DNA of 64,000 bases from NCBI RefSeq assembly GCF_000383955.1, contig NZ_KB913013.1, forward strand, positions 3,801,694-3,865,693, in the 5' to 3' direction. The DNA comes from Rudanella lutea DSM 19387. Lineage in GTDB: Bacteria; Bacteroidota; Bacteroidia; Cytophagales; Spirosomataceae. Position 1 is the stretch's first letter; each line of letters opens with the position of its first letter. The notes below the pieces were generated by a model. The model was given only the letters and a program-made list of their open reading frames with translations, was not told where the DNA came from and did no database searches. Below are positions 1-64,000 of the stretch, in pieces. Both the position numbers and the translations under genes were made by a program.

Positions 1-1
1 G

Positions 2-292
2 CTGATGCCGCTCGTGGCCGAAAACGGCATGGACTGGATGTACGCCAACTGCTCGACCACGGCCCAGCGCGGTGCCCTCGACTGGTGGAAGCCATTCCGC
101 GACGCCACCAAGCCTGTATTTGAGCAACTCTACAACTCGGTAAAATCGCAGGAGCAGGCCGAAATCAGCATCACCCGCAACTCGCAGCCCGACTACCGCG
201 AGAAGCTGGAAGTTGAACTGGCCGAACTGCGCGACTCTGAAATGTGGCAGGCTGGTGCCGCCGTGCGCAACCTGCGCCCCGAGCGGAACTAA
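2..292 (+). CDS. ilvC: Ketol-acid reductoisomerase, C-terminal fragment
   Basis: The 5' part lies before the window. IlvC converts 2-acetolactate and 2-aceto-2-hydroxybutyrate to the dihydroxy acids of valine/leucine and isoleucine synthesis, using NADPH and Mg. The visible 95 or so residues hold the C-terminal knotted helical domain, with the conserved run MYANCSTTAQRGALDWW and an ending rich in charged residues. A terminator hairpin follows within 30 bp, so this is probably the last gene of an upstream ilv operon. With ilvA and the leu genes in this window it forms a branched-chain amino acid region. Identity is clear from the sequence. Confidence 0.93.
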   Translation: MMPLVAENGMDWMYANCSTTAQRGALDWWKPFRDATKPVFEQLYNSVKSQEQAEISITRNSQPDYREKLEVELAELRDSEMWQAGAAVRNLRPERN

Positions 293-317
293 GCCGTTTT
301 ATAAGGTATCGTTGATT

Positions 318-355
318 GGGTAGTAGCTGGTTAAGAGCCGGTTACTACCCTTTTT
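318..355 (+). terminator. Rho-independent terminator after ilvC
   Basis: GGGTAGTA (318-325) pairs with TACTACCC (343-350). The inner GCTGG/CCGGT pairing extends the stem, and a run of five T follows. Confidence 0.85.
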
Positions 356-392
356 GTTAGGCATACAGCAGATAAACAAGGCAGTACTTAAC

Positions 393-400
393 TAACTTTG
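393..400 (+). promoter_or_regulatory. Candidate -7 promoter element TAACTTTG
   Basis: It matches the Bacteroidota -7 consensus TAnnTTTG and lies about 50 bp before the small Cys-rich ORF, between a terminator and that ORF. No clear TTTG -33 box is seen at the expected distance. Confidence 0.4.
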
Positions 401-450
401 GAAACGACAGAAAATATAGAGGTACTGTAAGGGTAACAAGAGTCTGTTAC

Positions 451-558
451 ATGAATACCTCTCCTTATTATAAATGCCCGTACAGCGGCAGGCCGGTTAA
501 CGTCTGCGGCCACTGCAACCGTTCATGCAAAGGACGCATAATAAATAAATTTACATAA
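451..558 (+). CDS. Possible 35-residue Cys-rich microprotein
   Basis: Reading from ATG gives 35 residues with four Cys arranged C9-PYSG, CGHC (19-22) and C27, like half of a zinc ribbon, and a basic tail. It ends 2 bp before the start of the membrane protein gene and sits downstream of a candidate promoter, so the two may be co-transcribed. I do not recognise a family. The Cys spacing and the tight spacing to the next gene support a real gene; the short length argues for caution. An alternative is an untranslated leader. Confidence 0.35.
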   Translation: MNTSPYYKCPYSGRPVNVCGHCNRSCKGRIINKFT

Positions 559-560
559 CG

Positions 561-1199
561 ATGCGTAGGTATTCAGTTTTGCTGTGTGTAATTATCTCTG
601 TGCTTTTGCTGGTGATTGCCACCCTGCTTTATCCAGGCGGCTCAATCCTTGACAAAACGTCGGTTGGGTTTGACTGGTCGAAGAACTTTTTCAGCAATTT
701 GTTTTTAGCCAGAGCACTCAATGGAGACATAAACCCAGCCAGAATTTGGGCATTAGCCGGTATGGTCTTCAACTCCATCGGTTATTTACTTTTCTTTATT
801 CATACTTCACGAAAAATACCTCAAAAGCATTCGGCGATGGTTTTAAAACATATTGGCATTATAAACATGCTTTTTACTTTTCTCATTGCAACAGCCTGGC
901 ATGATATCATGGTGACGGTTTCGAGTACACTGAACATGCTTGGACTGTTTTATATCACGGTCTCTGTTTTAAGGACAAGACTTTATTGGTTAAAGGTTTT
1001 TTGCATTGGGAGCCTGCTTATCTTTTACTTCACTTTGTACCTATATGGGACAGGCGATTGGGGGTTGCTGGCTGTGATGCAGAAGGTTTCATTTCTTTGT
1101 TTTATGCTGTTTGTTTTGGCAATCGAATATGGCACGAGTCCCGAAGACTTTCAGCAAAACCAGTCTGACCACCAAACCATAAACGTGCCCAACCGCTAA
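561..1199 (+). CDS. Polytopic membrane protein of unknown function
   Basis: A 212-residue protein with about six hydrophobic helices, the first at residues 5-24. The general pattern (loop with SKNFFSNL after helix 1, short loops between later helices) resembles DUF998-type membrane proteins, but I cannot confirm the family. Base composition is clearly more AT-rich than the neighbouring biosynthetic genes, which hints at later arrival. It follows the small Cys-rich ORF with a 2 bp gap and is the only other gene between ilvC and ilvA. Confidence 0.7.
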   Translation: MRRYSVLLCVIISVLLLVIATLLYPGGSILDKTSVGFDWSKNFFSNLFLARALNGDINPARIWALAGMVFNSIGYLLFFIHTSRKIPQKHSAMVLKHIGIINMLFTFLIATAWHDIMVTVSSTLNMLGLFYITVSVLRTRLYWLKVFCIGSLLIFYFTLYLYGTGDWGLLAVMQKVSFLCFMLFVLAIEYGTSPEDFQQNQSDHQTINVPNR

Positions 1200-1346
1200 T
1201 CGCTGATAGGGGGCAATAGTGGTAAGCGAGATCCGCAATGCAACCTGAACGTCTGGCCGTTTTCCGTTGCTTAGGTAAGCACATTCTGACCAGAAATTGA
1301 GAAATTAGCACTTCATTCAACGAAGGCTCTGCGCTGACTTCTCGCT

Positions 1347-2609
1347 GTGATCGATTCCAATAATCAACCGCTCCCTGATCTGGACAATATTTACCTCGCG
1401 GCCGACCGGCTCCGGGGCGTGGCTACCCATACGCCGTTGCAGGAAAACCTGAACCTGTCGGACCGGTACGGGGCCAATATCTTTCTCAAGCGCGAAGACC
1501 TTCAGGTGGTTCGGTCGTACAAAATCCGGGGTGCGTACAACAAGATGGCGGCCCTCCCCAACGAGTCGCTGGCCAAGGGGGTGGTGTGCGCCAGTGCGGG
1601 CAACCACGCGCAGGGCGTAGCGTATGCGTGCCGCAAAATGGGTGTCAAAGGCATTATTTTCATGCCTACCACTACGCCCAACCAGAAGGTAAAGCAGGTG
1701 AAGCTGTTCGGGAAGGCATTTGTAGATGTGGAGCTGATTGGCGATACCTACGACGATGCCTACGCGGCCGCTAACCAGTACGTGCAAACCCACGACAGTA
1801 CGTTTGTGCACCCGTTCGACGATGTGCTCGTGATGGAGGGACAAGGCACCGTAGGGCTCGAAATCTTCAAAGACGCCAACTTCAAAATCGATTACGTCCT
1901 CATGGCTATCGGCGGGGGCGGGTTGGCGGCCGGCGTGTCGACGGTGTTTCGGCAGTTGAGCCCCAAAACCAGGCTCATCGGTGTGGAGCCGCTGGGGTCG
2001 CCTTCTATGAAAGTCTCACTGGAACAGGGCCATGTCGTCGCCCTCGACCATATCGACAAGTTTGTCGACGGGGCGGCCGTGAAACGCGTGGGCGATATTA
2101 CGTTCCAAATCTGCCGCCAGAATCTCGACCGGGTGGTGCTGGTGCCCGAGGGCAAAGTGTGCACGACCATTCTGCAACTTTACAACGAAGAGGCTATTGT
2201 GGCCGAGCCAGCCGGGGCGCTGTCTATTGCCGCGCTCGATTTGGTGAAAGACGAAATCCGGGGCAAAAACGTGGTGTGTCTGGTGGGGGGCGGCAACAAC
2301 GACATCACCCGCACCGAAGAAATTAAGGAACGGTCACTCCTATACGAAGGGCTCAAACACTACTTCATTATCCGGTTTCCGCAGCGGGCTGGGGCCTTCC
2401 GCGATTTTCTGAATGTGCTTGGCCCCTCCGACGATATTACCCGGTTCGAGTATGCCAAAAAGACCAATCGCGAAATGGGGCCGGCCGTAGTGGGTATCGA
2501 ACTGAAACACCGCGACGATTTTGAGCCATTGCTCCAGCGGATGCAGGCGCAGAACATCGTGTTTGAATACCTCAATGACCAACCGGATTTGTTCCAGTTT
2601 TTGATTTAA
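1347..2609 (+). CDS. ilvA: Threonine dehydratase (biosynthetic type, short C-terminal ACT-like domain)
   Basis: PLP enzyme that deaminates threonine to 2-oxobutyrate, the first committed step to isoleucine. The Schiff-base lysine is K59 in SYKIRGAYN, and the phosphate loop GGGGLAAG is at 189-196. Residues from about 330 form one ACT-like regulatory domain (RAGAFRDFLNVL), so the 420-residue protein is the shorter biosynthetic form and not the two-ACT E. coli form. The start is GTG: an in-frame TGA lies 10 bp upstream and there is no earlier ATG. The window also codes a citramalate synthase, giving a second route to 2-oxobutyrate. A repeat arm begins directly after the stop codon. Confidence 0.95.
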   Translation: MIDSNNQPLPDLDNIYLAADRLRGVATHTPLQENLNLSDRYGANIFLKREDLQVVRSYKIRGAYNKMAALPNESLAKGVVCASAGNHAQGVAYACRKMGVKGIIFMPTTTPNQKVKQVKLFGKAFVDVELIGDTYDDAYAAANQYVQTHDSTFVHPFDDVLVMEGQGTVGLEIFKDANFKIDYVLMAIGGGGLAAGVSTVFRQLSPKTRLIGVEPLGSPSMKVSLEQGHVVALDHIDKFVDGAAVKRVGDITFQICRQNLDRVVLVPEGKVCTTILQLYNEEAIVAEPAGALSIAALDLVKDEIRGKNVVCLVGGGNNDITRTEEIKERSLLYEGLKHYFIIRFPQRAGAFRDFLNVLGPSDDITRFEYAKKTNREMGPAVVGIELKHRDDFEPLLQRMQAQNIVFEYLNDQPDLFQFLI

Positions 2610-2612
2610 ATT

Positions 2613-2745
2613 TTTCGACAGGATTACAGGATGGGCAGGATTTTGTCTTGCGTGAAGGTTTTGACAGGGTTACAGGATGGGCAAGATTTTGTTTTGTATG
2701 TTGATTGAGAAGGTTTTGACAGGATTACAGGATGGACAGGATCTA
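2613..2745 (+). repeat. Left arm of gene-bearing palindrome (ACAGGAT octamer family)
   Basis: Three tandem copies (2617-2645, 2663-2691, 2718-2743) of a roughly 29 bp unit, itself made of degenerate octamers ACAGGATT/ACAGGATG. The copies are the reverse complement of the array at 3175-3276. Copy 3 matches the first right copy over about 36 nt with one mismatch; copy 1 matches the second right copy over 34 nt with one indel. Confidence 0.9.
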
Positions 2746-2750
2746 GTATG

Positions 2751-3125
2751 CTATGTGGATGAACGGACGCGGTATTTGCGTTTTACGCTTACACTTGACC
2801 CGAAATTAATTAGTAGTCCGATGTCAATACCCGTTGCGGTGAGGTAGTTCACAAGCTGGGCTTCGTGTTTTGGGTGAATCTGCTCCACGGCTTTCAACTC
2901 AATCAGAAGGCAGGATTCAACAAACAGGTCAGCCACAAAATCGCCCACAGGAACGCCCTTATATGTAACCGGAATAGGCACTTGGGCTTCTACGAACAGT
3001 CCGAGTTGTTGCAATTCGACCACCAACGCGTTTTCATACACTTTTTCCAAAAAGCCCGGACCCAATGTATTATGAACAGTGAAAGCAGCCCCTATAACCA
3101 ATTCAGTAAGTTCTTTATGAATCAT
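2751..3125 (-). CDS. GxxExxY family protein (PD-(D/E)XK nuclease superfamily)
   Basis: A 124-residue protein with the family signature GPGFLEKVYE near the N-terminus, then GDFVADLFVE and LLIELKA, which supply the D...ExK pattern of PD-(D/E)XK nucleases (the Pfam PDDEXK_3 group, from memory). The biochemical role of the family is unknown. I chose ATG at 3125 (MIHKELTEL) because the longer frame to 3299 only translates repeat DNA. The gene sits alone in the loop of a palindrome built from ACAGGAT repeats, between ilvA and an AraC gene on the other strand. That placement suggests a link with the repeats, as in REP-associated transposases; this is inference. Confidence 0.85.
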   Translation of the reverse strand: MIHKELTELVIGAAFTVHNTLGPGFLEKVYENALVVELQQLGLFVEAQVPIPVTYKGVPVGDFVADLFVESCLLIELKAVEQIHPKHEAQLVNYLTATGIDIGLLINFGSSVSVKRKYRVRSST

Positions 3126-3174
3126 ATAGAATGAAATAAAGCGATAAGAGTCCAAAAGTAACTCCTGGTGTACA

Positions 3175-3276
3175 AAAAAATCCTGTCCATCCTGTAATCC
3201 TGTCGAAACCTTCTCACAAGACAAAATCCTGCCCATCCTGTAAATCCTGTCAAAAAAGTAAATCCTGTCGAAAAAT
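3175..3276 (-). repeat. Right arm of gene-bearing palindrome (ACAGGAT octamer family)
   Basis: Copies at 3175-3211 and 3220-3256 and a partial copy at 3259-3276, inverted relative to the left arm. The arm ends at the base before the ATG of the AraC gene, so that gene's promoter or leader lies in repeat DNA. Confidence 0.9.
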
Positions 3277-4152
3277 ATGCTTCGCGTTCCGTCATCCATT
3301 CAGCCGAGTCAGTTTGAGACCTTACGTATCCGGCGGCCCGATGCCACCGAGATGACGTTTGTGGCGTACCGGAGCGACGTGTACCCCGAACGGAACGAAG
3401 TCTTTTTTGAAGAGCATGCCGTGATTGTGGTGCTGGAGGGCGAAAAAAAATTCAGCTCGCCCACGCAGGAGCTACACGTGCACAAAGGGCAGATTCTGTT
3501 TTTTCAGCGCGGCTGCTACTCCATGAACGAATCCATCGACACCAACTACAAAAGCCTGGTGTTTTTCGTCAACGAGAAGCTACTCAAGGAGTTTGTGAGT
3601 CAGCACCTCCCGGTATTTCAGTCGTCGTTTGCCTCCTCGTCGGAGCGCCCCTTGCCGGGCGAGGCTATTTTATCATTGGCTTCTTCACCGGCGTTTACCA
3701 CGTTTATTCAGTCGCTGTTGCCGTATTTTGGGGCCGATACGCCGTACCTGAACGAGTTGCTGCGGCTCAAATACCAGGAATTGCTGATTCATCTGCTCGA
3801 ACTCGACACTACCGGCCAACTGCGTGGTATCTTGCTCGATATTTACCAGGGCCAGAAAACCGACCTCGATTACCTAATGAATGCGTACCTGCTCAAGCCG
3901 TTGTCGATGAGTGAACTGGCCCGGTTGTCGGGGCGGAGCCTGTCGACGTTCAAGCGTGATTTCGAAAGCCATTTTCACACATCGCCGGGGCAATGGATGC
4001 GCCAGAAACGGCTCGAACACGCGCATTTTCTCCTGCGCAACACAACCAAAAACGTGTCGGAGGTCAGTATGGAGATCGGGTACGAAAGCGTGTCGCACTT
4101 TATCAAAGCCTACAAGCAACAGTACGGAGCCACGCCCAAGCGGGTAGGGTAA
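3277..4152 (+). CDS. AraC family transcriptional regulator
   Basis: A 291-residue regulator. The N-terminal half looks like a cupin-type sensor (VLEGEKKFSS, HKGQILFFQRG). The C-terminal 90 residues carry the two helix-turn-helix motifs of the AraC family: MSELARLSGRSLSTFKRDF, then VSEVSMEIGYESVSHFIKAY and the closing QQYGATPKR. The N-terminal part resembles ExsA-like AraC proteins common in Bacteroidota. The effector and targets are not visible. Its ATG directly follows the repeat array. A Crp-type regulator gene starts 24 bp downstream on the same strand, so the two may be co-expressed. Confidence 0.9.
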   Translation: MLRVPSSIQPSQFETLRIRRPDATEMTFVAYRSDVYPERNEVFFEEHAVIVVLEGEKKFSSPTQELHVHKGQILFFQRGCYSMNESIDTNYKSLVFFVNEKLLKEFVSQHLPVFQSSFASSSERPLPGEAILSLASSPAFTTFIQSLLPYFGADTPYLNELLRLKYQELLIHLLELDTTGQLRGILLDIYQGQKTDLDYLMNAYLLKPLSMSELARLSGRSLSTFKRDFESHFHTSPGQWMRQKRLEHAHFLLRNTTKNVSEVSMEIGYESVSHFIKAYKQQYGATPKRVG

Positions 4153-4176
4153 CCGTTGGGGCAAACCGCCAAACGT

Positions 4177-4755
4177 ATGCAAACAGAACTGCTGGACTTT
4201 GTGTCAAAGTTTGGCCTACTCACCCCGGCCGAAGCGGCCGAAATCGCCCGGCAAATACCCGTGCGCGTGGTCAGAAAAGGGAGCTATCTGCTGCGCGAAG
4301 GCGAGGTGGCCCAGGCGTGTTACTTTGTGCTGAAAGGCTGTGTACGGCAGTACCGGTTGCTGGACGGTATGGAAAAAACCACCGCGTTCTTCACCGAAGA
4401 GCAGGCCGTTGTCGATTTCAACAGCTACGCCAACCAGGTACCGTCGAGGTTCTACATGGTTTGTACCGAAGACTGCCTGCTGATTGAGGGGAGCCCGAAT
4501 CAGGAGCAGGCCATGTACAACCAGTTTCCGAAGTTGGTAGCCATCACGCGGGATATGATGGAACAAAACCTCGGGCAGATGCAGGACGAGTTTGCCACCT
4601 TTACGACCCTCTCGCCCGAAGAACGGTACAGGCATCTGCAAGAGCATCGGCCGGGTCTGTTACAACGCGTACCTCAGCATCAAATCGCGAGTTATCTGGG
4701 GGTTACGCCCGAGTCGCTGAGCCGAATCCGCAAACGGTTATTGACTAAAGCGTAG
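4177..4755 (+). CDS. Crp/Fnr family transcriptional regulator
   Basis: A 192-residue protein with an N-terminal cyclic-nucleotide-binding-type beta roll (VRKGSYLLREGEVAQACYFV, then CVRQYRL) and a C-terminal helix-turn-helix (QHQIASYLGVTPESLSRIRKRL). It lacks the full cAMP-binding signature and Fnr cysteines, as usual for the many Bacteroidota members of this family, so the ligand is unknown. An alternative TTG start at 4156 would add seven residues; ATG at 4177 (MQTELLDF) fits the family better. It lies just downstream of the AraC gene. Confidence 0.88.
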   Translation: MQTELLDFVSKFGLLTPAEAAEIARQIPVRVVRKGSYLLREGEVAQACYFVLKGCVRQYRLLDGMEKTTAFFTEEQAVVDFNSYANQVPSRFYMVCTEDCLLIEGSPNQEQAMYNQFPKLVAITRDMMEQNLGQMQDEFATFTTLSPEERYRHLQEHRPGLLQRVPQHQIASYLGVTPESLSRIRKRLLTKA

Positions 4756-4780
4756 CGGTTCCGGCGCCCGAAACGGTTGG

Positions 4781-5476
4781 CTATGCCTGCGTTGGCTTCG
4801 GTTTGCCTCCTCGTACCAGCAGCCAGATCCCAAAGCCCAGTTCGCCCACAATCATGGGCAGGCTCAGAATACCTTCGACGGTTGCCTTGTGGGTAGGGTA
4901 ATCATCCCAAAGCAGATTCGCCACGTTCGTGCTGAGGTAGCAGATTCCCGCCAGCCCCAGCAACCAACCCCAAACCGGGGGCACAAACCGAGCCCGGTAA
5001 ACCAGCACCCCCAATGCCAACAGGTGCGCCCCGAACACAATCAGCCCGGCCGACCAACCTAGGCTAAACTGCCCGAATAGACGCAGTATCGGCTCGCCCG
5101 GTACCTCGGCCGTCGGCGTTTGGGCATGGAGAAGGGGTACAATGGCGGTCAGGTGCATGAGCGCGGCTCCGAGCATGGCCGTGTACACCAGCCGCAAGCC
5201 GCTACTCCATAACGCAAGCCGCTGGTGGACGGGTTTAAGAAAGAGGTACAGCGCGCCCGACACCACAACATCGCAAAGCAAAACGACCCAGAAAGCGAGA
5301 ATGCCGGCCCGGAAAAGTGTTTCGGACAGGCGTAGCTGATGAACGGTAACGGGCGCGTTGCCTGGTACAAACAGGCTACTGAATACGTAGCCGTGGGCAA
5401 ATCCGGCCAGAAGGGCCATCAACACAATAGACCATCCGGCCAATAAAGCTAAGGAACGGGGCGTGATACGGAGCAT
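4781..5476 (-). CDS. DUF4386-like integral membrane protein
   Basis: About 231 residues with six predicted membrane helices. The first is SLALLAGWSIVLMALLAGF. The pattern RAGILAFWVVLLCDVVVSGALYLFL followed by the LRLVYT helix is typical of DUF4386 proteins, whose function is unknown. I start at ATG 5476 (MLRITPRS); the frame continues 99 bp further upstream but that stretch is basic, non-hydrophobic and unlike the family. It is convergent with the Crp-like gene (26 bp gap) and divergent from the lipoprotein gene. Confidence 0.75.
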   Translation of the reverse strand: MLRITPRSLALLAGWSIVLMALLAGFAHGYVFSSLFVPGNAPVTVHQLRLSETLFRAGILAFWVVLLCDVVVSGALYLFLKPVHQRLALWSSGLRLVYTAMLGAALMHLTAIVPLLHAQTPTAEVPGEPILRLFGQFSLGWSAGLIVFGAHLLALGVLVYRARFVPPVWGWLLGLAGICYLSTNVANLLWDDYPTHKATVEGILSLPMIVGELGFGIWLLVRGGKPKPTQA

Positions 5477-5668
5477 AATGGTTGGGGGTAACAACGAAAA
5501 CTGGTTGCAAAGTTGGGTCAGCCGCCGGGCCCGTGCATTGATGTTGGGTAAGAAACGCAACCCCCAACGTTTCATGGGCCCTAATGAGTAAGTACACCAA
5601 ATCGGGCGGTTTATGGGGCGGGTGGCGTCTCAACAATGTACCGCCAAAACCACTATCGGCTACCAATT

Positions 5669-6124
5669 ATGAAAGCACTGTTTCAACTGGCTTCTTTGTC
5701 TATTCTGCTACTCTCCTGTGGCCGTGAGCCCGATGGAGCACAGACCTCCAGCCCGGCGCTCGAAGGCACGTGGCAGCTTTTCCGGGCTACGCTGATCGAA
5801 AAAGGCGACACTACCGTGACCGACTACACCGGCAAAACATCGTTTATCAAGGTGATCAACGGCTCACATTTTGCCTTTTTGCAACACGGCCGAGACAAAG
5901 ACACCTCGGTTGCGTTTGCCGCTGGGGGAGGGCGCTACGAGCTGCGCGATAGTCTCTATACTGAGCACCTGGAGTACTGCAACGACCGCAATTGGGAAGG
6001 ACACGATTTTGCCTTCACCATTCGGATTAAAAACGATACGCTGGTGCAGCGGGGCGTCGAAAAGATCGAAAGCGCGGGCATCGACCGGTTGAACACGGAA
6101 GAATACGTGCGGGTAAAGCAATAG
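5669..6124 (+). CDS. Small secreted lipoprotein, lipocalin-like
   Basis: A 151-residue protein with a clear SPII signal, MKALFQLASLSILLLSCGRE, the lipobox Cys being at residue 17. The mature part begins with LEGTWQLFRATLIEKGDTT, a strand pattern seen in lipocalin-like Bacteroidota lipoproteins, and ends EEYVRVKQ. The start at the second ATG is chosen because it places the hydrophobic signal at the N-terminus. It is followed 12 bp later by an acetyltransferase gene on the same strand. Function unknown. Confidence 0.75.
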   Translation: MKALFQLASLSILLLSCGREPDGAQTSSPALEGTWQLFRATLIEKGDTTVTDYTGKTSFIKVINGSHFAFLQHGRDKDTSVAFAAGGGRYELRDSLYTEHLEYCNDRNWEGHDFAFTIRIKNDTLVQRGVEKIESAGIDRLNTEEYVRVKQ

Positions 6125-6136
6125 CCTCCTGATTCC

Positions 6137-6655
6137 ATGAACCGTCTGGTATTCGAAACGGAGCGCTTGCGACTCGAATCGCTGACCCTCGCCGATAGCC
6201 CGTTTATCGTCGAACTACTCAACACACCCGGTTGGCTCCAATACATCGGCGACCGTAACGTGCGCACGGAGCAACAGGCCGAAGAGTACCTGCGGCAGGG
6301 GCCGTTGAAAAACTACGAACGCTTCGGTTTTGGGCTGGGGCGGGTTACGCTCAAAGAAACCGGGGAGCCCATTGGCCTGTGTGGCTTTCTGCAACGCGAT
6401 TATCTCGAACACCCCGATATTGGCTATGCCTTACTGCCGGCTTTCGTCGGGCAGGGGTATGCCTATGAGGTGGCCCGGCAAGCCCTGGTTGTTGGGTTCG
6501 GTGAGCTTGGGCTACCCAAACTTCAGGCCATCACGCTACCGACCAATGTGCCTTCGGTTGGGTTGCTGAAACGACTGGGCTTCACGCTCGAATCTGAGCT
6601 GACCCGCGAAGGCGACGATACCCTGCTGCTGTTTGGTCTTTCGGCTACTCGTTAA
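6137..6655 (+). CDS. GNAT N-acetyltransferase, RimJ/RimL type
   Basis: A 172-residue acetyl-CoA-dependent N-acetyltransferase. It opens with LVFETERLRLESLTLADS, the usual RimJ/RimL start. The middle carries DIGYALLPAFVGQGYAYE, matching the acetyl-CoA-binding motif (Q/R-x-x-G-x-G/A). NVPSVGLLKRLGF gives the conserved late motif in which a neighbour residue contacts the cofactor. Family members modify ribosomal protein N-termini or small amines; the substrate here cannot be read. The 3' end overlaps the convergent nucleotidyltransferase gene by 11 bp. Confidence 0.9.
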   Translation: MNRLVFETERLRLESLTLADSPFIVELLNTPGWLQYIGDRNVRTEQQAEEYLRQGPLKNYERFGFGLGRVTLKETGEPIGLCGFLQRDYLEHPDIGYALLPAFVGQGYAYEVARQALVVGFGELGLPKLQAITLPTNVPSVGLLKRLGFTLESELTREGDDTLLLFGLSATR

Positions 6656-7109
6656 CACGCCGGAGATTATCTAGATCATTTTGATCGCGCGGGCGACCAG
6701 CTGCCTGTTTCGCACGCACTAGATGATGGTATTGAATGAGCCTGATCGGAATTCCTTCTATCTCTACATTTGTTGCTTCCTCGTAGGTCTCGGTAAAGGT
6801 TAAGCCTTTGATACTTGTAATAACATCAATGGCAACAGGTTGACGTCCGAAAGTGAAAACGTCAAAAGCAGGGTTGTGTAGAAAATTCTCTGCTGTCATA
6901 TCAAAGGTGGGCATTCCGAAAACAGAAAACGCATGACATAGGCGTTCGTAGTTTTCGGGTGTCTTATCCACCCAAATATCCATATCACCCGTAGTTCGGC
7001 TATACCCGTGTAGAATTACCGAGTAACCTCCTACGAGCACATAGCGCACATCACATTGGTGAAGAGCTCGTAAAAAGTCCTGAAAATCGTCATTGAACAG
7101 ATTGGCCAT
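6645..7109 (-). CDS. Nucleotidyltransferase-fold protein (DUF6036-like)
   Basis: A 154-residue protein with the start of a minimal nucleotidyltransferase fold: VLVGGYSVILHGYSRTTGDMD has the GG...S-x-T-x-D-x-D pattern, and AIDVITSIKG holds the later conserved Asp. It is therefore probably catalytic. Similar proteins act as the enzyme half of toxin-antitoxin or abortive infection pairs, but also occur as housekeeping proteins. Its start overlaps the end of a small upstream ORF by 20 bp, which indicates translational coupling. GC content is lower than that of the neighbours. Confidence 0.8.
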   Translation of the reverse strand: MANLFNDDFQDFLRALHQCDVRYVLVGGYSVILHGYSRTTGDMDIWVDKTPENYERLCHAFSVFGMPTFDMTAENFLHNPAFDVFTFGRQPVAIDVITSIKGLTFTETYEEATNVEIEGIPIRLIQYHHLVRAKQAAGRPRDQNDLDNLRRVNE

Positions 7110-7314
7110 GCTGGTGCGAATGTGATCGAGCCGAAAACGCCTGTCTATCCAGGCGGGGTGGGTGCTCTATAGAGTAGAGAAACGCAATACTGTTCAGATA
7201 AGCGGCTGCGCGCAACCGTTCTGCATAAGTAGCCGGTTGGCAGACGGCATGGTATTGCTCCGTTTGCTCGTGTGTTCCTGCATGGAAAGCAGTACGGTCT
7301 AATCGAAAGGACAT
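7090..7314 (-). CDS. Small protein coupled to nucleotidyltransferase gene
   Basis: A 74-residue protein with an internal duplication: RLDRTAF at residues 4-10 and RLDRQAF at 54-60, each followed by a His-rich segment, with a central helix (YAERLRAAAYLNSIAFL). Similar short proteins precede nucleotidyltransferase genes in related bacteria as far as I recall. The ATG at 7314 is preferred to a TTG 6 bp upstream. It overlaps the nucleotidyltransferase gene by 20 bp. An antitoxin or partner role is possible but not shown. Confidence 0.65.
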   Translation of the reverse strand: MSFRLDRTAFHAGTHEQTEQYHAVCQPATYAERLRAAAYLNSIAFLYSIEHPPRLDRQAFSARSHSHQHGQSVQ

Positions 7315-7317
7315 AAA

Positions 7318-7325
7318 CAAAGATA
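7318..7325 (-). promoter_or_regulatory. TATCTTTG -7 element touching the start codon
   Basis: On the minus strand TATCTTTG ends 3 bp before the ATG of the small partner gene (TATCTTTGTTTATG). If used, transcription would begin at or next to the start codon, giving a leaderless mRNA. Confidence 0.35.
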
Positions 7326-7560
7326 AGTACTTTATTTTGTACGGAATAGGAATGGTAGCACTAACAAAATCCTTCTGCCTGATTAACTATAAGTAGCCTA
7401 AGTGTATATTTATTGTTCGGTAAGCGCCTGATTAATAAATAGTTCTTTTATAGTTGCGTGTGTTTTTGCAATTTGTTTGCCATGGAAATGCCCGGCATGA
7501 TGCGTATAGACCGGGCCGACTCCTGTAAACCTAATCACCAACACGTAATAGGTAAAAGCC

Positions 7561-8100
7561 ATGGCAACGGCCAACCAAATTCTGGACCTCACCCCGCTGG
7601 GTATGGTATTCACGGTGCTGCAAACGCGGGCCGATACCAACGGAAAGTCGCTCGACCTTCACTGGGAACTCTTGCCCGGTTGCAACATGAAAGACCCGCT
7701 GTTGCATATTCACCCGAACGCCATCGAAACGTACGAGGTGCTCGAAGGTGAGATGGAGTTCTATGTCAAAGACAAATGGATCGTTGCCCGCGAAGGCGAC
7801 AAGCTGATGGTGCCCGCCGGTGTTTCCCACACGTTTCGGAACCCGACGGACCAAACGGTGAAAGTGCTGAATGCGCATCAGCCCGCCCTGCGGATGGAGG
7901 AATACTTCGAAGATGTGAGCAAAGTGCTGGACAAGGTGACGAATAACCGGCAAACCGAATTTTCGATGAACCCCAAAACAATGCTGTATATGGGGGTGCT
8001 GATGAACCGGTACCGAAATGACATCATCGCCCGCAACCCGCCCGATGCCGCTGTCCGCGTTCTGGGTTTTGTGGGAAACCTGATTGGGCTGGACTATTGA
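7561..8100 (+). CDS. Cupin domain protein
   Basis: A 179-residue cytoplasmic protein. Residues about 45-105 form a cupin: HIHPNAIETYEVLEGEMEFY supplies the H-x-H...E metal ligands and the G-E/x-G turn, and VPAGVSHTFRNP supplies the last His. The C-terminal third is helical (TMLYMGVLMNRYRNDI). It has no signal peptide. Cupins of this type bind a metal and either catalyse small-molecule reactions or sense ligands; the substrate is not evident. The cytochrome-type dehydrogenase gene starts 27 bp downstream. Confidence 0.85.
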   Translation: MATANQILDLTPLGMVFTVLQTRADTNGKSLDLHWELLPGCNMKDPLLHIHPNAIETYEVLEGEMEFYVKDKWIVAREGDKLMVPAGVSHTFRNPTDQTVKVLNAHQPALRMEEYFEDVSKVLDKVTNNRQTEFSMNPKTMLYMGVLMNRYRNDIIARNPPDAAVRVLGFVGNLIGLDY

Positions 8101-8127
8101 AAAAAATCGACCGCTTTACCACCTTTT

Positions 8128-9729
8128 ATGAAGACGAAAATTACTCCGTTATGGCTTGTTCTGGGCGTGTGCCTGACCGCTTTCGGTCTGTCGGCCTACC
8201 GCTGGGCGGGTTTCAAACCCGACTCTCGTACGAATGCCGATACAACGGTGGCGGTCTATGGCCCGTACCGCCTGACCAAACTGCCCATCACGAAGGGCGT
8301 CCGGATTCTGAACCCCGTCCAGCTGGCTCTGGGTCCGCGCGGCCAATTGTTTGCCGCCAACAAAAGTGGTGAGGTGTACCGCCTGCGTGACTCCGACGGC
8401 GACGGACTCGAAGATGAGGCTGTCCTGTACTGCAACGTTACGGCCCTGGGGCTGCAATCACCGGCAGGGTTTGCCCATAAAGGCGATACCGTTTTTATCG
8501 GGACGAGCCAGGAGATTCGGGCATTTCTGGATACAAATAACGACGGTAAAGCCGATAAAAACTGGACCGTTTTCAAGGATATTCCCTACAGTCGGCACCC
8601 GTACGAATGGACGGCGGGCCTTACTGTGAGCCCCGATGGCTGGTTGTACTGCGCCCTCACCACCGATTCGTGGAATGCCGGAGCCTCGCCCGATCCTAAC
8701 CAGTACCGGGGCGCTATTCTGCGGATTTCGCCCGATGGCAAGCAGGTTTCCAAAGTGGCAACCGGCATCCGATCGGTGTACGGTATGGCGTTCAATGAAC
8801 ACGGCGACTTGTTTTTTACTGACAACGCGGGCGGTGGCAACCCAACCGAAGAGCTCAATCTGCTGGTGAAAGAGGGTTTTTACGGCCACAACAAAGCCAA
8901 GTACAAAACGGCCGAAACAGTGCAGGGGCCGGCCTACTCGCTCGAAACCGAAGTGGCGCCCTCGGGCATCATTTTCAACCGGCCTGATAATCCGTTTGGT
9001 GGTACGGCCGGCGATCTGTTTGTGGCATTCTACGGCCCCGGCGAACGCTGGACCCGGGGGGCTGTGAGCCGGGTGTCGATCATTCGCGCAGCCGATGGGC
9101 GGTATAGCTTCCGCGAGCAGATCGTTGCCGATGTCCCCAAACTCTCAGCCCTGGCTTTTGGCCGCAACGGGGCCTTGTATCTGGCCAATCATGGCGTAGC
9201 CGACTACTGGTACAATTCGACCCAGCCTAAGTCTGGGAGTTTTTACAAGCTCGAATACGACCCGGCCTTGGCGGGCCAACCGGCCAAAGTCCGCAACGGC
9301 AACCGCCCGTTGGCGTCGGTTAGCTCGCGCGAGGCCGGCCGGCAGCTGTTTGCCGAATACGCTTGCCTGGCCTGTCATCAGGTCGACGGCACCACCGAAT
9401 TGCTCGGGCCGAATCTGAAAGGCATTGGTAAGCAACTATCGCGCGAGGATATTCTGGGCGAAATTCTGCACCCTTCGCGGGTGATTAAGCCGGGTATGGC
9501 GGGCTCCCGAATTACCAAAAAAGATGGTCAGGTGCTTCTGGGCCGAGTGGTTTACGCCGACGCGAAGCAGATTTCGCTCATGCTGGTGGGCAATCAGGTG
9601 GTCAAAATTTCCCGGAGCGAGATTGCGCAAACAACCGACGAAACCAAGTCGCTCATGTACGAAAACCTCTTGAAAAACCGCCCTCAACACGAAATTGATC
9701 AATTGCTGGATTACGTCGTGAGCCTGTAG
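8128..9729 (+). CDS. Beta-propeller dehydrogenase-like protein fused to cytochrome c
   Basis: A 533-residue exported protein. Residues 1-26 are a signal or anchor (TPLWLVLGVCLTAFGLSAYRW). Residues about 40-380 form a six-bladed propeller like those of soluble glucose/sorbosone dehydrogenases (RLRDSDGDGLED, TVSPDGWLYCAL, VYGMAFNEHGDLFFTDN). Residues about 395-533 form a heme c domain with CLACH at 413-417 and a likely distal Met in the KPGMAGS region. The layout matches the membrane-bound dehydrogenase plus heme-binding proteins of Bacteroidota and Planctomycetes. Likely periplasmic oxidation of a carbonyl or sugar substrate feeding the respiratory chain; the substrate is unknown. Confidence 0.85.
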   Translation: MKTKITPLWLVLGVCLTAFGLSAYRWAGFKPDSRTNADTTVAVYGPYRLTKLPITKGVRILNPVQLALGPRGQLFAANKSGEVYRLRDSDGDGLEDEAVLYCNVTALGLQSPAGFAHKGDTVFIGTSQEIRAFLDTNNDGKADKNWTVFKDIPYSRHPYEWTAGLTVSPDGWLYCALTTDSWNAGASPDPNQYRGAILRISPDGKQVSKVATGIRSVYGMAFNEHGDLFFTDNAGGGNPTEELNLLVKEGFYGHNKAKYKTAETVQGPAYSLETEVAPSGIIFNRPDNPFGGTAGDLFVAFYGPGERWTRGAVSRVSIIRAADGRYSFREQIVADVPKLSALAFGRNGALYLANHGVADYWYNSTQPKSGSFYKLEYDPALAGQPAKVRNGNRPLASVSSREAGRQLFAEYACLACHQVDGTTELLGPNLKGIGKQLSREDILGEILHPSRVIKPGMAGSRITKKDGQVLLGRVVYADAKQISLMLVGNQVVKISRSEIAQTTDETKSLMYENLLKNRPQHEIDQLLDYVVSL

Positions 9730-9761
9730 AGCCTGCGGGCGAATTGGCCTAACTTGCACGC

Positions 9762-10529
9762 ATGAAACCCGCAAGCCTCACTACCTACGAACAATCCTTT
9801 TTCGACACGGGCCTCGATAGTATGGGCCGTAAGCATATCCTGACGCCCACTACCGTGCCTATTCCGGGTGAGTCGGGAAAGCTGACGTATATCCGGTGCG
9901 GGCGCGAAAACGGGGATACGTCGTTCTTTTTCGACGAGGAAATAACCAAGACCAACATTGTACTACATTACACAGCGGGCTATCTGAAAGGAGACATAGC
10001 CTCGCTCACGGCACCATCGCAGGAAATATCGGTGCCGTTTGTCATTGCCCGCGACGGGCGTATCCTGAACCTGTGGTCGTCGAAATACTGGTCGTACCAC
10101 CTCGGGCCGGGCGCAGTCGGTGGCAATACCGCCATGAGCAAGCGGACAATTGCTATCGAAATCTCAAACATTGGTTTCCTGAATAAGATCGGCAACAACC
10201 TTTGCTCCGACAATAACTCCGACGACATCTACTGTAGCCTGACCGACACGGCCCATTTCAAGGCCCTCAAAACGCCTTTCCGGGGCAAAAGTTACTTTGC
10301 TACGTTTACCTCGAAGCAGTACGATAGTTTAATTGTGCTACTGCGCTACCTGACGCGCAAGTACAATATCAAACGCGCTTTCCTGCCCGAACCCGAACGG
10401 TATAGTTTGCTTACCGAGAGCCGAATCAACGGGTTCAGTGGTATTCTGACCCATGCCAATTTCCGCCCTGACAAGCTGGATATTGGCCCGGCCTTCGAAT
10501 GGGAGCGGGTAATAAAAGGGTTGAAATAA
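9762..10529 (+). CDS. N-acetylmuramoyl-L-alanine amidase (Amidase_2 / PGRP-like)
   Basis: A 255-residue protein with the zinc amidase fold. NIVLHYTAGYLKGD provides the first His ligand, VPFVIARDGRILNLW and WSYHLGPGA the following core strands, KRTIAIEISN the central strand, and LTHANFRPDKLDIGPAFEW the second His and the Asp/Lys active-site segment. It would cleave the amide between MurNAc and the stem peptide. No signal peptide or membrane helix is visible, so export, if any, is non-classical or depends on lysis. No phage or secretion genes flank it. Confidence 0.85.
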   Translation: MKPASLTTYEQSFFDTGLDSMGRKHILTPTTVPIPGESGKLTYIRCGRENGDTSFFFDEEITKTNIVLHYTAGYLKGDIASLTAPSQEISVPFVIARDGRILNLWSSKYWSYHLGPGAVGGNTAMSKRTIAIEISNIGFLNKIGNNLCSDNNSDDIYCSLTDTAHFKALKTPFRGKSYFATFTSKQYDSLIVLLRYLTRKYNIKRAFLPEPERYSLLTESRINGFSGILTHANFRPDKLDIGPAFEWERVIKGLK

Positions 10530-10672
10530 GAACAGCTCTCGTTTCATCTCACCATCTATTGAGCGATGCGAGAACGGCAACACTGCTGCAACGGGCAAAA
10601 CGATGGCTGACGAATCGAAATGCCGTACAGGAAAGTCATCAAAATAGATAATACAACTTAGGTTTTAGTGAT

Positions 10673-10680
10673 TACATTTG
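10673..10680 (+). promoter_or_regulatory. Candidate -7 element TACATTTG
   Basis: It fits TAnnTTTG and lies 20 bp before the ATG of the DUF2059 gene in a low-GC spacer. No -33 TTTG is seen at 19-21 bp. Confidence 0.4.
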
Positions 10681-10700
10681 AAAGAAACCACATACTTGAA

Positions 10701-11216
10701 ATGAAAGTAATACTGTATATCGCCGTTAGTCTGTTCTGTTTTTCTCTGCCTGCAAATGCTCAAAATTCGGAGAAGAGAGCCCGGATAAAGTATTTGTTCA
10801 CGCTCATGAAGCAAGATTCGTTGATTTTGAAGCAAATGGATGCCTCAATAGCCGCCTACAAAAGTTTATCAAATTCATTCCTGGATAGCACGCGCGTGAA
10901 AGTGGACTCGTCAATGATTCGGAGACGGGATACGTTCATGCAGAAAATGATAACGATCACGAAAGCAAATAGCCTGAAGATGCTAAATGAAGATATGGTT
11001 GAAATCTACGATCAGCACTTCACGATGGAGGAGATTGACGCCTTTTGTGTATTCTATCGGACGCCTGCTGGTCAGAAATTTGTCAGTAAGCTCCCGGAAA
11101 TTACCAAAGACATCATGACGAGAACCATGACAAAGTATCAGCCCGAGGTGATGAAAATAGTGAAAGAGTTTATGGACGAGTCGAAACGTGAGCTCGAACA
11201 GCAATTCAAAAAATAA
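10701..11216 (+). CDS. DUF2059 secreted protein
   Basis: A 171-residue protein with a Sec signal peptide (MKVILYIAVSLFCFSLPANA, cut before Q). The C-terminal half carries the DUF2059 pattern: YDQHFTMEEIDAFCVFYRTP, AGQKFVSKLPEI and a closing helical segment with PEVMKIVKEFM. Periplasmic helical proteins of this family have no known activity. The start at this ATG puts the signal peptide at the N-terminus; a GTG 33 bp upstream would spoil it. AT-richer than flanking genes and apparently monocistronic. Confidence 0.85.
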   Translation: MKVILYIAVSLFCFSLPANAQNSEKRARIKYLFTLMKQDSLILKQMDASIAAYKSLSNSFLDSTRVKVDSSMIRRRDTFMQKMITITKANSLKMLNEDMVEIYDQHFTMEEIDAFCVFYRTPAGQKFVSKLPEITKDIMTRTMTKYQPEVMKIVKEFMDESKRELEQQFKK

Positions 11217-11423
11217 CCTTTATATTGTTTTACGTACAAAACTATCGTTTGGACTAAAATCGCTATTTACTGGACGAACAACGGGATGCCAGATCGTACC
11301 GAAACACGCACATTTGTTGCAGAGTTTGCGGGCGCCGGCTCCTGAGTGCTCAGGTAACGCACAGGATAGCTAAAGCCGACGTACGCCCGCATTGCGTAAC
11401 GAACACTTAATGTCCTCTCTGTT

Positions 11424-12824
11424 ATGAGTACCCCCAAAACCTTGTTCGATAAAGTCTGGGATGCCCACGTCATCCGGCACGTCGAAGATGGGCCCGATGT
11501 GTTGTTCATCGACCGTCATTTTATTCACGAAGTAACCAGCCCGGTTGCTTTCCTGGGCCTCGAAGGACGGGGCGCGGGTGTCCTGTTTTCGGGCCGCACC
11601 TTTGCTACGGCCGACCACAATACGCCCACCATCAACCAGCACCTGCCCGTAGCCGATCCGCTGTCGGCCAATCAGTTGGCGGCTCTGGAGCGTAACGCTA
11701 AAAAATACAACATCTCGCACTGGGGGCTGGGCCACCAGAAAAACGGGATCGTGCATGTGGTAGGCCCAGAAAACGGGATCACCCTGCCCGGTATGACCAT
11801 CGTTTGTGGCGACTCGCACACCAGCACGCACGGAGCTTTCGGAGCTATTGCGTTTGGTATCGGCACCTCGGAGGTCGAAATGGTGCTGGCAACCCAGTGT
11901 ATCATGCAGCCGAAGCCGAAAAAAATGCGGATTTCGGTCAATGGCACCGTAGGCAAAGGCGTTCTGCCCAAAGACGTTATTCTGTACATTATTTCGCAGA
12001 TTTCGGCCAGTGGAGCCACGGGTTACTTTGTCGAGTATGCAGGCGATGTGTTCCGGAACATGACCATGGAAGGCCGCATGACGGTATGTAACATGAGCAT
12101 CGAGATGGGTGCACGGGGCGGTATGGTAGCCCCCGACCAAACCACGCTGGACTACCTGAAAGGCCGCGAGCTGGCTCCGCAGGGCGAGGCCTGGGACAAG
12201 CTTGTACCGTATTTCGAATCGCTCAAAACCGACGACGGTGCCGAATTCGACGTGGACCTCACGTTCGATGCGGCCGACATTGAGCCTCAGATCACGTATG
12301 GCACCAACCCCGGCCTTGGTACGGGCGTAACTCGCCAGATTCCGCTGGCCGAAGCCGTAAAAGATGGCGCAGCCAGCTACAAAAAATCACTGCAATACAT
12401 GGGCTTTGCCGAAAACGATTCGATGCTGGGCAAACCCGTCGATTTTGTGTTCCTCGGCAGCTGCACCAACGGCCGTATCGAAGACTTCCGGGCGTTTGCG
12501 TCTATCGTAAAGGGCCGCAAAAAAGCCGACAACGTAACGGCCTGGCTCGTGCCGGGTTCGCATATTGTTGAGGCTCAGATTAAGGAAGAAGGTATTCTCG
12601 ACATTCTGTCGGAAGCCGGTTTTCAGCTTCGTCAGCCCGGCTGCTCGGCTTGTTTGGCCATGAACGAAGACAAAATCCCGGCCGGCAAGTACGCCGTATC
12701 GACCTCAAACCGCAACTTCGAAGGGCGTCAGGGCCCCGGTGCCCGCACCCTGTTGGCCAGCCCGCTTGTAGCAGCCGCAGCCGCCGTAACCGGCAAGGTT
12801 ACTGACCCACGGGAATTTATATAG
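11424..12824 (+). CDS. leuC: 3-isopropylmalate dehydratase large subunit
   Basis: Aconitase-family enzyme that isomerises 2-isopropylmalate to 3-isopropylmalate through a 4Fe-4S cluster; with LeuD it also handles citramalate. At 466 residues it has full length. The cluster ligands are C347 ([11 protein letters not shown]), C407 and C410 (CSACLAMN), the same positions as in E. coli LeuC. It ends with the usual [17 protein letters not shown]. The stop codon is directly followed by a hairpin arm that fills the gap to leuD. First gene of leuC-leuD-cimA-leuB. Confidence 0.97.
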
Positions 12825-12921
12825 TTTACGGTTTTTAGTTTGTGGTTTTCGAGTGACGGATCTATGCCGTCAGTTAGCCGGAATCCACAAACTAAAAACC
12901 GTAAACACTAAACTGAAAACT
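12824..12921 (+). repeat. Heptamer-based palindrome between leuC and leuD
   Basis: A perfect 22 bp inverted repeat (12824-12845 and 12885-12906) with a 39 nt loop. The left arm reads as heptamers GTTTACG-GTTTTTA-GTTTGTG-GTTTTCG. The right arm continues to 12921 as the complement of the same heptamer pattern. It begins at the last base of the leuC stop codon and ends 5 bp before the leuD ATG. Confidence 0.9.
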
Positions 12922-12926
12922 TTACC

Positions 12927-13523
12927 ATGGCTTACGATAAATTTACGGTTCTCCGGTCTACGGCCGTTCCGATGCCCATCGAGAACGTTGATACGGACCA
13001 AATCATACCCGCCCGCTTCCTCAAAGCCACAGAGCGCAAAGGATTTGGCGACAATCTGTTCCGCGATTGGCGGTACAACAATGACGATACCCCCAAGGCC
13101 GATTTTGTGCTGAACAACCCGACCTACAAAGGTAAAATCCTGGTAGGAGGCAAAAATTTCGGGAGTGGCTCAAGTCGCGAGCACGCTGCCTGGGCTATCT
13201 ACGACTACGGCTTCCGGTGTGTGGTATCAAGCTTTTTTGCCGACATTTTCCGGGGCAACGCCCTGAACATCGGCATTCTGCCGGTGCAGGTGAGCCCTGA
13301 GTTTCTGGAGAAAATCTTCGCAGCCATCGAGGCCGACCCCAACACCGAGCTGGAGGTGAACCTGCCCGAACAAACCATCACGATTCTGGCAACGGGCGAG
13401 AGCGAGAGCTTCGGCATCAACGGCTACAAGAAGCACAACCTCACCAACGGTTTCGACGATATCGATTATCTGTTGTCTATGAAAGGGGAGATTGAGCAGT
13501 TTGCCGAAACGAGACCATTTTAA
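12927..13523 (+). CDS. leuD: 3-isopropylmalate dehydratase small subunit
   Basis: A 198-residue swivel-domain subunit of isopropylmalate isomerase. It shows [13 protein letters not shown], the conserved start of the substrate-binding segment, and [18 protein letters not shown], the loop that recognises the gamma-isopropyl or smaller side chain, followed by [16 protein letters not shown]. Normal length for the bacterial family. It partners with LeuC encoded just upstream. Confidence 0.97.
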
Positions 13524-13525
13524 TT

Positions 13526-13623
13526 GGTGAATGAGTGATTGAGTGAATGAGCGAATAAAAAAGGGAATCAACTCTGGTTTTACGAATTCACTCAATCACT
13601 CAATCACTCAATCACTCATTTCT
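13526..13623 (+). repeat. Octamer-based palindrome between leuD and cimA
   Basis: Left arm 13526-13556 is built of octamers GTGAATGA-GTGATTGA-GTGAATGA-GCGAATAA. Right arm 13584-13623 is the complement of GAGTGATT repeats. It starts 3 bp after the leuD stop and ends 3 bp before the cimA ATG. An open GTG frame through it would extend cimA by 28 residues of repeat translation, which I reject. Confidence 0.9.
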
Positions 13624-13626
13624 CCA

Positions 13627-15147
13627 ATGAACCACCGTTACATTGAAATTATGGACACGACCCTCCGCGATGGTGAACAAACCAGCGGGGTGTCGTTTTC
13701 GGCTTCCGAAAAACTGGCCCTGGCGCAACTGCTGCTGACCGAGGTAAAAGTCGACCGGGTCGAGGTTGCATCGGCGCGGGTGTCGGCGGGTGAATTGGAA
13801 GCGGTACAGCAGATCACGCGCTGGGCAGCCGGGGCGGGTTTGCTCGATCGGGTCGAGGTGCTCACGTTTGTCGATGGCGGGGCTTCGCTCGAGTGGATGC
13901 AGGCTTCGGGCGCGCGGGTCATGAATCTGCTCACCAAAGGCTCGCTCAACCACCTCACGCACCAGCTCAAGAAAACACCGGAGGTACATTTTGCCGACAT
14001 TGCACAGACCATAACCGACGCGCAGAAGCTCGGTATTCAGGTCAATGTGTACCTGGAAGACTGGAGCAACGGGATGCGTAACTCACCGGACTACGTGCTG
14101 CAGTTCCTGGATTTCCTCCAGACGCAGCCTGTCCGCCGGGTATTACTGCCCGATACACTCGGCGTGCTGACACCCGCCGAAAGCTACACGTTTGTCGATC
14201 AGTTGGTGACGCGGTACGCCGGTATGCACTTCGATTTTCATGCGCACAACGACTACGATCTCGGCGTGGCCAACGTGATGGAGGCCCTGCGAGCGGGTGC
14301 CCATGGCATTCACCTGACCGTAAATGGGTTGGGCGAGCGGGCCGGAAATGCCCCCTTGGCCAGCACCATCGCCGTCTTGCGCGACTTTATGCCCCAGCTC
14401 AAGCTGGGCGTGGTCGAAAAGTCGCTGTATCAGGTTAGCAAGATTGTCGAGACGTTTTCGGGCCTTCGGATTCCCGATAACAAACCCGTTGTGGGCGATA
14501 ACGTTTTTACCCAAACAGCGGGTATCCATGCCGATGGTGACAAGAAGAACAACCTGTATTTCAATGCGTTGCTTCCTGAGCGCTTCGGCCGCAAACGGAG
14601 TTACGCGCTGGGCAAGATGTCGGGTAAGGCCAATATCGACAACAACCTCCGCGAGCTGGGTATTCAATTGTCGGACGAAGACCTGAAGAAAGTAACCCAG
14701 CGCGTTATCGAACTGGGCGACCTGAAAGAGGTTGTCACCCGCGAAGACCTGCCCTACGTGATTGCCGACGTTCTGAATACCAACGCCATTGCGTCGCGGG
14801 TGGAGGTGCTCAATTACGTGCTCACTCACTCCAAAGACCTCAAGCCCTCGGCTACGCTGCGGGTTCGGATCGACGAGGAGCTGTTCGAAGAAAACGCGCA
14901 GGGCGATGGGCAGTATGATGCCTTCATGAACGCGCTCAAGAAGGTGTACAGCCGTAAAAAGATGACCTTGCCCATGCTCACCGACTACGCCGTTCGGATT
15001 CCGACCGGGGGGCGCACCGATGCCTTGTGCGAGACAATCATTACCTGGAAGGTTAAAAACCGCGAATTCAAAACCCGGGGGCTCGACTCCGACCAAACCG
15101 TGTCGGCCATTAAGGCTACCCAGAAAATGTTAAATACACTTGAATAG
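13627..15147 (+). CDS. cimA: (R)-citramalate synthase, Leptospira type
   Basis: Condenses pyruvate with acetyl-CoA to citramalate, which LeuCD and LeuB turn into 2-oxobutyrate for isoleucine. The 506-residue protein aligns throughout with Leptospira interrogans CMS as I remember it, with an offset of two. R14-D15 (LRDGEQTSGVSF), L79, L102, Y142 (VYLEDWSNG) and T177 correspond to the pyruvate-pocket residues R16, D17, L81, L104, Y144 and T179. The TIM barrel is followed by a C-terminal LeuA-dimer regulatory domain (about 390-506) ending GGRTDALCETIITW. It may be labelled 2-isopropylmalate synthase in databases, but a separate leuA lies downstream. Confidence 0.82.
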   Translation: MNHRYIEIMDTTLRDGEQTSGVSFSASEKLALAQLLLTEVKVDRVEVASARVSAGELEAVQQITRWAAGAGLLDRVEVLTFVDGGASLEWMQASGARVMNLLTKGSLNHLTHQLKKTPEVHFADIAQTITDAQKLGIQVNVYLEDWSNGMRNSPDYVLQFLDFLQTQPVRRVLLPDTLGVLTPAESYTFVDQLVTRYAGMHFDFHAHNDYDLGVANVMEALRAGAHGIHLTVNGLGERAGNAPLASTIAVLRDFMPQLKLGVVEKSLYQVSKIVETFSGLRIPDNKPVVGDNVFTQTAGIHADGDKKNNLYFNALLPERFGRKRSYALGKMSGKANIDNNLRELGIQLSDEDLKKVTQRVIELGDLKEVVTREDLPYVIADVLNTNAIASRVEVLNYVLTHSKDLKPSATLRVRIDEELFEENAQGDGQYDAFMNALKKVYSRKKMTLPMLTDYAVRIPTGGRTDALCETIITWKVKNREFKTRGLDSDQTVSAIKATQKMLNTLE

Positions 15148-15230
15148 ACGGAAAAGGGAAAACGGAGAACGGAACAGGAAGTTGAATCCGGCGTTTTCCC
15201 TTCTCCTTTTTCCCTTTTTCCTTTTTCCCC
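15147..15230 (+). repeat. Heptamer-based palindrome between cimA and leuB
   Basis: Left arm 15147-15181 reads GACGGAA-AAGGGAA-AACGGAG-AACGGAA-CAGGAAG. Right arm 15191-15230 is the complement of the same AAGGGAA heptamers. The arms occupy the whole spacer, from the last base of the cimA TAG to the base before the leuB ATG. Confidence 0.88.
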
Positions 15231-16304
15231 ATGAAAAAACACATCCTTGTAGTGCCCGGTGATGGTATCGGTGCCGAAGTGACCGCCGTTGGCAAGCAGA
15301 TTCTGGAAGTAATTGCTCAGAAGTTTGGGCATGAGTTTACCTACGACGAAGCCCTGATTGGGCACGTTGCCATTGAGGCAACTGGTTCGCCCCTGCCCGA
15401 AGAAACCCTCACCAAAATGAAATCGGCCGATGCCGTCCTGTTCGGAGCCGTAGGGCACCCCAAGTACGACAACGACCCCTCGGCGAAGGTGCGCCCTGAG
15501 CAGGGACTTCTGAAAATGCGCAAAGAACTGGGCCTGTACGCCAACCTGCGGCCTATCAAGCTGTTCGACGAACTGCTGGAAGCATCGAGCATTAAGCCCG
15601 AAATTCTGCGTGGGGCCGACATTCTGTTTTTCCGGGAGCTGACAGGCGACGTGTATTTTGGTAAGCGGGAGCGGCTCGACGACGGCAACACCGCGTACGA
15701 TACCATGATCTACAGCAAGTACGAGGTAGAGCGGATTGTGCGTAAAGCGTTCGAAGCGGCCCGGACCCGGAGCAAGCGCCTTTGCTCGGTCGATAAGGCC
15801 AACGTACTCGAAAGCAGCCGGCTCTGGCGCGAAGTGGTGCAGGCTATTGCGCCCGAATACCCCGACGTAACGGTAGAGCATCAGTTTATCGATGCGGCTG
15901 CCATGCTGCTGATCAAAGACCCTAAGCGGTTCGATGTGGTGGTAACGGGTAACCTTTTTGGGGATATTCTGACCGACGAAGCCTCGCAGATTGCCGGTTC
16001 GATGGGCATGCTGGCTTCGGCCTCGGTTGGCGACAGCACCGGCGTGTACGAACCGATTCACGGATCAGCGCACGATATTACCGGCAAAGGCGTAGCCAAT
16101 CCGCTGGCGTCGGTATTGTCGGTAGCCTTGCTCCTGGAAATCTCGTTTGGCCTGAAAACAGAGGCAGAAGCGGTTATTAATTCCGTTGACGCTGTACTGA
16201 AAAGCGGTTATCGGACCCGCGATATTGCCGATGCCGATACCCCAGCCGATAAGGTGTTGGGAACGAACCAAATGGGTGAGCAGGTTCTGGCGCAATTAGC
16301 CTGA
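15231..16304 (+). CDS. leuB: 3-isopropylmalate dehydrogenase
   Basis: NAD-dependent oxidative decarboxylase acting on 3-isopropylmalate, and on 3-methylmalate in the citramalate route. It is 357 residues, the usual length. Conserved landmarks are GDGIGAEVT at the N-terminus, FRELTGDVYFGKRE with the substrate arginine region, SVDKANVLESSRLWREV, VVTGNLFGDILTDEAS with the metal aspartates, and YEPIHGSAHDITGKGVANP, the NAD adenine loop. It is the fourth gene of the leu cluster. leuA follows but has its own promoter and attenuator. Confidence 0.97.
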   Translation: MKKHILVVPGDGIGAEVTAVGKQILEVIAQKFGHEFTYDEALIGHVAIEATGSPLPEETLTKMKSADAVLFGAVGHPKYDNDPSAKVRPEQGLLKMRKELGLYANLRPIKLFDELLEASSIKPEILRGADILFFRELTGDVYFGKRERLDDGNTAYDTMIYSKYEVERIVRKAFEAARTRSKRLCSVDKANVLESSRLWREVVQAIAPEYPDVTVEHQFIDAAAMLLIKDPKRFDVVVTGNLFGDILTDEASQIAGSMGMLASASVGDSTGVYEPIHGSAHDITGKGVANPLASVLSVALLLEISFGLKTEAEAVINSVDAVLKSGYRTRDIADADTPADKVLGTNQMGEQVLAQLA

Positions 16305-16322
16305 TAAAAATTGAGGGACACG

Positions 16323-16353
16323 TTTGGAACTTTGATGGGACTCCTTATTTTTG
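16323..16353 (+). promoter_or_regulatory. leuA promoter, TTTG-N19-TATTTTTG
   Basis: TTTG at 16323-16326 and TATTTTTG at 16346-16353 match the Bacteroidota sigma consensus (TTTG, 19-21 bp, TAnnTTTG) exactly. Transcription would start near 16358, about 28 nt before the leader peptide. Confidence 0.8.
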
Positions 16354-16385
16354 TGGTGTAATTACGCAACCAGCGAAATTTCGCA

Positions 16386-16439
16386 ATGACTTTGTCCTGT
16401 ATTCTTCTTCGCCTTCAGCTAATGCTATCAACTCGATAA
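16386..16439 (+). CDS. leuL: Leucine-rich leader peptide of leuA attenuator
   Basis: A 17-residue ORF, MTLSCILLRLQLMLSTR, with six Leu (positions 3, 7, 8, 10, 12, 14) and one Ile. It lies just downstream of a consensus promoter, and its stop codon touches the first arm of an antiterminator/terminator pair. Stalling at the Leu codons when leucyl-tRNA is scarce would leave the antiterminator free to form, while completion to the stop codon would cover it and allow termination. The peptide itself is not expected to have another function. Confidence 0.8.
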   Translation: MTLSCILLRLQLMLSTR

Positions 16440-16506
16440 GGGCCTGAGAAGGAACACAGTGTTCATATTGCCAAGGCCCTTCTCCGACTGGAAAAGGGCC
16501 TTTTTT
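16411..16506 (+). promoter_or_regulatory. Transcription attenuator of leuA
   Basis: Four mutually exclusive segments are visible. Segment 1 is CCTTCAG within the leader codons (16413-16419). Segment 2 is AGGGCCTGAGAAGG (16439-16452). Segment 3 is AAGGCCCTTCTCC (16473-16485). Segment 4 is AAGGGCCTT (16494-16502) before a T run. Segment 2 can pair with 1 (GAAGG:CCTTC) or with 3 (GAGAAGG:CCTTCTC or AGGGCCT:AGGCCCT), while 3:4 is the terminator. Confidence 0.8.
16473..16506 (+). terminator. Attenuator terminator upstream of leuA
   Basis: AAGGCCCTT (16473-16481) pairs perfectly with AAGGGCCTT (16494-16502), followed by a run of six T (16501-16506). It lies 34 bp before the leuA ATG, so it can act only as a conditional terminator for leuA. 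Confidence 0.85.
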
Positions 16507-16539
16507 ACGCTATCAATCCGATAACAAGACCTAAACGTA

Positions 16540-17679
16540 ATGAGTCAGCGCATTTTCATCTTCGACACAACTCTTCGCGACGGCGAGCAGGTACCCGGTT
16601 GTCAGCTAACAACTGAAGAAAAAGTAGTGGTAGCCAAGGAACTGGAACGATTAGGCGTTGACATCATCGAGGCCGGTTTCCCGATTTCGAGTCCCGGCGA
16701 TTTTCGGTCGGTCGAGGAGATTGCCAAAGCCGTAACCCGTCCAACCGTTTGTGCCCTGTCGCGGGCCGTTAAAGGCGATATCGACGCGGCCGGACAAGCG
16801 CTGAAGCACGCGCGGCAAGGGCGTATTCATACGGGTATCGGTGCGTCGGATATTCACATTCGCAACAAGTTCGGGAGCACCCGCGAGGCCATCCTGGAAC
16901 AGGCCGTGTCGGCCGTGAAACACGCTCGCTCGTACGTCGACGATGTGGAATTCTACGCCGAAGACGCTGGCCGGGCCGATCTGGATTTTCTGTGCCGCCT
17001 GACCGAAGCTGTCATTGCGGCCGGGGCTACGGTGGTCAATATTCCCGACACAACGGGTTACTGCCTGCCCAATGAGTACGGCGACAAAATCCGGTACATC
17101 TACAACAACGTGCCGAACGTCGATAAGGCTACGATTTCGATTCACTGCCATAACGACCTGGGTCTGGCAACGGCCAACACCCTGGCGGGTATTGCCAACG
17201 GCGCCCGGCAGGTAGAGGTGACCATGAACGGTATTGGCGAACGGGCGGGCAACACCTCACTCGAAGAGGTGGTGATGGCGCTCAAAGTGCACAAAGAGTT
17301 AGGTTTTGAAACCGGTATTGACACCACGCGCCTGTTTCCGGTGAGTCGGCTCGTATCCGAAATGATGCGGATGCCGGTACAGGCCAACAAAGCGATTGTA
17401 GGCCGCAATGCGTTTGCGCACTCGTCGGGTATCCATCAGGATGGCTTCCTGAAGCATTCTGAAAACTACGAGATCATGAACCCCCTCGATGTAGGTGTGG
17501 ATAAATCGCTGATCGTACTGACGGCCCGCTCGGGACGGCACGCGCTCAAGCACCGGCTCGAACTGCTGGGCTTCCGGTACGATAAACCGACGCTCGACGG
17601 TATTTACAAGCGATTCCTCGACATGGCCGACATTCGTAAAGAGGTGAACGACAAAGATTTGATGGAGTTGGTGCGGTAA
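16540..17679 (+). CDS. leuA: 2-isopropylmalate synthase, short form without regulatory domain
   Basis: Condenses acetyl-CoA with 2-oxoisovalerate, the first step of leucine synthesis. The 379-residue protein has the catalytic TIM barrel: [31 protein letters not shown] with the metal His pair, and [19 protein letters not shown]. It stops after the subdomain region ([12 protein letters not shown]). The C-terminal LeuA-dimer allosteric domain, present in longer forms and in the neighbouring cimA, is missing. This suits the upstream attenuator: leucine control here may be exerted on transcription and not by feedback on the enzyme. Confidence 0.93.
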
Positions 17680-17696
17680 AACATTTACCTTGCACA

Positions 17697-17795
17697 AAAT
17701 GTATAATGGGTAGTGAATAATGTGAAATGGCTTTCACGCAAGAGCTATTTTATATTAATCGCTACCCATTGTATATTATCGCCCATTATAGTACC
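17697..17795 (+). repeat. Palindrome 1 between leuA and the 17.9 kb gene
   Basis: Left arm 17698-17730 reads as AT-rich heptamers (AATGTAT-AATGGGT-AGTGAAT-AATGTGA). Right arm 17752-17795 holds the complement, with CTACCCATT and CCCATTATA pairing back. It begins about 18 bp after the leuA stop and may serve as its terminator. Confidence 0.75.
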
Positions 17796-17808
17796 CTGTC
17801 AAAATTAA

Positions 17809-17917
17809 TTGTATAATGCTTAGTGTAGAATGAATAGTGAAAAGGTTGATATGCAGCAGCATAAATCATTGTTCACTGTACAGTATTCATTATACATTCA
17901 CGTACATTATCCATTAA
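17809..17917 (+). repeat. Palindrome 2 upstream of the 17.9 kb gene
   Basis: Left arm 17809-17845 (TGTATAATG, AGTGTAGAATG, AATAGTG) and right arm 17871-17917 (TTCACTGTACAG, ATTCATTATACATTC, ACATTATCCATT). The same TAATGTA-type heptamer family as palindrome 1. It ends 4 bp before the next ATG. Confidence 0.75.
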
Positions 17918-17921
17918 AACA

Positions 17922-18389
17922 ATGGCACGACCGAACCTCGAACTTATTGAGGCCCTTCGCCGAACGGCCCGTAACTTACAGCAGGGAGCGCATTACCAGT
18001 GGGGCCACATGGGGGGCTGCAACTGCGGCAACCTGGCTCAGGAGCTAACTAAGTTGAGCAAAGATCAGATTCATCGGTACGCCATGGAACGGTACGGCGA
18101 CTGGAACGAACAGGTCGACGACTACTGCCCCACGAGCGCCATGCCAATTGATCTGGTTATCAACGAAATGTTAAATGCCGGCCTGACGCTCGAAGACCTG
18201 AAGCACCTCGAAAAACTGGACGACCGGGCTGTACTTCACCGGCTCCCGCTTGAGAAACGGCACCTGCGTCATAATGTCCGCAACGACGTAGTTTTGTACA
18301 TGACCACCTGGGCCGATTTGCTCGAAGAGCAGTTGCTGGATAAGATCAAACTGCCTCAGGAAATTACCGAGGTAGCGTTGGTTGCCTGA
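17922..18389 (+). CDS. Conserved protein of unknown function
   Basis: A 155-residue soluble protein with no signal peptide. The N-terminal third has HMGGCNCGNLAQELTKLS, with two Cys and a His that could bind metal, followed by HRYAMERYGDWNEQVDDYCP. The remainder is helical and charged (LEDLKHLEKLDDRAVL). I recall similar proteins throughout Cytophagales but no assigned function. It is flanked by palindromes on both sides and is convergent with yraN. Confidence 0.75.
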   Translation: MARPNLELIEALRRTARNLQQGAHYQWGHMGGCNCGNLAQELTKLSKDQIHRYAMERYGDWNEQVDDYCPTSAMPIDLVINEMLNAGLTLEDLKHLEKLDDRAVLHRLPLEKRHLRHNVRNDVVLYMTTWADLLEEQLLDKIKLPQEITEVALVA

Positions 18390-18394
18390 CTATT

Positions 18395-18487
18395 TTGCTG
18401 ACGCGTGGGCCTTCGACAGGCTCAGGCTGACTGGAAACTCACAAATTAAGGTCAGCCTGAGCCTGTCGAAGGCCCACGCGTCAGCAA
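18395..18487 (+). repeat. Perfect 37 bp inverted repeat
   Basis: Arms 18395-18431 and 18451-18487 are exact reverse complements with a 19 nt loop. The core CTTCGACAGGCTCAGGCTGA is a GC-rich element of the kind seen scattered in Bacteroidota genomes. It fills the gap between two convergent genes and could terminate both transcripts. Confidence 0.95.
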
Positions 18488-18489
18488 GT

Positions 18490-18843
18490 TTAATAAAACG
18501 CATCTTCGATGTGCTTCACCTTCATCTCGCCATTCGTGCGGACGATGGCGATAATGTCGAACCGGACATCGTGATGCCAGTTGCGGGCAAAGATGTAGTG
18601 CTCGGCCACCCGTTTGAGTAGCCTCACTTTGGTGTACGACACAAACTCTTCGGGGTTGCCGTAGGCCGTACTGCTGCGGGCTTTCACCTCTACAAAAACG
18701 AGTAACTTCCCTTTCTGAGCAATCAGATCAATCTCAGCATGCTGGTAGCGGTAGTTACTCTCCAGTACCTGATACCCTTCGGCCTGCAGATACCGAATGG
18801 CCTCTTCCTCGCCCTGTTTGCCAAAATCATTATGTGCGGCCAT
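18490..18843 (-). CDS. yraN: YraN/UPF0102 family endonuclease-like protein
   Basis: A 117-residue protein of the Holliday-junction-resolvase-like fold. It has GKQGEEEAIRYLQAEGYQVL at the start, EIDLIAQKGKLLVFVEVKAR with the E...D...E-x-K catalytic pattern, and FDIIAIV near the end. Length and motif order are those of YraN proteins, thought to act on nucleic acids, but their cellular role is unsettled. A short palindrome (CTGTTGG-CC-CCAACAG, 18864-18879) lies 20 bp upstream of its start and may be an operator. Confidence 0.93.
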   Translation of the reverse strand: MAAHNDFGKQGEEEAIRYLQAEGYQVLESNYRYQHAEIDLIAQKGKLLVFVEVKARSSTAYGNPEEFVSYTKVRLLKRVAEHYIFARNWHHDVRFDIIAIVRTNGEMKVKHIEDAFY

Positions 18844-19016
18844 GCCGATAAATAGTTAGTGAGCTGTTGGCCCCAACAGAGGTACCGAACGTCTGCCGGG
18901 GTTTTGGTGTTGTGTATTAAGACGTTGAATCGTGAAAATTGTATCGGGAGGAGGCCGGCCAGGCTATTCTGATCGTTGCATTTGGCGCGTAAAAGTCTGA
19001 TTAAAACACTACCCGC

Positions 19017-19757
19017 GTGAACAAAAAAGTACAGGTGCAGCATTGGGGACTGATTGATTATCAGGAGGCTTGGGACAGGCAGGAAGGGATGTTTGCCGAC
19101 ACGATCGCTCAGAAAGTAGCCAACCGGAGCCGCCCCGCCGAGGAGCAGTTACCAACCTCGAACTACCTGATTTTTTGCGAGCATCCGCACGTGTACACCC
19201 TCGGAAAAAGTGGGCATGAAACCAACTTGCTGGCGAATGACGACTTTCTGAAAACCATCGGGGCTACCTACCATCGGATCAATCGGGGGGGGGATATTAC
19301 CTACCATGGCCCCGGTCAGCTGGTGGGCTACCCGATTCTGGATTTGGATAACTTTTTCACCGACATTCACCGGTACATGCGTTTGCTCGAAGAAGCAGTT
19401 ATTCGTACCCTGGCCGATTATGGTCTGGTAGCCGGGCGCATCGAAGGGCTGGGGAGTGAACGATTGACGGGTGTGTGGCTCGGTGAGGGCGTGCAAGCCG
19501 GTGGGTTGACCACCACAGGCCCGGCCCGCAAGATTTGCGCAATGGGCGTAAAAGCGAGCCGTTGGGTAACGATGCACGGTTTTGCCCTCAACGTGAATAC
19601 AGATTTGAGCTATTTTGGGCATATTGTCCCCTGTGGTATTACCGACAAAGCCGTGACTTCACTGTCGGCCGAGTTGGGGCGCCCGGTAGAGATGACCGAA
19701 GTGGCGGGGATTATGCAGCGGCACTTGGCAGCCCTCTTTGAGATGGAAATCGTTTAA
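19017..19757 (+). CDS. lipB: Octanoyl-[acyl-carrier-protein]:protein octanoyltransferase
   Basis: Transfers octanoate from ACP to lipoyl domains of 2-oxoacid dehydrogenases. The 246-residue protein has the family blocks [55 protein letters not shown] with the catalytic Lys, and [12 protein letters not shown] with the catalytic Cys. It is a little longer than E. coli LipB. The start is GTG ([11 protein letters not shown]); no ATG is available in a suitable place. Divergent from yraN. Confidence 0.95.
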
Positions 19758-19816
19758 TGAAATAGAATTTCCCCGTTTTTTCTCCCGAAAAAGGCGAGAG
19801 GCAGGGGTGAGTTAGC

Positions 19817-20224
19817 ATGAAGAAAGACATTCCTTTTTTGCCAGTTGAGAAGATACAGGTTGTTGTGGCGCGGAAATTGAATGAGGTGAACGAGTACGAT
19901 TGGCAGGTTTTCCTCATCAACCAAAACCAGGTGCCTATCCATACGGTATTTGTGACCTCGCAGGGATACGGCGAACAAAATGATGAAAAGCTGAAGACCT
20001 CCACGCTTCGGCACTTTTTCCCGCAAATTGAGCCGGGCGATCATCAATTAATTGAAACCATTATGCCCAATGTGTTTCATCTGAATAATGAATATTGGGT
20101 GAGTTATTTTATTGATAATCAAATTTTTGATAAAAAATTCATCTTTGTTCCTGATAGTATTGTGGAGGACAATCTGGTGCCGGTTCCGGCCCTTGGTGGG
20201 CTTGAGGGAATCCTGCACGAGTAA
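19817..20224 (+). CDS. Conserved hypothetical protein
   Basis: A 135-residue soluble protein with mixed alpha/beta pattern. Recognisable segments are EKIQVVVARKLNEVNEYDWQV, TVFVTSQGYGEQNDEKLKTS and NEYWVSYFIDNQIFDKKFIFV. I believe close relatives exist widely in Cytophagales next to lipB or rnr, always without function. No signal peptide, cysteine motif or known domain is visible. It lies 59 bp after lipB on the same strand. Confidence 0.75.
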   Translation: MKKDIPFLPVEKIQVVVARKLNEVNEYDWQVFLINQNQVPIHTVFVTSQGYGEQNDEKLKTSTLRHFFPQIEPGDHQLIETIMPNVFHLNNEYWVSYFIDNQIFDKKFIFVPDSIVEDNLVPVPALGGLEGILHE

Positions 20225-20320
20225 ACGATGAGTAAGCATCCATGCACGTCGGCATACCCGCTTAGTAGGGGTGCCGCCTGAGGTGCGCGTAGCTGTACTC
20301 ATGCTACATTTTTTAAAATA

Positions 20321-22846
20321 ATGAGAAGTAAAAAACCTAAACAAAATGAATACGCCCGGCCGCAGTCGGGGCAGGCAGATGGCTCGGTTCGGCCGAGTAT
20401 TGCCCGCGCATCGGGCGGTAGGGCTCGCGAACAGGGTGCCGACCGACGGGGGAAACCAACCCGGTTGAGCAATCCCGACTCGTTTCTGGATGAATTGAAA
20501 GCGGACATCGCGGCTTTCTTTGAAATAAATAACGAATCTTCATTCTCGCAGCAGCAGGTTCTGGATCATTTCGGAATCGGCGACCGCAAGATGAAGCTGA
20601 TGGTGCATGGCCTTATTGGCGAGCTAATTGATGAGGGGCGGCTGCTCCTCGACGAAACAGGCGCGTACCGGGCAAGCGACGAACAAAAAACCTTGCTGGG
20701 TACGGTAGAACACGTAAACGAACAGTTTGCGTTTGTGGTGCTAACTGGCGATGGTACGGCGGCCCGCGACCGTGACGCTGACATCTGGGTATCAGCCGAT
20801 GATATGGGCGGTGCCATTGATGGCGACAAAGTGCGGGTGGTGGCCTTCAGCGACGGCAGTCGGCGCGGAGCCCGGCGGTCGGGTCGGCGGCAGGAAGGCC
20901 GTATTGTGCAGATCGTAGAGCGGGGCCGGACCGAACTGGTGGGCACCATCGACGTGTGGGGCAAGTACGCTTACGTGCAGCCCGACAACCGACGGCTGTA
21001 CGACGAAGTGTACGTTTCGGGCGATAACATTGGCGGGGCCAAGCAGGGTGAGAAGGTAATTGTTCGGCTGACCAAGTACCCCGAAGATGCCACCGGACGC
21101 CATCGGCTCGAAGGTGAGGTGATTACGGTACTGGGCGCGGCTGGGCAACACAACACCGAAATGCACGCCATTCTGGCCGAGTTTGGGTTGCCACTCGATT
21201 TTCCGGATGGGGTAGAGGCCGACGCCGAGAAAATCCCGACCGAGATTACGGCTGCCGAAATTGCCAAACGGCGCGATTTTCGCCCGATCACAACCTTTAC
21301 CATCGACCCCGTCGACGCTAAGGATTTTGACGACGCGCTTTCGGTCAATTACCTCGAAAATGGTAATTACGAAATTGGGGTTCACATTGCCGACGTAACG
21401 CATTATGTGGTACCCGGTACGGCCCTCGAAGCCGAAGCGTTTGAGCGGGCTACGTCGGTGTATCTGGTCGATCGGGTGGTACCTATGCTGCCCGAAAAAC
21501 TGTCGAACGGCCTGTGTTCGCTGCGGCCCAACGAAGACAAGCTGACCTTTTCGGCCGTGTTTGAGCTATCACCCGAGGCCAAAATTGTGAAAGAGTGGTT
21601 CGGGCGGACGGTGATTCACTCGGACCGGCGGTTTGCCTACGAAGAAGCCCAGGACATTATGGATACCGGGGCGGGCGATTATGTAGAAGAACTGCGGTTG
21701 CTCAACGCCCTCGCGCACAAGCTGCGGGCCGAGCGATTCCGCAATGGCGCTATCAACTTCGAAACACCCGAAGTAAAGTTTGAACTTGACGAAAACGGGG
21801 TGCCGATTGCCGTGCGGCCCAAAATTCGAAAAGACGCCCACAAGCTAATTGAGGAGTTTATGCTGTTGGCCAACAAGCGGGTAGCCGAATTTGTGCACCG
21901 CCTGTCGACCAAAGGCAAGCCCAATACGATGGTGTACCGGGTGCACGAAGGCCCCGACGAAGAGAAGCTGCGCGTGCTATCGGACTTTGCCAAACGGCTT
22001 GGTTTTAAGCTGACGGTCGATGATCCCGATCAGTTGTCGCGGTCAATGAATCAGTTTATGGACGCCATTGAAGGGCGGCCGGAGCAGAATATGCTTCAGC
22101 AACTCGCCGTTCGGACTATGTCGAAAGCCCGCTACAGTACTCAGGATTTGGGTCACTTTGGGCTGGGTTTCACGCGGTATTCGCACTTTACGTCGCCTAT
22201 TCGTCGGTACCCCGACATGATGGCCCACCGGTTGTTGCAGCATTACCTCGACAAAGGGGCTTCAGTAGATTCCGAACCAGTTGAGGATGGGTGCCGGCAC
22301 GCGTCGGAGCGCGAACGGGCGGCTGCCGAAGCCGAGCGCGCGAGCATCAAGTACAAGCAGGTGGAGTTTATGAGCCGCATGGACCCCAACCGGGTGTTCG
22401 ACGGGGTTATTTCGGGGGTTACCGAGTTCGGTATTTTCGTTGAGATTCCCGAAAACAGCTGCGAGGGCCTGGTCAGAATGAGCGATCTCACAAGCGACTT
22501 CTTCGAGTTCGATAAAGACAACTACCGGATCATCGGTCGGCGTTCGAAGAAGATGTTCACCTTCGGCGATGCTGTTCAGGTACGGGTGAAAGAAACCAAC
22601 CTGGCCCGGCGGAGCATGGACTTTACGTTGGTAGGTGATACCGGCAAACGGGCCACCGACGCTGACCTCGACTTCACGAGCGACTCGCGCCGGGGCGGCA
22701 GTTCCCGCCGGGATTCGGGTCGTCGGGGTGGTGCAAAGTCGGAGAAGCCCAAAGCGCCCGGCCTGCGCGAAGCCAGTCGGCAACGGGGCCGCGACAAGGC
22801 CGCTCCCAAAGGCGAAAACCGGCGCGGAGGCCGGGGCCGCCGGTAA
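20321..22846 (+). CDS. rnr: Ribonuclease R
   Basis: A processive 3'-5' exoribonuclease of the RNB family, 841 residues. After a 45-residue basic low-complexity leader comes a winged-helix domain (about 46-115), two cold-shock domains, the RNB catalytic domain with DPVDAKDFDDALSV (the catalytic aspartates) and HFTSPIRRYPDMMAHR, an S1 domain (VFDGVISGVTEFGIFVEI), and a 60-residue Arg/Gly/Lys-rich tail that should bind structured RNA. It degrades folded RNA and takes part in rRNA quality control. A strong terminator follows. Confidence 0.96.
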   Translation: MRSKKPKQNEYARPQSGQADGSVRPSIARASGGRAREQGADRRGKPTRLSNPDSFLDELKADIAAFFEINNESSFSQQQVLDHFGIGDRKMKLMVHGLIGELIDEGRLLLDETGAYRASDEQKTLLGTVEHVNEQFAFVVLTGDGTAARDRDADIWVSADDMGGAIDGDKVRVVAFSDGSRRGARRSGRRQEGRIVQIVERGRTELVGTIDVWGKYAYVQPDNRRLYDEVYVSGDNIGGAKQGEKVIVRLTKYPEDATGRHRLEGEVITVLGAAGQHNTEMHAILAEFGLPLDFPDGVEADAEKIPTEITAAEIAKRRDFRPITTFTIDPVDAKDFDDALSVNYLENGNYEIGVHIADVTHYVVPGTALEAEAFERATSVYLVDRVVPMLPEKLSNGLCSLRPNEDKLTFSAVFELSPEAKIVKEWFGRTVIHSDRRFAYEEAQDIMDTGAGDYVEELRLLNALAHKLRAERFRNGAINFETPEVKFELDENGVPIAVRPKIRKDAHKLIEEFMLLANKRVAEFVHRLSTKGKPNTMVYRVHEGPDEEKLRVLSDFAKRLGFKLTVDDPDQLSRSMNQFMDAIEGRPEQNMLQQLAVRTMSKARYSTQDLGHFGLGFTRYSHFTSPIRRYPDMMAHRLLQHYLDKGASVDSEPVEDGCRHASERERAAAEAERASIKYKQVEFMSRMDPNRVFDGVISGVTEFGIFVEIPENSCEGLVRMSDLTSDFFEFDKDNYRIIGRRSKKMFTFGDAVQVRVKETNLARRSMDFTLVGDTGKRATDADLDFTSDSRRGGSSRRDSGRRGGAKSEKPKAPGLREASRQRGRDKAAPKGENRRGGRGRR

Positions 22847-22866
22847 GGAAACGCGATAAGGATTCC

Positions 22867-22901
22867 GATGCCACACTCAACCGAGTGTGGCATCTTTTTT
22901 T
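22867..22901 (+). terminator. Rho-independent terminator after rnr
   Basis: GATGCCACACTC (22867-22878), loop AACC, GAGTGTGGCATC (22883-22894), then seven T. A perfect 12 bp stem. Confidence 0.95.
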
Positions 22902-22927
22902 GCTCACTCAATTTGTGAGGCTGGTGA

Positions 22928-22971
22928 GCTAAAACCGACAAGGCCACAACGCGGTTTATTAGCTACATTTG
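22928..22971 (+). promoter_or_regulatory. Promoter with inverted repeat upstream of the His-rich/TonB pair
   Basis: A -7 element TACATTTG (22964-22971) is immediately preceded by GCTAAAACCG (22928-22937) and CGGTTTATTAGC (22952-22963), an imperfect inverted repeat placed where a repressor would block polymerase. The regulator is not known; a metal-responsive one would fit the genes downstream. Confidence 0.4.
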
Positions 22972-22999
22972 CATAATAAGCTTTTGTGACGAGCAAAAC

Positions 23000-23368
23000 G
23001 TGCTATCCGCCTTCCCATATCGTCTGACGATTGCCCGCCTGTTGCTGGGGCTACACCTGTTGATGCTCGTCAACGGCGTGGTCTTTCAGCACTCGCACCG
23101 GCTGGCCGACGGTACCGTTGTTAGTCACGCGCACCCCTACATTCCGGTTGGCGACGATCCGTACCAGCCAAACAATCACACCCAACAGGAAATCATCTGG
23201 CTCGACTCGCTGAGCCATCTGCTCCATACCGATTGGCAGCCTTCGCTTTTTGTGTTGCTGTTGCCGGTTGTTCTGAGCCTGTTGAGTGTACCCCCGCTTT
23301 TCCGGGCTTCTGTATTCAAGCCGGCCACGCTGGCTGTTTTCCTGCTCCGGGGGCCGCCCGTTGTATAG
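23000..23368 (+). CDS. Small His-rich membrane protein before TonB receptor
   Basis: A 122-residue protein with an N-terminal hydrophobic helix (about 12-29), a loop rich in His and Asp (HSHRLADGTVVSHAHPY, PNNHTQQE, SHLLHTD), and a second helix (LFVLLLPVVLSLLSV). The loop probably faces the periplasm and could bind a divalent metal. The start is GTG. It directly precedes a TonB-dependent receptor whose plug resembles zinc receptors, so a role in zinc or other metal uptake is plausible but inferred. Confidence 0.65.
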   Translation: MLSAFPYRLTIARLLLGLHLLMLVNGVVFQHSHRLADGTVVSHAHPYIPVGDDPYQPNNHTQQEIIWLDSLSHLLHTDWQPSLFVLLLPVVLSLLSVPPLFRASVFKPATLAVFLLRGPPVV

Positions 23369-23510
23369 GTACACACTTCTGTTTATGGAATCATAGTGGG
23401 TCGTACGGCGCGTACGGGTGCACGGCTTGTTGCTGCGTACCCTCATGACGCACGCCAGAGAACTTACGCCATAAACTGTTTCTTACTGTTTACCATGCAA
23501 CATTCTCTTC

Positions 23511-25979
23511 ATGAATTTACTTCTTCGGCTTTGTCTGACGGCGGGCCTTCTCTGGCTTGGCCTTAACTTGCCCCAATACACTATTGCTCAATCGACTACG
23601 CCAGCCGGTAACGCGGTGCTGAATGGTCTGGTGACCGATCAGAAAACCCGTGAACCGCTCATCGGGGCTACCATCTACATCCCATCCCTGCAAAAAGGAG
23701 CGGCAACCGATACGCTCGGCCGGTTTCGGTTGCCGGGCTTGCCTATAGGGCCGTTGTCGGTGGAGGTGCGGTTGGTGGGCTATAAAACACTCACCCGCCG
23801 GGTGCAGCTCTCGGCCGATAGCACCCGGTTCGATTTCATGCTGGCTACCGAGGCTACTCAACTGAATGAAGTGGTGGTCACCGGCCTCACAACGGGCTCT
23901 ACCGTGAAAGAGAGCCCTATCCCAATCATGACGTACTCGAAAATGCAGTGGCTTCAAACAGCCTCGACCAACCTGGTCGATGCAGTGGTGAAACTGCCCG
24001 GTATGTCGCAAATTTCGACGGGTGTAGGTCTGTCGAAACCCGTAATTCGGGGCTTGGGTTTCAACCGGGTTATCACCGTGCACGACGGCGTGCGGCAGGA
24101 AGACAATCAGTGGGGCGAAGAACACGCTCTGCAAATTGATGAGTACTCGATTGATCGCTACGAGATTATCAAAGGAGCTGGGAGTTTGCTGTACGGTTCC
24201 GACGGGCTGGGCGGGGTTATGAGCCTGATCTCGGCACGCCCCCCGCAGCCGGGCGTAACACAGGGGCAAATCATGACCAACTACCAGAGCAACAACGGGA
24301 TGCTTGGACTCTCAGCCATGATGGAAACCACGGGTCAGAAAGGGTTGTACGCCCGGTTGCGGGTGAGCGGCAAAAGCGCAGGCAACTACCGCAACCGTTT
24401 CGACGGGCGGGTGTACGGCTCAGCGTACCGCGAGATGGACGTAAACGGGGCCGTTGGCATCAGCCGGAAATGGGGCTATTCACAACTCAACTTCTCCAAC
24501 TGGCACCAGGACATTAACATCGTAACGGGCGAGCGCGACCGTACCGGCCGGTTTGTGAAACTGGTGCGGGTCAACGACACCACCGAAGATGTAGCGCCCG
24601 TGACGGATGCCGAGTTGCGGAGCCGCGCCATTAATCCGGCCAATTACCAGAATCTGAATCACGCCAAGCTGTCGTGGAATACCTTTGCCCGGCTAGGTCG
24701 GGGCAACCTGTCGGCGGTGGTGAGCTACAGCCAAAACCGGCGGCAGGAGTTTGCCAGTACACTCACGCCCGGCCAGCCAGCGCTGTATTTCTTCCTGCAA
24801 AATGTGTATTACGACCTGAAGTATTTCATGGACGCCCGCAACGGCTGGGAATTTACCGTGGGTACAAGCGGGCTGTGGCAGAAAAACCAGAACCGGGGCC
24901 TCGAAGTGCTGTACCCCGGTTATCAATCGCTCGACAACGGGGTGGTGGCCTTTTTTCAGAAAAAAACCGACCGACTCACGGTCAATGGTGGGGTGCGGGT
25001 GGATGTGCGCCGGATGCAGATCAACCCGCTCTACGTGGATGAGTCGGGCGCGTTTACCGAAACCAATGGCACCAACCGGGCGGTGCGGTTTGCGGGTTTA
25101 GACAAAACCTACGCCAACCCAACGGCGAGCCTGGGGGCTTCGTATGCTCTTACGCCCAAACTGACCATAAAAGCCAATTTGGCGCGGGGGTTCCGGGCGC
25201 CCACAACCCCCGAACTGTCGGCCAATGGCGAACATGCCGGTACATTCCGGTATGAAATTGGTAACCCCAACCTGAAGTCCGAAACATCATTCCAGAGCGA
25301 TTTGGGCGTAGTTTACGAAACCCCGGAGCTTTCCATTACGGCGAGTCTGTTCCGCAATGGGATTCAAAACTACACCTATTCCGAAAAGGTATTGAACCGG
25401 ATGGGGCAAGACTCTATTGTGGACCCCGCCCGGCCGATCCTGACCTATCGTTACGTGCAGGGCAACGCCGTTCTGTACGGGGCCGAGGCCCAGCTGGTGT
25501 ACAATCCGGCAGGGGCCAAATGGCTCCATTTGTCGGGAACGTACTCGCTGGTTCGTTCGCGAAATTTATCGGCTCAGGGCGATTCGGCCCGGTATCTGCC
25601 GTTCTTGCCGCCCCCGCGTACCATTGTACAGGCCAAGCTAACCCGGGCCGAACTGGGGCGCTCCTTACGAAATGCGTATGCGCAAACCGAAATCGAGTAT
25701 AATCAGGCACAGAATAGGGCATTATTAGCGTTCGGAACCGAAACGCCAACGCCTGCTTTTACGTTATGGAATGTAGGAGCTGGTGCCGACGTGGTAGGGA
25801 AAGACGGTCAAACCCGATTTTCGGTGTATCTGTCGATCAATAACCTGCTCGACCGTGCGTACCAAAGCCATCAGAATCGGTTGAAATATTTCGGGGAAAA
25901 CCCGGCGACCGGTCGGCTTGGGGTATTCAATATGGGTCGAAACGCCAGCCTGAAAGTGGTGGTGCCACTTCGCTTCTAA
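23511..25979 (+). CDS. TonB-dependent outer-membrane receptor, ZnuD-like
   Basis: An 822-residue outer-membrane protein. There is a signal peptide (1-26), a carboxypeptidase-regulatory-like domain (about 35-118, GLVTDQKTREPLIGATIYI), a plug (about 125-245) and a 22-strand barrel ending in an aromatic (VVPLRF). The plug motif HDGVRQEDNQWGEEHALQID near residue 200 resembles the DG-R...WGDEH-ID stretch of zinc receptor ZnuD, so the substrate is likely a metal or metal complex. The preceding gene encodes a His-rich membrane protein. The stop codon is the first triplet of a heptamer palindrome. Confidence 0.88.
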   Translation: MNLLLRLCLTAGLLWLGLNLPQYTIAQSTTPAGNAVLNGLVTDQKTREPLIGATIYIPSLQKGAATDTLGRFRLPGLPIGPLSVEVRLVGYKTLTRRVQLSADSTRFDFMLATEATQLNEVVVTGLTTGSTVKESPIPIMTYSKMQWLQTASTNLVDAVVKLPGMSQISTGVGLSKPVIRGLGFNRVITVHDGVRQEDNQWGEEHALQIDEYSIDRYEIIKGAGSLLYGSDGLGGVMSLISARPPQPGVTQGQIMTNYQSNNGMLGLSAMMETTGQKGLYARLRVSGKSAGNYRNRFDGRVYGSAYREMDVNGAVGISRKWGYSQLNFSNWHQDINIVTGERDRTGRFVKLVRVNDTTEDVAPVTDAELRSRAINPANYQNLNHAKLSWNTFARLGRGNLSAVVSYSQNRRQEFASTLTPGQPALYFFLQNVYYDLKYFMDARNGWEFTVGTSGLWQKNQNRGLEVLYPGYQSLDNGVVAFFQKKTDRLTVNGGVRVDVRRMQINPLYVDESGAFTETNGTNRAVRFAGLDKTYANPTASLGASYALTPKLTIKANLARGFRAPTTPELSANGEHAGTFRYEIGNPNLKSETSFQSDLGVVYETPELSITASLFRNGIQNYTYSEKVLNRMGQDSIVDPARPILTYRYVQGNAVLYGAEAQLVYNPAGAKWLHLSGTYSLVRSRNLSAQGDSARYLPFLPPPRTIVQAKLTRAELGRSLRNAYAQTEIEYNQAQNRALLAFGTETPTPAFTLWNVGAGADVVGKDGQTRFSVYLSINNLLDRAYQSHQNRLKYFGENPATGRLGVFNMGRNASLKVVVPLRF

Positions 25980-26078
25980 TGGATAATGTGTAATGTATAA
26001 TGAATAGTGGAGCGTTTTCGGCGCTATTGCCATCATTACTCATTATTCATTGTACATTACTCATTATACATTACGCCC
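25977..26078 (+). repeat. Heptamer-based palindrome between TonB receptor gene and mutL
   Basis: Left arm reads TAATGGA-TAATGTG-TAATGTA-TAATGAA-TAGTGGA from 25977, so the first TAA is the receptor gene's stop codon. Right arm 26032-26076 is the complement of the same heptamers and ends 2 bp before the mutL ATG. Confidence 0.88.
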
Positions 26079-28166
26079 ATGCATAACGTCATACAGCTTC
26101 TACCCGACTCGATTGCCAACCAGATTGCCGCTGGTGAGGTGGTACAGCGGCCCGCGTCGGTGGTGAAAGAGTTGCTTGAAAACTCGGTAGATGCCGGTGC
26201 CAAATCAGTGCAGTTGGTTGTGCGGGATGCCGGCCGTACGCTGGTGCAGGTGATCGACGACGGGGCGGGTATGACTGAGACCGACGCCCGCATGAGTTTC
26301 GAGCGGCACGCAACGTCCAAGATTCGCTCGTCTGACGACCTGTTTCGGATCAAAACGATGGGGTTTCGGGGCGAAGCGCTGGCGTCGATTGCGGCTGTAG
26401 CCCAGGTTGAAATGCGCACCCGCCGGGCCGCCGAAGAACTGGGTACACTGGTTCGGATTGAAGGCTCGGAGATCAAGGCGCAGGAGCAGATTTCGTGTTT
26501 GCCGGGTACCAATCTGCTGGTGAAAAATTTGTTTTTCAACGTACCCGCCCGGCGCAACTTTCTGAAGTCGAACTCGGTGGAGATGCGGCATATTCTGGAT
26601 GAGTTTCAGCGCGTGGCGCTGGCCCACCCGGAGGTGGCTTTTTCGTTGTTTCAGGACGACCGCGAAGTGTTTAACCTGCCGTCGGGTAAGCTTAGCCGCC
26701 GAATTGTCGATATGTTTGGCAAAGGCTACCGCGATCAAATGGCGTACTGCGAAGAGCAAACGCCCTACGTGACCGTGCGCGGCTACATTGGCAAGCCCGA
26801 ATCGGCCAAGAAAACCCGCAACGAGCAGTATTTTTTCGTAAACAACCGGTTCATCAAGCACAATTACCTGCATCATGCCGTGCTGGGCGCTTACGAAGGC
26901 ACCCTGCCCGATAATTACCACCCGTTCTATGTTCTTTTCATCGATATCGACCCTTCGCATATCGACATCAATATCCACCCCACCAAAACCGAAATTAAGT
27001 TCGACGACGAGCGGTCGGTGTACGCGATCATGATGGCGGCCGTCCGGAAGGCCATGGGGGTGTACAATCTCTCACCCTCGCTCGATTTCGACTCCAACGT
27101 CAATTTTCTGAGCAGTCAGAACAGCGCCCGCGACCGTCGGGGGGCCGACGCTGCCGACAAACCAGGTTCTGACCTGCCGCGCCCCGTGATGCCCGCCTGG
27201 GCGAGCGGAGGGCTGGGGCACACGACCGCACGCGAGACCAATGCCCCCGACAAACCCCTGTCAGCTCCCCGGTTCGATCAGTTTCCGCCGGGTGCAAGTC
27301 AATTTGAAGCGGGCGGCCCACGAACGGGCGGGTCAATCACGGGTGGGGCTAAGGCCGATGTGGCCAAACCGCTTTCGGCCAATGCCAACCTGATTATTGA
27401 GCGGGCCCGGGCGCTGAATCGTGACGAAGCTGGTAGTGCTTCGGGGGGGCAAAGTGAGCCGGCCGAGTGGTTACCACCGGCGGTAGCCGCTCCCGCAAGC
27501 GCGGCTGGCGACACGCACGAGGCTATCGACGCCCTCACTCTGGGCAGCAAAGCCAATCAGATTCCGTTTGAGCCCGTGCCGACGCTCGAAAGCCCCAACG
27601 CGGGCGGCCAGATCATGCAGGTGCAGGGCCGGTACTTGCTGGCACCGGTGAAATCGGGCGTGCTGGTGGTCGATCAGCGCCGGGCCTACGAGCGGATTCT
27701 GTACGATCAGTTTCACGCGGCTCTGACCAAGCGCAACGGCGCGTCGCAGCAATTGCTGTTTCCCAAAACGGTAAGCGTTTCGGCGGTCGACTACCAACTG
27801 GCCATCGACCTGCGCGACGAGCTGACGGGCGTAGGGTTCCAGTTCGATGAGCTGGGGGCCAACACCTTTGTGCTGCGGGGCATACCTGCCCTGACCCCCG
27901 GCGAAAACGAAGAAGAACTTTTTTCGAACCTGCTGGCGCAACTCCGGGCCGATACCGGTCGTCTTAAACTCGAACGGTCAGAGGCTCTGGCGCGGTCGTT
28001 GGCCCGGCGGTCGGCGTTGCGGCATCAGAACCGGCTGAGTGATCTGGAAAGCAAAGCCCTGATCGATCAATTATTCGCATCGAGTACGCCCGGTTACACA
28101 CCCACCGGCGAACCGATCACGACCGTACTGACGTTGGATAAAATTCAGGGACTTTTTAAACTATAA
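26079..28166 (+). CDS. mutL: DNA mismatch repair protein MutL
   Basis: A 695-residue GHKL ATPase that links MutS to downstream repair. The N-terminal ATPase holds IANQIAAGEVVQRPASVVKE, DAGAKSVQL, DDGAGM and TMGFRGEALASI. An NNRFIKHNYLH block and a transducer domain follow. Residues about 345-505 are a low-complexity linker. In the C-terminal domain the endonuclease motif DQHAxxExxxxE reads DQRRAYERILYD, and no CPHGRP is seen, so nicking activity is probably absent. An upstream in-frame ATG at 26007 would only add translated palindrome and is rejected. Confidence 0.93.
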   Translation: MHNVIQLLPDSIANQIAAGEVVQRPASVVKELLENSVDAGAKSVQLVVRDAGRTLVQVIDDGAGMTETDARMSFERHATSKIRSSDDLFRIKTMGFRGEALASIAAVAQVEMRTRRAAEELGTLVRIEGSEIKAQEQISCLPGTNLLVKNLFFNVPARRNFLKSNSVEMRHILDEFQRVALAHPEVAFSLFQDDREVFNLPSGKLSRRIVDMFGKGYRDQMAYCEEQTPYVTVRGYIGKPESAKKTRNEQYFFVNNRFIKHNYLHHAVLGAYEGTLPDNYHPFYVLFIDIDPSHIDINIHPTKTEIKFDDERSVYAIMMAAVRKAMGVYNLSPSLDFDSNVNFLSSQNSARDRRGADAADKPGSDLPRPVMPAWASGGLGHTTARETNAPDKPLSAPRFDQFPPGASQFEAGGPRTGGSITGGAKADVAKPLSANANLIIERARALNRDEAGSASGGQSEPAEWLPPAVAAPASAAGDTHEAIDALTLGSKANQIPFEPVPTLESPNAGGQIMQVQGRYLLAPVKSGVLVVDQRRAYERILYDQFHAALTKRNGASQQLLFPKTVSVSAVDYQLAIDLRDELTGVGFQFDELGANTFVLRGIPALTPGENEEELFSNLLAQLRADTGRLKLERSEALARSLARRSALRHQNRLSDLESKALIDQLFASSTPGYTPTGEPITTVLTLDKIQGLFKL

Positions 28167-28199
28167 TCGGGTTAAACACCGTAAATTGAATACTTTGAT

Positions 28200-28973
28200 A
28201 TGCTGACACCGGTAGTCCGTACCCTTATTCTGCTGAACGTATTGGCGTTTGTGTTTACCTCACAGCCAGTGATTGAACAATTCGGGCTACACTCGTTTCT
28301 GTCGGATAAGTTTCAGCCGCTGCAATTCCTGACGCACATGTTTCTGCACGCGGGCTTCGGGCACATATTCAGCAACATGATCGGGTTGTTTGTGTTTGGG
28401 CCCATGCTGGAGCGCGTCTGGGGCTCCCGGCGGTTTTTGTTTTTTTATATGTTCTGCGGTCTGGGAGCAGCCCTGCTGTATCTCGGTGTTAACTATTACG
28501 AAATGAGTCGGGTGTACGCTTTGGTCGAAGAGTACCGGGCCAACCCAACACCCGACGCATTCTGGGGATTTGTGGAGAGTCAGGCCAGCGCGGCTTACGA
28601 TCAGTTGGAAGGATTTATTGATGCGTACACGAAAAATCCGGACAATCAATCCTTTCAACGACAGAGTCTTAGCTTTGTCAATGGGCGCTGGGAGCGTTTG
28701 ATTGATTCGCCCATGGTGGGGGCTTCGGGGGCTATTTTTGGGGTCATTATGGCGTTTGGCCTGTTGTTTCCAAACACTGAGTTGCTTTTGTTGTTTCCAC
28801 CTATACCGGTCAAGGCAAAGTATCTCGTTCTGTTCTACGGAGCCTATGAGGTGTACTCGGGTTTGTATCAGGCCCAGTCCGACAACGTGGCCCACTTTGC
28901 GCATATCGGCGGCATGTTGTTTGCGTTCATATTGGTGAAATACTGGGGTTCTCAACGAAAAATGTTTTTTTGA
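28200..28973 (+). CDS. Rhomboid family intramembrane serine protease
   Basis: A 257-residue polytopic protein. HMFLHAGFGHIFSNMIGLFVFGPMLE is a run matching the helix-2 region, MVGASGAIFGV holds the catalytic Ser (GxSG), and VAHFAHIGGMLFAFIL the catalytic His. A long loop of about 75 residues between helices 3 and 4 is typical of Bacteroidota members. It would cut single-pass membrane substrates in the bilayer. It overlaps almost directly with a second rhomboid gene downstream, and mutL ends 33 bp upstream. Confidence 0.93.
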   Translation: MLTPVVRTLILLNVLAFVFTSQPVIEQFGLHSFLSDKFQPLQFLTHMFLHAGFGHIFSNMIGLFVFGPMLERVWGSRRFLFFYMFCGLGAALLYLGVNYYEMSRVYALVEEYRANPTPDAFWGFVESQASAAYDQLEGFIDAYTKNPDNQSFQRQSLSFVNGRWERLIDSPMVGASGAIFGVIMAFGLLFPNTELLLLFPPIPVKAKYLVLFYGAYEVYSGLYQAQSDNVAHFAHIGGMLFAFILVKYWGSQRKMFF

Positions 28974-28976
28974 GTG

Positions 28977-29906
28977 ATGAGCGGGTTACTTGACGATTTC
29001 CGGTCTGAATTTTCGAAGCCCAACAACACGTTGGCGCAACTGATATTAGTCAACGTCGTGGTTTTTCTGACGTTGCTGATTCTGTATCTTGTATTTACGG
29101 TATCCGAATCGCCTGCGTACTACAGCAAAGTAGTCGAGCAGCTGACGATTCCGGCTAGTGCCGCTGAGTTCATACGCCGTCCCTGGACGCTGATTACCTA
29201 CTTCTTTACCCACGAGAAGCCGTTTCATATTCTATTCAATATGTTGGGCCTGTACTGGTTCGGGCGTTTGGTGGATGAATACCTGGGGGCGCGTCGGTTG
29301 CTGGGGTTGTATGTGCTGGGCGGTATTGCCGGTGGTTTGCTGTATCTGGCCATGTTTAATCTGGTGCCGTACTTTGTGCAGCGCTCAGGTGGTGTGTATA
29401 TGCTGGGCTCATCGGGCGCGTTTTTCTCGGTGGCTGTTGGTGCGGCTACGCTCTTGCCCAACTACTCGTTTCACCTGCTGTTCTTCGGCCCGGTTCGGAT
29501 TAAGTACATTGTGTTTTTTCTGATTGTACTGTCGTTGGCAAACTCACTCGGACCCAACTCGGGTGGTGAACTGGCGCACCTGGGCGGAGCCGTGATGGGC
29601 TTTTTCTTTATCAAACTGCTTCAGAACGGCACCGATCTTGGTCGTCCAATTTACTGGCTCATGGATGGCTGGCAGTCGCTGACCCGCCCCAAGCCCGCCG
29701 TGAAGGTGTCGTACCGGCAGCGGAGCAATGCCAACGCCAACGCCAGTACCTACGCTGCGGCCGGCGCAAGTCCCGGAAACGCGTCGGTGTCGATGCCTGA
29801 TCAGGACGAAATTGACGCTATTCTGGACAAGATTTCGCGTTCGGGCTACGAGAGCCTGTCGCGCGAAGAAAAACAGAAACTGTTCCGCGCCAGTCAGCGG
29901 AGTTAG
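28977..29906 (+). CDS. Second rhomboid family protein
   Basis: A 309-residue rhomboid with catalytic Ser in MLGSSGAFFSVAVG and His in GELAHLGGAVMGFFF. The N-terminal region has FHILFNMLGLYWFGRLVDEYLG, the expected helix-2 motif. A cytoplasmic C-terminal tail of about 90 residues is rich in Ala/Asn/Ser and ends in a short helix (EIDAILDKISRSGYESLSREE), a tail common to Bacteroidota rhomboids. The first gene's stop lies 3 bp before this ATG; a GTG at 28974 is an alternative. The tandem arrangement suggests duplication and co-expression. Confidence 0.92.
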   Translation: MSGLLDDFRSEFSKPNNTLAQLILVNVVVFLTLLILYLVFTVSESPAYYSKVVEQLTIPASAAEFIRRPWTLITYFFTHEKPFHILFNMLGLYWFGRLVDEYLGARRLLGLYVLGGIAGGLLYLAMFNLVPYFVQRSGGVYMLGSSGAFFSVAVGAATLLPNYSFHLLFFGPVRIKYIVFFLIVLSLANSLGPNSGGELAHLGGAVMGFFFIKLLQNGTDLGRPIYWLMDGWQSLTRPKPAVKVSYRQRSNANANASTYAAAGASPGNASVSMPDQDEIDAILDKISRSGYESLSREEKQKLFRASQRS

Positions 29907-30101
29907 ATCGGTTGGCAGCAGATTGGGTGGCTCAGGTACACAGGCCCGGTTGCCCGTGTCTGACTGCCCGACAGTGCTACTATTCGTTTTGTCCTATTTT
30001 CGTCCTACCTTCGCATTGTGTTTTAATCGCTACGGACAAACAGGCGTGAACATTATTCAGGCCCGTTTGTTGTTGTAACACAACGATTTTGACGATCAAC
30101 C

Positions 30102-32036
30102 ATGCTGATTACCCCCGGCAACTTACTCGCTACCATCAACACGCCCGCCGATCTCCGTCGGTTCGATAAGACAGAACTCCCTAAGGTTTGCGACCAGCTT
30201 CGTCAGTTTATCATCGATAACGTATCGGTTTATGGAGGGCACTTCGGGGCCAGCCTCGGCGTGGTTGAACTGACAGTAGCACTTCATTATGTCTTCAATA
30301 CGCCTGACGATCAGCTGGTTTGGGATGTGGGTCATCAGGCCTACGGCCACAAGATCCTAACTGGTCGGCGCGACGTTTTTCATACCAACCGGTTCTACAA
30401 AGGCATTTCGGGTTTTCCCAAGCGCAAAGAGAGCGAGTACGACACCTTTGGCGTAGGCCACTCGTCGACGTCTATTTCAGCCGCTTTGGGTATGGCCGTT
30501 GCGTCGAAGCTGGAGGGTAACCCCCTGCGGCAGCACATTGCCGTTATTGGCGATGGCTCGATGACGGCTGGCGAAGCGTTTGAAGGGATGAATCACGCGG
30601 GGGCTACCGATGCCAACCTGCTCATTGTGTTGAACGACAACAACATGAGCATCGACCCCAATGTGGGGGCCCTGCGCGAATACCTGACCGACATCACCAC
30701 TTCGCAAACCTACAATAAGGTAAAGGGCGAGATCTGGAACCTGCTCGGCAAAATGGACAAGCTGGGCAAAACCGCTCAGGAGTTGGTGTCGCAGATTCAA
30801 ACGGGCATCAAAGGTTCTCTGCTTGAGCAAAGTAACCTGTTTGAGTCGCTCAACCTGCGGTATTTCGGTCCAATTGATGGACACGACATCGACCACCTGA
30901 CGAGTGTGCTCGAAGACCTTAAGCAAATTCCCGGCCCCAAGCTGTTGCACGTGCTGACGGTGAAAGGTAAGGGATATGGCCCCGCCGAAAAAGATCAGAC
31001 CAAGTGGCACGCGCCCGGTTTGTTCGACAAGGTCACGGGCGAAATCAAGAAAAAAGTGTACGACAGCCCGCAGCCGCCTAAGTATCAGGATGTGTTTGGG
31101 CATACGCTCGTTGAGCTGGCCGAGCAAAACGCCAAAGTGGTGGGCGTTACCCCGGCTATGCCTTCAGGTTCGTCGATGAATATCATGATGAAGGCCATGC
31201 CCGACCGGGCCTTCGATGTGGGCATTGCCGAACAGCATGCCGTTACGTTCTCGGCCGGTATGGCCACCCGGGGGCAGGTGGTGTTCTGTAATATTTACTC
31301 CACGTTTATGCAGCGTGCCTACGATCAGGTGGTGCATGATGTGTGTATTCAGGAGTTGCCGGTTATTTTCTGCCTCGACCGGGCGGGTTTTGCCGGTGCC
31401 GACGGCCCTACGCACCACGGTGCTTACGACATTGCTTACATGCGTTGCGTGCCCAACATGATTGTGGCGGCCCCCATGAATGAGCAGGAGCTGCGGAACA
31501 TGATGTTTACGGCCGCTTCCGACGAGGTTCAGCAGGGCAAACGGGCGTTTACCATCCGGTATCCACGGGGCGAGGGCGTGATGCCCGCCTGGCGTACTCC
31601 GCTCGAAAAGCAGGAAATTGGCAAAGGTCGGCTAATTCAGGACGGCGAAGGCGTTGCTATCCTGACGCTGGGCCACATCGGCAATTATGCTGTAGAGGCC
31701 TCTGCTACCCTGGCGAAAGAAGGTATTCACCCGGCGCATTTCGACATGCGTTATGTGAAACCACTCGACGAGGCTTTGCTCCACCAGATCTTTACTCGTT
31801 TCGACCGGGTGCTGACTGTTGAAGATGGCTGTTTGATGGGCGGCTTCGGCTCGGCGGTGCTGGAGTTTATGGCCGAGCACGGCTATTCGGCTCATGTAAA
31901 ACGGCTCGGTATCCCCGACGCCATCATCGAACATGGCGAGCAAATCGAGTTGCACCGCGAGTGTGGCTTTGATCCTGAAGGCATTGCTTCGGCCGTGAAA
32001 GAGCTTCTGTATGCGGGGAGCAAGATTGTCATTTAA
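30102..32036 (+). CDS. dxs: 1-deoxy-D-xylulose-5-phosphate synthase
   Basis: A thiamine-diphosphate enzyme that joins pyruvate and glyceraldehyde-3-phosphate, opening the MEP isoprenoid pathway. At 644 residues it is full length. HVWD-type start VWDVGHQAYGHKILTGRRD, the TPP motif GDGSMTAGEAFEGMNHAG...NDNNMS near 150-185, the transketolase pyrimidine domain GIAEQHAVTFSAGMA (catalytic Glu) and DRAGFAGADGPTHHG are all present. A palindrome of the ACAGGAT family separates it from the aspartate kinase gene. Confidence 0.97.
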   Translation: MLITPGNLLATINTPADLRRFDKTELPKVCDQLRQFIIDNVSVYGGHFGASLGVVELTVALHYVFNTPDDQLVWDVGHQAYGHKILTGRRDVFHTNRFYKGISGFPKRKESEYDTFGVGHSSTSISAALGMAVASKLEGNPLRQHIAVIGDGSMTAGEAFEGMNHAGATDANLLIVLNDNNMSIDPNVGALREYLTDITTSQTYNKVKGEIWNLLGKMDKLGKTAQELVSQIQTGIKGSLLEQSNLFESLNLRYFGPIDGHDIDHLTSVLEDLKQIPGPKLLHVLTVKGKGYGPAEKDQTKWHAPGLFDKVTGEIKKKVYDSPQPPKYQDVFGHTLVELAEQNAKVVGVTPAMPSGSSMNIMMKAMPDRAFDVGIAEQHAVTFSAGMATRGQVVFCNIYSTFMQRAYDQVVHDVCIQELPVIFCLDRAGFAGADGPTHHGAYDIAYMRCVPNMIVAAPMNEQELRNMMFTAASDEVQQGKRAFTIRYPRGEGVMPAWRTPLEKQEIGKGRLIQDGEGVAILTLGHIGNYAVEASATLAKEGIHPAHFDMRYVKPLDEALLHQIFTRFDRVLTVEDGCLMGGFGSAVLEFMAEHGYSAHVKRLGIPDAIIEHGEQIELHRECGFDPEGIASAVKELLYAGSKIVI

Positions 32037-32048
32037 AAAAGTTCTTTT

Positions 32049-32116
32049 GACAGGATTACAGGATTAAACAGGATTTCCATTCACACGAAAATCCTGTTTA
32101 ATCCTGTAATCCTGTC
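32049..32116 (+). repeat. Perfect 28 bp palindrome, ACAGGAT octamer family, gene-free
   Basis: Arms 32049-32076 and 32089-32116 are exact reverse complements with a 12 nt loop. Each arm is built from octamer-like ACAGGATT units. It has the same sequence family as the palindrome that encloses the GxxExxY gene at 2.6-3.3 kb. It fills the dxs-lysC gap and ends 5 bp before the aspartate kinase ATG. Confidence 0.95.
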
Positions 32117-32121
32117 CATTT

Positions 32122-33378
32122 ATGACCCGAATGAAGGTTTTTAAGTTTGGCGGGGCATCCGTTAAAGACGCGGCCGGTGTTCGGAACCTGGCCCATATTC
32201 TGCGTACACAGGCCCAGCAGGGCGCTATTGTGGTGGTTTCGGCGATGGGTAAAACCACCAACGCACTCGAAGAGGTGACCCGCGCCTATGCCGATCATAA
32301 AACCGACGAAGCCCTCACCCGTTGGGCAACGGTGCAAAGCTACCACGAAGCCATCATGCGCGACCTCGCCGGTGCCGACTGGGCCCAGACGTTCCGGGGT
32401 GCTTATGGTACCTTTTTGTGGGTCGATACCGTACTGCGGCAGAAACCGTCTGGTCCGTTCGATCAGATTTATGATCAGATTGTTTCGGTCGGCGAAATTA
32501 TCTCGACCCAGATTGTGGCTGCTTACTGCGGGGCTATCTGGGCCGATGCCCGCCAACTGGTCTGTACCGATGATACTTTTCGCGAAGGCAAAGTGGATTG
32601 GGAACAGACTCAGCGTGCCATACGGGGGTTTGTCAATGGCTGTGGCGACGGTAGCCTGATTGTCACCCAGGGGTTTGTGGGGCAGGCTGCTGGTACGGGG
32701 CTCACAACCACGCTGGGCCGCGAAGGCTCCGATTACACGGCGGCTATCTTCGCGTACTGTACCGATGCCGAGAGCGTCACGATCTGGAAAGATGTACCGG
32801 GGGTACTCAATGCCGATCCGAAGTATTTCGACCAAACCGTATTACTCACCCAACTGACGTACCAGGATGCCATTGAGCTGGCCTATTACGGGGCTACGGT
32901 GATTCACCCAAAAACCATCAAGCCGCTTCAGAACAAAGGAATTCCGTTGTACGTACGGTCGTTTTTGCAGCCCGAAGCACCCGGCACGGTGATCAACGCG
33001 TCGGAAGGGCAACTGACTACCCCCTCATTTATCTTCAAGGTCAATCAGACGCTCATTTCGCTGCACCCGAAGGATTTTTCGTTTATAGCCGAAGATAACC
33101 TGAGTCAGATTTTCGGGCAGTTTGCGGCCGCCGGGATCAAAATTAATTTGATGCAAAACACCGCAATCAGCTTCTCGGTAGTAGTCGATACAAACCCCGA
33201 CCGGCTACCGGCTCTGCTCGATTTGCTCCGGCAGAACTTCCGGGTTAGCTACAATGAAGGCCTGGAGCTCATCACCATCCGCTACTACGATCAGGCCACC
33301 ATCGACCGGGTGCTGGTCGACAAAAAACTGTTGCTCGAACAAAAAAGCCGCTATACCGTGCAATTAGTAGTCAAATAA
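32122..33378 (+). CDS. lysC: Aspartate kinase (monofunctional)
   Basis: Phosphorylates aspartate, the entry to lysine, threonine and methionine. The 418-residue protein has the N-terminal KFGGASVKD, the VVVSAMGKTTNAL segment, TLGREGSDYTAAIFA (ATP/substrate loop) and a C-terminal pair of ACT domains (about 310-418). No homoserine dehydrogenase is fused. A second ATG three codons in is an equally good start. Threonine from this pathway feeds ilvA at the start of the window. Confidence 0.93.
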   Translation: MTRMKVFKFGGASVKDAAGVRNLAHILRTQAQQGAIVVVSAMGKTTNALEEVTRAYADHKTDEALTRWATVQSYHEAIMRDLAGADWAQTFRGAYGTFLWVDTVLRQKPSGPFDQIYDQIVSVGEIISTQIVAAYCGAIWADARQLVCTDDTFREGKVDWEQTQRAIRGFVNGCGDGSLIVTQGFVGQAAGTGLTTTLGREGSDYTAAIFAYCTDAESVTIWKDVPGVLNADPKYFDQTVLLTQLTYQDAIELAYYGATVIHPKTIKPLQNKGIPLYVRSFLQPEAPGTVINASEGQLTTPSFIFKVNQTLISLHPKDFSFIAEDNLSQIFGQFAAAGIKINLMQNTAISFSVVVDTNPDRLPALLDLLRQNFRVSYNEGLELITIRYYDQATIDRVLVDKKLLLEQKSRYTVQLVVK

Positions 33379-33412
33379 AAATCCCCCTGCCGCGCGGCAG
33401 GGGGATTTTTTT
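33377..33412. terminator. Bidirectional terminator between lysC and porP
   Basis: Perfect 16 bp stem: 33377-33392 with 33395-33410 (AAAAATCCCCCTGCCG), with A and T tracts on either side serving both strands. Confidence 0.95.
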
Positions 33413-33415
33413 GTG

Positions 33416-34453
33416 TTAAAACTTCGGGCAGGCCAACTGAGGGTTCCGGCGCCGGTTGCGGGCTTTCCGGTTGTTCTCAATCGGATCGAAAAGATAGGAG
33501 ATCGAAATTTCGTGGGAGCCGCCACTCGCAAAACCGAGGGTCGAGATGGTAGCATCGTAGCTGTAGCCAACCGAGAATTTATCCTGTCGGAAACCCACCA
33601 GAAACGCCATGGCATCGTGGTTATTGATCCGTTGATCGTATTTCTTGAAGGGTAGCCCCCGGTAATAAGCCCCTACCGTGAGCGGAGAGTACGTGAAGTA
33701 AGCGCCTATGTCCAGCTGATCGTACTTACCCTGAAATTTATAGTGAACCACCGGGGAGAAACTGATTTCTCGCTCAGCCTCGTCGCCCAGCCCCGTGAAG
33801 CCCATCAGCGGAATACGCAAACCGGTATGAATACTTCCTTTGATGGGCAAGCGGCTGTTGTCGCCCGCAAAGAAGCCCTGGCTCGGGCGGTTGATGTGGT
33901 GGGCTGATACGCCGAGCCAAACCCAATCGGAGTAGTACAGGGCACCGGTCGAGAAATCGACGTACTTGTTGGGCCGGGCCGAACCGAGCAGGCCGGCGTC
34001 GGCGCTGGTGCTGCCATCAATGAACCCACGATTGCTGAACTGGTCGCCGAAGGTAAGACCAAAATACCCTACATTGCGGTTAACGTACGACGCCTGTAAG
34101 CCCAACCGCACGGCCGACACCTCGTTGATCTGAACCTGATACGCGTATTGCCCGGCAATCTCAGTCGAACGAATCTGGCCCTGTCCCTGATTGTCGCTGA
34201 TCAGCATGAGCCCCACACCACTATTAAACCGATCGATGTAATGATCAACGCCAACCATCGACGTTACGTAGTTTGCAACGGATGGCCACTGATTGCGGTA
34301 ATTAGCCGTTACACGGGGTGCCAGCGCTGATCCGGCAAAAGCGGGGTTAAGGTACAGCGGGGCCGCGTAGAACTGCGTGAATTGGGGATCTTGCGCCGAA
34401 CCAAGCTGGCTCAGGAGCAGGATAAACCCCAACAAAAGGAAACGTTTGGTCAT
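33416..34453 (-). CDS. PorP/SprF family type IX secretion membrane protein
   Basis: A 345-residue outer-membrane beta-barrel with signal peptide MTKRFLLLGFILLLSQLGSAQ. The mature start DPQFTQFYAAPLYLNPAFAG is diagnostic for the PorP/SprF family, and the end SHEISISYLFD fits. SprF-like proteins are needed for export or attachment of type-B CTD substrates such as SprB, and one such substrate is encoded divergently next door. The start is taken at the second of two close ATGs, which gives the standard signal peptide. Confidence 0.93.
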   Translation of the reverse strand: MTKRFLLLGFILLLSQLGSAQDPQFTQFYAAPLYLNPAFAGSALAPRVTANYRNQWPSVANYVTSMVGVDHYIDRFNSGVGLMLISDNQGQGQIRSTEIAGQYAYQVQINEVSAVRLGLQASYVNRNVGYFGLTFGDQFSNRGFIDGSTSADAGLLGSARPNKYVDFSTGALYYSDWVWLGVSAHHINRPSQGFFAGDNSRLPIKGSIHTGLRIPLMGFTGLGDEAEREISFSPVVHYKFQGKYDQLDIGAYFTYSPLTVGAYYRGLPFKKYDQRINNHDAMAFLVGFRQDKFSVGYSYDATISTLGFASGGSHEISISYLFDPIENNRKARNRRRNPQLACPKF

Positions 34454-34495
34454 AATGGTCATGGTCAGCGCAAAAAGCTTGCCGTTTCAATTAAA

Positions 34496-34511
34496 CGCTA
34501 ACTAATTAGCG
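34496..34511. promoter_or_regulatory. Palindrome in divergent T9SS intergenic region
   Basis: CGCTAA-CTAA-TTAGCG, 6 bp arms, about 45 bp upstream of the porP start. Possible operator; weak evidence. Confidence 0.25.
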
Positions 34512-34607
34512 CAAATTGCCCGCACCAATTTGGGAATGTTTATAAAATTACGCCTTTTTTGGGCGCACCGTGGCGGCAACGATGAGATAAAATTTTGCGG
34601 CCTGGTT

Positions 34608-34625
34608 TTCGTTAAAATTAACGAA
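34608..34625. promoter_or_regulatory. Palindrome TTCGTTAA-AA-TTAACGAA upstream of adhesin gene
   Basis: Exact 8 bp arms around a 2 bp centre, framed by GGCC on both sides (34599-34602, 34627-34630), 62 bp before the giant T9SS substrate gene. It looks like a dimeric-regulator site or a small cruciform. Confidence 0.35.
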
Positions 34626-34686
34626 CGGCCGCTGCATTAGTTATGGGAGAGGTGGTAGTATAGGTTTAGAGGATGACAGGTTATTT

Positions 34687-37600
34687 ATGCGCTACGCGTC
34701 TACATATTTTCGGTTTTTTGGTGTCTTGCTCTGTCTGCTGGGACTGAGCAGTTTGTGGCCCGTGTTGGGGCAGGGAACCCCACCCACGTCGTCGACGGGA
34801 ACCGGCAACGGATTACCGTCGGGTATCAGCATTCGGCGTCCGTGCGTGCAAACCGAAATCGGGTCGGGGGATAGCCAGTGCAAGGGCGAACCCACCACGT
34901 TTCGGGATGCTACGCCGGGCGTTGCTTCGTGGAAATGGGAGTTTGACAGTGCTCCCATCAGCGGCACCGCTACCCCCGGTGCGTCGACCTCGACCACGTC
35001 GTACAGTGTGGTACAATACGGCTATTCATCGCAAGGCTTAAAAACGGTTACTGTCACCCGTACCTTTTCAAATAGTGCCCTGCCCGCCCAAACCGAAACG
35101 TTTCAGATCAATATCGGCACCGCACCGCGTGAGTTTCAGAACTGGCGTACTGATACGACCATCTGTAAAGGGCAGGTGCTAACTTTAGATCCCTACCCCA
35201 ATGGAGCCCCTTCGGGCGTGACGTATGAGTGGGCTCCCAAAGGCGAAATCACCCAAACCATTAGCGTGACCGGCTCAGGCTGCTACTCGGTCGAGGTGAC
35301 GAATGCCTTTGGTTGTACAACCGAAAACCGGATTCAGGTACAAGTTTGCCCCGAACAGGCAGGCTCGCCCGGCGCCAAGTGGTATTTTGGTAATAATGCC
35401 GGTCTCGATTTTGCCGGTGGCGGTTCGCCTTCACCCATCGACGATGGTAAGCTCAGTACCATTGAGGGGGCTTCGTCTATTTCTGATGCCAAAGGCAACG
35501 TTTTGTTTTATACCGATGGGGTAAAAGTGTATGATGCCGACGGCAACGTGATGGGCGCGGTACAGTTTGACGCCAACGGAAAACTGGTGATCGACCCAAC
35601 AACTTCGAAGCCGGTTATCACTACGGCGGTTGCATCGCTGGGTGGCAGCCAGATTTCAACCCAATCGGCCCTGATTGTGCCGAAAGGCACTTGCCGGGGC
35701 TGCGAGTACCAGTACTATGTGTACACCACCGCCGAAATCAACGGGACCCGGCAGCTTACGTACAGCATTGTCGACATGCGCAAAAACGATGGCAAGGGAG
35801 CCATTGTCGAAACTAACCTGCCCGTAGCGGGCTCATCGACCACGGCACTGAGCACCGAACGTTCGGCAGGGGTGCAAAACGAGCAGGATTCAACCTATTG
35901 GGTGATCACCCGTGATTTTGGCGGTAGTACGTTTCGGATTACGCACATCACCCGGAATGCGGTGCCTGAGCAGAAAACGGTGGTGATCACACAAAGCCGG
36001 TCGCAGACACTGGCCGCTCAGGGCGAAGGGTACATCAAAATAGGCCCGGCCCCGCAGAGCACTACGGCGACCTCGGCCACGGGGACGTCGGGCACGGCCA
36101 CCAACCCCGGCAGTAATACGGCCGATGGGGTAGTGCGCCCGGTGGCCATGATTGTACCGGGCGTACCCGGCTCCAACACGGCGATTGCCAACAACATTGT
36201 GGAACTGTATAAATTCAATGATAAAACGGGTACGCTCGAATACGACCGAACTATCGACCTCGGGCCAGCCCCGCCCAGTGCGTACGGGGTCGAGTTTTCG
36301 CCCGATGGGAAAAGCCTGTACGTGACCCTCAAAGGCGACCCCGCCAGCGGCACGGCGGTGTCGTCGTATCTGCTCCGCTACGATCTGACCATTACCGATC
36401 CCGATCAGCTCACGGCCGCCCGATCCGAAGTGGCTACCAGCACTACCCAGCAGTTTGGAGCCTTGCAGATTGGCCCCGATGGACGGATTTACATGTCGAT
36501 ACCCGGCCAGTCGGAGCTGGGGGTAATCGAAAACCCCAACGCCAGCCTGCTCGACACGCTCCGGTTCAACCCGCGGGGGCAGTCGTTGGGTAGTAAAACG
36601 GGGCAGCTTGGACTGCCCAACCAGATTGCCAATTTCAGTCAGCCACCATCGAACGGGGCGGGACTGAGTCATGAGGGCGAATGTATCGGCGATACAACCC
36701 AGTTTACCATTGGGCCGTTCTGCCCCGATCTGAAAGAGCGTTATACCATTGATTTTGGCGACGGTACAACACCCTATTCCGGTACGGCTACCCAGGCGTC
36801 GCACAAGTACGCCCGACCCGGCAGTTACACGGCCACGTTAACTGTGGAAACGTTTCAGAAAGGGCCCAATAACACCTTTGGCCCCAGTTGTACGGTCGTT
36901 ACAGCTACCGACGCAGTCACCATTGCGTCAGTTCCGCAGAGCATCACCCTGAATGACCAGTTTGTGTGTCGGATGCCAATGTCGGCCACCTTGTCGATTG
37001 ATGTACAGGCCCAGAATTACGCCTGGGTGTATGCCAACCGGGTTGTTGGTAGGGGAAAAACGTTTGAGGCCACCCGAAACGGTACGTACATAGCCTTCGC
37101 GTTTAACGAAAGCCCCGAATGCTTTGTCCGCGATGACGCCAATGTGCTCTTTACCCGGCCTAACGAACCGTTTACGCTGGCACCTGAGCCTATACTCTGC
37201 CAGGGTAGCAGTACAACGGTAGGCTTTTCTGCTATTGCTCCTTCGTATAACTCGTTTAACTGGAGTAATGGGCAAACGACCAGAACCGCAACCGTTAATG
37301 CGGCCGGTGTGTATTCGGTAACGGCTACCTACAGGAATCCAAACTCGCTACCGAATGCAGCTGATTTGTGTACCAATACGGCGTCGGTTACGGTGACTGA
37401 GCGCCAAAATCCACGGCTGACAGCCTCGACCGTTAATCCCAGTAGCTGCACCATCCTGAACGGTAGTATTCTGGTATCGCCCCAAAGCTCGGGTACGTTT
37501 ACGTATGCCTGGGCAGGAAACAACCAGCCCTTACCGACCACCGGCAACTCATTGTCGGCTCTGGGCGAAGGCACGTACACCGTTCGGGTCACCGACCAGT

Positions 37601-38610
37601 TATCATGCTCCTCGACGTCCAACTACACCCTGCGTTCGCCGGTTAATACGCTGGCAATAACCCCCGTTCCGCGCGATCAGCTTTGTTCAAGGCCGGGCAG
37701 TGGCACCATTAGTCTGAATGCAACGGGCGGTACTCCCGCCTTGTACGTCTGGCGCGACGGAGCCAACGCCATCGTGGGTAATGCCTCCATACTGACGGGT
37801 ATCAACAGCGGTACGTACACGGTGCAGGTGAGCGACGTAAACGGGTGCAGTGCCACGGCCTCCACGCGGGTCGGCCTCGACCCCACGGGCTTTGCTGATT
37901 TGGGACCTCCGCAGGACAAATGCGCCGGTGACCCGGCTTTGCTACAACCCGTCAGTTCAACCGTTGCCAACAACCAGTATCAGTGGAGTAATGGCCTCAC
38001 TTCACCGACCATCAGCGTTACGGCGCCCGGCACGTACTCGGTACGGGTGAGCAACCCCAACGGATGTACAGGTACGGCAAGTGTGCAGATCACCGACCGG
38101 CCCGCACCTGCCATTCAGCTGGCTCCGCAGTACCGGTTCTGTGTGGGCGATGGGGGTTCTACTACGTTGGTGGCTGGTGGCCCCGCGAGTGCTTCGTTTG
38201 TGTGGGGTGGCGCGGGTGGTCCGGGCCGCACATTGCGCGTGAGTACAGTAGGCAGGTACACGGTGCAGGCCACCGATCCATCGGGTTGTACGGCCGTAGC
38301 GTCGACGCAGGTCGTCGATTATTGCGAGCCGAGGGTTTTCACGCCCGAAGCATTTACGCCCAATGGCGACGGCCTGAATGACCAATTCGACGTGTACAGT
38401 GCCTATACGTCGGGGTTTGAAATCAAGATATTCAACCGGTGGGGTGAGGTGATCTTTGCCAGCGACAGTCCTGAGGTCAAGTGGGATGGTACGTATCGGG
38501 GTGAGGTGTACCCACCCATGATGTACGCTTACGTGATTACGTACGGCAGTCAGTACGACCCGCAATTGCCGCGTGTAGTTCGGCGTGGATCGGTGCTGCT
38601 GATTCGGTAA
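34687..38610 (+). CDS. Giant T9SS type-B substrate (gliding-motility-associated C-terminal domain)
   Basis: A 1307-residue secreted protein. It has a signal peptide (1-29), a PKD-like domain (about 58-130), an Ig-like block, a propeller-like region from about 230 ([28 protein letters not shown]) to 640, a PKD domain at about 665-720 ([12 protein letters not shown]), several SprB-like Ig repeats ([25 protein letters not shown]), and a type-B C-terminal sorting domain from about 1214 ([39 protein letters not shown]). It is exported by the type IX system and probably acts as a surface adhesin. The PorP/SprF gene is divergent next to it. Confidence 0.93.
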
Positions 38611-38671
38611 AAAACCGGTGTAACGGGCCGTATTCATCCGGTTTACACGCCCATTTCTCCCGAAAATTTCG

Positions 38672-38679
38672 TAAATTTG
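38672..38679 (+). promoter_or_regulatory. Candidate ruvB -7 element TAAATTTG inside terminator arm
   Basis: Exact TAnnTTTG match. The predicted transcription start (about 38684) falls within the left arm of the hairpin at 38679-38707, so ruvB transcripts starting here could not form the full hairpin. Confidence 0.45.
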
Positions 38680-38714
38680 AAGAGGTAGCCTCAACGGTTG
38701 CCTCTTCTTTTTTT
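38679..38714 (+). terminator. Terminator of adhesin gene abutting ruvB start
   Basis: GAAGAGG (38679-38685) and CCTCTTC (38701-38707) with inner GCC/GGT pairing, then a T run to 38714, only 3 bp before the ruvB ATG. Confidence 0.8.
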
Positions 38715-38717
38715 GCT

Positions 38718-39746
38718 ATGCGGAAAGACTTTTTAAGCGGAACAACCGACGGAATGACCGCCACCGACAAAGAGATCGAACGGGCACTTCGGCCGTTGTC
38801 GTTTGGTGATTTTACAGGGCAGGCCAAGGTGCTGGCCAACCTCTCGGTGTTTGTGCAGGCGGCTAAGCAGCGGGGCGATGCCCTCGACCATGTGCTGCTC
38901 CACGGGCCTCCGGGTTTGGGTAAAACCACCCTGTCGCACATTGTGGCCAACGAGTTGGAGGCCAATATCAAAATGACGTCGGGGCCCGTACTCGACAAGC
39001 CGAGCGATCTGGCGGGTCTGCTCACCAATTTGCAGCCCAACGACGTACTCTTCATCGATGAGATTCACCGGCTCAACCCTATTGTGGAAGAGTACCTGTA
39101 TTCGGCGATGGAAGATTACAAAATTGACATCATGCTCGATTCGGGTCCTAATGCCCGTACTGTGCAGATCAAGCTGAATCCGTTTACACTCATCGGAGCC
39201 ACCACTCGGGCGGGTATGCTCACGTCGCCCCTGCGGGCTCGCTTTGGGATTAGCTGCCGGTTGGAGTATTACGACGCCAAGCTACTGACATCCATTGTAC
39301 AGCGCTCATCGGCTATTCTGGGGACGCCCATCAACGAGCAGGGAGCATTTGAGATTGCCCGCCGGAGTCGGGGAACCCCACGGATTGCCAACAACCTGCT
39401 GCGCCGTACCCGCGACTTTGCGCAGGTGAAAGGCAATGGTACCATCACCGTTGATATCGCCGAGATGGCCCTGAGTGCGCTCGATGTGGATCAGAATGGT
39501 CTCGATGATATGGATAACCGTATTCTGTCGACCATTATTGATAAGTTTAAGGGCGGCCCCGTCGGAATCACCACCATTGCCACCGCCTGTGGCGAAGAAT
39601 CCGAAACGATTGAAGAGGTTTACGAGCCGTTTCTGATTCAGGAAGGGTATTTGAAGCGGACTTCCCGCGGGCGCGAAGCCACCGAGAAAGCCTACATCCA
39701 CCTCGGTGTAGTGCCGACGTACAAGACGGGTGAGTTGTTTGGATAA
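38718..39746 (+). CDS. ruvB: Holliday junction ATP-dependent helicase RuvB
   Basis: Hexameric AAA+ motor that drives branch migration with RuvA. The 342-residue protein has [12 protein letters not shown], Walker [19 protein letters not shown], Walker [23 protein letters not shown], sensor [18 protein letters not shown], and the C-terminal winged helix ([20 protein letters not shown]). Full length and typical. Its start is packed against the terminator of the upstream gene. Confidence 0.97.
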
Positions 39747-39769
39747 GCCGCCAAGCCCATATTAAAACA

Positions 39770-39805
39770 AAAAAGCCCTTCCAGATGACTCTGGAAGGGC
39801 TTTTT
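39770..39805. terminator. Bidirectional terminator between ruvB and ArsR gene
   Basis: Perfect 16 bp stem, 39770-39785 with 39790-39805 (AAAAAGCCCTTCCAGA), loop TGAC, with A and T tracts for both strands. Confidence 0.95.
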
Positions 39806-39819
39806 GCGTAGCTAACGTA

Positions 39820-40128
39820 TTAGCTCAATACTTTGCTTTTGTAGATGCAGGTAATCACTTCTGACATAGCGTTGTCTACCAGAAAGTAGTAGATGTTTTT
39901 GCCGCTGCGCCGGATATCAAGGATTCCCTTGTCGCGCATGTTAATCAGGTGGTGTGAGATCAAAGACTGCTCAGCGTTCAGGTTCTTGTAGATAGTTGAA
40001 ACATTCAACTCACGGTGCTCATCCAGCATCTGAATGATCTTAATTCGCAAGGGGTGCGCGACCGCCTTTAGCACGTAGGCTGCTCGCTCTACACGCTTTT
40101 CATCTTCCATGTTATTCGTGGTTATCAT
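39820..40128 (-). CDS. ArsR family transcriptional regulator
   Basis: A 102-residue winged-helix repressor: AAYVLKAVAHPLRIKIIQML, then the recognition region NLNAEQSLISHHLINMRDKGIL and the wing DIRRSGKNIYYFLVD. It lacks the ELCVCDL metal motif of ArsR/SmtB sensors, so it probably responds to something other than thiolate-bound metal. A second ATG at 40110 (MEDEKRVERA) is an alternative start. The AT-rich upstream region has two similar palindromes that could be its operators. Confidence 0.9.
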   Translation of the reverse strand: MITTNNMEDEKRVERAAYVLKAVAHPLRIKIIQMLDEHRELNVSTIYKNLNAEQSLISHHLINMRDKGILDIRRSGKNIYYFLVDNAMSEVITCIYKSKVLS

Positions 40129-40268
40129 ATGGGGTTATTAAAAAAGTACTGCACTAATGCCACTAAAATTAAGCAAAGATCAGTTACTAAACAACTTATA
40201 AGCAATTGATCATAAAGGATTTTTATTGTCTGGTCTAAGTAATTTTGCGGTAAGTTAAAATTCTAAGC

Positions 40269-40288
40269 ATGTTACTCAATGGTAACAT
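40269..40288. promoter_or_regulatory. Candidate operator ATGTTAC-N6-GTAACAT
   Basis: Perfect 7 bp arms with a 6 bp spacer, about 140 bp upstream of the ArsR-type gene. A second, less perfect copy of the same half-sites lies about 110 bp further on. Confidence 0.35.
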
Positions 40289-40702
40289 CTATAAATTTTG
40301 TAAATAAACCGTTTACCAGGACTCTTTGCTTTAGAACACGTAATGATACCATAACTGTTCCGGTTGTTTGTTGGACGGAAATATGTTCACGAAGTAACAT
40401 AACGGCACTGAAAATATTAACAATTGGTCCTATGCTATCTGTTAATAGGTAGCTAAAATGTGAATCCCTCCGGCTAATTGTAAAAATTGACGGTTAGTCT
40501 TGCTCTCATTCGTGAAAAACGCGCCGGTGCAAAAAGGATATTCCGCAAAGAAAATAGTCCGGCTTGGTCCGAAAAATACCCTCTTCGGGGGATTGCGCTC
40601 CCTGCGTCCCCAAGCGACCTTTGGCGCTACCAACTGGCTTTCCGATTATAGCACACCTTACAAAACAGTTGACCTACCCAAGTACGGCTGGGTCTAAAAT
40701 AC

Positions 40703-40737
40703 AAAAGCCTCTCCCCGCATGTTGTTCGGGGAGAGGC
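40703..40737 (-). terminator. Terminator after der
   Basis: On the minus strand GCCTCTCCCCG-type arms (40727-40737 and 40707-40717) form a perfect 11 bp stem with a 9 nt loop, followed by T residues (AAAA at 40703-40706 on the plus strand). Confidence 0.85.
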
Positions 40738-40754
40738 CAAAGAATACCTGAAGC

Positions 40755-42062
40755 TTACTTCTGCCGGAAGAAAATCGTAATCGGGACCCCATCGAACCCG
40801 AAATGCTCGCGGAGTTTGTTTTCCAGATAGCGCTCGTACGGTTCTTTGATGTACTGAGGCAGGTTGCAGAAAAAGACAAACGTAGGCGAGGGGGTAGGCA
40901 GCTGAATCATATACTTGATCTTAATGTGCTTACCCTTGGTAGCCGGTGGAGGGTACTTCTCAATCTCGGGCTGCATCACCTCATTCAGTTTCGAGGTGGT
41001 AATTTTCTTGTGTTTGTTTTCGTACACCTCCATCGCCTTTTCCATCACCTGAAAAATGCGCTGCTTCTCGTGTACCGACGCAAACAGAATCGGCAGGTAA
41101 TCGATCGGGGCCAGCCGCCGAATCATCTCCTTACGCCAGATGTCGGCCGTTTTGTGGTCTTTCTCGACAGCATCCCATTTGTTGACCATCAGCACCACGC
41201 CTTTTTTGGCTTTCACGGCCTGCCCAATAATGTTCAGGTCCTGCGCTTCGAGGCCGCGTGTGGCATCAAGCATGGCAATGCAGATGTCGGAGGCCTCCAT
41301 CGCTTTAAGCGTCCTCAGAATCGAATAAAACTCGATGTTGTCGTTGACGCGGGCTTTCCGGCGCAGACCGGCCGTATCGGTCAGAATAAAGTCTTTACCG
41401 AAGGCTTTGTAGCGGGTGTCGATGGCGTCGCGGGTGGTGCCGGCGATATCAGTCACGATACTACGCTCCTTGCCCAGCAGTACGTTCAGAAACGACGACT
41501 TACCCACGTTGGGCCGACCAATGATGGCGATCCGGGGAACCCCCGCGTTGGGGTCTTCGGGGTCTTCGGTCTGGAAATGTTTAATCACCTCGTCGAGCAG
41601 GTCGCCGGTACCGGTACCGGTTTGCGACGAAATGGGGTAGGGGTCGCCAAGGCCCAGGGCGTAAAACTCGGCCGAAGCCTGCATGCGGTCGGCGGTTTCG
41701 GCTTTGTTGGCCACCACAAATACGGGCTTCTTAGAGCGCCGGAGAATGTTGGCAAAGTCCTGATCGAGCCCGGTCAGGCCCGTCATCGAATCGACCATGA
41801 ACAAAACGACCGTAGCTTCTTCGATTGCAATTTCGACCTGCTCACGGATCGCGCCTTCAAATACGTCTTCGGAGCCTACTACATAACCGCCCGTATCGAT
41901 CACGGTAAACCGTTTGTCGGTCCACTCGGCGTATCCGTAGTGCCGGTCGCGGGTTACGCCCGGCTGATTGTCCATAATGGCCTGCCGCTGCTCGGTCAGG
42001 CGGTTAAAAAACGTTGATTTACCCACGTTTGGGCGACCAACTATTGCAACAATGTTTGCCAT
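40755..42062 (-). CDS. der: Ribosome biogenesis GTPase Der
   Basis: A 435-residue protein with two tandem G domains and a C-terminal KH-like domain; required for 50S subunit maturation. First P-loop GRPNVGKST (9-17) with DTGGY and NKAE; second P-loop GRPNVGKSS (182-190) with DTAGLRRK and NKWD. The C-terminus has [20 protein letters not shown] and ends near [13 protein letters not shown], which is complete. It is followed by a strong terminator, and the era gene lies upstream on the same strand, separated by a palindrome. Confidence 0.97.
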
Positions 42063-42072
42063 TTTCAGGGAT

Positions 42073-42160
42073 CAGTGAACAACGAACAACGAACAGTAAC
42101 CAGCTCCGTAAACGGCTTATTGATTGCTGTTCGTTGTCAGTTGTTCGTTGTTAACTGTTA
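42073..42160 (-). repeat. Heptamer-based palindrome between era and der
   Basis: Left arm 42073-42100 contains AACAACG-AACAACG-AACAGTA. Right arm 42126-42160 is the complement of AACAGTT-AACAACG-AACAACT-GACAACG-AACAGC. The era stop codon (42158-42160) is part of the arm. Confidence 0.88.
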
Positions 42161-43225
42161 TTCATCATACCCAAACCGCTTGAGCATACGCTCTTTGTTG
42201 CGCCAGTCGGGTTCTACCTTGATGAATGTTTCGAGAAATACCTTTTTGTTGAAAAACTGTTCGAGTTCTTCGCGAGCCATAATGCCCGTTTTCTTGATCA
42301 TCTTACCGCCTTCGCCCAGCAGAATGGCCCGTTGGGTGGGGCGCTCAACCAGAATTTCGGCAGAAATCACAATCATGTCGTCGCGCTCTTTGAAGCCGGT
42401 AATGACAACTTCGGAGCTGTACGGCACTTCTTTTTTGTAATTGAGGAAAATCTTTTCCCGGATGATCTCCGAAGCAAAAAAACGCTCGGGCTTATCGGTT
42501 AGTTCGTCGCCGGGGAAATAGGGCGGGTGGTGCGGCAACCGGCTGATGATCCCGTCGAAGAGTTTATCAATGTTAACGGCGTTGAGGGCCGAGATAGGCA
42601 GCACCTCGGCCGCCCCAAAATGCCCCTGCCAGTAGGCAAGTTTTTCTTCAACCTGCTCAGGCGTTGCCAGGTCAATTTTGTTGACCAGCAGAATGACCGG
42701 AGCCTCGGCATGTTGCAGTCGGCGCAGTACGTCGTCTTCGTCGTGCTTCTCGAAAATATCGGTAACGAACAGAATCACGTCGGCATCTTCGAGTGAACCC
42801 CGCACAAAGCTCATCATGGATTCGTGCAGTTTGTACAGCGGCTTAATGATACCGGGCGTGTCGGAGTAGACCAGCTGAAACGGTTCGTCGTTGTGAGTAC
42901 CGTTCAGAATTCCCATGATCCGGTGGCGGGTGGTTTGGGCCTTCGAGGTGATAATCGAGAGCCGTTCGCCAACCAGCTGATTCATGAGTGTCGACTTGCC
43001 CACGTTGGGTTTGCCCACAATACTCACAAACCCTGCGCGGCCGGGGTACTCGGTAGCGGGGGTAGTGGAGATGGGTGCAAGCGCATCATCGGAAAATGTA
43101 TCGTCGGCAGCAGAATCGAGCGACGGAGAAGCGGGTGCCGACGTGCCCGATGGCGTACTGTCGGCTTGTGCGGGGTCGGGCACGTCGGCACCCGCCAAAT
43201 TTTTTTTGTTTTTAGGTGATCCCAT
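42158..43225 (-). CDS. era: GTPase Era with N-terminal extension
   Basis: A 355-residue GTPase that binds the 3' end of 16S rRNA and assists 30S assembly. P-loop GKPNVGKST is at 71-79, then DTPGI, NKID, and a C-terminal KH domain (EQFFNKKVFLETFIKVEPDWR). Residues 1-63 are an Ala/Pro/Ser/Asp-rich extension absent from ordinary Era (about 300 residues). No internal Met offers a shorter start, so the extension is probably real. A hairpin with a T run in the leader may attenuate its expression. Confidence 0.95.
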   Translation of the reverse strand: MGSPKNKKNLAGADVPDPAQADSTPSGTSAPASPSLDSAADDTFSDDALAPISTTPATEYPGRAGFVSIVGKPNVGKSTLMNQLVGERLSIITSKAQTTRHRIMGILNGTHNDEPFQLVYSDTPGIIKPLYKLHESMMSFVRGSLEDADVILFVTDIFEKHDEDDVLRRLQHAEAPVILLVNKIDLATPEQVEEKLAYWQGHFGAAEVLPISALNAVNIDKLFDGIISRLPHHPPYFPGDELTDKPERFFASEIIREKIFLNYKKEVPYSSEVVITGFKERDDMIVISAEILVERPTQRAILLGEGGKMIKKTGIMAREELEQFFNKKVFLETFIKVEPDWRNKERMLKRFGYDE

Positions 43226-43253
43226 ATAGTGTTGATAACCAATGGCTACAGAA

Positions 43254-43289
43254 AAAAAGTCCCCTCCGGCAGAACAATATGCGGAGGGG
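43254..43289 (-). terminator. Hairpin plus T run in the era leader
   Basis: On the minus strand CCCCTCCG (43289-43282) pairs with CGGAGGGG (43268-43261) and is followed by AC and seven T (43258-43252 area). It lies between the predicted era promoter and the era ATG, so it is a candidate attenuator. Confidence 0.55.
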
Positions 43290-43305
43290 CTTCGTTATTT
43301 TTTTA

Positions 43306-43313
43306 CAAAGGTA
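43306..43313 (-). promoter_or_regulatory. Candidate era -7 element TACCTTTG
   Basis: Matches TAnnTTTG on the minus strand. It is back to back with the tRNA promoter. No clear -33 box. Confidence 0.4.
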
Positions 43314-43314
43314 G

Positions 43315-43345
43315 TTTGATTTTCCCGAAAGACCTACTACTTTTG
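43315..43345 (+). promoter_or_regulatory. tRNA-fMet promoter, TTTG-N19-TACTTTTG
   Basis: TTTG 43315-43318 and TACTTTTG 43338-43345 are a full consensus match. Start predicted near 43350, 8 nt before the mature tRNA. Confidence 0.8.
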
Positions 43346-43357
43346 TACTCCCAACAG

Positions 43358-43430
<73 letters not shown>

Positions 43431-43436
43431 CTAAGC

Positions 43437-43466
43437 AAGAGGCCACTAAATTTAGTGGCCTCTTTT
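43437..43466 (+). terminator. Terminator after tRNA-fMet
   Basis: AAGAGGCCACTAAA (43437-43450) is directly followed by its complement TTTAGTGGCCTCTT (43451-43464) and more T. A perfect 14 bp palindrome. Confidence 0.9.
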
Positions 43467-43481
43467 GTTTTCTCAACAGGT

Positions 43482-43515
43482 AAAAAAGGCAACCGGGTAG
43501 CCGGTTGCCTTTTTT
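43482..43515. terminator. Bidirectional terminator upstream of transglutaminase gene end
   Basis: AAAAAAGGCAACCGG (43482-43496), loop GTAG, complement to 43515. It serves the minus-strand gene and backs up the tRNA terminator. Confidence 0.9.
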
Positions 43516-43516
43516 G

Positions 43517-44302
43517 CTACTCCCCTGCTTTCACCCAAACTTCCATCGTATTTAGCAGCATCGGCCCAAACTGGGTGGTGAAGGCCACGTCGGCGGCATC
43601 ACGGCCATAGGCAACCGTCACGCGGTTGCATTTTGGTTCAGTTTGGGTGGCATCGAAGGTGTACCAACGTCCATCAACATAGGCTTCGAACCAGGCGTGC
43701 AGGTCCATTGGTTTCAACTCGTGCAGATACCCGACCACCATGCGGGCCGGAATGTTGAGACTGCGGCACAGGGCCATACCCAAATGGGTGAAGTCGCGGC
43801 AAACGCCCACCCGGTGCGCGGCCGTGTCGACGGCCGAGGTACTGGCGTCGCTGGTGCCATACTCGTAGCGGATGTTCTGGTTGATCCAGCGTCGGATGGC
43901 CTCGGCCTGATCGTAGCCCGGCGTTTCGACAGCGGCCGTGATGTCGGCGGCTAACTCGCCCAACTGATCGGACTGGCAATAGCGGCTCGGCAGCAGAAAA
44001 TGCAGCACATCGTCGGGTAAGTCTTCAATCGGCACAAACGGAGCCCCCGGTGCTACGTCGATGGTGTCGTCGGTTTGGACGGTGGCGGCCGTCCGAACGC
44101 TGAACGGCCCGGCGGGGGCTACCAGCCGCTGACACAGGTTACCGTACCGGTCGGTAAACTCGGTAACGGGCACATTGGGTGTAATTTCGTACTCTTCCGA
44201 AATAATCCACTGCCCACTACCGGAGCGGGGGCGGAGCATAAAAATAACGGGCGTGTTATCCTGTGCTTCAAACTGAAGCGTACAGCCTACGTGAAGGTGC
44301 AT
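43517..44302 (-). CDS. Transglutaminase-like cysteine protease-fold protein
   Basis: A 261-residue cytoplasmic protein of the bacterial transglutaminase-like family. The triad is C168 (HRVGVCRDFTHLG), H202 (MDLHAWFEAYV) and D217 (WYTFDATQ). An N-terminal beta domain of about 100 residues (bacterial transglutaminase N-region) begins MHLHVGCTLQF. Family members act as proteases, amidases or amide-forming enzymes; the substrate is unknown. No signal peptide. The serine hydrolase gene ends 60 bp away on the same strand, upstream of it. Confidence 0.9.
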   Translation of the reverse strand: MHLHVGCTLQFEAQDNTPVIFMLRPRSGSGQWIISEEYEITPNVPVTEFTDRYGNLCQRLVAPAGPFSVRTAATVQTDDTIDVAPGAPFVPIEDLPDDVLHFLLPSRYCQSDQLGELAADITAAVETPGYDQAEAIRRWINQNIRYEYGTSDASTSAVDTAAHRVGVCRDFTHLGMALCRSLNIPARMVVGYLHELKPMDLHAWFEAYVDGRWYTFDATQTEPKCNRVTVAYGRDAADVAFTTQFGPMLLNTMEVWVKAGE

Positions 44303-44361
44303 GGTGGTGTTTGTCAGATGTACCCGGCCGGCCTGTGCCAGCCGGTGTATAGCCGTTCAAC

Positions 44362-45765
44362 TCATTTCTTTCCGATAAGTTCGACCAATTGAGCGCTGAG
44401 CCGGTCGACCTGAATGGCGCTGTTTGATAGCACCACAACCCCCGTGCGGGCGGCCGGGTCGAAGCCCACAAAACTGCTGAAGCCACCCGTGCCGCCATTG
44501 TGAAAAAACCAGCCCTCCGGGTCGCTGAACCAGCCGAGGCCAATTTGCCGCTTCGGTTCGGTGTAGGTGGGTGCGTGGGTAAGCGAAATAGCTTTTCTGA
44601 GTGCTTTGGGCGCGTCGCCGAGTTGCGCTTTCAGGTACCGGAGCAGATCGGTGACGTTGGACCGGAGTGCTCCGGCTCCCGCCAGGGCATCGAACTCCCA
44701 TGATGATACCGCGTTTTGCCGGAGGTCATGTCCCTGCACAAACCGGGGCTTTTCAGCTTCGGTGAGGGTTTGTACGGTGCTGGTCATGCCCAGCGGCCGG
44801 GCAATGCGCTCGCGAACCAGCGTCTCGTACGATTGGCCCGTTTGGACTTCGAGCAGAGTGCCCAGCAGCCCAACACCCAGATTGGAGTACGCGAGCGTTT
44901 GGCCGGGGGGCGTGAGCAGGCTCATTTGCTTCAGAGCCGCAAACAAAGCCCGGCGGTCATAAGCTTTGTAGGGATTAACGGGGTTGGCCAGCAGCAGGTT
45001 GGCCGGTAGCCGGGGCAGGCCTGAGGTATGGTTGCTCAGGCTCAGGAGGGTTACGGGTTTCCCGTCTTTCTGCAAGGCCGGAATCGAGTCGGGGAGGTAT
45101 CGGTTGACTGGGTCAGTGAGTTTCAGTTTGCCGCGTTGTACCAGATCGGCCAGAAGTGTAGCCGTAAACGTTTTGCTGACCGACCCAATCTCGAACAGAT
45201 GGCTGGCAGTAGGCACTGTTTGGTTGCCCCGGCTGGTTTCGCCGTAACCGTACACAAACAGGCTGTCGTTGCGGAGCAGGCCGATACTCAGGCCTACGCC
45301 TTTGTTCTGGGCAAAAAAGAGCCGACACAGCGAATCGACGCGTACGTCGAGCCGGGTGCGTAGCGGATTGTTGTTGGCAACTGTCGGCAACTCGGCAGGT
45401 GGGTCGGGTTCGTAGGCCCGAAACAGAAAGGTCTGGATGCGGCCCGTTTTGTCCTGGCTGAGGTAGAAATCCATCGGCGCATTGGCAAACACGGCCGCGT
45501 ACCGAATGGCATCACCTTTAAACTGCCGGAAGGTATTCCGTTTCCATTCGCCCAGTTGTGCGCTCAGGCCCATCGAAATGGTCCGAAACTGTTCGCGCGA
45601 GATCTCCCGTCTGAAATCGTCGCCCATGAGCGCGTACAGTGAATCGGGTTGCCGGGCGTTGAGGTAAAGCCGGGCTTTTTGGGCGAGTGAATCGAGGGCA
45701 AACCGGTTTTGGGCAGTGCAAAGACCCGGCAGCATGAAGAGAAAAAGAAGAAGGCGACGGCGCAT
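44362..45765 (-). CDS. Serine hydrolase, class C beta-lactamase/esterase family, with DUF3887-like N-domain
   Basis: A 467-residue exported protein. There is a signal peptide (1-18, LLLFLFMLPGLCTAQ) and an N-terminal domain (about 22-120, DSLYALMGDDFRREISREQFRTI) like DUF3887. The penicillin-binding-type hydrolase domain (about 135-467) has SxxK at S195-K198 (GSVSKTF), YSN at 293-295, and HNGGTGG at 422-428 in the KTG position. The substitution of HxG for KTG is common in esterase or peptidase members, so antibiotic hydrolysis is not implied. Likely periplasmic. Confidence 0.9.
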   Translation of the reverse strand: MRRRLLLFLFMLPGLCTAQNRFALDSLAQKARLYLNARQPDSLYALMGDDFRREISREQFRTISMGLSAQLGEWKRNTFRQFKGDAIRYAAVFANAPMDFYLSQDKTGRIQTFLFRAYEPDPPAELPTVANNNPLRTRLDVRVDSLCRLFFAQNKGVGLSIGLLRNDSLFVYGYGETSRGNQTVPTASHLFEIGSVSKTFTATLLADLVQRGKLKLTDPVNRYLPDSIPALQKDGKPVTLLSLSNHTSGLPRLPANLLLANPVNPYKAYDRRALFAALKQMSLLTPPGQTLAYSNLGVGLLGTLLEVQTGQSYETLVRERIARPLGMTSTVQTLTEAEKPRFVQGHDLRQNAVSSWEFDALAGAGALRSNVTDLLRYLKAQLGDAPKALRKAISLTHAPTYTEPKRQIGLGWFSDPEGWFFHNGGTGGFSSFVGFDPAARTGVVVLSNSAIQVDRLSAQLVELIGKK

Positions 45766-45872
45766 AACGAGTTGTTTGGATGAAGATACGCCGAGCTTTT
45801 GGGGTGTTCAACCCGGCCAACGGCGAGTGGTGCCGTACGCGGACAAGCGGCAATCCGGTCAGCGAGACCCGG

Positions 45873-46325
45873 TCAGGCGAGACCCGGTCGCCAGGTGAGG
45901 GTGGAGCGGCCCAGATCGCGAAAACCCGATTGCTCGTACAGGCGTTTGGCGCGGCCGTTGTACGACTCGGTTTGCAGGTGAATAGCCACCAGGCCGAGTT
46001 CGGGTGCCAGGTGCTGAATCTGTTTCAGGGCCGAGCGACCGAGGCCTAGGCTGCGGTATGGTTCTGTGATGTACAGTTCATCAACGAAGGCATCGCGACC
46101 GAGAAACTCAAACGTAAATCCATAGGTAAGGGCCAGATAACCCGCGTTGTGGCCCTCGTGCTGAATAAGCCAGAGCGACCCCAGATGTGGAGTGTTCAGA
46201 AAGTGATCCACCAGAGCGCGGTGGGTGGTTGCCTCATACGGATAGCCAAAATGGGTGTAGAAGCCTTCGATCAGAGGCATGAGTTGATCGAGGTGGGCCG
46301 GGGTGGCCTGAAGGAGTGTCGACAT
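45873..46325 (-). CDS. GNAT family N-acetyltransferase
   Basis: A 150-residue acetyltransferase. Conserved strand 4 VDELYITEPYRSLGLGRSALKQI includes the acetyl-CoA loop (R-S-L-G-L-G), and SYNGRAKRLYEQSGFRDLGR is the last motif. I start at MSTLLQATPAHLDQLMP; an upstream ATG in frame passes through the hairpin region and has no family similarity. Substrate unknown. Not obviously in an operon. Confidence 0.88.
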   Translation of the reverse strand: MSTLLQATPAHLDQLMPLIEGFYTHFGYPYEATTHRALVDHFLNTPHLGSLWLIQHEGHNAGYLALTYGFTFEFLGRDAFVDELYITEPYRSLGLGRSALKQIQHLAPELGLVAIHLQTESYNGRAKRLYEQSGFRDLGRSTLTWRPGLA

Positions 46326-46343
46326 AAAGGAGGTAATCGTAAA

Positions 46344-46400
46344 CCCCATCATGGCGTTGCAGGGAGGCTGGTTGGCTCGCTGAGTAACGCCATGATGGGG
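46344..46400 (-). terminator. Hairpin after the 1009-residue BNR gene
   Basis: CCCCATCATGGCGTT (46344-46358) and its exact complement (46386-46400), 27 nt loop, then TTTACG on the minus strand. It lies between two minus-strand genes and is the likely terminator of the upstream one. Confidence 0.7.
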
Positions 46401-46426
46401 CATTTTAATGGGTAATGTACTGGTGT

Positions 46427-49400
46427 TTACTTGCCGCCTTCTTCCTGTTCTTCGCGCCAGGCTTCAAACTCGTCGGGCGAAGCGAAGGTAAGTGGTCGAC
46501 GCGACCGGCGTTCGGGCGCTTTTATCTCCAGATCGTGCGTTATGGTGGTGCCGTTCTGCGTCAGGCTCAGCTTGTACTTGCCGGGTCGGATGTACAGGTT
46601 TTTGTCGTCGGCTGGGGTAAGCTCCACGGGTTTGTCGTCTTTCTTGCGGGTGTCGTTGAGGTATTTCTCGTAGGCCTCACGCGCAGTCGCATCAACGGTG
46701 TAATTGTACGTCAGGTAGTTAAGGCCCGCTTCGGTGGTGTCGGTAAGGGTTTTCAGCACCAGCCCTTTGTCTGTCGTGATTTTTACCACTGTCTGACCAG
46801 CCTGCTTCGCGTAGTACGTCATGGGGTACGCGTAGGTCGGAGCTTCGTCGTACTTGTTGAAAATCCGGCCCCAGCTGGGGTTGGCCGTGATCGGCTTCAG
46901 GGCGAACAGGTGCAGGGGCTTCGTCATCAGCGAATCGACCATTTGTTGCAGGGGTTCGATGTTGGCGGTGTAAATCGACCGGCCGTGGGTGCCCACTACC
47001 AGCTCCCCGTCGCGCGGGTGAATCACCAGGTCATGAACCGCTACGGCAGGCAGGGTAGCCGAGCTGGCCCGAACGAAATTCTGACCGCCATCGAGGCTGA
47101 TGTAAAGTCCGTGGTCGGTGCCTACGTAGAGTAGTTTCGGGTTTTTGGGGTCTTCGCGCACCACATTGACCGGCTCCTGAGGCAGGCTACCGGCCAGGGA
47201 TTGCCAGGTCTGACCGTAGTCTTTTGAAACAAACACATACGGCCGGAAATGGTCGTCGCGGTAGCCATTGAGCGATACGTACACGGTGCCTTCCTGATGC
47301 GCTGAGGCCGATACCTGACTTACCCACAGCCCCTGCGGCAGACCCGCCGAAACGTCGGTCCAGGTGTACCCGCCATCGCGCGAAACATGCACCCGGCCGT
47401 CGTCACTACCGGTGTAGAGCAATCCGAATTTCAGGGGCGACTCGTCGATAGTCGTCAGCGTCCCGAAGGTCACATCGCCGGGTTTGGGGCCGTGGCGGTC
47501 CGCCGTTGCGGTGAGGTCGCCCGAAAGGGTTTTGAACTCGTCGCCCCGGTTCAGGCTCCGGTGGAATCGGTTGGAGCCGAAGTAGATCACGTCCTGATTA
47601 TGGCGTGAGATTAGAATAGGGGCTTCCCAGTTCCAGCGCAGCCGGGCCTCGCCCACCTCGGTCGGGACCACGAGCCGCTTCATCTCGCCAGTATTGCGAT
47701 TGATTCGGAAGTAATTGCCAAACTGGAAACCCGTGTACACGGTGCTGTTGTCGCGCCAGTCAACCTGTACCTGCATCCCATCCCCCCCAAGCAACGATTT
47801 GTAGGGGTACTGTCCGCCGTCGTACCAGTTGTAGTCGGCTTTGTAGGTGCTGGGGCCGGTCCAGACACCGTTGTCCTGCAATCCGCCGTAAATGTTGTAC
47901 GGCTTGGCCATGTCCACAGCAACAGCGTAAAACTGCCCTACTGCGGGCGTGTTGGCCTTAAACCAGGTCTTGCCGTTGTCGTAAGTGATGTTGATACCCC
48001 CGTCGTTGCCCAAAATCATGTGGTTGTTGTTGCGGGGGTTGATCCAGAGGGCGTGGTGGTCGGCGTGTACATTGGCCTGATCCATACCCCGGTAGGTTTT
48101 CCCGCCATCCTCCGACCGGATCACGGGCACCCCGGCAATCACGATTTTGTCGGCATTGTCGGGTGCAATCCAGACGTTGCCGAAGTAGTAGCCGTAGGTG
48201 TTGTAGAGGCCGTCGAGATAGTCGGCATTGACCTTGCGCCAGCGGGCACCGCCATCGTCGGAGCGGTACACCTCGGCCCCAATCACCTCGGCATTGATCA
48301 GCCGCGAGTTGGCGTCGTCGGTGTATTCCAGAATCGCGATGGGCTTGATCTTGTCGGTCCGCACCATGTCTTTGAGCAGGCTGGGTGTGTACCGGGCCGG
48401 GAAGTTTTGCTCCTCCAGGTATTCGGCGATAAAGGCGTCTTCGGATTTCAGGAAATCTTCTTTCGAGATAACCCGGAGGGCGTCTTTGGTGAGCTTTTTG
48501 GTTTGGCTCTCGGCTTTTTTCTCTTTGGCCGGGCGGGGGTTCTGGTTGTCCAGAATGGCGTACAGAGTTTGCGTGTTTTTGGGGAAAATGCTCAGGCCGA
48601 TGCGCCCCGTGTTCTCATCCTGCGGGAAACCCGAAGCGGCTCCGGTGATGAGTTTCCAGGTTTCGCCCCCGTCGGTGCTTTTGTACAGGCCTGAGGTTTT
48701 GCCACCCTCTACGAAATTCCAGGCCCGGCGCTCTTTGTGCCACATAGCCGCGTACAGCACCTGTGGGTTGGTGGGGTCGGTGTCTACATCAATAGCGCCG
48801 GTCTTATCGTCGATGTAGAGCGTTTGCCGCCAGGTTTTACCCCCGTCGGAGGTTTTGTAAAGGCCCCGCTCTTTGTTGGGGGTGTACAGGTGCCCCGCTA
48901 CGGCCACCCAGGCTACGTTGGGGTCGGTGGGGTGCAGTTCAATTTTGCCGATATGGTGCGACTCTTCGAGGCCCGGCAGCAGTTGCCAGGTTTTGCCTCC
49001 GTCGAGGCTTTTGTAGCAGCCCACGCCCGAGTACGACGACCGGCTTGAGTTGGCTTCGCCCGTGCCGAGCCAAATGGTGGGTACGGCGGGCTTCCAGTCA
49101 ACAGCCAACGCTCCGATGGTCATTACGGCCTCGTGCTGAAACAGTGGCTCAAACGAGATACCATTGTTGCTGGTGTGCCAAAGCCCCCCGCTGGCGTATG
49201 CCACATAAAACTCGTTGGAGTTGGCCGGGTTCACGGCCAAATCGACCACGCGCCCGCTCATGACCGTTGGTCCTACCGATTTGAATGGCAGGTTCTGCAC
49301 GAGTGAGGTGCTGGCGCGGGGGCGCAGCCGGTCGGCGGCTGGGGTGGCCGCAATGGCCTGACTCGCCGGGGTGGGTGCTGTCCGGCGGACTTTCTTCTGT

Positions 49401-49456
49401 GCGTAGACGCCTGTGGTGAGCAACAGGACCGTAGCTGATAGTAAAAGTTTGTTCAT
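46427..49456 (-). CDS. Large secreted BNR/sortilin-like beta-propeller protein
   Basis: A 1009-residue exported protein with signal MNKLLLSATVLLLTTGVYAQ. The central 750 residues hold many BNR (Asp-box) repeats: SLDGGKTWQLL, TSDGGKTWRQT, STDGGETWKLI, SEDGGKTYRG, SRDGGYTWTDV and SKDYGQTWQSL. These form two propellers of the VPS10/sortilin type often labelled glycosyl hydrolase. The C-terminal 170 residues are a beta-rich accessory domain ending in a charged tail. Enzymatic activity is not established for this group; binding or processing of surface polymers is plausible. Confidence 0.88.
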   Translation of the reverse strand: MNKLLLSATVLLLTTGVYAQKKVRRTAPTPASQAIAATPAADRLRPRASTSLVQNLPFKSVGPTVMSGRVVDLAVNPANSNEFYVAYASGGLWHTSNNGISFEPLFQHEAVMTIGALAVDWKPAVPTIWLGTGEANSSRSSYSGVGCYKSLDGGKTWQLLPGLEESHHIGKIELHPTDPNVAWVAVAGHLYTPNKERGLYKTSDGGKTWRQTLYIDDKTGAIDVDTDPTNPQVLYAAMWHKERRAWNFVEGGKTSGLYKSTDGGETWKLITGAASGFPQDENTGRIGLSIFPKNTQTLYAILDNQNPRPAKEKKAESQTKKLTKDALRVISKEDFLKSEDAFIAEYLEEQNFPARYTPSLLKDMVRTDKIKPIAILEYTDDANSRLINAEVIGAEVYRSDDGGARWRKVNADYLDGLYNTYGYYFGNVWIAPDNADKIVIAGVPVIRSEDGGKTYRGMDQANVHADHHALWINPRNNNHMILGNDGGINITYDNGKTWFKANTPAVGQFYAVAVDMAKPYNIYGGLQDNGVWTGPSTYKADYNWYDGGQYPYKSLLGGDGMQVQVDWRDNSTVYTGFQFGNYFRINRNTGEMKRLVVPTEVGEARLRWNWEAPILISRHNQDVIYFGSNRFHRSLNRGDEFKTLSGDLTATADRHGPKPGDVTFGTLTTIDESPLKFGLLYTGSDDGRVHVSRDGGYTWTDVSAGLPQGLWVSQVSASAHQEGTVYVSLNGYRDDHFRPYVFVSKDYGQTWQSLAGSLPQEPVNVVREDPKNPKLLYVGTDHGLYISLDGGQNFVRASSATLPAVAVHDLVIHPRDGELVVGTHGRSIYTANIEPLQQMVDSLMTKPLHLFALKPITANPSWGRIFNKYDEAPTYAYPMTYYAKQAGQTVVKITTDKGLVLKTLTDTTEAGLNYLTYNYTVDATAREAYEKYLNDTRKKDDKPVELTPADDKNLYIRPGKYKLSLTQNGTTITHDLEIKAPERRSRRPLTFASPDEFEAWREEQEEGGK

Positions 49457-49612
49457 GGAGTTACCAAGAGTGTCTGGAACCCACGAAGATAAGATGTATC
49501 AGAAAGCGATGAACCTCCCCGTAGACAATTCGGTGCCGGATCACCCGATCGTTGGTCTTTTCTGGGGGTGGTGAACAGGCCGGTTGGCGTTGTTAAAGAG
49601 CTTGCCTGGGTA

Positions 49613-50434
49613 CTACAGCAAGGTCATCGGATCATCGGCAATGCGGGTGTTGTCGTGCCAGGTATCCATTTCGGCCATGTTGTCGGGGGTGAGTTCAAAA
49701 TCGAACACATCGAAGTTGTCCCGAATACGGTCGCGTTTCACCGACTTCGGAATCGTGACGGCACCGTGTTGCAACGACCAGCGCACCAGCACCTGAAACG
49801 TACTTTTGCCGTGTTGCCGGGCCACGGCCTGCAAGCGCGGGTCGTCGGCCTTGAGCCCCCGCACCAGCGGAGCGTAGCCTTCAATCTGAATTCCTTTCTG
49901 GCGGCAGTAGGCCATGGTTTCGGCGGGGTGGCAATACGGGCTCAACTCAAACTGATTGACGGCCGGGGTGATATTGGCAACCGTGAACAGCTCTTCCAGA
50001 TGAGGTACATAATAATTGGAAACGCCAACGGCCCGTACCCGCTCGTCGGCGTACAGCTTTTCGAGAGCCCGCCAGGTGTCGAGCCGTTTTTCGCGGATGG
50101 GCCAGTGAATGAGGTACAGGTCGGCGTAGTCGGTGCCGAGCTTGGCCAGGCTCCGGTCGAAGGCCCGAAACGTAGCCTCGTAGCCCATGTCGGTGTTCCA
50201 GACTTTGGTGGTGATAAACACCTCCCGGCGGGGAATCCCACTAGCGGCAATGGCTGCGGCTACTTCGCGCTCGTTACCGTATATGCTGGCTGTATCTATG
50301 AGCCGACAACCGGCCTCCAGGGCCCATTCAACGGCCTGTTGCACTTCGTTTTGTTGCGAGGGGGCATACACACCGAGGCCCAGCATCGGCATTTGGACGC
50401 CGTTGTTGAGGGCCGTTGTCGTCTGAATCGTCAT
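49613..50434 (-). CDS. Aldo/keto reductase
   Basis: A 273-residue NADPH-dependent reductase. The tetrad is D47, Y52 (RLIDTASIYGNE), K77 (ITTKVW) and H110 (LYLIHWP). Later segments GVSNYYVPHLEEL, NQFELSPYCHP and TIPKSVKRDRIRDN (the phosphate clamp) are all present. It resembles 2,5-diketogluconate reductase-like members (AKR5 type), but the natural substrate cannot be assigned. The start is at MTIQTTTALNNG; nine residues further upstream are possible but not family-like. Confidence 0.93.
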   Translation of the reverse strand: MTIQTTTALNNGVQMPMLGLGVYAPSQQNEVQQAVEWALEAGCRLIDTASIYGNEREVAAAIAASGIPRREVFITTKVWNTDMGYEATFRAFDRSLAKLGTDYADLYLIHWPIREKRLDTWRALEKLYADERVRAVGVSNYYVPHLEELFTVANITPAVNQFELSPYCHPAETMAYCRQKGIQIEGYAPLVRGLKADDPRLQAVARQHGKSTFQVLVRWSLQHGAVTIPKSVKRDRIRDNFDVFDFELTPDNMAEMDTWHDNTRIADDPMTLL

Positions 50435-50565
50435 GGTAAAAAGGGAGGGTTTATCTTCCAAACGGCCCCACCTGCGTAAAGGTTTATTTTATGGAAAGTT
50501 ACATCGGATTCCAACGGTTTACGTTGTCGATGTATCTTAGCTTATATCATCTATCCAAACTACAC

Positions 50566-51003
50566 ATGAAAAAGCTAATCCTGATAATGCTCCTGTTTGG
50601 CGCGTGGGGGTGCCAATCAAAAGACCCCGATCCACTTATTGTGGGCGATTGGTTATGGAAAGAATCAAGAGGAGGCTTTGCCGGTCATAGTGTCAAGCCG
50701 AACCCTAAAGATCGGTTTGTGCTCCGAATTGGGCGGCAGGGTACGTTCGAATCGTTTCGGAATGATACGTTGGAAATGTCGGGCAGTTACACCATCGAAA
50801 AGTCCGCGAACACGTACAACGGTAAAGAGACTTCCAGTATTCGGGTGCTGAACCGGACCGTTAAGCCGTCGGTATCCGGCCGGGGTATTGGGCCTTACTT
50901 CATGGGCTTTACTAACGATATTCTTATACTAGACCGGAAGAATCTGACTCTCACTGACAACTTTATGGATGGGTATGAGAGTCGCTTCGAGCGCGTGAAA
51001 TAA
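50566..51003 (+). CDS. Small lipoprotein of unknown function
   Basis: A 145-residue lipoprotein with signal MKKLILIMLLFGAWGCQSKD (lipobox Cys at 16). The mature part starts IVGDWLWKES and has a strand-rich pattern ending SRFERVK, a layout like the lipocalin-type lipoprotein at 5.7 kb. The start is chosen to put the signal at the N-terminus. It stands alone between two minus-strand genes. Confidence 0.7.
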   Translation: MKKLILIMLLFGAWGCQSKDPDPLIVGDWLWKESRGGFAGHSVKPNPKDRFVLRIGRQGTFESFRNDTLEMSGSYTIEKSANTYNGKETSSIRVLNRTVKPSVSGRGIGPYFMGFTNDILILDRKNLTLTDNFMDGYESRFERVK

Positions 51004-51061
51004 CTTATCTTCGTCAGGAAACAGGGCAAGCTGGCACCCGACTTGCCCTGGCCACATCGTT

Positions 51062-52246
51062 TTACTGCGGCACAATCCGGATAATTCGGCCGGGGTTTTC
51101 GAGCGAAACGTAGAGGTTACCGTCGGGCCCCTGCCGCACACAACGCACGCGGCCCTGCCGGTCGAGCAGCTTTTCTTCGCCCGCAATGGTGTTGTCGCGC
51201 ACATCGCAGCGGCTCAGATAGGTCAGGGCCAGGCCACCGACCATCAGATCACCTTTCCAGCTTTTAAACGTCTCGCTTGTGAGAAAGGCCAGCCCCGACG
51301 GCCCCATCGACGGGGTCCAGGTGAAAACGGGGGCTTGTATGCCCTGCCGGGTGGGGCTGCCCGAAATCACCGAGCCGTCGTAATTGAGACCGTTTGAAAC
51401 CACGGGCCAGCCGTAGTTGCGGCCCGCCTGAATGATGTTCACCTCGTCGCCCCCGCGCGGGCCGTGTTCGGTGGCCCAAATGTCGCCCGTAGTGGGGTTC
51501 AGAGCCAGACCTTGCGGGTTGCGGTGACCGTACGAGAAAATGGTGGTGGGTGCGGTACGACCCGGTAGTATCGGATTGCTGGCCGGAATGCCGCCTGAGT
51601 CGGTCAGGCGGTGAATTTTGCCCCAGTCGGAGTTCAGATTCTGGCCGTTCTGGTTCGATGAATTGGGACCGCCATAGGTGCCGGAGCCACCCTCGCCCAC
51701 GCTTAGGTATAAAAGCCCATCGCGGTCAAACTCAATACGGCCGCCGTAATGCCCCTGCCAGGTGTTAGTAGCCGACGTTTTGAAAAGGGTGCTCAGGTCG
51801 GTGATCTGATTCCCGTTCACCTTGAACCGGACGAGGTTCAGTTGGGTTGGGCCGTTGCTTGCCGGGGCGCTTGAGTAAACGGCGTAGACCCAGCCGTTGC
51901 TGGCGTAGTTGGGATGCACGCGCAGGTCGAGGAGGCCCCCCTGCCCGCGGGCGTTCACATCGGCGGGGAAGCCCGTTAGTTCGGTGGCGGTATTGTTGGC
52001 GAACCGGTAGAGCCGCCCTTGTTTTTCGGTGAAAAGCAGGTCGCCATTGGGCAGAAAATCCATGCCCCAGATGATCTGGTAACCCGTCAGGATCGTCTGC
52101 ATTTGCAGATTTGGCGCGTTGGCCGAGGTGGCGGGTGTGGTTGTGGTGGAGCCGGGCGCGGTGGTTGTAGTGGCGTTATTGGTCGGCTCATTGCAGCCGG
52201 CAAGGCCAATCAGGGCGAACGAAGCAACGGCCAAAACACGGTTCAT
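51062..52246 (-). CDS. PQQ-dependent sugar dehydrogenase-like lipoprotein
   Basis: A 394-residue protein of the soluble glucose/aldose dehydrogenase (Ylil-type) family. SPII signal with Cys at residue 18 (LIGLAGCNEP), then a 30-residue Thr/Ser/Ala linker. The propeller follows, with WGMDFLPNGDLLFTEKQGRL, QGGLLDLRVHPNYASNGWVY, HYGGRIEFDRDGLLYLSVGEG, YGHRNPQGLALNP, WATEHGPRGGDEVNI (metal/PQQ loop region) and CVRQGPDGNLYVSLE. Likely anchored at the cell surface or periplasm and oxidising sugars with PQQ; PQQ supply is not visible in the window. Confidence 0.9.
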   Translation of the reverse strand: MNRVLAVASFALIGLAGCNEPTNNATTTTAPGSTTTTPATSANAPNLQMQTILTGYQIIWGMDFLPNGDLLFTEKQGRLYRFANNTATELTGFPADVNARGQGGLLDLRVHPNYASNGWVYAVYSSAPASNGPTQLNLVRFKVNGNQITDLSTLFKTSATNTWQGHYGGRIEFDRDGLLYLSVGEGGSGTYGGPNSSNQNGQNLNSDWGKIHRLTDSGGIPASNPILPGRTAPTTIFSYGHRNPQGLALNPTTGDIWATEHGPRGGDEVNIIQAGRNYGWPVVSNGLNYDGSVISGSPTRQGIQAPVFTWTPSMGPSGLAFLTSETFKSWKGDLMVGGLALTYLSRCDVRDNTIAGEEKLLDRQGRVRCVRQGPDGNLYVSLENPGRIIRIVPQ

Positions 52247-52350
52247 AGGTCGTCTGACGTTTTGGGTGAATTGTTTCTGGTTGAGTTGGGTGGAGACGTG
52301 TGTAGTGACAACGACGCGTTGAAGGTCTTTGTTGCCGATGGTGGCCCCGC

Positions 52351-52767
52351 TCAGGCTATGTAGCGCTCGTAAAATTCGCGGGGACTGATAATTTCCGTTA
52401 GGCCAACCTGTTTCAAAGGCAGTAAATGTTCCTTGTCGCCGGTGATCAAAAACTGAGCTTCGACAAAGAGTGCCAGCCGCAATACATGGTTATCATCGGG
52501 GTCCGGGGAGTCGGTTGGGAGCGGATTAGTGGGTAAGCTAACCTGGGCGTCAGACCGGATTCGATCTGTTATCTCCTGACATAGCGAAGGGGGCAGTTTG
52601 AACTTCTGCTCCAGTTTCTCGTTCAGCTCATCCAGAATCCAGTCTGAGGTAAAAGGTACACAGTGCTCAGCGCAGTATTCGTAAACCTCGCCCGCGAATT
52701 TCTTAAAGACGAAAGCGGACAACAGCACATTGGTGTCAAATACAAGGCGAGTGTCGGGTGGCAGCAT
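52351..52767 (-). CDS. PIN domain toxin-like ribonuclease
   Basis: A 138-residue PIN domain of the COG1569 type. LVFDTNVLLSAFV carries the first Asp, ILDELNEKL the Glu, and DPDDNHVLRLALFVEAQFLITGDKEHL the remaining acidic residues, so the metal site is intact. It should cut RNA when free of its antitoxin. The start ATG overlaps the last base of the upstream antitoxin gene, a sign of coupled translation. Confidence 0.88.
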   Translation of the reverse strand: MLPPDTRLVFDTNVLLSAFVFKKFAGEVYEYCAEHCVPFTSDWILDELNEKLEQKFKLPPSLCQEITDRIRSDAQVSLPTNPLPTDSPDPDDNHVLRLALFVEAQFLITGDKEHLLPLKQVGLTEIISPREFYERYIA

Positions 52768-52982
52768 TACGAAACTTCACGAAAGATGTCTTCCTCTGAC
52801 CGAATCAGGGCGGCTTCGGCATAGGGACGCAACTCCTGACGAAGCCGTTCCATATGCTGACGGCGCAGATAGTCATTGAGTGCTTTCCGAACAATGGCCG
52901 CTTCATCGCCATTGGTCAATGCGGTTTCCTGCTGGAGTTTGGTCGCCAGTGCATCATCCAGTGGTATGGTTAATACAGTCAT
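52767..52982 (-). CDS. Ribbon-helix-helix-type antitoxin
   Basis: A 71-residue protein with an N-terminal beta strand and two helices (LTIPLDDALATKLQQETALTNGDEAAIVRKALNDYLRR), the CopG/RHH pattern, and a charged C-terminal tail that would block the toxin. It lies first in a two-gene unit with the PIN protein. Autoregulation by binding its own promoter (region above 52983) is expected for such pairs but not seen directly. Confidence 0.8.
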   Translation of the reverse strand: MTVLTIPLDDALATKLQQETALTNGDEAAIVRKALNDYLRRQHMERLRQELRPYAEAALIRSEEDIFREVS

Positions 52983-53042
52983 AAAACAATTCTCCGTTTA
53001 GCTCCGTGAGTCTACAAACTTAACGTAAATTGCCATAAAACA

Positions 53043-53076
53043 GTTGTGCCACAGCCTGTTTAGGCTGTGGCACAAC
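53043..53076 (-). terminator. Terminator after carB
   Basis: GTTGTGCCACAGCC (53043-53056) with its exact complement (53063-53076), 6 nt loop; TGTTTTATGG follows on the minus strand. It separates carB from the toxin-antitoxin promoter. Confidence 0.8.
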
Positions 53077-53117
53077 AAGTAACAATTGCTTACCGGGTAA
53101 CGCTTACCGGGTAACGT

Positions 53118-55994
53118 TTACCGGCTCAGGTACAGATTCCGCTCCGAGTACACTTTCAGGAAGAAATCGTCGTGCAGGTCGTCGATGAAATAGATGCCTT
53201 CACCGGTCGATTTCATTTCGGGCCCAAGCTCCTTGTTTACGTTCGGAAACTTGTTGAACGAGAATACCGGAATCTTGATGGCGTAGCCTTTCTTCACCGG
53301 CTTGAAGTCGAAATCGGTCACCTTGTTGGCACCCAGCATCACCTTCGTCGCGTAGTTAACGTATGGCTCCTGATAAGCCTTGCAAATGAACGGCACCGTC
53401 CGGCTGGCGCGCGGGTTGGCTTCGATTACATACACCTTCTCGTCTTTGATGGCAAACTGAATGTTGATCAGACCAACCGTTTTCAGTGCCACGGCGATTT
53501 TCCGGGTGTACTCTTCAATCTGGCCTATGACGGCTTCGCTCAGGTCGAATGGCGGCAGCAGGGCATACGAGTCGCCGGAGTGAATACCCGCCGGTTCGAT
53601 GTGCTCCATAATCCCGATGATGTACACGTTTTCACCATCGCAGATGGCGTCGGCTTCGGCCTCAATCGCGTTTTCGAGGAAGTGGTCGAGCAGGATGTTG
53701 TTGTCTGGAATGTCCGACAGAATCTTCATCACGTGCTGCTCCAGCTCCGTTTCGTTGATCACGATCTTCATCGACTGCCCGCCGAGTACGTAGCTGGGGC
53801 GTACCAGCAACGGGAAGCCGAGGTCGCGTGAGAGTTCGATTGCGGCTTCTGACTCGCGCACCGTACCGAATTTCGGATACGGAATGTCGAGTTTGCGGAG
53901 CATGTCGGAGAACAGGCCCCGGTCTTCGGCCAGGTCGAGGGCTTCCCAGCTCGTACCGATAATCTTGATGCCGTAGCGGGTCAGTTTTTCGGCCATCTTG
54001 AGGGCCGTCTGGCCACCCAGCTGCACAATCACGCCTTCGGGCTGCTCGTGCATGATGATGGCGTGTACGTGCTCCCAGAACACCGGCTCGAAGTACAGCT
54101 TATCGGCCACGTCGGGGTCGGTCGAAACGGTTTCGGGGTTACAGTTGATCATGATCGTTTCGTAACCCGCTTCTTTAGCGGCCAGCACCCCGTGTACGCA
54201 CGAGTAGTCGAACTCGATACCCTGCCCGATGCGGTTGGGGCCGGAGCCCAGAATAACCACTTTCTTGCGGTTTGAACGGATCGACTCGTTGCCGGGCAGG
54301 TCCGATACCGGCTCGGGGCGGTCCTGCGTGATGGGCAACTGGTTGTTAAACGTCGAGTAATAGTACGGCGTTTTGGCCTCAAACTCAGCCGCGCAGGTAT
54401 CCACGCACTTGTACACCCGCCGGATGTTGTGATCCTGACGGTACTGGTAAATCTTGCTTTCTTTTACCTGCAGGAGGTGCGCCAGCTGCCGGTCGGCATA
54501 GCCTTTCTGCTTGGCCGTGCGGATGAGTTCGGCCGGCACATCGTCCAGGTCGTACTGCTCAATCTCGCGCTCCAGCTCAATCAGTTCTTCAATCTGGTGC
54601 AGGAACCAGGGGTCAATTTTGGTCAGTTGCCGAATCGTGCGGAACGACATCCCGGCCTTAAACGCATCGTAGATATGGAACAACCGGTTCCAGCTGGGGT
54701 GCGCCAGGCTTTGCTTGAGGGCGTTGATGTCGGTCAGTTCGCGGCCGTCGGCACCCAGACCGTTGCGCCGGATTTCGAGCGACTGACACGCCTTCTGCAA
54801 CGCTTCCTGGAAGTTGCGGCCAATACCCATGGTCTCGCCTACCGACTTCATTTGCAGACCGAGCGAACGGTCGGCACCCGGAAACTTATCGAAGTTCCAG
54901 CGGGGTACTTTCACGATCACGTAGTCGATAGCAGGCTCAAAAAACGCCGACGTCGTGCCCGTAATCGGGTTGATCAGTTCGTCGAGGTTGTAGCCGATTG
55001 CCATTTTGGCGGCAATCTTGGCAATGGGGTAACCCGTTGCTTTGGAGGCTAGTGCCGACGACCGGCTCACCCGTGGGTTCACCTCGATCACGATGATATC
55101 GTCGGTTTCGGGATTTACCGAGAACTGAATGTTACAGCCACCGGCAAACTGCCCAATGCCGTTCATCACCTTGATGGCGAGGTCGCGCATTTTCTGGTAC
55201 AGCGTATCGGGCAGGGTCATGGCCGGGGCCACCGTGATAGAGTCGCCGGTGTGAATGCCCATCGGGTCGAAGTTCTCGATCGAGCAGACGATGATAAAGT
55301 TGCCGTTACCGTCGCGCAGCAGCTCCAGCTCATATTCTTTCCAGCCCATTACGCTTTGCTCTACCAGTACCTCGTGTACGGGCGACGCGTGCAGACCGTT
55401 GGTCAGGGCTTTGTCGAATTCTTCGGGCGTGTTAACGAAACCCCCGCCGGTACCACCGAGCGTAAATGAGGGCCGGATCACGAGCGGGAAGCCAATCTCC
55501 TGGGCAATCTCTTTACCCTCCAGAAACGAGCGGGCCGTACGGCCTTTGCAAACGCCCGCGTCGAGCTGAAGCATCAGCAGGCGGAATTTCTCGCGGTCTT
55601 CGGTCGTCTCAATCGCTTTGATATCGACCCCGATAATTTGTACGTTGTACTTTTCCCAGACACCCGCCTTATCGCAGTCGATGGCGAGGTTGAGAGCCGT
55701 TTGGCCACCCATGGTAGGCAGTACGGCGTCAATGGGCTTGCCCATCTGCCGGTGCTTTTCCAGAATCTCGACAATCGATTTTTTCTCCAGCGGCTTCAGG
55801 TACACATAGTCAGCGTTGATCGGGTCGGTCATGATCGTCGCCGGGTTGGAGTTGATCAGGGCCACTTCGATGCCTTCCTCGCGGATAGAACGGGCGGCTT
55901 GGGAGCCAGAGTAGTCAAACTCACAGGCCTGACCGATGATGATGGGGCCAGAGCCGATGATAAGTACCGAGCGGATGTTGGCGTTTTTGGGCAT
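53118..55994 (-). CDS. carB: Carbamoyl-phosphate synthase large subunit, without MGS domain
   Basis: Makes carbamoyl phosphate from bicarbonate, ammonia and two ATP for pyrimidines and arginine. The 958-residue protein has both ATP-grasp halves: SGPIIIGQACEFDYSGSQ and TLGGTGGGFVNTPEEF in the first; GSGPNRIGQGIEFDYSCVHG and IEANPRASRTVPFICK in the second, with the oligomerisation domain between. It ends soon after KSTGEGIYFIDDLHDDFFLKVY, so the C-terminal methylglyoxal-synthase-like allosteric domain (about 130 residues in E. coli) is missing. The start is ATG 55994; the longer frame runs into octamer repeats. Confidence 0.96.
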   Translation of the reverse strand: MPKNANIRSVLIIGSGPIIIGQACEFDYSGSQAARSIREEGIEVALINSNPATIMTDPINADYVYLKPLEKKSIVEILEKHRQMGKPIDAVLPTMGGQTALNLAIDCDKAGVWEKYNVQIIGVDIKAIETTEDREKFRLLMLQLDAGVCKGRTARSFLEGKEIAQEIGFPLVIRPSFTLGGTGGGFVNTPEEFDKALTNGLHASPVHEVLVEQSVMGWKEYELELLRDGNGNFIIVCSIENFDPMGIHTGDSITVAPAMTLPDTLYQKMRDLAIKVMNGIGQFAGGCNIQFSVNPETDDIIVIEVNPRVSRSSALASKATGYPIAKIAAKMAIGYNLDELINPITGTTSAFFEPAIDYVIVKVPRWNFDKFPGADRSLGLQMKSVGETMGIGRNFQEALQKACQSLEIRRNGLGADGRELTDINALKQSLAHPSWNRLFHIYDAFKAGMSFRTIRQLTKIDPWFLHQIEELIELEREIEQYDLDDVPAELIRTAKQKGYADRQLAHLLQVKESKIYQYRQDHNIRRVYKCVDTCAAEFEAKTPYYYSTFNNQLPITQDRPEPVSDLPGNESIRSNRKKVVILGSGPNRIGQGIEFDYSCVHGVLAAKEAGYETIMINCNPETVSTDPDVADKLYFEPVFWEHVHAIIMHEQPEGVIVQLGGQTALKMAEKLTRYGIKIIGTSWEALDLAEDRGLFSDMLRKLDIPYPKFGTVRESEAAIELSRDLGFPLLVRPSYVLGGQSMKIVINETELEQHVMKILSDIPDNNILLDHFLENAIEAEADAICDGENVYIIGIMEHIEPAGIHSGDSYALLPPFDLSEAVIGQIEEYTRKIAVALKTVGLINIQFAIKDEKVYVIEANPRASRTVPFICKAYQEPYVNYATKVMLGANKVTDFDFKPVKKGYAIKIPVFSFNKFPNVNKELGPEMKSTGEGIYFIDDLHDDFFLKVYSERNLYLSR

Positions 55995-56015
55995 TTCTGA
56001 GCGGGGTAATAAAAC

Positions 56016-56047
56016 GGTCCGGCGGTCCGGCGATCCGGCGCTCCGGA
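56016..56047 (+). repeat. Four tandem octamers GGTCCGGC
   Basis: GGTCCGGC-GGTCCGGC-GATCCGGC-GCTCCGGA, 22 bp upstream of the carB start. Same period and degeneracy as the palindrome arms elsewhere, but no inverted partner is found nearby. Confidence 0.85.
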
Positions 56048-56160
56048 ATGTGCAAAGCAAACTGGGCAAAGTATCTTTTTGGCCGTCTACGCTGGGAAGC
56101 GTAAGGCCAAAAATCCCGCAAAATTAGGGGTTAAACCGCATACCTTAATACAGTTGCGTA

Positions 56161-56188
56161 GTTTATAGTTTGTGGTTTATGGTTTTTT
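56161..56188 (+). repeat. Single arm of GTTTxxx heptamers
   Basis: GTTTATA-GTTTGTG-GTTTATG-GTTTTTT. Same family as the leuC-leuD palindrome but without an inverted partner here. Confidence 0.75.
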
Positions 56189-56259
56189 GAGAGGAGATTC
56201 GGGGTAAGTATTTAATTATTAGGGTGTTATCCGGCTTCGGGTAAAAAGAAATCCAACTA

Positions 56260-56414
56260 GCACGCGAATGACACGGATGGATGTGAATTGGCACGCGGAT
56301 GGCGCAGATTAGGCGAATCGTCGCGGATTGATATTCCCAATGTGGTCAGTGTTTCTGGAAATAGCCAGTACCGGGGTCTGCGTTCATCTGCCTAATCCGT
56401 GTCATCCGCGTGCC
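56260..56414 (+). repeat. Nonamer-based palindrome (CACGCGGAT family)
   Basis: Left part 56260-56330 and right part 56371-56414 are complementary. GGCACGCGGAT at 56290-56300 pairs with ATCCGCGTGCC at 56404-56414, and the next 25 nt agree with substitutions. The unit is a degenerate 9-10 nt repeat ending in GGAT or GAAT. Confidence 0.85.
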
Positions 56415-56531
56415 AAAAAGACACCGTCAGGAGGCTGTATGTTTTACCCATACTGAGAGAAGGAAAGGGCGCACTGAGTCAAAAAACCGCAAATACCTAC
56501 CTTGTAGAAACCATCACGTTCGACAAACGGA

Positions 56532-56539
56532 TACTTTTG
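56532..56539 (+). promoter_or_regulatory. -7 element TACTTTTG of first lipoprotein gene
   Basis: Exact TAnnTTTG match, 20 bp before the ATG at 56560. The -33 box is not clear. Confidence 0.45.
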
Positions 56540-56559
56540 TCGATAAACGAAGTTTGTTC

Positions 56560-57996
56560 ATGCAGCACATCCACCCGCGAAAAGGATATCTGGTTAGTTT
56601 GGTGCTGAGTCTGTTGATCGGGCTGGGCGGTTGTGGCGACGATGTTGAAACGGTGTTTCCGGCCCCGATTCTGCCCGGCGGTGGGTTCAACCCTCCGCCC
56701 GTGATACCGGCTCCACAGCGCATTTTTCTGGAAAATAGTCAGATAAAAGTGGGTATCGACCTCAACGCGGGCGGTGCCATCACCTACCTAGCCGATGCGC
56801 TCACGGGCGTCAACATGGTCAATAACTACGATCTGGGCCGGCAGCTTCAGACCAGTCTTTATTCCGGGCCGGTGCCCTTTGAAGAAGCCGGCAACCGGCC
56901 TATACCCCAATGGATTGGCCTCGGCTGGAACCCCGTGCAAACGGGCGATATGTACAACAACCCCTCGCAGGTGGTCTCGTACCGTAAAGACAGCACCAAC
57001 CGGCTCTATGTAAAAACCAGCCCGCTCATTTGGCCCCTTCGCAACCGCCCTGCCGAGTGCCAGATGGAGCATTGGCTCGAACTCCGGGGAAATGTGATTC
57101 GTGTGCGTAGCCGCACCCAGCTCTCCCGACCCGACACCACGCAGTATCAGGCCCGTACGCAGGAGGCCCCCTGTATGCACCTCAATGCGCCGTATTACCG
57201 GGTTATCACGTACACCGGCGATAAACCGTTTACCAACGATGCCCTGTTTGAGTTCAACGCTCCGCACGCCATTACCGAACGGTATGCTACCGAAAACTGG
57301 GCCGCTCTGGTCGACAAAAACAGCTGGGGTGTGGGTATTTACCGGCGCAACGAATTTCGGTTCATTTCGGGCTTTTTCGGGGCTACCGGCGTTGGTGGCG
57401 AACGCGACGGGGATACCGGCTATCTCACGGCTATTCCGTTTCAGGTGATGGATCACAACGGCGTGTTTGAGTTTGAGTACGACCTGATTGTGGGTTCGGT
57501 GGAGCGCATTCGGCAGTATGTGTATAGCCAGCCCCGACCCGATACCGGCCCCAATTTCCGCTTCACCACCAACCGGCAGGGCTGGCATTACTACAATACC
57601 CGCGATACCGGCTGGCCCATTCGCAACGAGTTGTCGGTACAGTGGGGCCGCACCGATCCGACCCTGCCCAGCTTTGCCATCAAGTCGCCCAAGGGATTCT
57701 GGCGGGCGGCCGACGTGCGCCGGATTGTGCTCGAAGCTGCGTTTACCACCTCGTCCAAAACCGCCCGGCTCAACTGGCGCAAACCCGGCGATCAGGAGTT
57801 TGAAGTGCTCCGAAGCGGTGGGGTCGATTTTCCGATCATTGGCGATGGGCAGTTTCGTACCTATACCATTGATCTGAGCCGCGCGCCCGGCTGGGATGGT
57901 ATCATTTACCAGATTCAACTAGAAGCGACACCGGGCGCGGATGCCTCTGCCAGCGAGCGCGGCAGTCGGCTGCGGTTGCGGAGTGTAAGCCAGTAA
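56560..57996 (+). CDS. Secreted lipoprotein of unknown family, paralogue 1
   Basis: A 478-residue lipoprotein: signal LVSLVLSLLIGLGGCGDD with a lipobox Cys, a Pro/Gly linker (PAPILPGGGFNPPPVIPAPQ), then a beta-rich globular part. Repeated landmarks shared with the next gene are DLGRQLQTSLYSGP, LGWNPVQTGDMYNNPSQV, MEHWL, NFRFT-RQGWHYYNT and WDGIIYQIQLEATPG. The fold may be a carbohydrate-binding or mutarotase-like sandwich, but I do not recognise a named family. An earlier in-frame start at 56410 would bury the signal. Probably cell-surface exposed. Confidence 0.8.
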   Translation: MQHIHPRKGYLVSLVLSLLIGLGGCGDDVETVFPAPILPGGGFNPPPVIPAPQRIFLENSQIKVGIDLNAGGAITYLADALTGVNMVNNYDLGRQLQTSLYSGPVPFEEAGNRPIPQWIGLGWNPVQTGDMYNNPSQVVSYRKDSTNRLYVKTSPLIWPLRNRPAECQMEHWLELRGNVIRVRSRTQLSRPDTTQYQARTQEAPCMHLNAPYYRVITYTGDKPFTNDALFEFNAPHAITERYATENWAALVDKNSWGVGIYRRNEFRFISGFFGATGVGGERDGDTGYLTAIPFQVMDHNGVFEFEYDLIVGSVERIRQYVYSQPRPDTGPNFRFTTNRQGWHYYNTRDTGWPIRNELSVQWGRTDPTLPSFAIKSPKGFWRAADVRRIVLEAAFTTSSKTARLNWRKPGDQEFEVLRSGGVDFPIIGDGQFRTYTIDLSRAPGWDGIIYQIQLEATPGADASASERGSRLRLRSVSQ

Positions 57997-58009
57997 TCTA
58001 CCCTTTTTG

Positions 58010-58017
58010 TATCTTTG
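58010..58017 (+). promoter_or_regulatory. TATCTTTG -7 element touching the start codon
   Basis: TATCTTTGTCTATG: the element ends 3 bp before the ATG of the second lipoprotein gene, so a transcript from here would be leaderless. It may be fortuitous, as the gene could also be read from the promoter of the first paralogue. Confidence 0.35.
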
Positions 58018-58020
58018 TCT

Positions 58021-59586
58021 ATGCGCCTTTTCTATCCATACCTGTTGTTGCTACTGGCCGGGCTGGCTTCCTGCAAGCCCAGTGTCGAAACGTTTTACCC
58101 CATCGGTACCACCCCGCCCGGCAGCACCACCGGTGGCGGCTCGGTCACACAGCCCGGTGGCGGCTCAACCTCAACAGGAACAACCCCTCCGCAAACAGGG
58201 CAACCGCCCATTAATGTACCCGGCGGGGGAGGTGGCAACTCGGGCTCGGGATGGACCTCGGTGTTTAATCCCAATCTGCCCGCCCCGCCCGCAGCGCCGG
58301 GGGTGCCACGTCTGGTGATCCTGAGCAATGCCAAAGTGCGGGTGGGTGTCGATCTGGTGGCCGGTGGCGCCATTACGTTTCTGACCGATGGCCCGCGCGG
58401 CACCAACATGATCAATAACTTCGATCTGGGGCGGCAACTCCAGACGAGTCTCTACTCGGGCCCGATTCCGTACGTGCAGAATGGCAAACAGCCCGCTTTT
58501 GTCTGGCGAAACCTCGGCTGGAACCCCGTACAAACCGGTGATATGCACAACAACCCGGCGCAGGTAATCGGCTATCAGCAGCTCGATAGTAACCGGATTT
58601 ATGTGAAGACGATCCCGCTGGTGTGGCCCTTGTTCAACGAGCCCGCCGAGTGCGTTATGGAGCATTGGCTCACCCTGCGCGACAATGTGGTGCATGTTCG
58701 GAGCCGCACGCAGGTAAACCGTCGCGACACCACGCAGTACGAAGCCCGCGCGCAGGAGGTGCCTTGTGCCTACCTCAACGCCCCTCTCAATCAGATTGTG
58801 ACCTACACGGGCGCACAGCCTTTTACCAACGCACCGGTTGTGAATCTCTCGGCCGAAAAGGATATGGCGGTGCGGCAGGCTACCGAAAACTGGACGGCCC
58901 TGCTCGACAAAAACGGGCGTGGCCTGGGCTTGCACGTGCCCAATCAGTTCCGGTTTGTGACGGGCTTTCTGGGCTCTTCGAGTACCGGCACCGAATTCGA
59001 CGACCCCACGAGCTACCAGGCGGCCACCCCGCTGGTGGTCATGGACCATAACACCGTGTACGAGTATGAGTACAACCTGATTATCGGCACGGTGACCGAT
59101 ATTCGGGCGTTTGTGTACGCGCAGCCCCGGCCCGAAACCAAACCGAATTTCCGGTTCACCAACAGTCGGCAGGGCTGGCACTATTACAATACGACCGATG
59201 CCGGCTGGCCTATTCAGAACGAGCTGGTGGTGCGCTGGAGCCGGGCCGACCTGAGCAAAAGCGCGTTCAGCCTGAAGAGCCCGCGCGTGTTTTGGCGAGC
59301 CGCCGACCTCAATAAAATCTACGTTCAGGCCGCCTTCACAACCGCAGCTCGTACGGCCCGCTTCAACTGGCTCAAGCCGGGCGATGGCGATTTTGTGGGT
59401 ACCCCCGACCGGGTGGTTGACTTTCCGATCATCGGCGATGGGCAGATGCGTACCTACGAAATTGACCTGACTAACCGCAGCGGTTGGGATGGCCTCATCT
59501 ACCAGATTCAGCTCGAAGCCACACCGGGGCAGGAGGGACCCAACGACAAAATCAGGCTCCGGTCGGTAACGGCCGAGCGGCCTTAG
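58021..59586 (+). CDS. Secreted lipoprotein of unknown family, paralogue 2
   Basis: A 521-residue paralogue of the preceding gene, clearly similar over the whole globular part (DLGRQLQTSLYSGP, LGWNPVQTGDMHNNPAQV, RQGWHYYNTTDAGWPIQNEL). Signal LLLLLAGLASCKPS with lipobox Cys. The linker is longer, with Gly/Thr/Pro repeats (TTGGGSVTQPGGGSTSTGTT). The 24 bp gap and same orientation point to a tandem duplication and a shared operon. Function unknown; surface exposure is likely from the linker. Confidence 0.8.
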   Translation: MRLFYPYLLLLLAGLASCKPSVETFYPIGTTPPGSTTGGGSVTQPGGGSTSTGTTPPQTGQPPINVPGGGGGNSGSGWTSVFNPNLPAPPAAPGVPRLVILSNAKVRVGVDLVAGGAITFLTDGPRGTNMINNFDLGRQLQTSLYSGPIPYVQNGKQPAFVWRNLGWNPVQTGDMHNNPAQVIGYQQLDSNRIYVKTIPLVWPLFNEPAECVMEHWLTLRDNVVHVRSRTQVNRRDTTQYEARAQEVPCAYLNAPLNQIVTYTGAQPFTNAPVVNLSAEKDMAVRQATENWTALLDKNGRGLGLHVPNQFRFVTGFLGSSSTGTEFDDPTSYQAATPLVVMDHNTVYEYEYNLIIGTVTDIRAFVYAQPRPETKPNFRFTNSRQGWHYYNTTDAGWPIQNELVVRWSRADLSKSAFSLKSPRVFWRAADLNKIYVQAAFTTAARTARFNWLKPGDGDFVGTPDRVVDFPIIGDGQMRTYEIDLTNRSGWDGLIYQIQLEATPGQEGPNDKIRLRSVTAERP

Positions 59587-59615
59587 TGCATACCCAAAAC
59601 CACCTACACTGTACC

Positions 59616-61127
59616 ATGACTGTTCCTGCCCGGCCTGCTATGGCCTTCGACGAATACCGCCAATACGATGCTACGGCCCTGGCCGAGCTGGTTCGGCGCA
59701 ACGAAGTAACCCCGGCCGAACTCCTCGAAACGGCCATTGCCCGTGCCGAAGCGGTAAACCCCCAACTGAACGCCATTGTAACACCGCTGTACGACAAGGG
59801 CCGTGAAATGGCTACCCAACTGCCGGGTGTCGGGCCGTTTCGGGGGGTGCCGTTTTTGCTCAAAGACCTCGAACTCGAATGGGCGGGCGTACCGCTCAAG
59901 TCGGGCTGTGCGGGGTATCAGAACTACGTGCCCCAAACCGATAGCGAAGCCGTGACCCGCATGAAGCAGGCCGGTCTGGTGCTGTTTGGTAAAACCAACA
60001 CCCCTGAGTTTGGCCTTACGCCCTACACCGAGTCTAAACTGTACGGCCCGGCCCGTAATCCGTGGAGCCCGGCCCACTCGCCGGGCGGTAGCAGCGGGGG
60101 CTCGGCCGTGGCAGTCTCGGCGGGTATTGTACCGATGGCGTCGGCGAGCGACGGGGGCGGCTCCATCCGGATTCCGGCGAGTAGCTGCGGCCTGTTTGGC
60201 ATGAAGCCCTCCCGTGGGCGGGTGCCCCTTGGCCCGGCCAATGGCGAAATGTGGTCGGGAGCTGTGGTGAACCATGCCGTGACCCGCTCCGTGCGCGACA
60301 GTGCGGCCCTGCTCGATGCCCTGAGCGGACCCATGACGGGCGACCCCTATTTTTTGCCCAATCCCGAACGGCCCTTTGCCGAAGAGGCCACCCGCGAGCC
60401 CGGTCAACTGCGTATTGGCTTCTCGACCGAGGCCCTGATTCCGTCGCAGCCCACACATCCCGAATGCGTCAGGGCGGTGCAGGATGCCGCCAAACTGCTC
60501 GAAAGCCTGGGGCATCAGGTCGAGGAGATCAAGTTGCCGTACAGCAAGAGTATTCTGACGGAGGCCTTTTTTACGATGGTGGTGAGCGAAACGGGCGCTA
60601 CCCTGCGCGAACTGGCCAACTACCTCGGGCGGCCCGTCCGTCGCGACGATGTGGAGCTGAACACCTGGGCCATTGCACGTATGGCCGAAGGGTTTTCGGC
60701 GGTCGATTACGCGTTTCAGAAACGACGCTGGAACGAGCTGACCCGCAGTATGGGCCTGCTACACGACCGGTTCGATGTGGTGCTGACCCCTACACTGCCC
60801 CGGCCCCCTATTGAAATTGGTTTGTTTCAGAACACGGCCGCCGAAAACCGGATGATTCGGCTCGTGGATACGTTGGGTGGCCTGAAACGGCTCAAAGGCA
60901 GCAAGATTATGGACGAGCTTGCCGAAAAATCGCTTGGCTACATCAGCTTTACCGGTATTGCCAACATGACCGGGCAACCGTCGATGTCGGTGCCCCTGCA
61001 CTGGTCGGCAGATGGCTTGCCGGTTGGGACTATGTTTACGGCCATGCTCGGCGATGAGGCTACGCTATTCCGGCTGGCCGGGCAGCTCGAAAAGGCGCAA
61101 CCCTGGTTCGAGAAGGTACCGTCCTAA
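59616..61127 (+). CDS. Amidase signature family amidohydrolase
   Basis: A 503-residue amidase. The Ser-cisSer-Lys triad is visible: VPFLLKDLELEWAG (Lys), SPGGSSGGSAVAVSAG (cis-Ser) and ASDGGGSIRIPASSCG (nucleophile Ser). C-terminal ISFTGIANMTGQPSMSVPL closes the fold. It hydrolyses a carboxylic amide; the long insert with PVRRDDVELNTW is typical of 6-aminohexanoate-hydrolase-like members, but GatA and others share the core, so the substrate is open. No GatB or GatC gene is nearby, which argues against a tRNA amidotransferase role. No signal peptide. Confidence 0.9.
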   Translation: MTVPARPAMAFDEYRQYDATALAELVRRNEVTPAELLETAIARAEAVNPQLNAIVTPLYDKGREMATQLPGVGPFRGVPFLLKDLELEWAGVPLKSGCAGYQNYVPQTDSEAVTRMKQAGLVLFGKTNTPEFGLTPYTESKLYGPARNPWSPAHSPGGSSGGSAVAVSAGIVPMASASDGGGSIRIPASSCGLFGMKPSRGRVPLGPANGEMWSGAVVNHAVTRSVRDSAALLDALSGPMTGDPYFLPNPERPFAEEATREPGQLRIGFSTEALIPSQPTHPECVRAVQDAAKLLESLGHQVEEIKLPYSKSILTEAFFTMVVSETGATLRELANYLGRPVRRDDVELNTWAIARMAEGFSAVDYAFQKRRWNELTRSMGLLHDRFDVVLTPTLPRPPIEIGLFQNTAAENRMIRLVDTLGGLKRLKGSKIMDELAEKSLGYISFTGIANMTGQPSMSVPLHWSADGLPVGTMFTAMLGDEATLFRLAGQLEKAQPWFEKVPS

Positions 61128-61132
61128 AAAAC

Positions 61133-61170
61133 AACACCCCGGTTCGCGTTGGCGGGCCGGGGTGTTTAAA
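61133..61170 (+). terminator. Terminator after amidase gene
   Basis: AACACCCCGG (61133-61142) pairs with CCGGGGTGTT (61157-61166), 14 nt loop, weak T run after. Confidence 0.8.
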
Positions 61171-61224
61171 AGGAAAGGAAGATAGGAATAGGGCACCTAA
61201 TTGTTTTACCTCACTGTTTTGGGT

Positions 61225-61256
61225 TGGGCGCAACCGTGTTTTACCGGTTGCGCCCA
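61225..61256 (-). terminator. Terminator of secreted paralogue gene
   Basis: TGGGCGCAACCG (61225-61236) and its exact complement (61245-61256), 8 nt loop, just after the stop codon at 61263 on the minus strand. Confidence 0.8.
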
Positions 61257-61262
61257 CATTCG

Positions 61263-61679
61263 TTATTGAATACTCAGTTGACGAGTTGCTTGCTGCTCGG
61301 GCGACTTCAGCGTAAACGAGTACTCACCTACTTTTTCTTTACCCATAATCCGAACCTGATACACACCATCGGGCAGTTGCTCAATGTTGAATTTCATGCT
61401 GTAGGCACCCGCCTGCTTGCTCACAAATTGCTCGGCCATCACGCGGCCTTCGCCATTCGTAAACTGGACACGCAACATTTCGCCGGCTGGCTTTTCAACG
61501 TTTACGCTCAGGGCCCGGCCTGCGTTGACGGCAAAGGCGGCATGGCGCACGGTGGTGATGGCATTGTTGTCGCGTTTGATGGGCCGGGCTTCAACGGCAC
61601 TAGCCGAGACAAACAAAAGGGCACAAAAAGCAACGAAAAGGGACAGGCCTAAAAGGATGGATTTAATGACAGTTTTCAT
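61263..61679 (-). CDS. Small secreted beta-sandwich protein, paralogue A
   Basis: A 138-residue exported protein with a hydrophobic signal (ILLGLSLFVAFCALLFVSASA). The mature part has an Ig-like strand order ending FNIEQLPDGVYQVRIMGKEKVGEYSFTL, similar in pattern to type IX secretion tail domains but lacking a preceding cargo domain. A related gene lies 206 bp upstream on the same strand. Function unknown. Confidence 0.75.
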   Translation of the reverse strand: MKTVIKSILLGLSLFVAFCALLFVSASAVEARPIKRDNNAITTVRHAAFAVNAGRALSVNVEKPAGEMLRVQFTNGEGRVMAEQFVSKQAGAYSMKFNIEQLPDGVYQVRIMGKEKVGEYSFTLKSPEQQATRQLSIQ

Positions 61680-61885
61680 ACTTGTACTCCGGGGAGTGGT
61701 TCAAAAGTTTTTGTTGTGTTGTTGTTCGCTTTGAACACTGCAAAGTTGTGACAGTCAGTGCTATTGTTGAAAACGATAATGCGTCAAGCGGTAAAAGCGA
61801 CGGCTGAATGGTCTAAAAAAACCGTTGAACTGTCGAAAATCAGGATGGCATTTAACGGGTTTTTAACCCTTTTCCCTCCCCTCGT

Positions 61886-62317
61886 TTAGTTCAGTGTCAC
61901 CAATCGGTTGGGCAGCTGTTCCTGCAAGCCCGGCGACGAGAGTTTGAACGTCCGTTCGCGAACCGAATTCCCGTCGGTGATACGGAACGTGTACCGCCCA
62001 TCGGGCATGTTGCTGAGGTCAAATTTCTGGTTGAACCGGTTTACCCGGGCGTTGTAGGTCTGGCTGTGGAGCAAGTGGTTTTGTGCGTCGAACAGTTCCA
62101 CTTTGATACGGGCGCGCGGGTCTTCCTTTTCCACATTCATCCAGAGTTTGAGCGGGGTAGCCGCCGGATAAACAACGGCTTCAAGGCGGGGCTTTTCTTC
62201 GTAATAGGCTTCGGTCGAGGGCTTCGACTGAGCCATGGCTGGCGTTGAGAGGGCAGAGGTACACAGGGCAGATGCACCCAAAAGCAGAGCGGCAGAGAAG
62301 GCTACGAACGGTTTCAT
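61886..62317 (-). CDS. Small secreted beta-sandwich protein, paralogue B
   Basis: A 143-residue exported protein with signal MKPFVAFSAALLLGASALCTSALSTPAMA cut before Q in part. Shared features with paralogue A are LKLWMNVEKEDPRARIKV against LSVNVEKPAGEMLRVQF, and KFDLSNMPDGRYTFRI against KFNIEQLPDGVYQVRI. It probably arose by duplication with A. Likely periplasmic or secreted; role unknown. Confidence 0.75.
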   Translation of the reverse strand: MKPFVAFSAALLLGASALCTSALSTPAMAQSKPSTEAYYEEKPRLEAVVYPAATPLKLWMNVEKEDPRARIKVELFDAQNHLLHSQTYNARVNRFNQKFDLSNMPDGRYTFRITDGNSVRERTFKLSSPGLQEQLPNRLVTLN

Positions 62318-62511
62318 GGGAGTAGTTTATTTGTTGTTTCACCTCAATGATGCCGATAGGCGTAGGGGGGCGCGGGAGTTTGGGATGAGTGGTCGAAAAA
62401 TGGGTAAGAAAGGTTTCCTATCCTCTGCACCCCCGCCCTACGTGACCGAAATCAGTTCGGGGGGCTACAGAAATCAGGCTATTTTTAAAAGAGTATTGAG
62501 CCTGTCAATCG

Positions 62512-62519
62512 TACTTTTG
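62512..62519 (+). promoter_or_regulatory. eboA -7 element TACTTTTG, 4 bp before ATG
   Basis: TACTTTTGTCTAATG: with the usual 5 nt from element to start site, transcription would begin at the A of the start codon. Confidence 0.45.
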
Positions 62520-62523
62520 TCTA

Positions 62524-63216
62524 ATGGATATGCGACCTGTAAGCTCACTTTTGTTTGCCCTGCTCGAACAGCAGCCCGACGCCGAACGCGCCCTCACCTG
62601 GCTTCGGCAGCAACTCGATCTGTACCGTAACCAACCGACCAACGCCGTCTTTTACCGGGTTTTTACGGCCATGCCCCGGTTTATGGGTAAGGCGCCCGTG
62701 GTGGTTTCTGACGAGATGGCTACGGCGTTGGCCGAGGCTCGCCCCGGTTTCCAGCTTGTCGACTGGACCATGGATCGGCTGGCCCGCGTGTGGTGGCTGC
62801 TTCAGTATCCATCGGCCGACCGGCAGGAGTACCGGCGCAGTATCACCGAACTGTTTCGGGCGGCCGAAATGAACGAACTGGTGGCCCTGTACTCCGCCCT
62901 GCCCGTACTCGAATACCCCGAAGACTGGCGTTTTCAGGCTACGGAAGGCGTTCGGAACAATATTGCCGATGTGCAGGCGGCTATCATGCTGCATAACCCA
63001 TACCCGGCCGAGCAACTCGACGAAGCCGCCTGGAATCAGCTGGTGATGAAAGCCTTTTTTATTGGTAAAGATGTGACGCAGATTCAGGGCTTGTGGGCGC
63101 GTAACAACCCCAGGTTGCAAGCGATTCTGCACGACTTTGCCGCCGAGCGCCGGGCCGCCGGACGCGAGGTTCCCGAACATTTACCCAAACTAATGAGCGA
63201 AAGAGTGATAGAGTGA
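62524..63216 (+). CDS. eboA: EboA domain protein
   Basis: A 230-residue helical soluble protein with the EboA pattern: AMPRFMGKAPVVVSD, RPGFQLVDWTMDRLARVWWLL, MNELVALYSALPVLEYPEDW, VQAAIMLHNPYPAEQLDEAAWNQLVMKAFF and a final HDFAAERRAAGREV. It opens the ebo gene set known from Bacteroidota, cyanobacteria and eustigmatophyte plastids, which is linked to trafficking of scytonemin-type precursors; the job of EboA itself is unknown. The last six or so codons (SERVIE) run into a palindrome arm made of octamers. eboB follows. Confidence 0.82.
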   Translation: MDMRPVSSLLFALLEQQPDAERALTWLRQQLDLYRNQPTNAVFYRVFTAMPRFMGKAPVVVSDEMATALAEARPGFQLVDWTMDRLARVWWLLQYPSADRQEYRRSITELFRAAEMNELVALYSALPVLEYPEDWRFQATEGVRNNIADVQAAIMLHNPYPAEQLDEAAWNQLVMKAFFIGKDVTQIQGLWARNNPRLQAILHDFAAERRAAGREVPEHLPKLMSERVIE

Positions 63217-63315
63217 AAGAGTGAATGGCTTGTTCAGGAGGTAGATTCCCCCCTTTCTACGCTTTGCGGCCCACGCTCTTTCACACTTTCGTTCTTTCAC
63301 TCTTTTACAATTCAT
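63195..63315 (+). repeat. Octamer-based palindrome overlapping the eboA 3' end
   Basis: Left arm 63195-63228 (GAAAGAGT-GATAGAGT-GAAAGAGT-GAATG) includes the eboA stop codon. Right arm 63271-63315 is the complement of GTGAAAGA-type octamers. Confidence 0.85.
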
Positions 63316-63321
63316 ACAGCT

Positions 63322-63416
63322 AAGTGAATGTGCAATGCATAATGAATAATTGAGTTAACTGTTGACAGTCAGCTTTTTCGTTATACATTTTATACTGTAC
63401 ATTATACATCTAATTC
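63322..63416 (+). repeat. Heptamer-based palindrome upstream of eboB
   Basis: Left arm 63322-63354 (GTGAATG-TGCAATG-CATAATG-AATAATT). Right arm 63379-63416 is the complement of ATGTATA-ATGTACA-GTATAAA-ATGTATA. It ends 13 bp before the eboB ATG. Confidence 0.78.
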
Positions 63417-63429
63417 TGCTTGACTGCTT

Positions 63430-64000
63430 ATGTCTTCTTTCTTAGAGTCAATACGGGGCATGAAGTTCTTCGACATGCACGTGCATATGATTTCCCGCAC
63501 TACCGACGATTATCAGGCGATGGCTGATGCGGGTATTGTGGCCGTTTTGGAGCCGGCGTTCTGGTTGGGGCAGCCCCGTACCGGCGTCGATTCGTTTCGG
63601 GATTACTACGCCAGTCTGGTTGGCTGGGAACGGTTCCGGGCGTCGCAGTTTGGTATCCGGCACTATTGTACCATGGGGCTCAACTCCAAAGAAGCCAATC
63701 AGGAGGCTTTGGCCGAACAGGTGATGGAGATTCTGCCCCTGTTTATTTACAAAGAGGGCGTGGTGGGTATCGGCGAAATTGGGTTTGACGACCAGACCCC
63801 TGCCGAAGAAAAATACTACCGCGCCCAGCTTGAGTTGGCAAAAGAGGCCAACCTGCCTGTGCAGGTACACACCCCCCACCGCGACAAAAAACGGGGAACG
63901 ACCCGCAGCATGGACATTGCCATTGAACACGGCATTGACCCCGGCATGGTTATCATCGACCACAACAACGAGGAAACCGTACGTGAGGTGCTCGACCGGG
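63430..64000 (+). CDS. eboB: TatD-like metal-dependent hydrolase, 3' end outside the window
   Basis: 190 codons are visible and the frame is open at the window edge. FFDMHVHMISRTTDDY gives the H-x-H metal pair, GIVAVLEPAFWLGQPRTG follows, then GVVGIGEIGFDD (Glu), VQVHTPHRDK (His) and MVIIDHNNEET (His), the order expected for a TatD/amidohydrolase TIM barrel. Position directly after eboA identifies it as the eboB member of the ebo cluster. Substrate unknown. The remaining ebo genes (prenyltransferase, sugar-phosphate cyclase-like and others) would be expected beyond the window. Confidence 0.8.
   Translation, partial: MSSFLESIRGMKFFDMHVHMISRTTDDYQAMADAGIVAVLEPAFWLGQPRTGVDSFRDYYASLVGWERFRASQFGIRHYCTMGLNSKEANQEALAEQVMEILPLFIYKEGVVGIGEIGFDDQTPAEEKYYRAQLELAKEANLPVQVHTPHRDKKRGTTRSMDIAIEHGIDPGMVIIDHNNEETVREVLDR

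What the first reader, a model, noticed from the sequence alone, without database searches (positions are those of the whole stretch)
2613..3276. PD-(D/E)XK GxxExxY nuclease gene carried in the loop of a nested repeat palindrome
The gap between ilvA and the AraC gene is a large hairpin. Left copies 1-3 and right copies 1-2 (plus a partial) are mirror images: 35 of 36 nt for the inner pair, 33 of 34 for the next. Its loop holds one gene, a GxxExxY protein with a D...ExK nuclease motif. The same ACAGGAT family occurs as a gene-free 28 bp palindrome at 32049. This resembles REP elements and their RAYT enzymes, or a MITE and its autonomous parent, but with a different nuclease fold. It suggests that GxxExxY proteins might make or mobilise this class of palindromes.
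Basis: partly seen in the sequence, partly recalled or inferred. Interest (0 to 1): 0.82.

Follow-up and report, generated by a model that had tools for sequence, protein, structure and literature searches.

The report
Nuclease genes inside matching repeat palindromes
Across many bacterial phyla, a small uncharacterised nuclease gene (GxxExxY) sits inside a hairpin of short tandem repeats whose sequence matches the type of nuclease, which suggests an overlooked class of small mobile or selfish palindromes with their own cognate enzyme.

Summary
In detail: the ilvA-AraC gap is a nested palindrome (DNA fold z = -11.3) whose loop holds one GxxExxY PD-(D/E)XK gene (TIGR04256, 2e-42). It is not a one-off. 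In 98 Bacteroidota GxxExxY loci, 66% have inverted arms around the gene, against 4% of mismatched flank pairs and 3% for a toxin-gene control. In 24 loci from other phyla, including an archaeon, 88% do. Arms are arrays of 7-nt units with a 9-10 nt period. The unit tracks the protein subtype (Mantel r = 0.36, 0/2000 permutations, also between host families). Congeneric genomes show a clean empty site, gene-free palindromes left by internal deletion, loop inversion at this very locus, and re-occupation of one site by a different cassette. The protein is under strong purifying selection (pN/pS 0.02) and folds like Cas4, lambda exonuclease and Hjc. S23-type four-helix-bundle genes sit in similar arms with a 7-nt period. 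Most dispersed ACAGGAT palindromes in this genome ride inside an unrelated TIR-type MITE. No GxxExxY-palindrome report was found in the open-access library searched.

The parts
2608..2742 (+). Left arm: three modules of ACAGGAT-type 7-mers (GACAGGATTACAGGATGGNCAGGATTTTG...)
   Evidence: (D1, I1-I5)
2751..3125 (-). GxxExxY PD-(D/E)XK nuclease gene (124 aa; catalytic-type residues E27, D66, E76, K78, Q90)
   Evidence: the longer ORF 2751-3299 reads through the right arm repeats
3174..3276 (-). Right arm: inverted ACAGGAT-type modules (two plus a partial)
   Evidence: I1-I8, D2-D4
32049..32116 (.). Gene-free ACAGGAT palindrome without MITE ends; conserved at the orthologous site of the sister species
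13522..13620 (.). Gene-free palindrome, GAGTGATT units (class seen around S23 four-helix-bundle genes)
15150..15218 (.). Gene-free palindrome, AGGGAAAA-like units
25977..26074 (.). Gene-free palindrome, AATGTAT units; different unit at the same site in the sister species
42066..42159 (.). Gene-free palindrome, CAACGAA units; replaced by AAAAGGA units in the sister species with identical flanks
63192..63308 (.). Gene-free palindrome, GAGTGAAA units

Best explanation
The gene and its two arms are one small chromosomal element: a Cas4/lambda-exonuclease/Hjc-like PD-(D/E)XK nuclease carried in the loop of a palindrome built from tandem copies of a 7-nt unit that this nuclease subtype recognises. 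In single-stranded or cruciform DNA the arms form a hairpin or four-way junction. The nuclease probably cuts there, which would promote excision, copying, inversion or conversion of the palindrome. Gene-free palindromes are, at least in part, internal-deletion derivatives. Shown: gene-arm association across phyla, unit-subtype matching, empty sites, deletion derivatives, loop inversion, whole-cassette replacement at a fixed site, purifying selection. Inferred: that the protein binds and cuts its own repeats, that this drives spread or turnover, and that the host gains from keeping the gene.
For: Association. Unit-subtype match: (subtype B with GAACRCNGAY: 7/8 versus 2/90 elsewhere; patterns chosen after seeing the data, the Mantel test was not). 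Clean empty sites, 456 bp versus 12-13 bp: L114 versus L321 and L331. Gene lost but arms kept: L033 versus L325; L124 versus L322. Different cassettes (genes roughly half identical, different units) at one site with 93-94% identical flanks: L084 versus L095. Loop inverted relative to flanks: L001 versus L036. Nuclease core invariant; fold nearest Cas4 4ic1, LHK-Exo, lambda exonuclease and Hjc. pN/pS 0.00-0.13.
Against: No target-site duplication at GxxExxY elements. About a third of Bacteroidota loci lack strong arms, although 21 of 33 low scorers still have inward unit pairs. Dispersed ACAGGAT copies here mostly move as passengers in a TIR-MITE. Several gene-bearing loci are simply vertically inherited. 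There is no biochemical evidence. Empty sites can also arise by deletion.
Confidence: 0.55

Rival explanations
1. Passenger model: short-period palindromes are ordinary intergenic repeats moved or created by other processes (TIR-MITE transposition, replication slippage, template switching). GxxExxY and S23 genes are useful host genes that happen to be tolerated in, or copied along with, such hairpins.
For: TIR-MITE with ACAGGAT inside, target duplication and no autonomous partner in the genome. Some sites swap to gene-free palindromes of unrelated units. Strong purifying selection and vertical inheritance.
Against: Does not predict that the repeat unit tracks protein subtype across host families or the same CRCAGAG-type units around this subtype from Cyanobacteria to an archaeon.
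Confidence: 0.2
2. RNA model: the arms act in RNA, as in 23S rRNA intervening sequences. The element is transcribed, the stem is trimmed by RNase III, and the encoded protein processes or binds that RNA.
For: S23 four-helix-bundle genes share the anatomy. The Coxiella IVS is an S23 ORF between inverted repeats cut by RNase III (PMC4990558). The fold search also lists tRNA-splicing endonucleases.
Against: The closest folds are DNA exonucleases and resolvases. Loop inversion and empty sites are DNA events. The elements lie between protein genes, and Rfam finds no RNA family here.
Confidence: 0.13
3. Defence or addiction model: the nuclease restricts foreign DNA and the arms are self-recognition or operator sites.
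For: Nuclease core; sporadic distribution.
Against: PADLOC gives only marginal matches (E 0.013 and 0.041). No partner gene. No confirmed relative in the viral-contig scan and only 8 of 72,556 plasmids. This model gives no reason for gene-free palindromes.
Confidence: 0.07
4. Chance or low-complexity artefact.
For: Short-period repeats pair with each other easily (general knowledge).
Against: Mismatched-flank, outer-flank and ParE controls stay at 3-8%; window background 2/311, both at this locus.
Confidence: 0.01

Closest known systems
REP/REPIN elements with TnpA-REP (RAYT) transposase, 'REPtrons'
   Same: Small chromosomal palindromes with a cognate single-gene nuclease. TnpA-REP groups co-evolved with their REPs (PMC8266576). 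The protein gene is flanked by the palindromes, and gene-free copies exist.
   Different: PD-(D/E)XK rather than HUH Y1 enzyme. Arms are tandem arrays of 7-mers. Units differ from subtype to subtype rather than carrying a GTAG/CGTC tag. Few gene-free copies per family.
23S rRNA intervening sequences (IVS) with S23 ORF
   Same: One small ORF inside a stem of inverted repeats; sporadic; suggested to be a mobile or selfish element (PMC4990558). S23-family genes occur here in the same anatomy outside rRNA.
   Different: The GxxExxY protein is a nuclease-fold protein, not a four-helix bundle. The elements lie in intergenic DNA, and their arms are short-period arrays.
MITEs with terminal inverted repeats (the GGTGTAGGACAAGTT family of this genome)
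   Same: Small palindromic mobile units that can carry the ACAGGAT palindrome.
   Different: Have defined terminal inverted repeats and a target duplication of roughly 8-11 bp; the GxxExxY element has neither.
Cas4 / lambda exonuclease / archaeal Hjc resolvases
   Same: Best structural matches: 4ic1 E 1.4e-4, 3sz4, 6m9k, 2wiw; E-x-K core and QxxxY motif.
   Different: Only about 14-19% sequence identity; no iron-sulphur domain expected at 124 aa; different genomic context.

Membership tests
GxxExxY protein family (TIGR04256 / PF13366) | Profile match over the curated cut-off | tested here: met
   144 bits versus cut-off 35; 143 versus 22
PD-(D/E)XK nuclease superfamily | D...ExK core in the expected fold | tested here: met
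   D66, E76, K78 invariant in 25 sequences; model pLDDT 93; Cas4/exonuclease/Hjc matches
PD-(D/E)XK nuclease superfamily | Nuclease activity | not testable with these tools
   needs biochemistry
REP/RAYT system | HUH Y1 (RAYT) transposase | tested here: not met
   The loop gene is PF13366 only
REP/RAYT system | GTAG or CGTC tag beside the palindrome | tested here: not met
   None seen beside the arms of the gene locus or the 32049 palindrome by reading the sequence
REP/RAYT system | Repeat co-varies with the enzyme | tested here: met
   Mantel r 0.36; subtype-unit table
REP/RAYT system | Gene-free copies mobilised in trans by the enzyme | tested here: inconclusive
   Gene-free derivatives exist, but the dispersed ACAGGAT copies ride a TIR-MITE
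23S rRNA IVS / S23 element | S23 four-helix-bundle ORF located in 23S rRNA | tested here: not met
   GxxExxY ORF between ilvA and the AraC gene; no rRNA in the window
TIR-type MITE/IS | Terminal inverted repeats and target duplication at the GxxExxY element | tested here: not met
   No GTGTAGG ends at this locus; no duplication visible at L114/L321

The most novel reading that the evidence does not exclude
A previously undescribed, phylum-spanning class of hairpin-borne elements. A PD-(D/E)XK nuclease (GxxExxY, period 9-10) or an S23-type four-helix-bundle protein (period 7) each recognises its own tandem-heptamer palindrome and creates, moves and rewrites such palindromes. This class includes rRNA intervening sequences as special cases and accounts for many unexplained short-period palindromes in bacterial intergenic DNA.
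Probability: 0.35. Interest if true: 0.93.

Novelty: new variant of a known kind. Interest (0 to 1): 0.84.

Why it matters
It gives an uncharacterised but widespread protein family (half of 148 sampled genomes of the phylum, up to 12 copies) a likely substrate that can be tested directly. It offers a cognate enzyme for a large stock of short-period intergenic palindromes, parallel to REP/RAYT but with another nuclease fold. It also links these palindromes to the decades-old puzzle of S23-encoding intervening sequences.

Tried and rejected
(1) Dispersed ACAGGAT palindromes as proof of GxxExxY mobilisation: at first attractive, since 44 and 32 copies occur in the two species with the matching gene and 0-2 in 57 other relatives, and many sites are empty in the sister species. 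Then most were found to carry outer TIRs, several with target duplications, and the same TIR-MITE exists empty or with another palindrome. Rejected as evidence. (2) An autonomous IS with those TIRs: no TIR pair 1-3 kb apart in the genome. (3) Known RNA family: none but a tRNA. (4) Defence family: marginal only. (5) Phage cargo: no confirmed relative in viral contigs. (6) PDB homologue by sequence: none. (7) Literature: 'GxxExxY' occurs in two papers, the one opened being unrelated; 'PDDEXK_3' with inverted repeats in none. The library is open-access only. (8) A broad alignment (A1) was too divergent for the genome-contig scan, so the 80 named loci are LLES-type subtype relatives.

Full report
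WHAT IS THERE. The ilvA-AraC gap (window 2608-3276) is a nested palindrome. Three modules of ACAGGAT-type repeats on the left (2608-2742) face two and a partial on the right (3174-3276). The inner arms pair at 36 of 37 positions. As one strand it folds far better than shuffles (z -11.3). The loop carries one gene on the minus strand, 2751-3125, a 124-aa GxxExxY protein (TIGR04256, PF13366). Its D66, E76-x-K78, Q90-xxx-Y94 and G-x-G-x-x-E-x-x-Y residues are invariant or nearly so in 25 diverse relatives.

The predicted structure (pLDDT 93) is nearest to Cas4 SSO0001, LHK-Exo, lambda exonuclease and archaeal Hjc resolvases.

IT IS A GENERAL PATTERN. I scored the best local inverted alignment between the 600-nt flanks of each gene. 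In 98 Bacteroidota GxxExxY loci the median is 33.5 and 66% score 30 or more. Mismatched flank pairs give 4.2% and outer flanks 4.3%. The ParE toxin control gives 3% (30 loci). A unit scan (CRCNRAK pairs reading towards the gene) finds such pairs in 60% of GxxExxY loci, 0 of 30 ParE loci and 3% of S23 loci. It also finds them in 21 of the 33 low-scoring loci. That the window's phylum is Bacteroidota is inferred from the named relatives.

In named genomes of other phyla (Acidobacteria, Cyanobacteria, Planctomycetes, Verrucomicrobia, Chloroflexi, Proteobacteria, Hydrogenedentota, and the archaeon Methanophagales), 21 of 24 loci score 30 or more, against 8% for mismatched flanks. The units are CRCAGAG or CACGAAG. 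Sampling favoured strong family matches and related loci are not independent, so the percentages are descriptive.

REPEAT UNIT TRACKS PROTEIN SUBTYPE. Arms are 7-mers with 2-3 nt spacers (period 9-10). Protein identity and arm 5-mer similarity correlate across 64 loci (Mantel r 0.363, 0 of 2000 permutations). Restricting to pairs from different host families leaves r at 0.357, so shared host ancestry does not explain it. LLES-type proteins have CCRCNRAG (43/64 versus 5/34 elsewhere), FLEKVYEN-type GAACRCNGAY (7/8 versus 2/90), FQEVIYQR-type CTGAACYRYGATT (4/8 versus 3/90), and the window type with L036 and L111 ACAGGAT (3/3 versus 0/95). These patterns were chosen after seeing the arms; the Mantel test was not.

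A SECOND CARGO. All five S23-type four-helix-bundle genes of this genome lie in inverted short-period arrays, each of a different unit. In 35 loci 57% score 30 or more. Their period is 7-8 nt and the unit again tracks the protein (r 0.37, 18 loci, 2/2000). S23 ORFs are known from 23S rRNA intervening sequences, which are stems of inverted repeats cut by RNase III and proposed to be mobile (PMC4990558).

DYNAMICS. Between congeneric genomes I saw the following. (a) Clean empty sites: L114 has 456 bp where L321 and L331 have 12-13 bp. (b) Gene lost, arms kept: L033 versus L325, and gene-free palindrome versus palindrome plus gene: L124 versus L322. (c) One site with 93-94% identical flanks holding two different cassettes, each with its own arms and gene: L084 versus L095. 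(d) At the window locus itself, the loop with its gene is inverted relative to the flanks in the sister species. (e) Gene-free palindromes in the window occupy the same sites in the sister species, but at 42066 and 25977 both arms consist of a different unit while the flanks are nearly identical. The gene is under strong purifying selection (pN/pS 0.02 here, 0.00-0.13 in six other pairs).

WHAT IS NOT SHOWN. The 44 and 32 ACAGGAT pairs in the two sister species (0-2 in 57 other relatives) looked like a REPIN-type population. At least 15 of 22 species-specific copies are absent from the orthologous site. But most lie inside a ~150-bp MITE with TIRs GGTGTAGGACAAGTT, several with a target duplication of roughly 8-11 bp. 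The same MITE also exists empty or with another palindrome, and no autonomous partner was found. Those movements therefore cannot be credited to GxxExxY. No target duplication was seen at GxxExxY elements. That the protein cuts its repeats is inference from the fold and the unit-subtype match.

READING. The best-supported picture is a small hairpin-borne element whose nuclease recognises its own tandem heptamers and acts on the hairpin or cruciform, with gene-free palindromes as deletion derivatives. It works like REP/RAYT, where enzyme and palindrome also co-evolve (PMC8266576), but fails the membership tests for that system (no HUH enzyme, no GTAG/CGTC tag). I found no description of a GxxExxY-palindrome pairing in the open-access library, which leaves subscription papers unchecked.

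Noticed in passing
L262, L264, L260, L279, L283 (own genome); A TIR-type MITE family (GGTGTAGGACAAGTT ends, target duplication of roughly 8-11 bp, 53-182 bp) occurs empty, with ACAGGAT palindromes, or with CCCCCGGCCCCCTCC palindromes inside; no autonomous partner found in the genome.
   Followed up: partly
window 42066-42159 and 25977-26074 versus L413-L416: Gene-free palindromes keep their site but have a different repeat unit in both arms in the sister species, with nearly identical flanks.
   Followed up: partly
L004 (own genome C1:442784-443216): Four tandem copies of a ~122-bp segment carrying an ACAGGAT palindrome; the sister species has one (L223).
   Followed up: no
G014 and G019, many places: A 7-mer array (ACTTCTG-type) in one query flank matches about 25 dispersed places in these two genomes, suggesting abundant S23-type arrays.
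   Followed up: no
L326 in sister species G001: The site of the second GxxExxY gene (L002) holds only a short 92% identical piece of the gene there, apparently a decayed remnant.
   Followed up: no
window 43358-43430: tRNA gene, the only Rfam match in the window.
   Followed up: no
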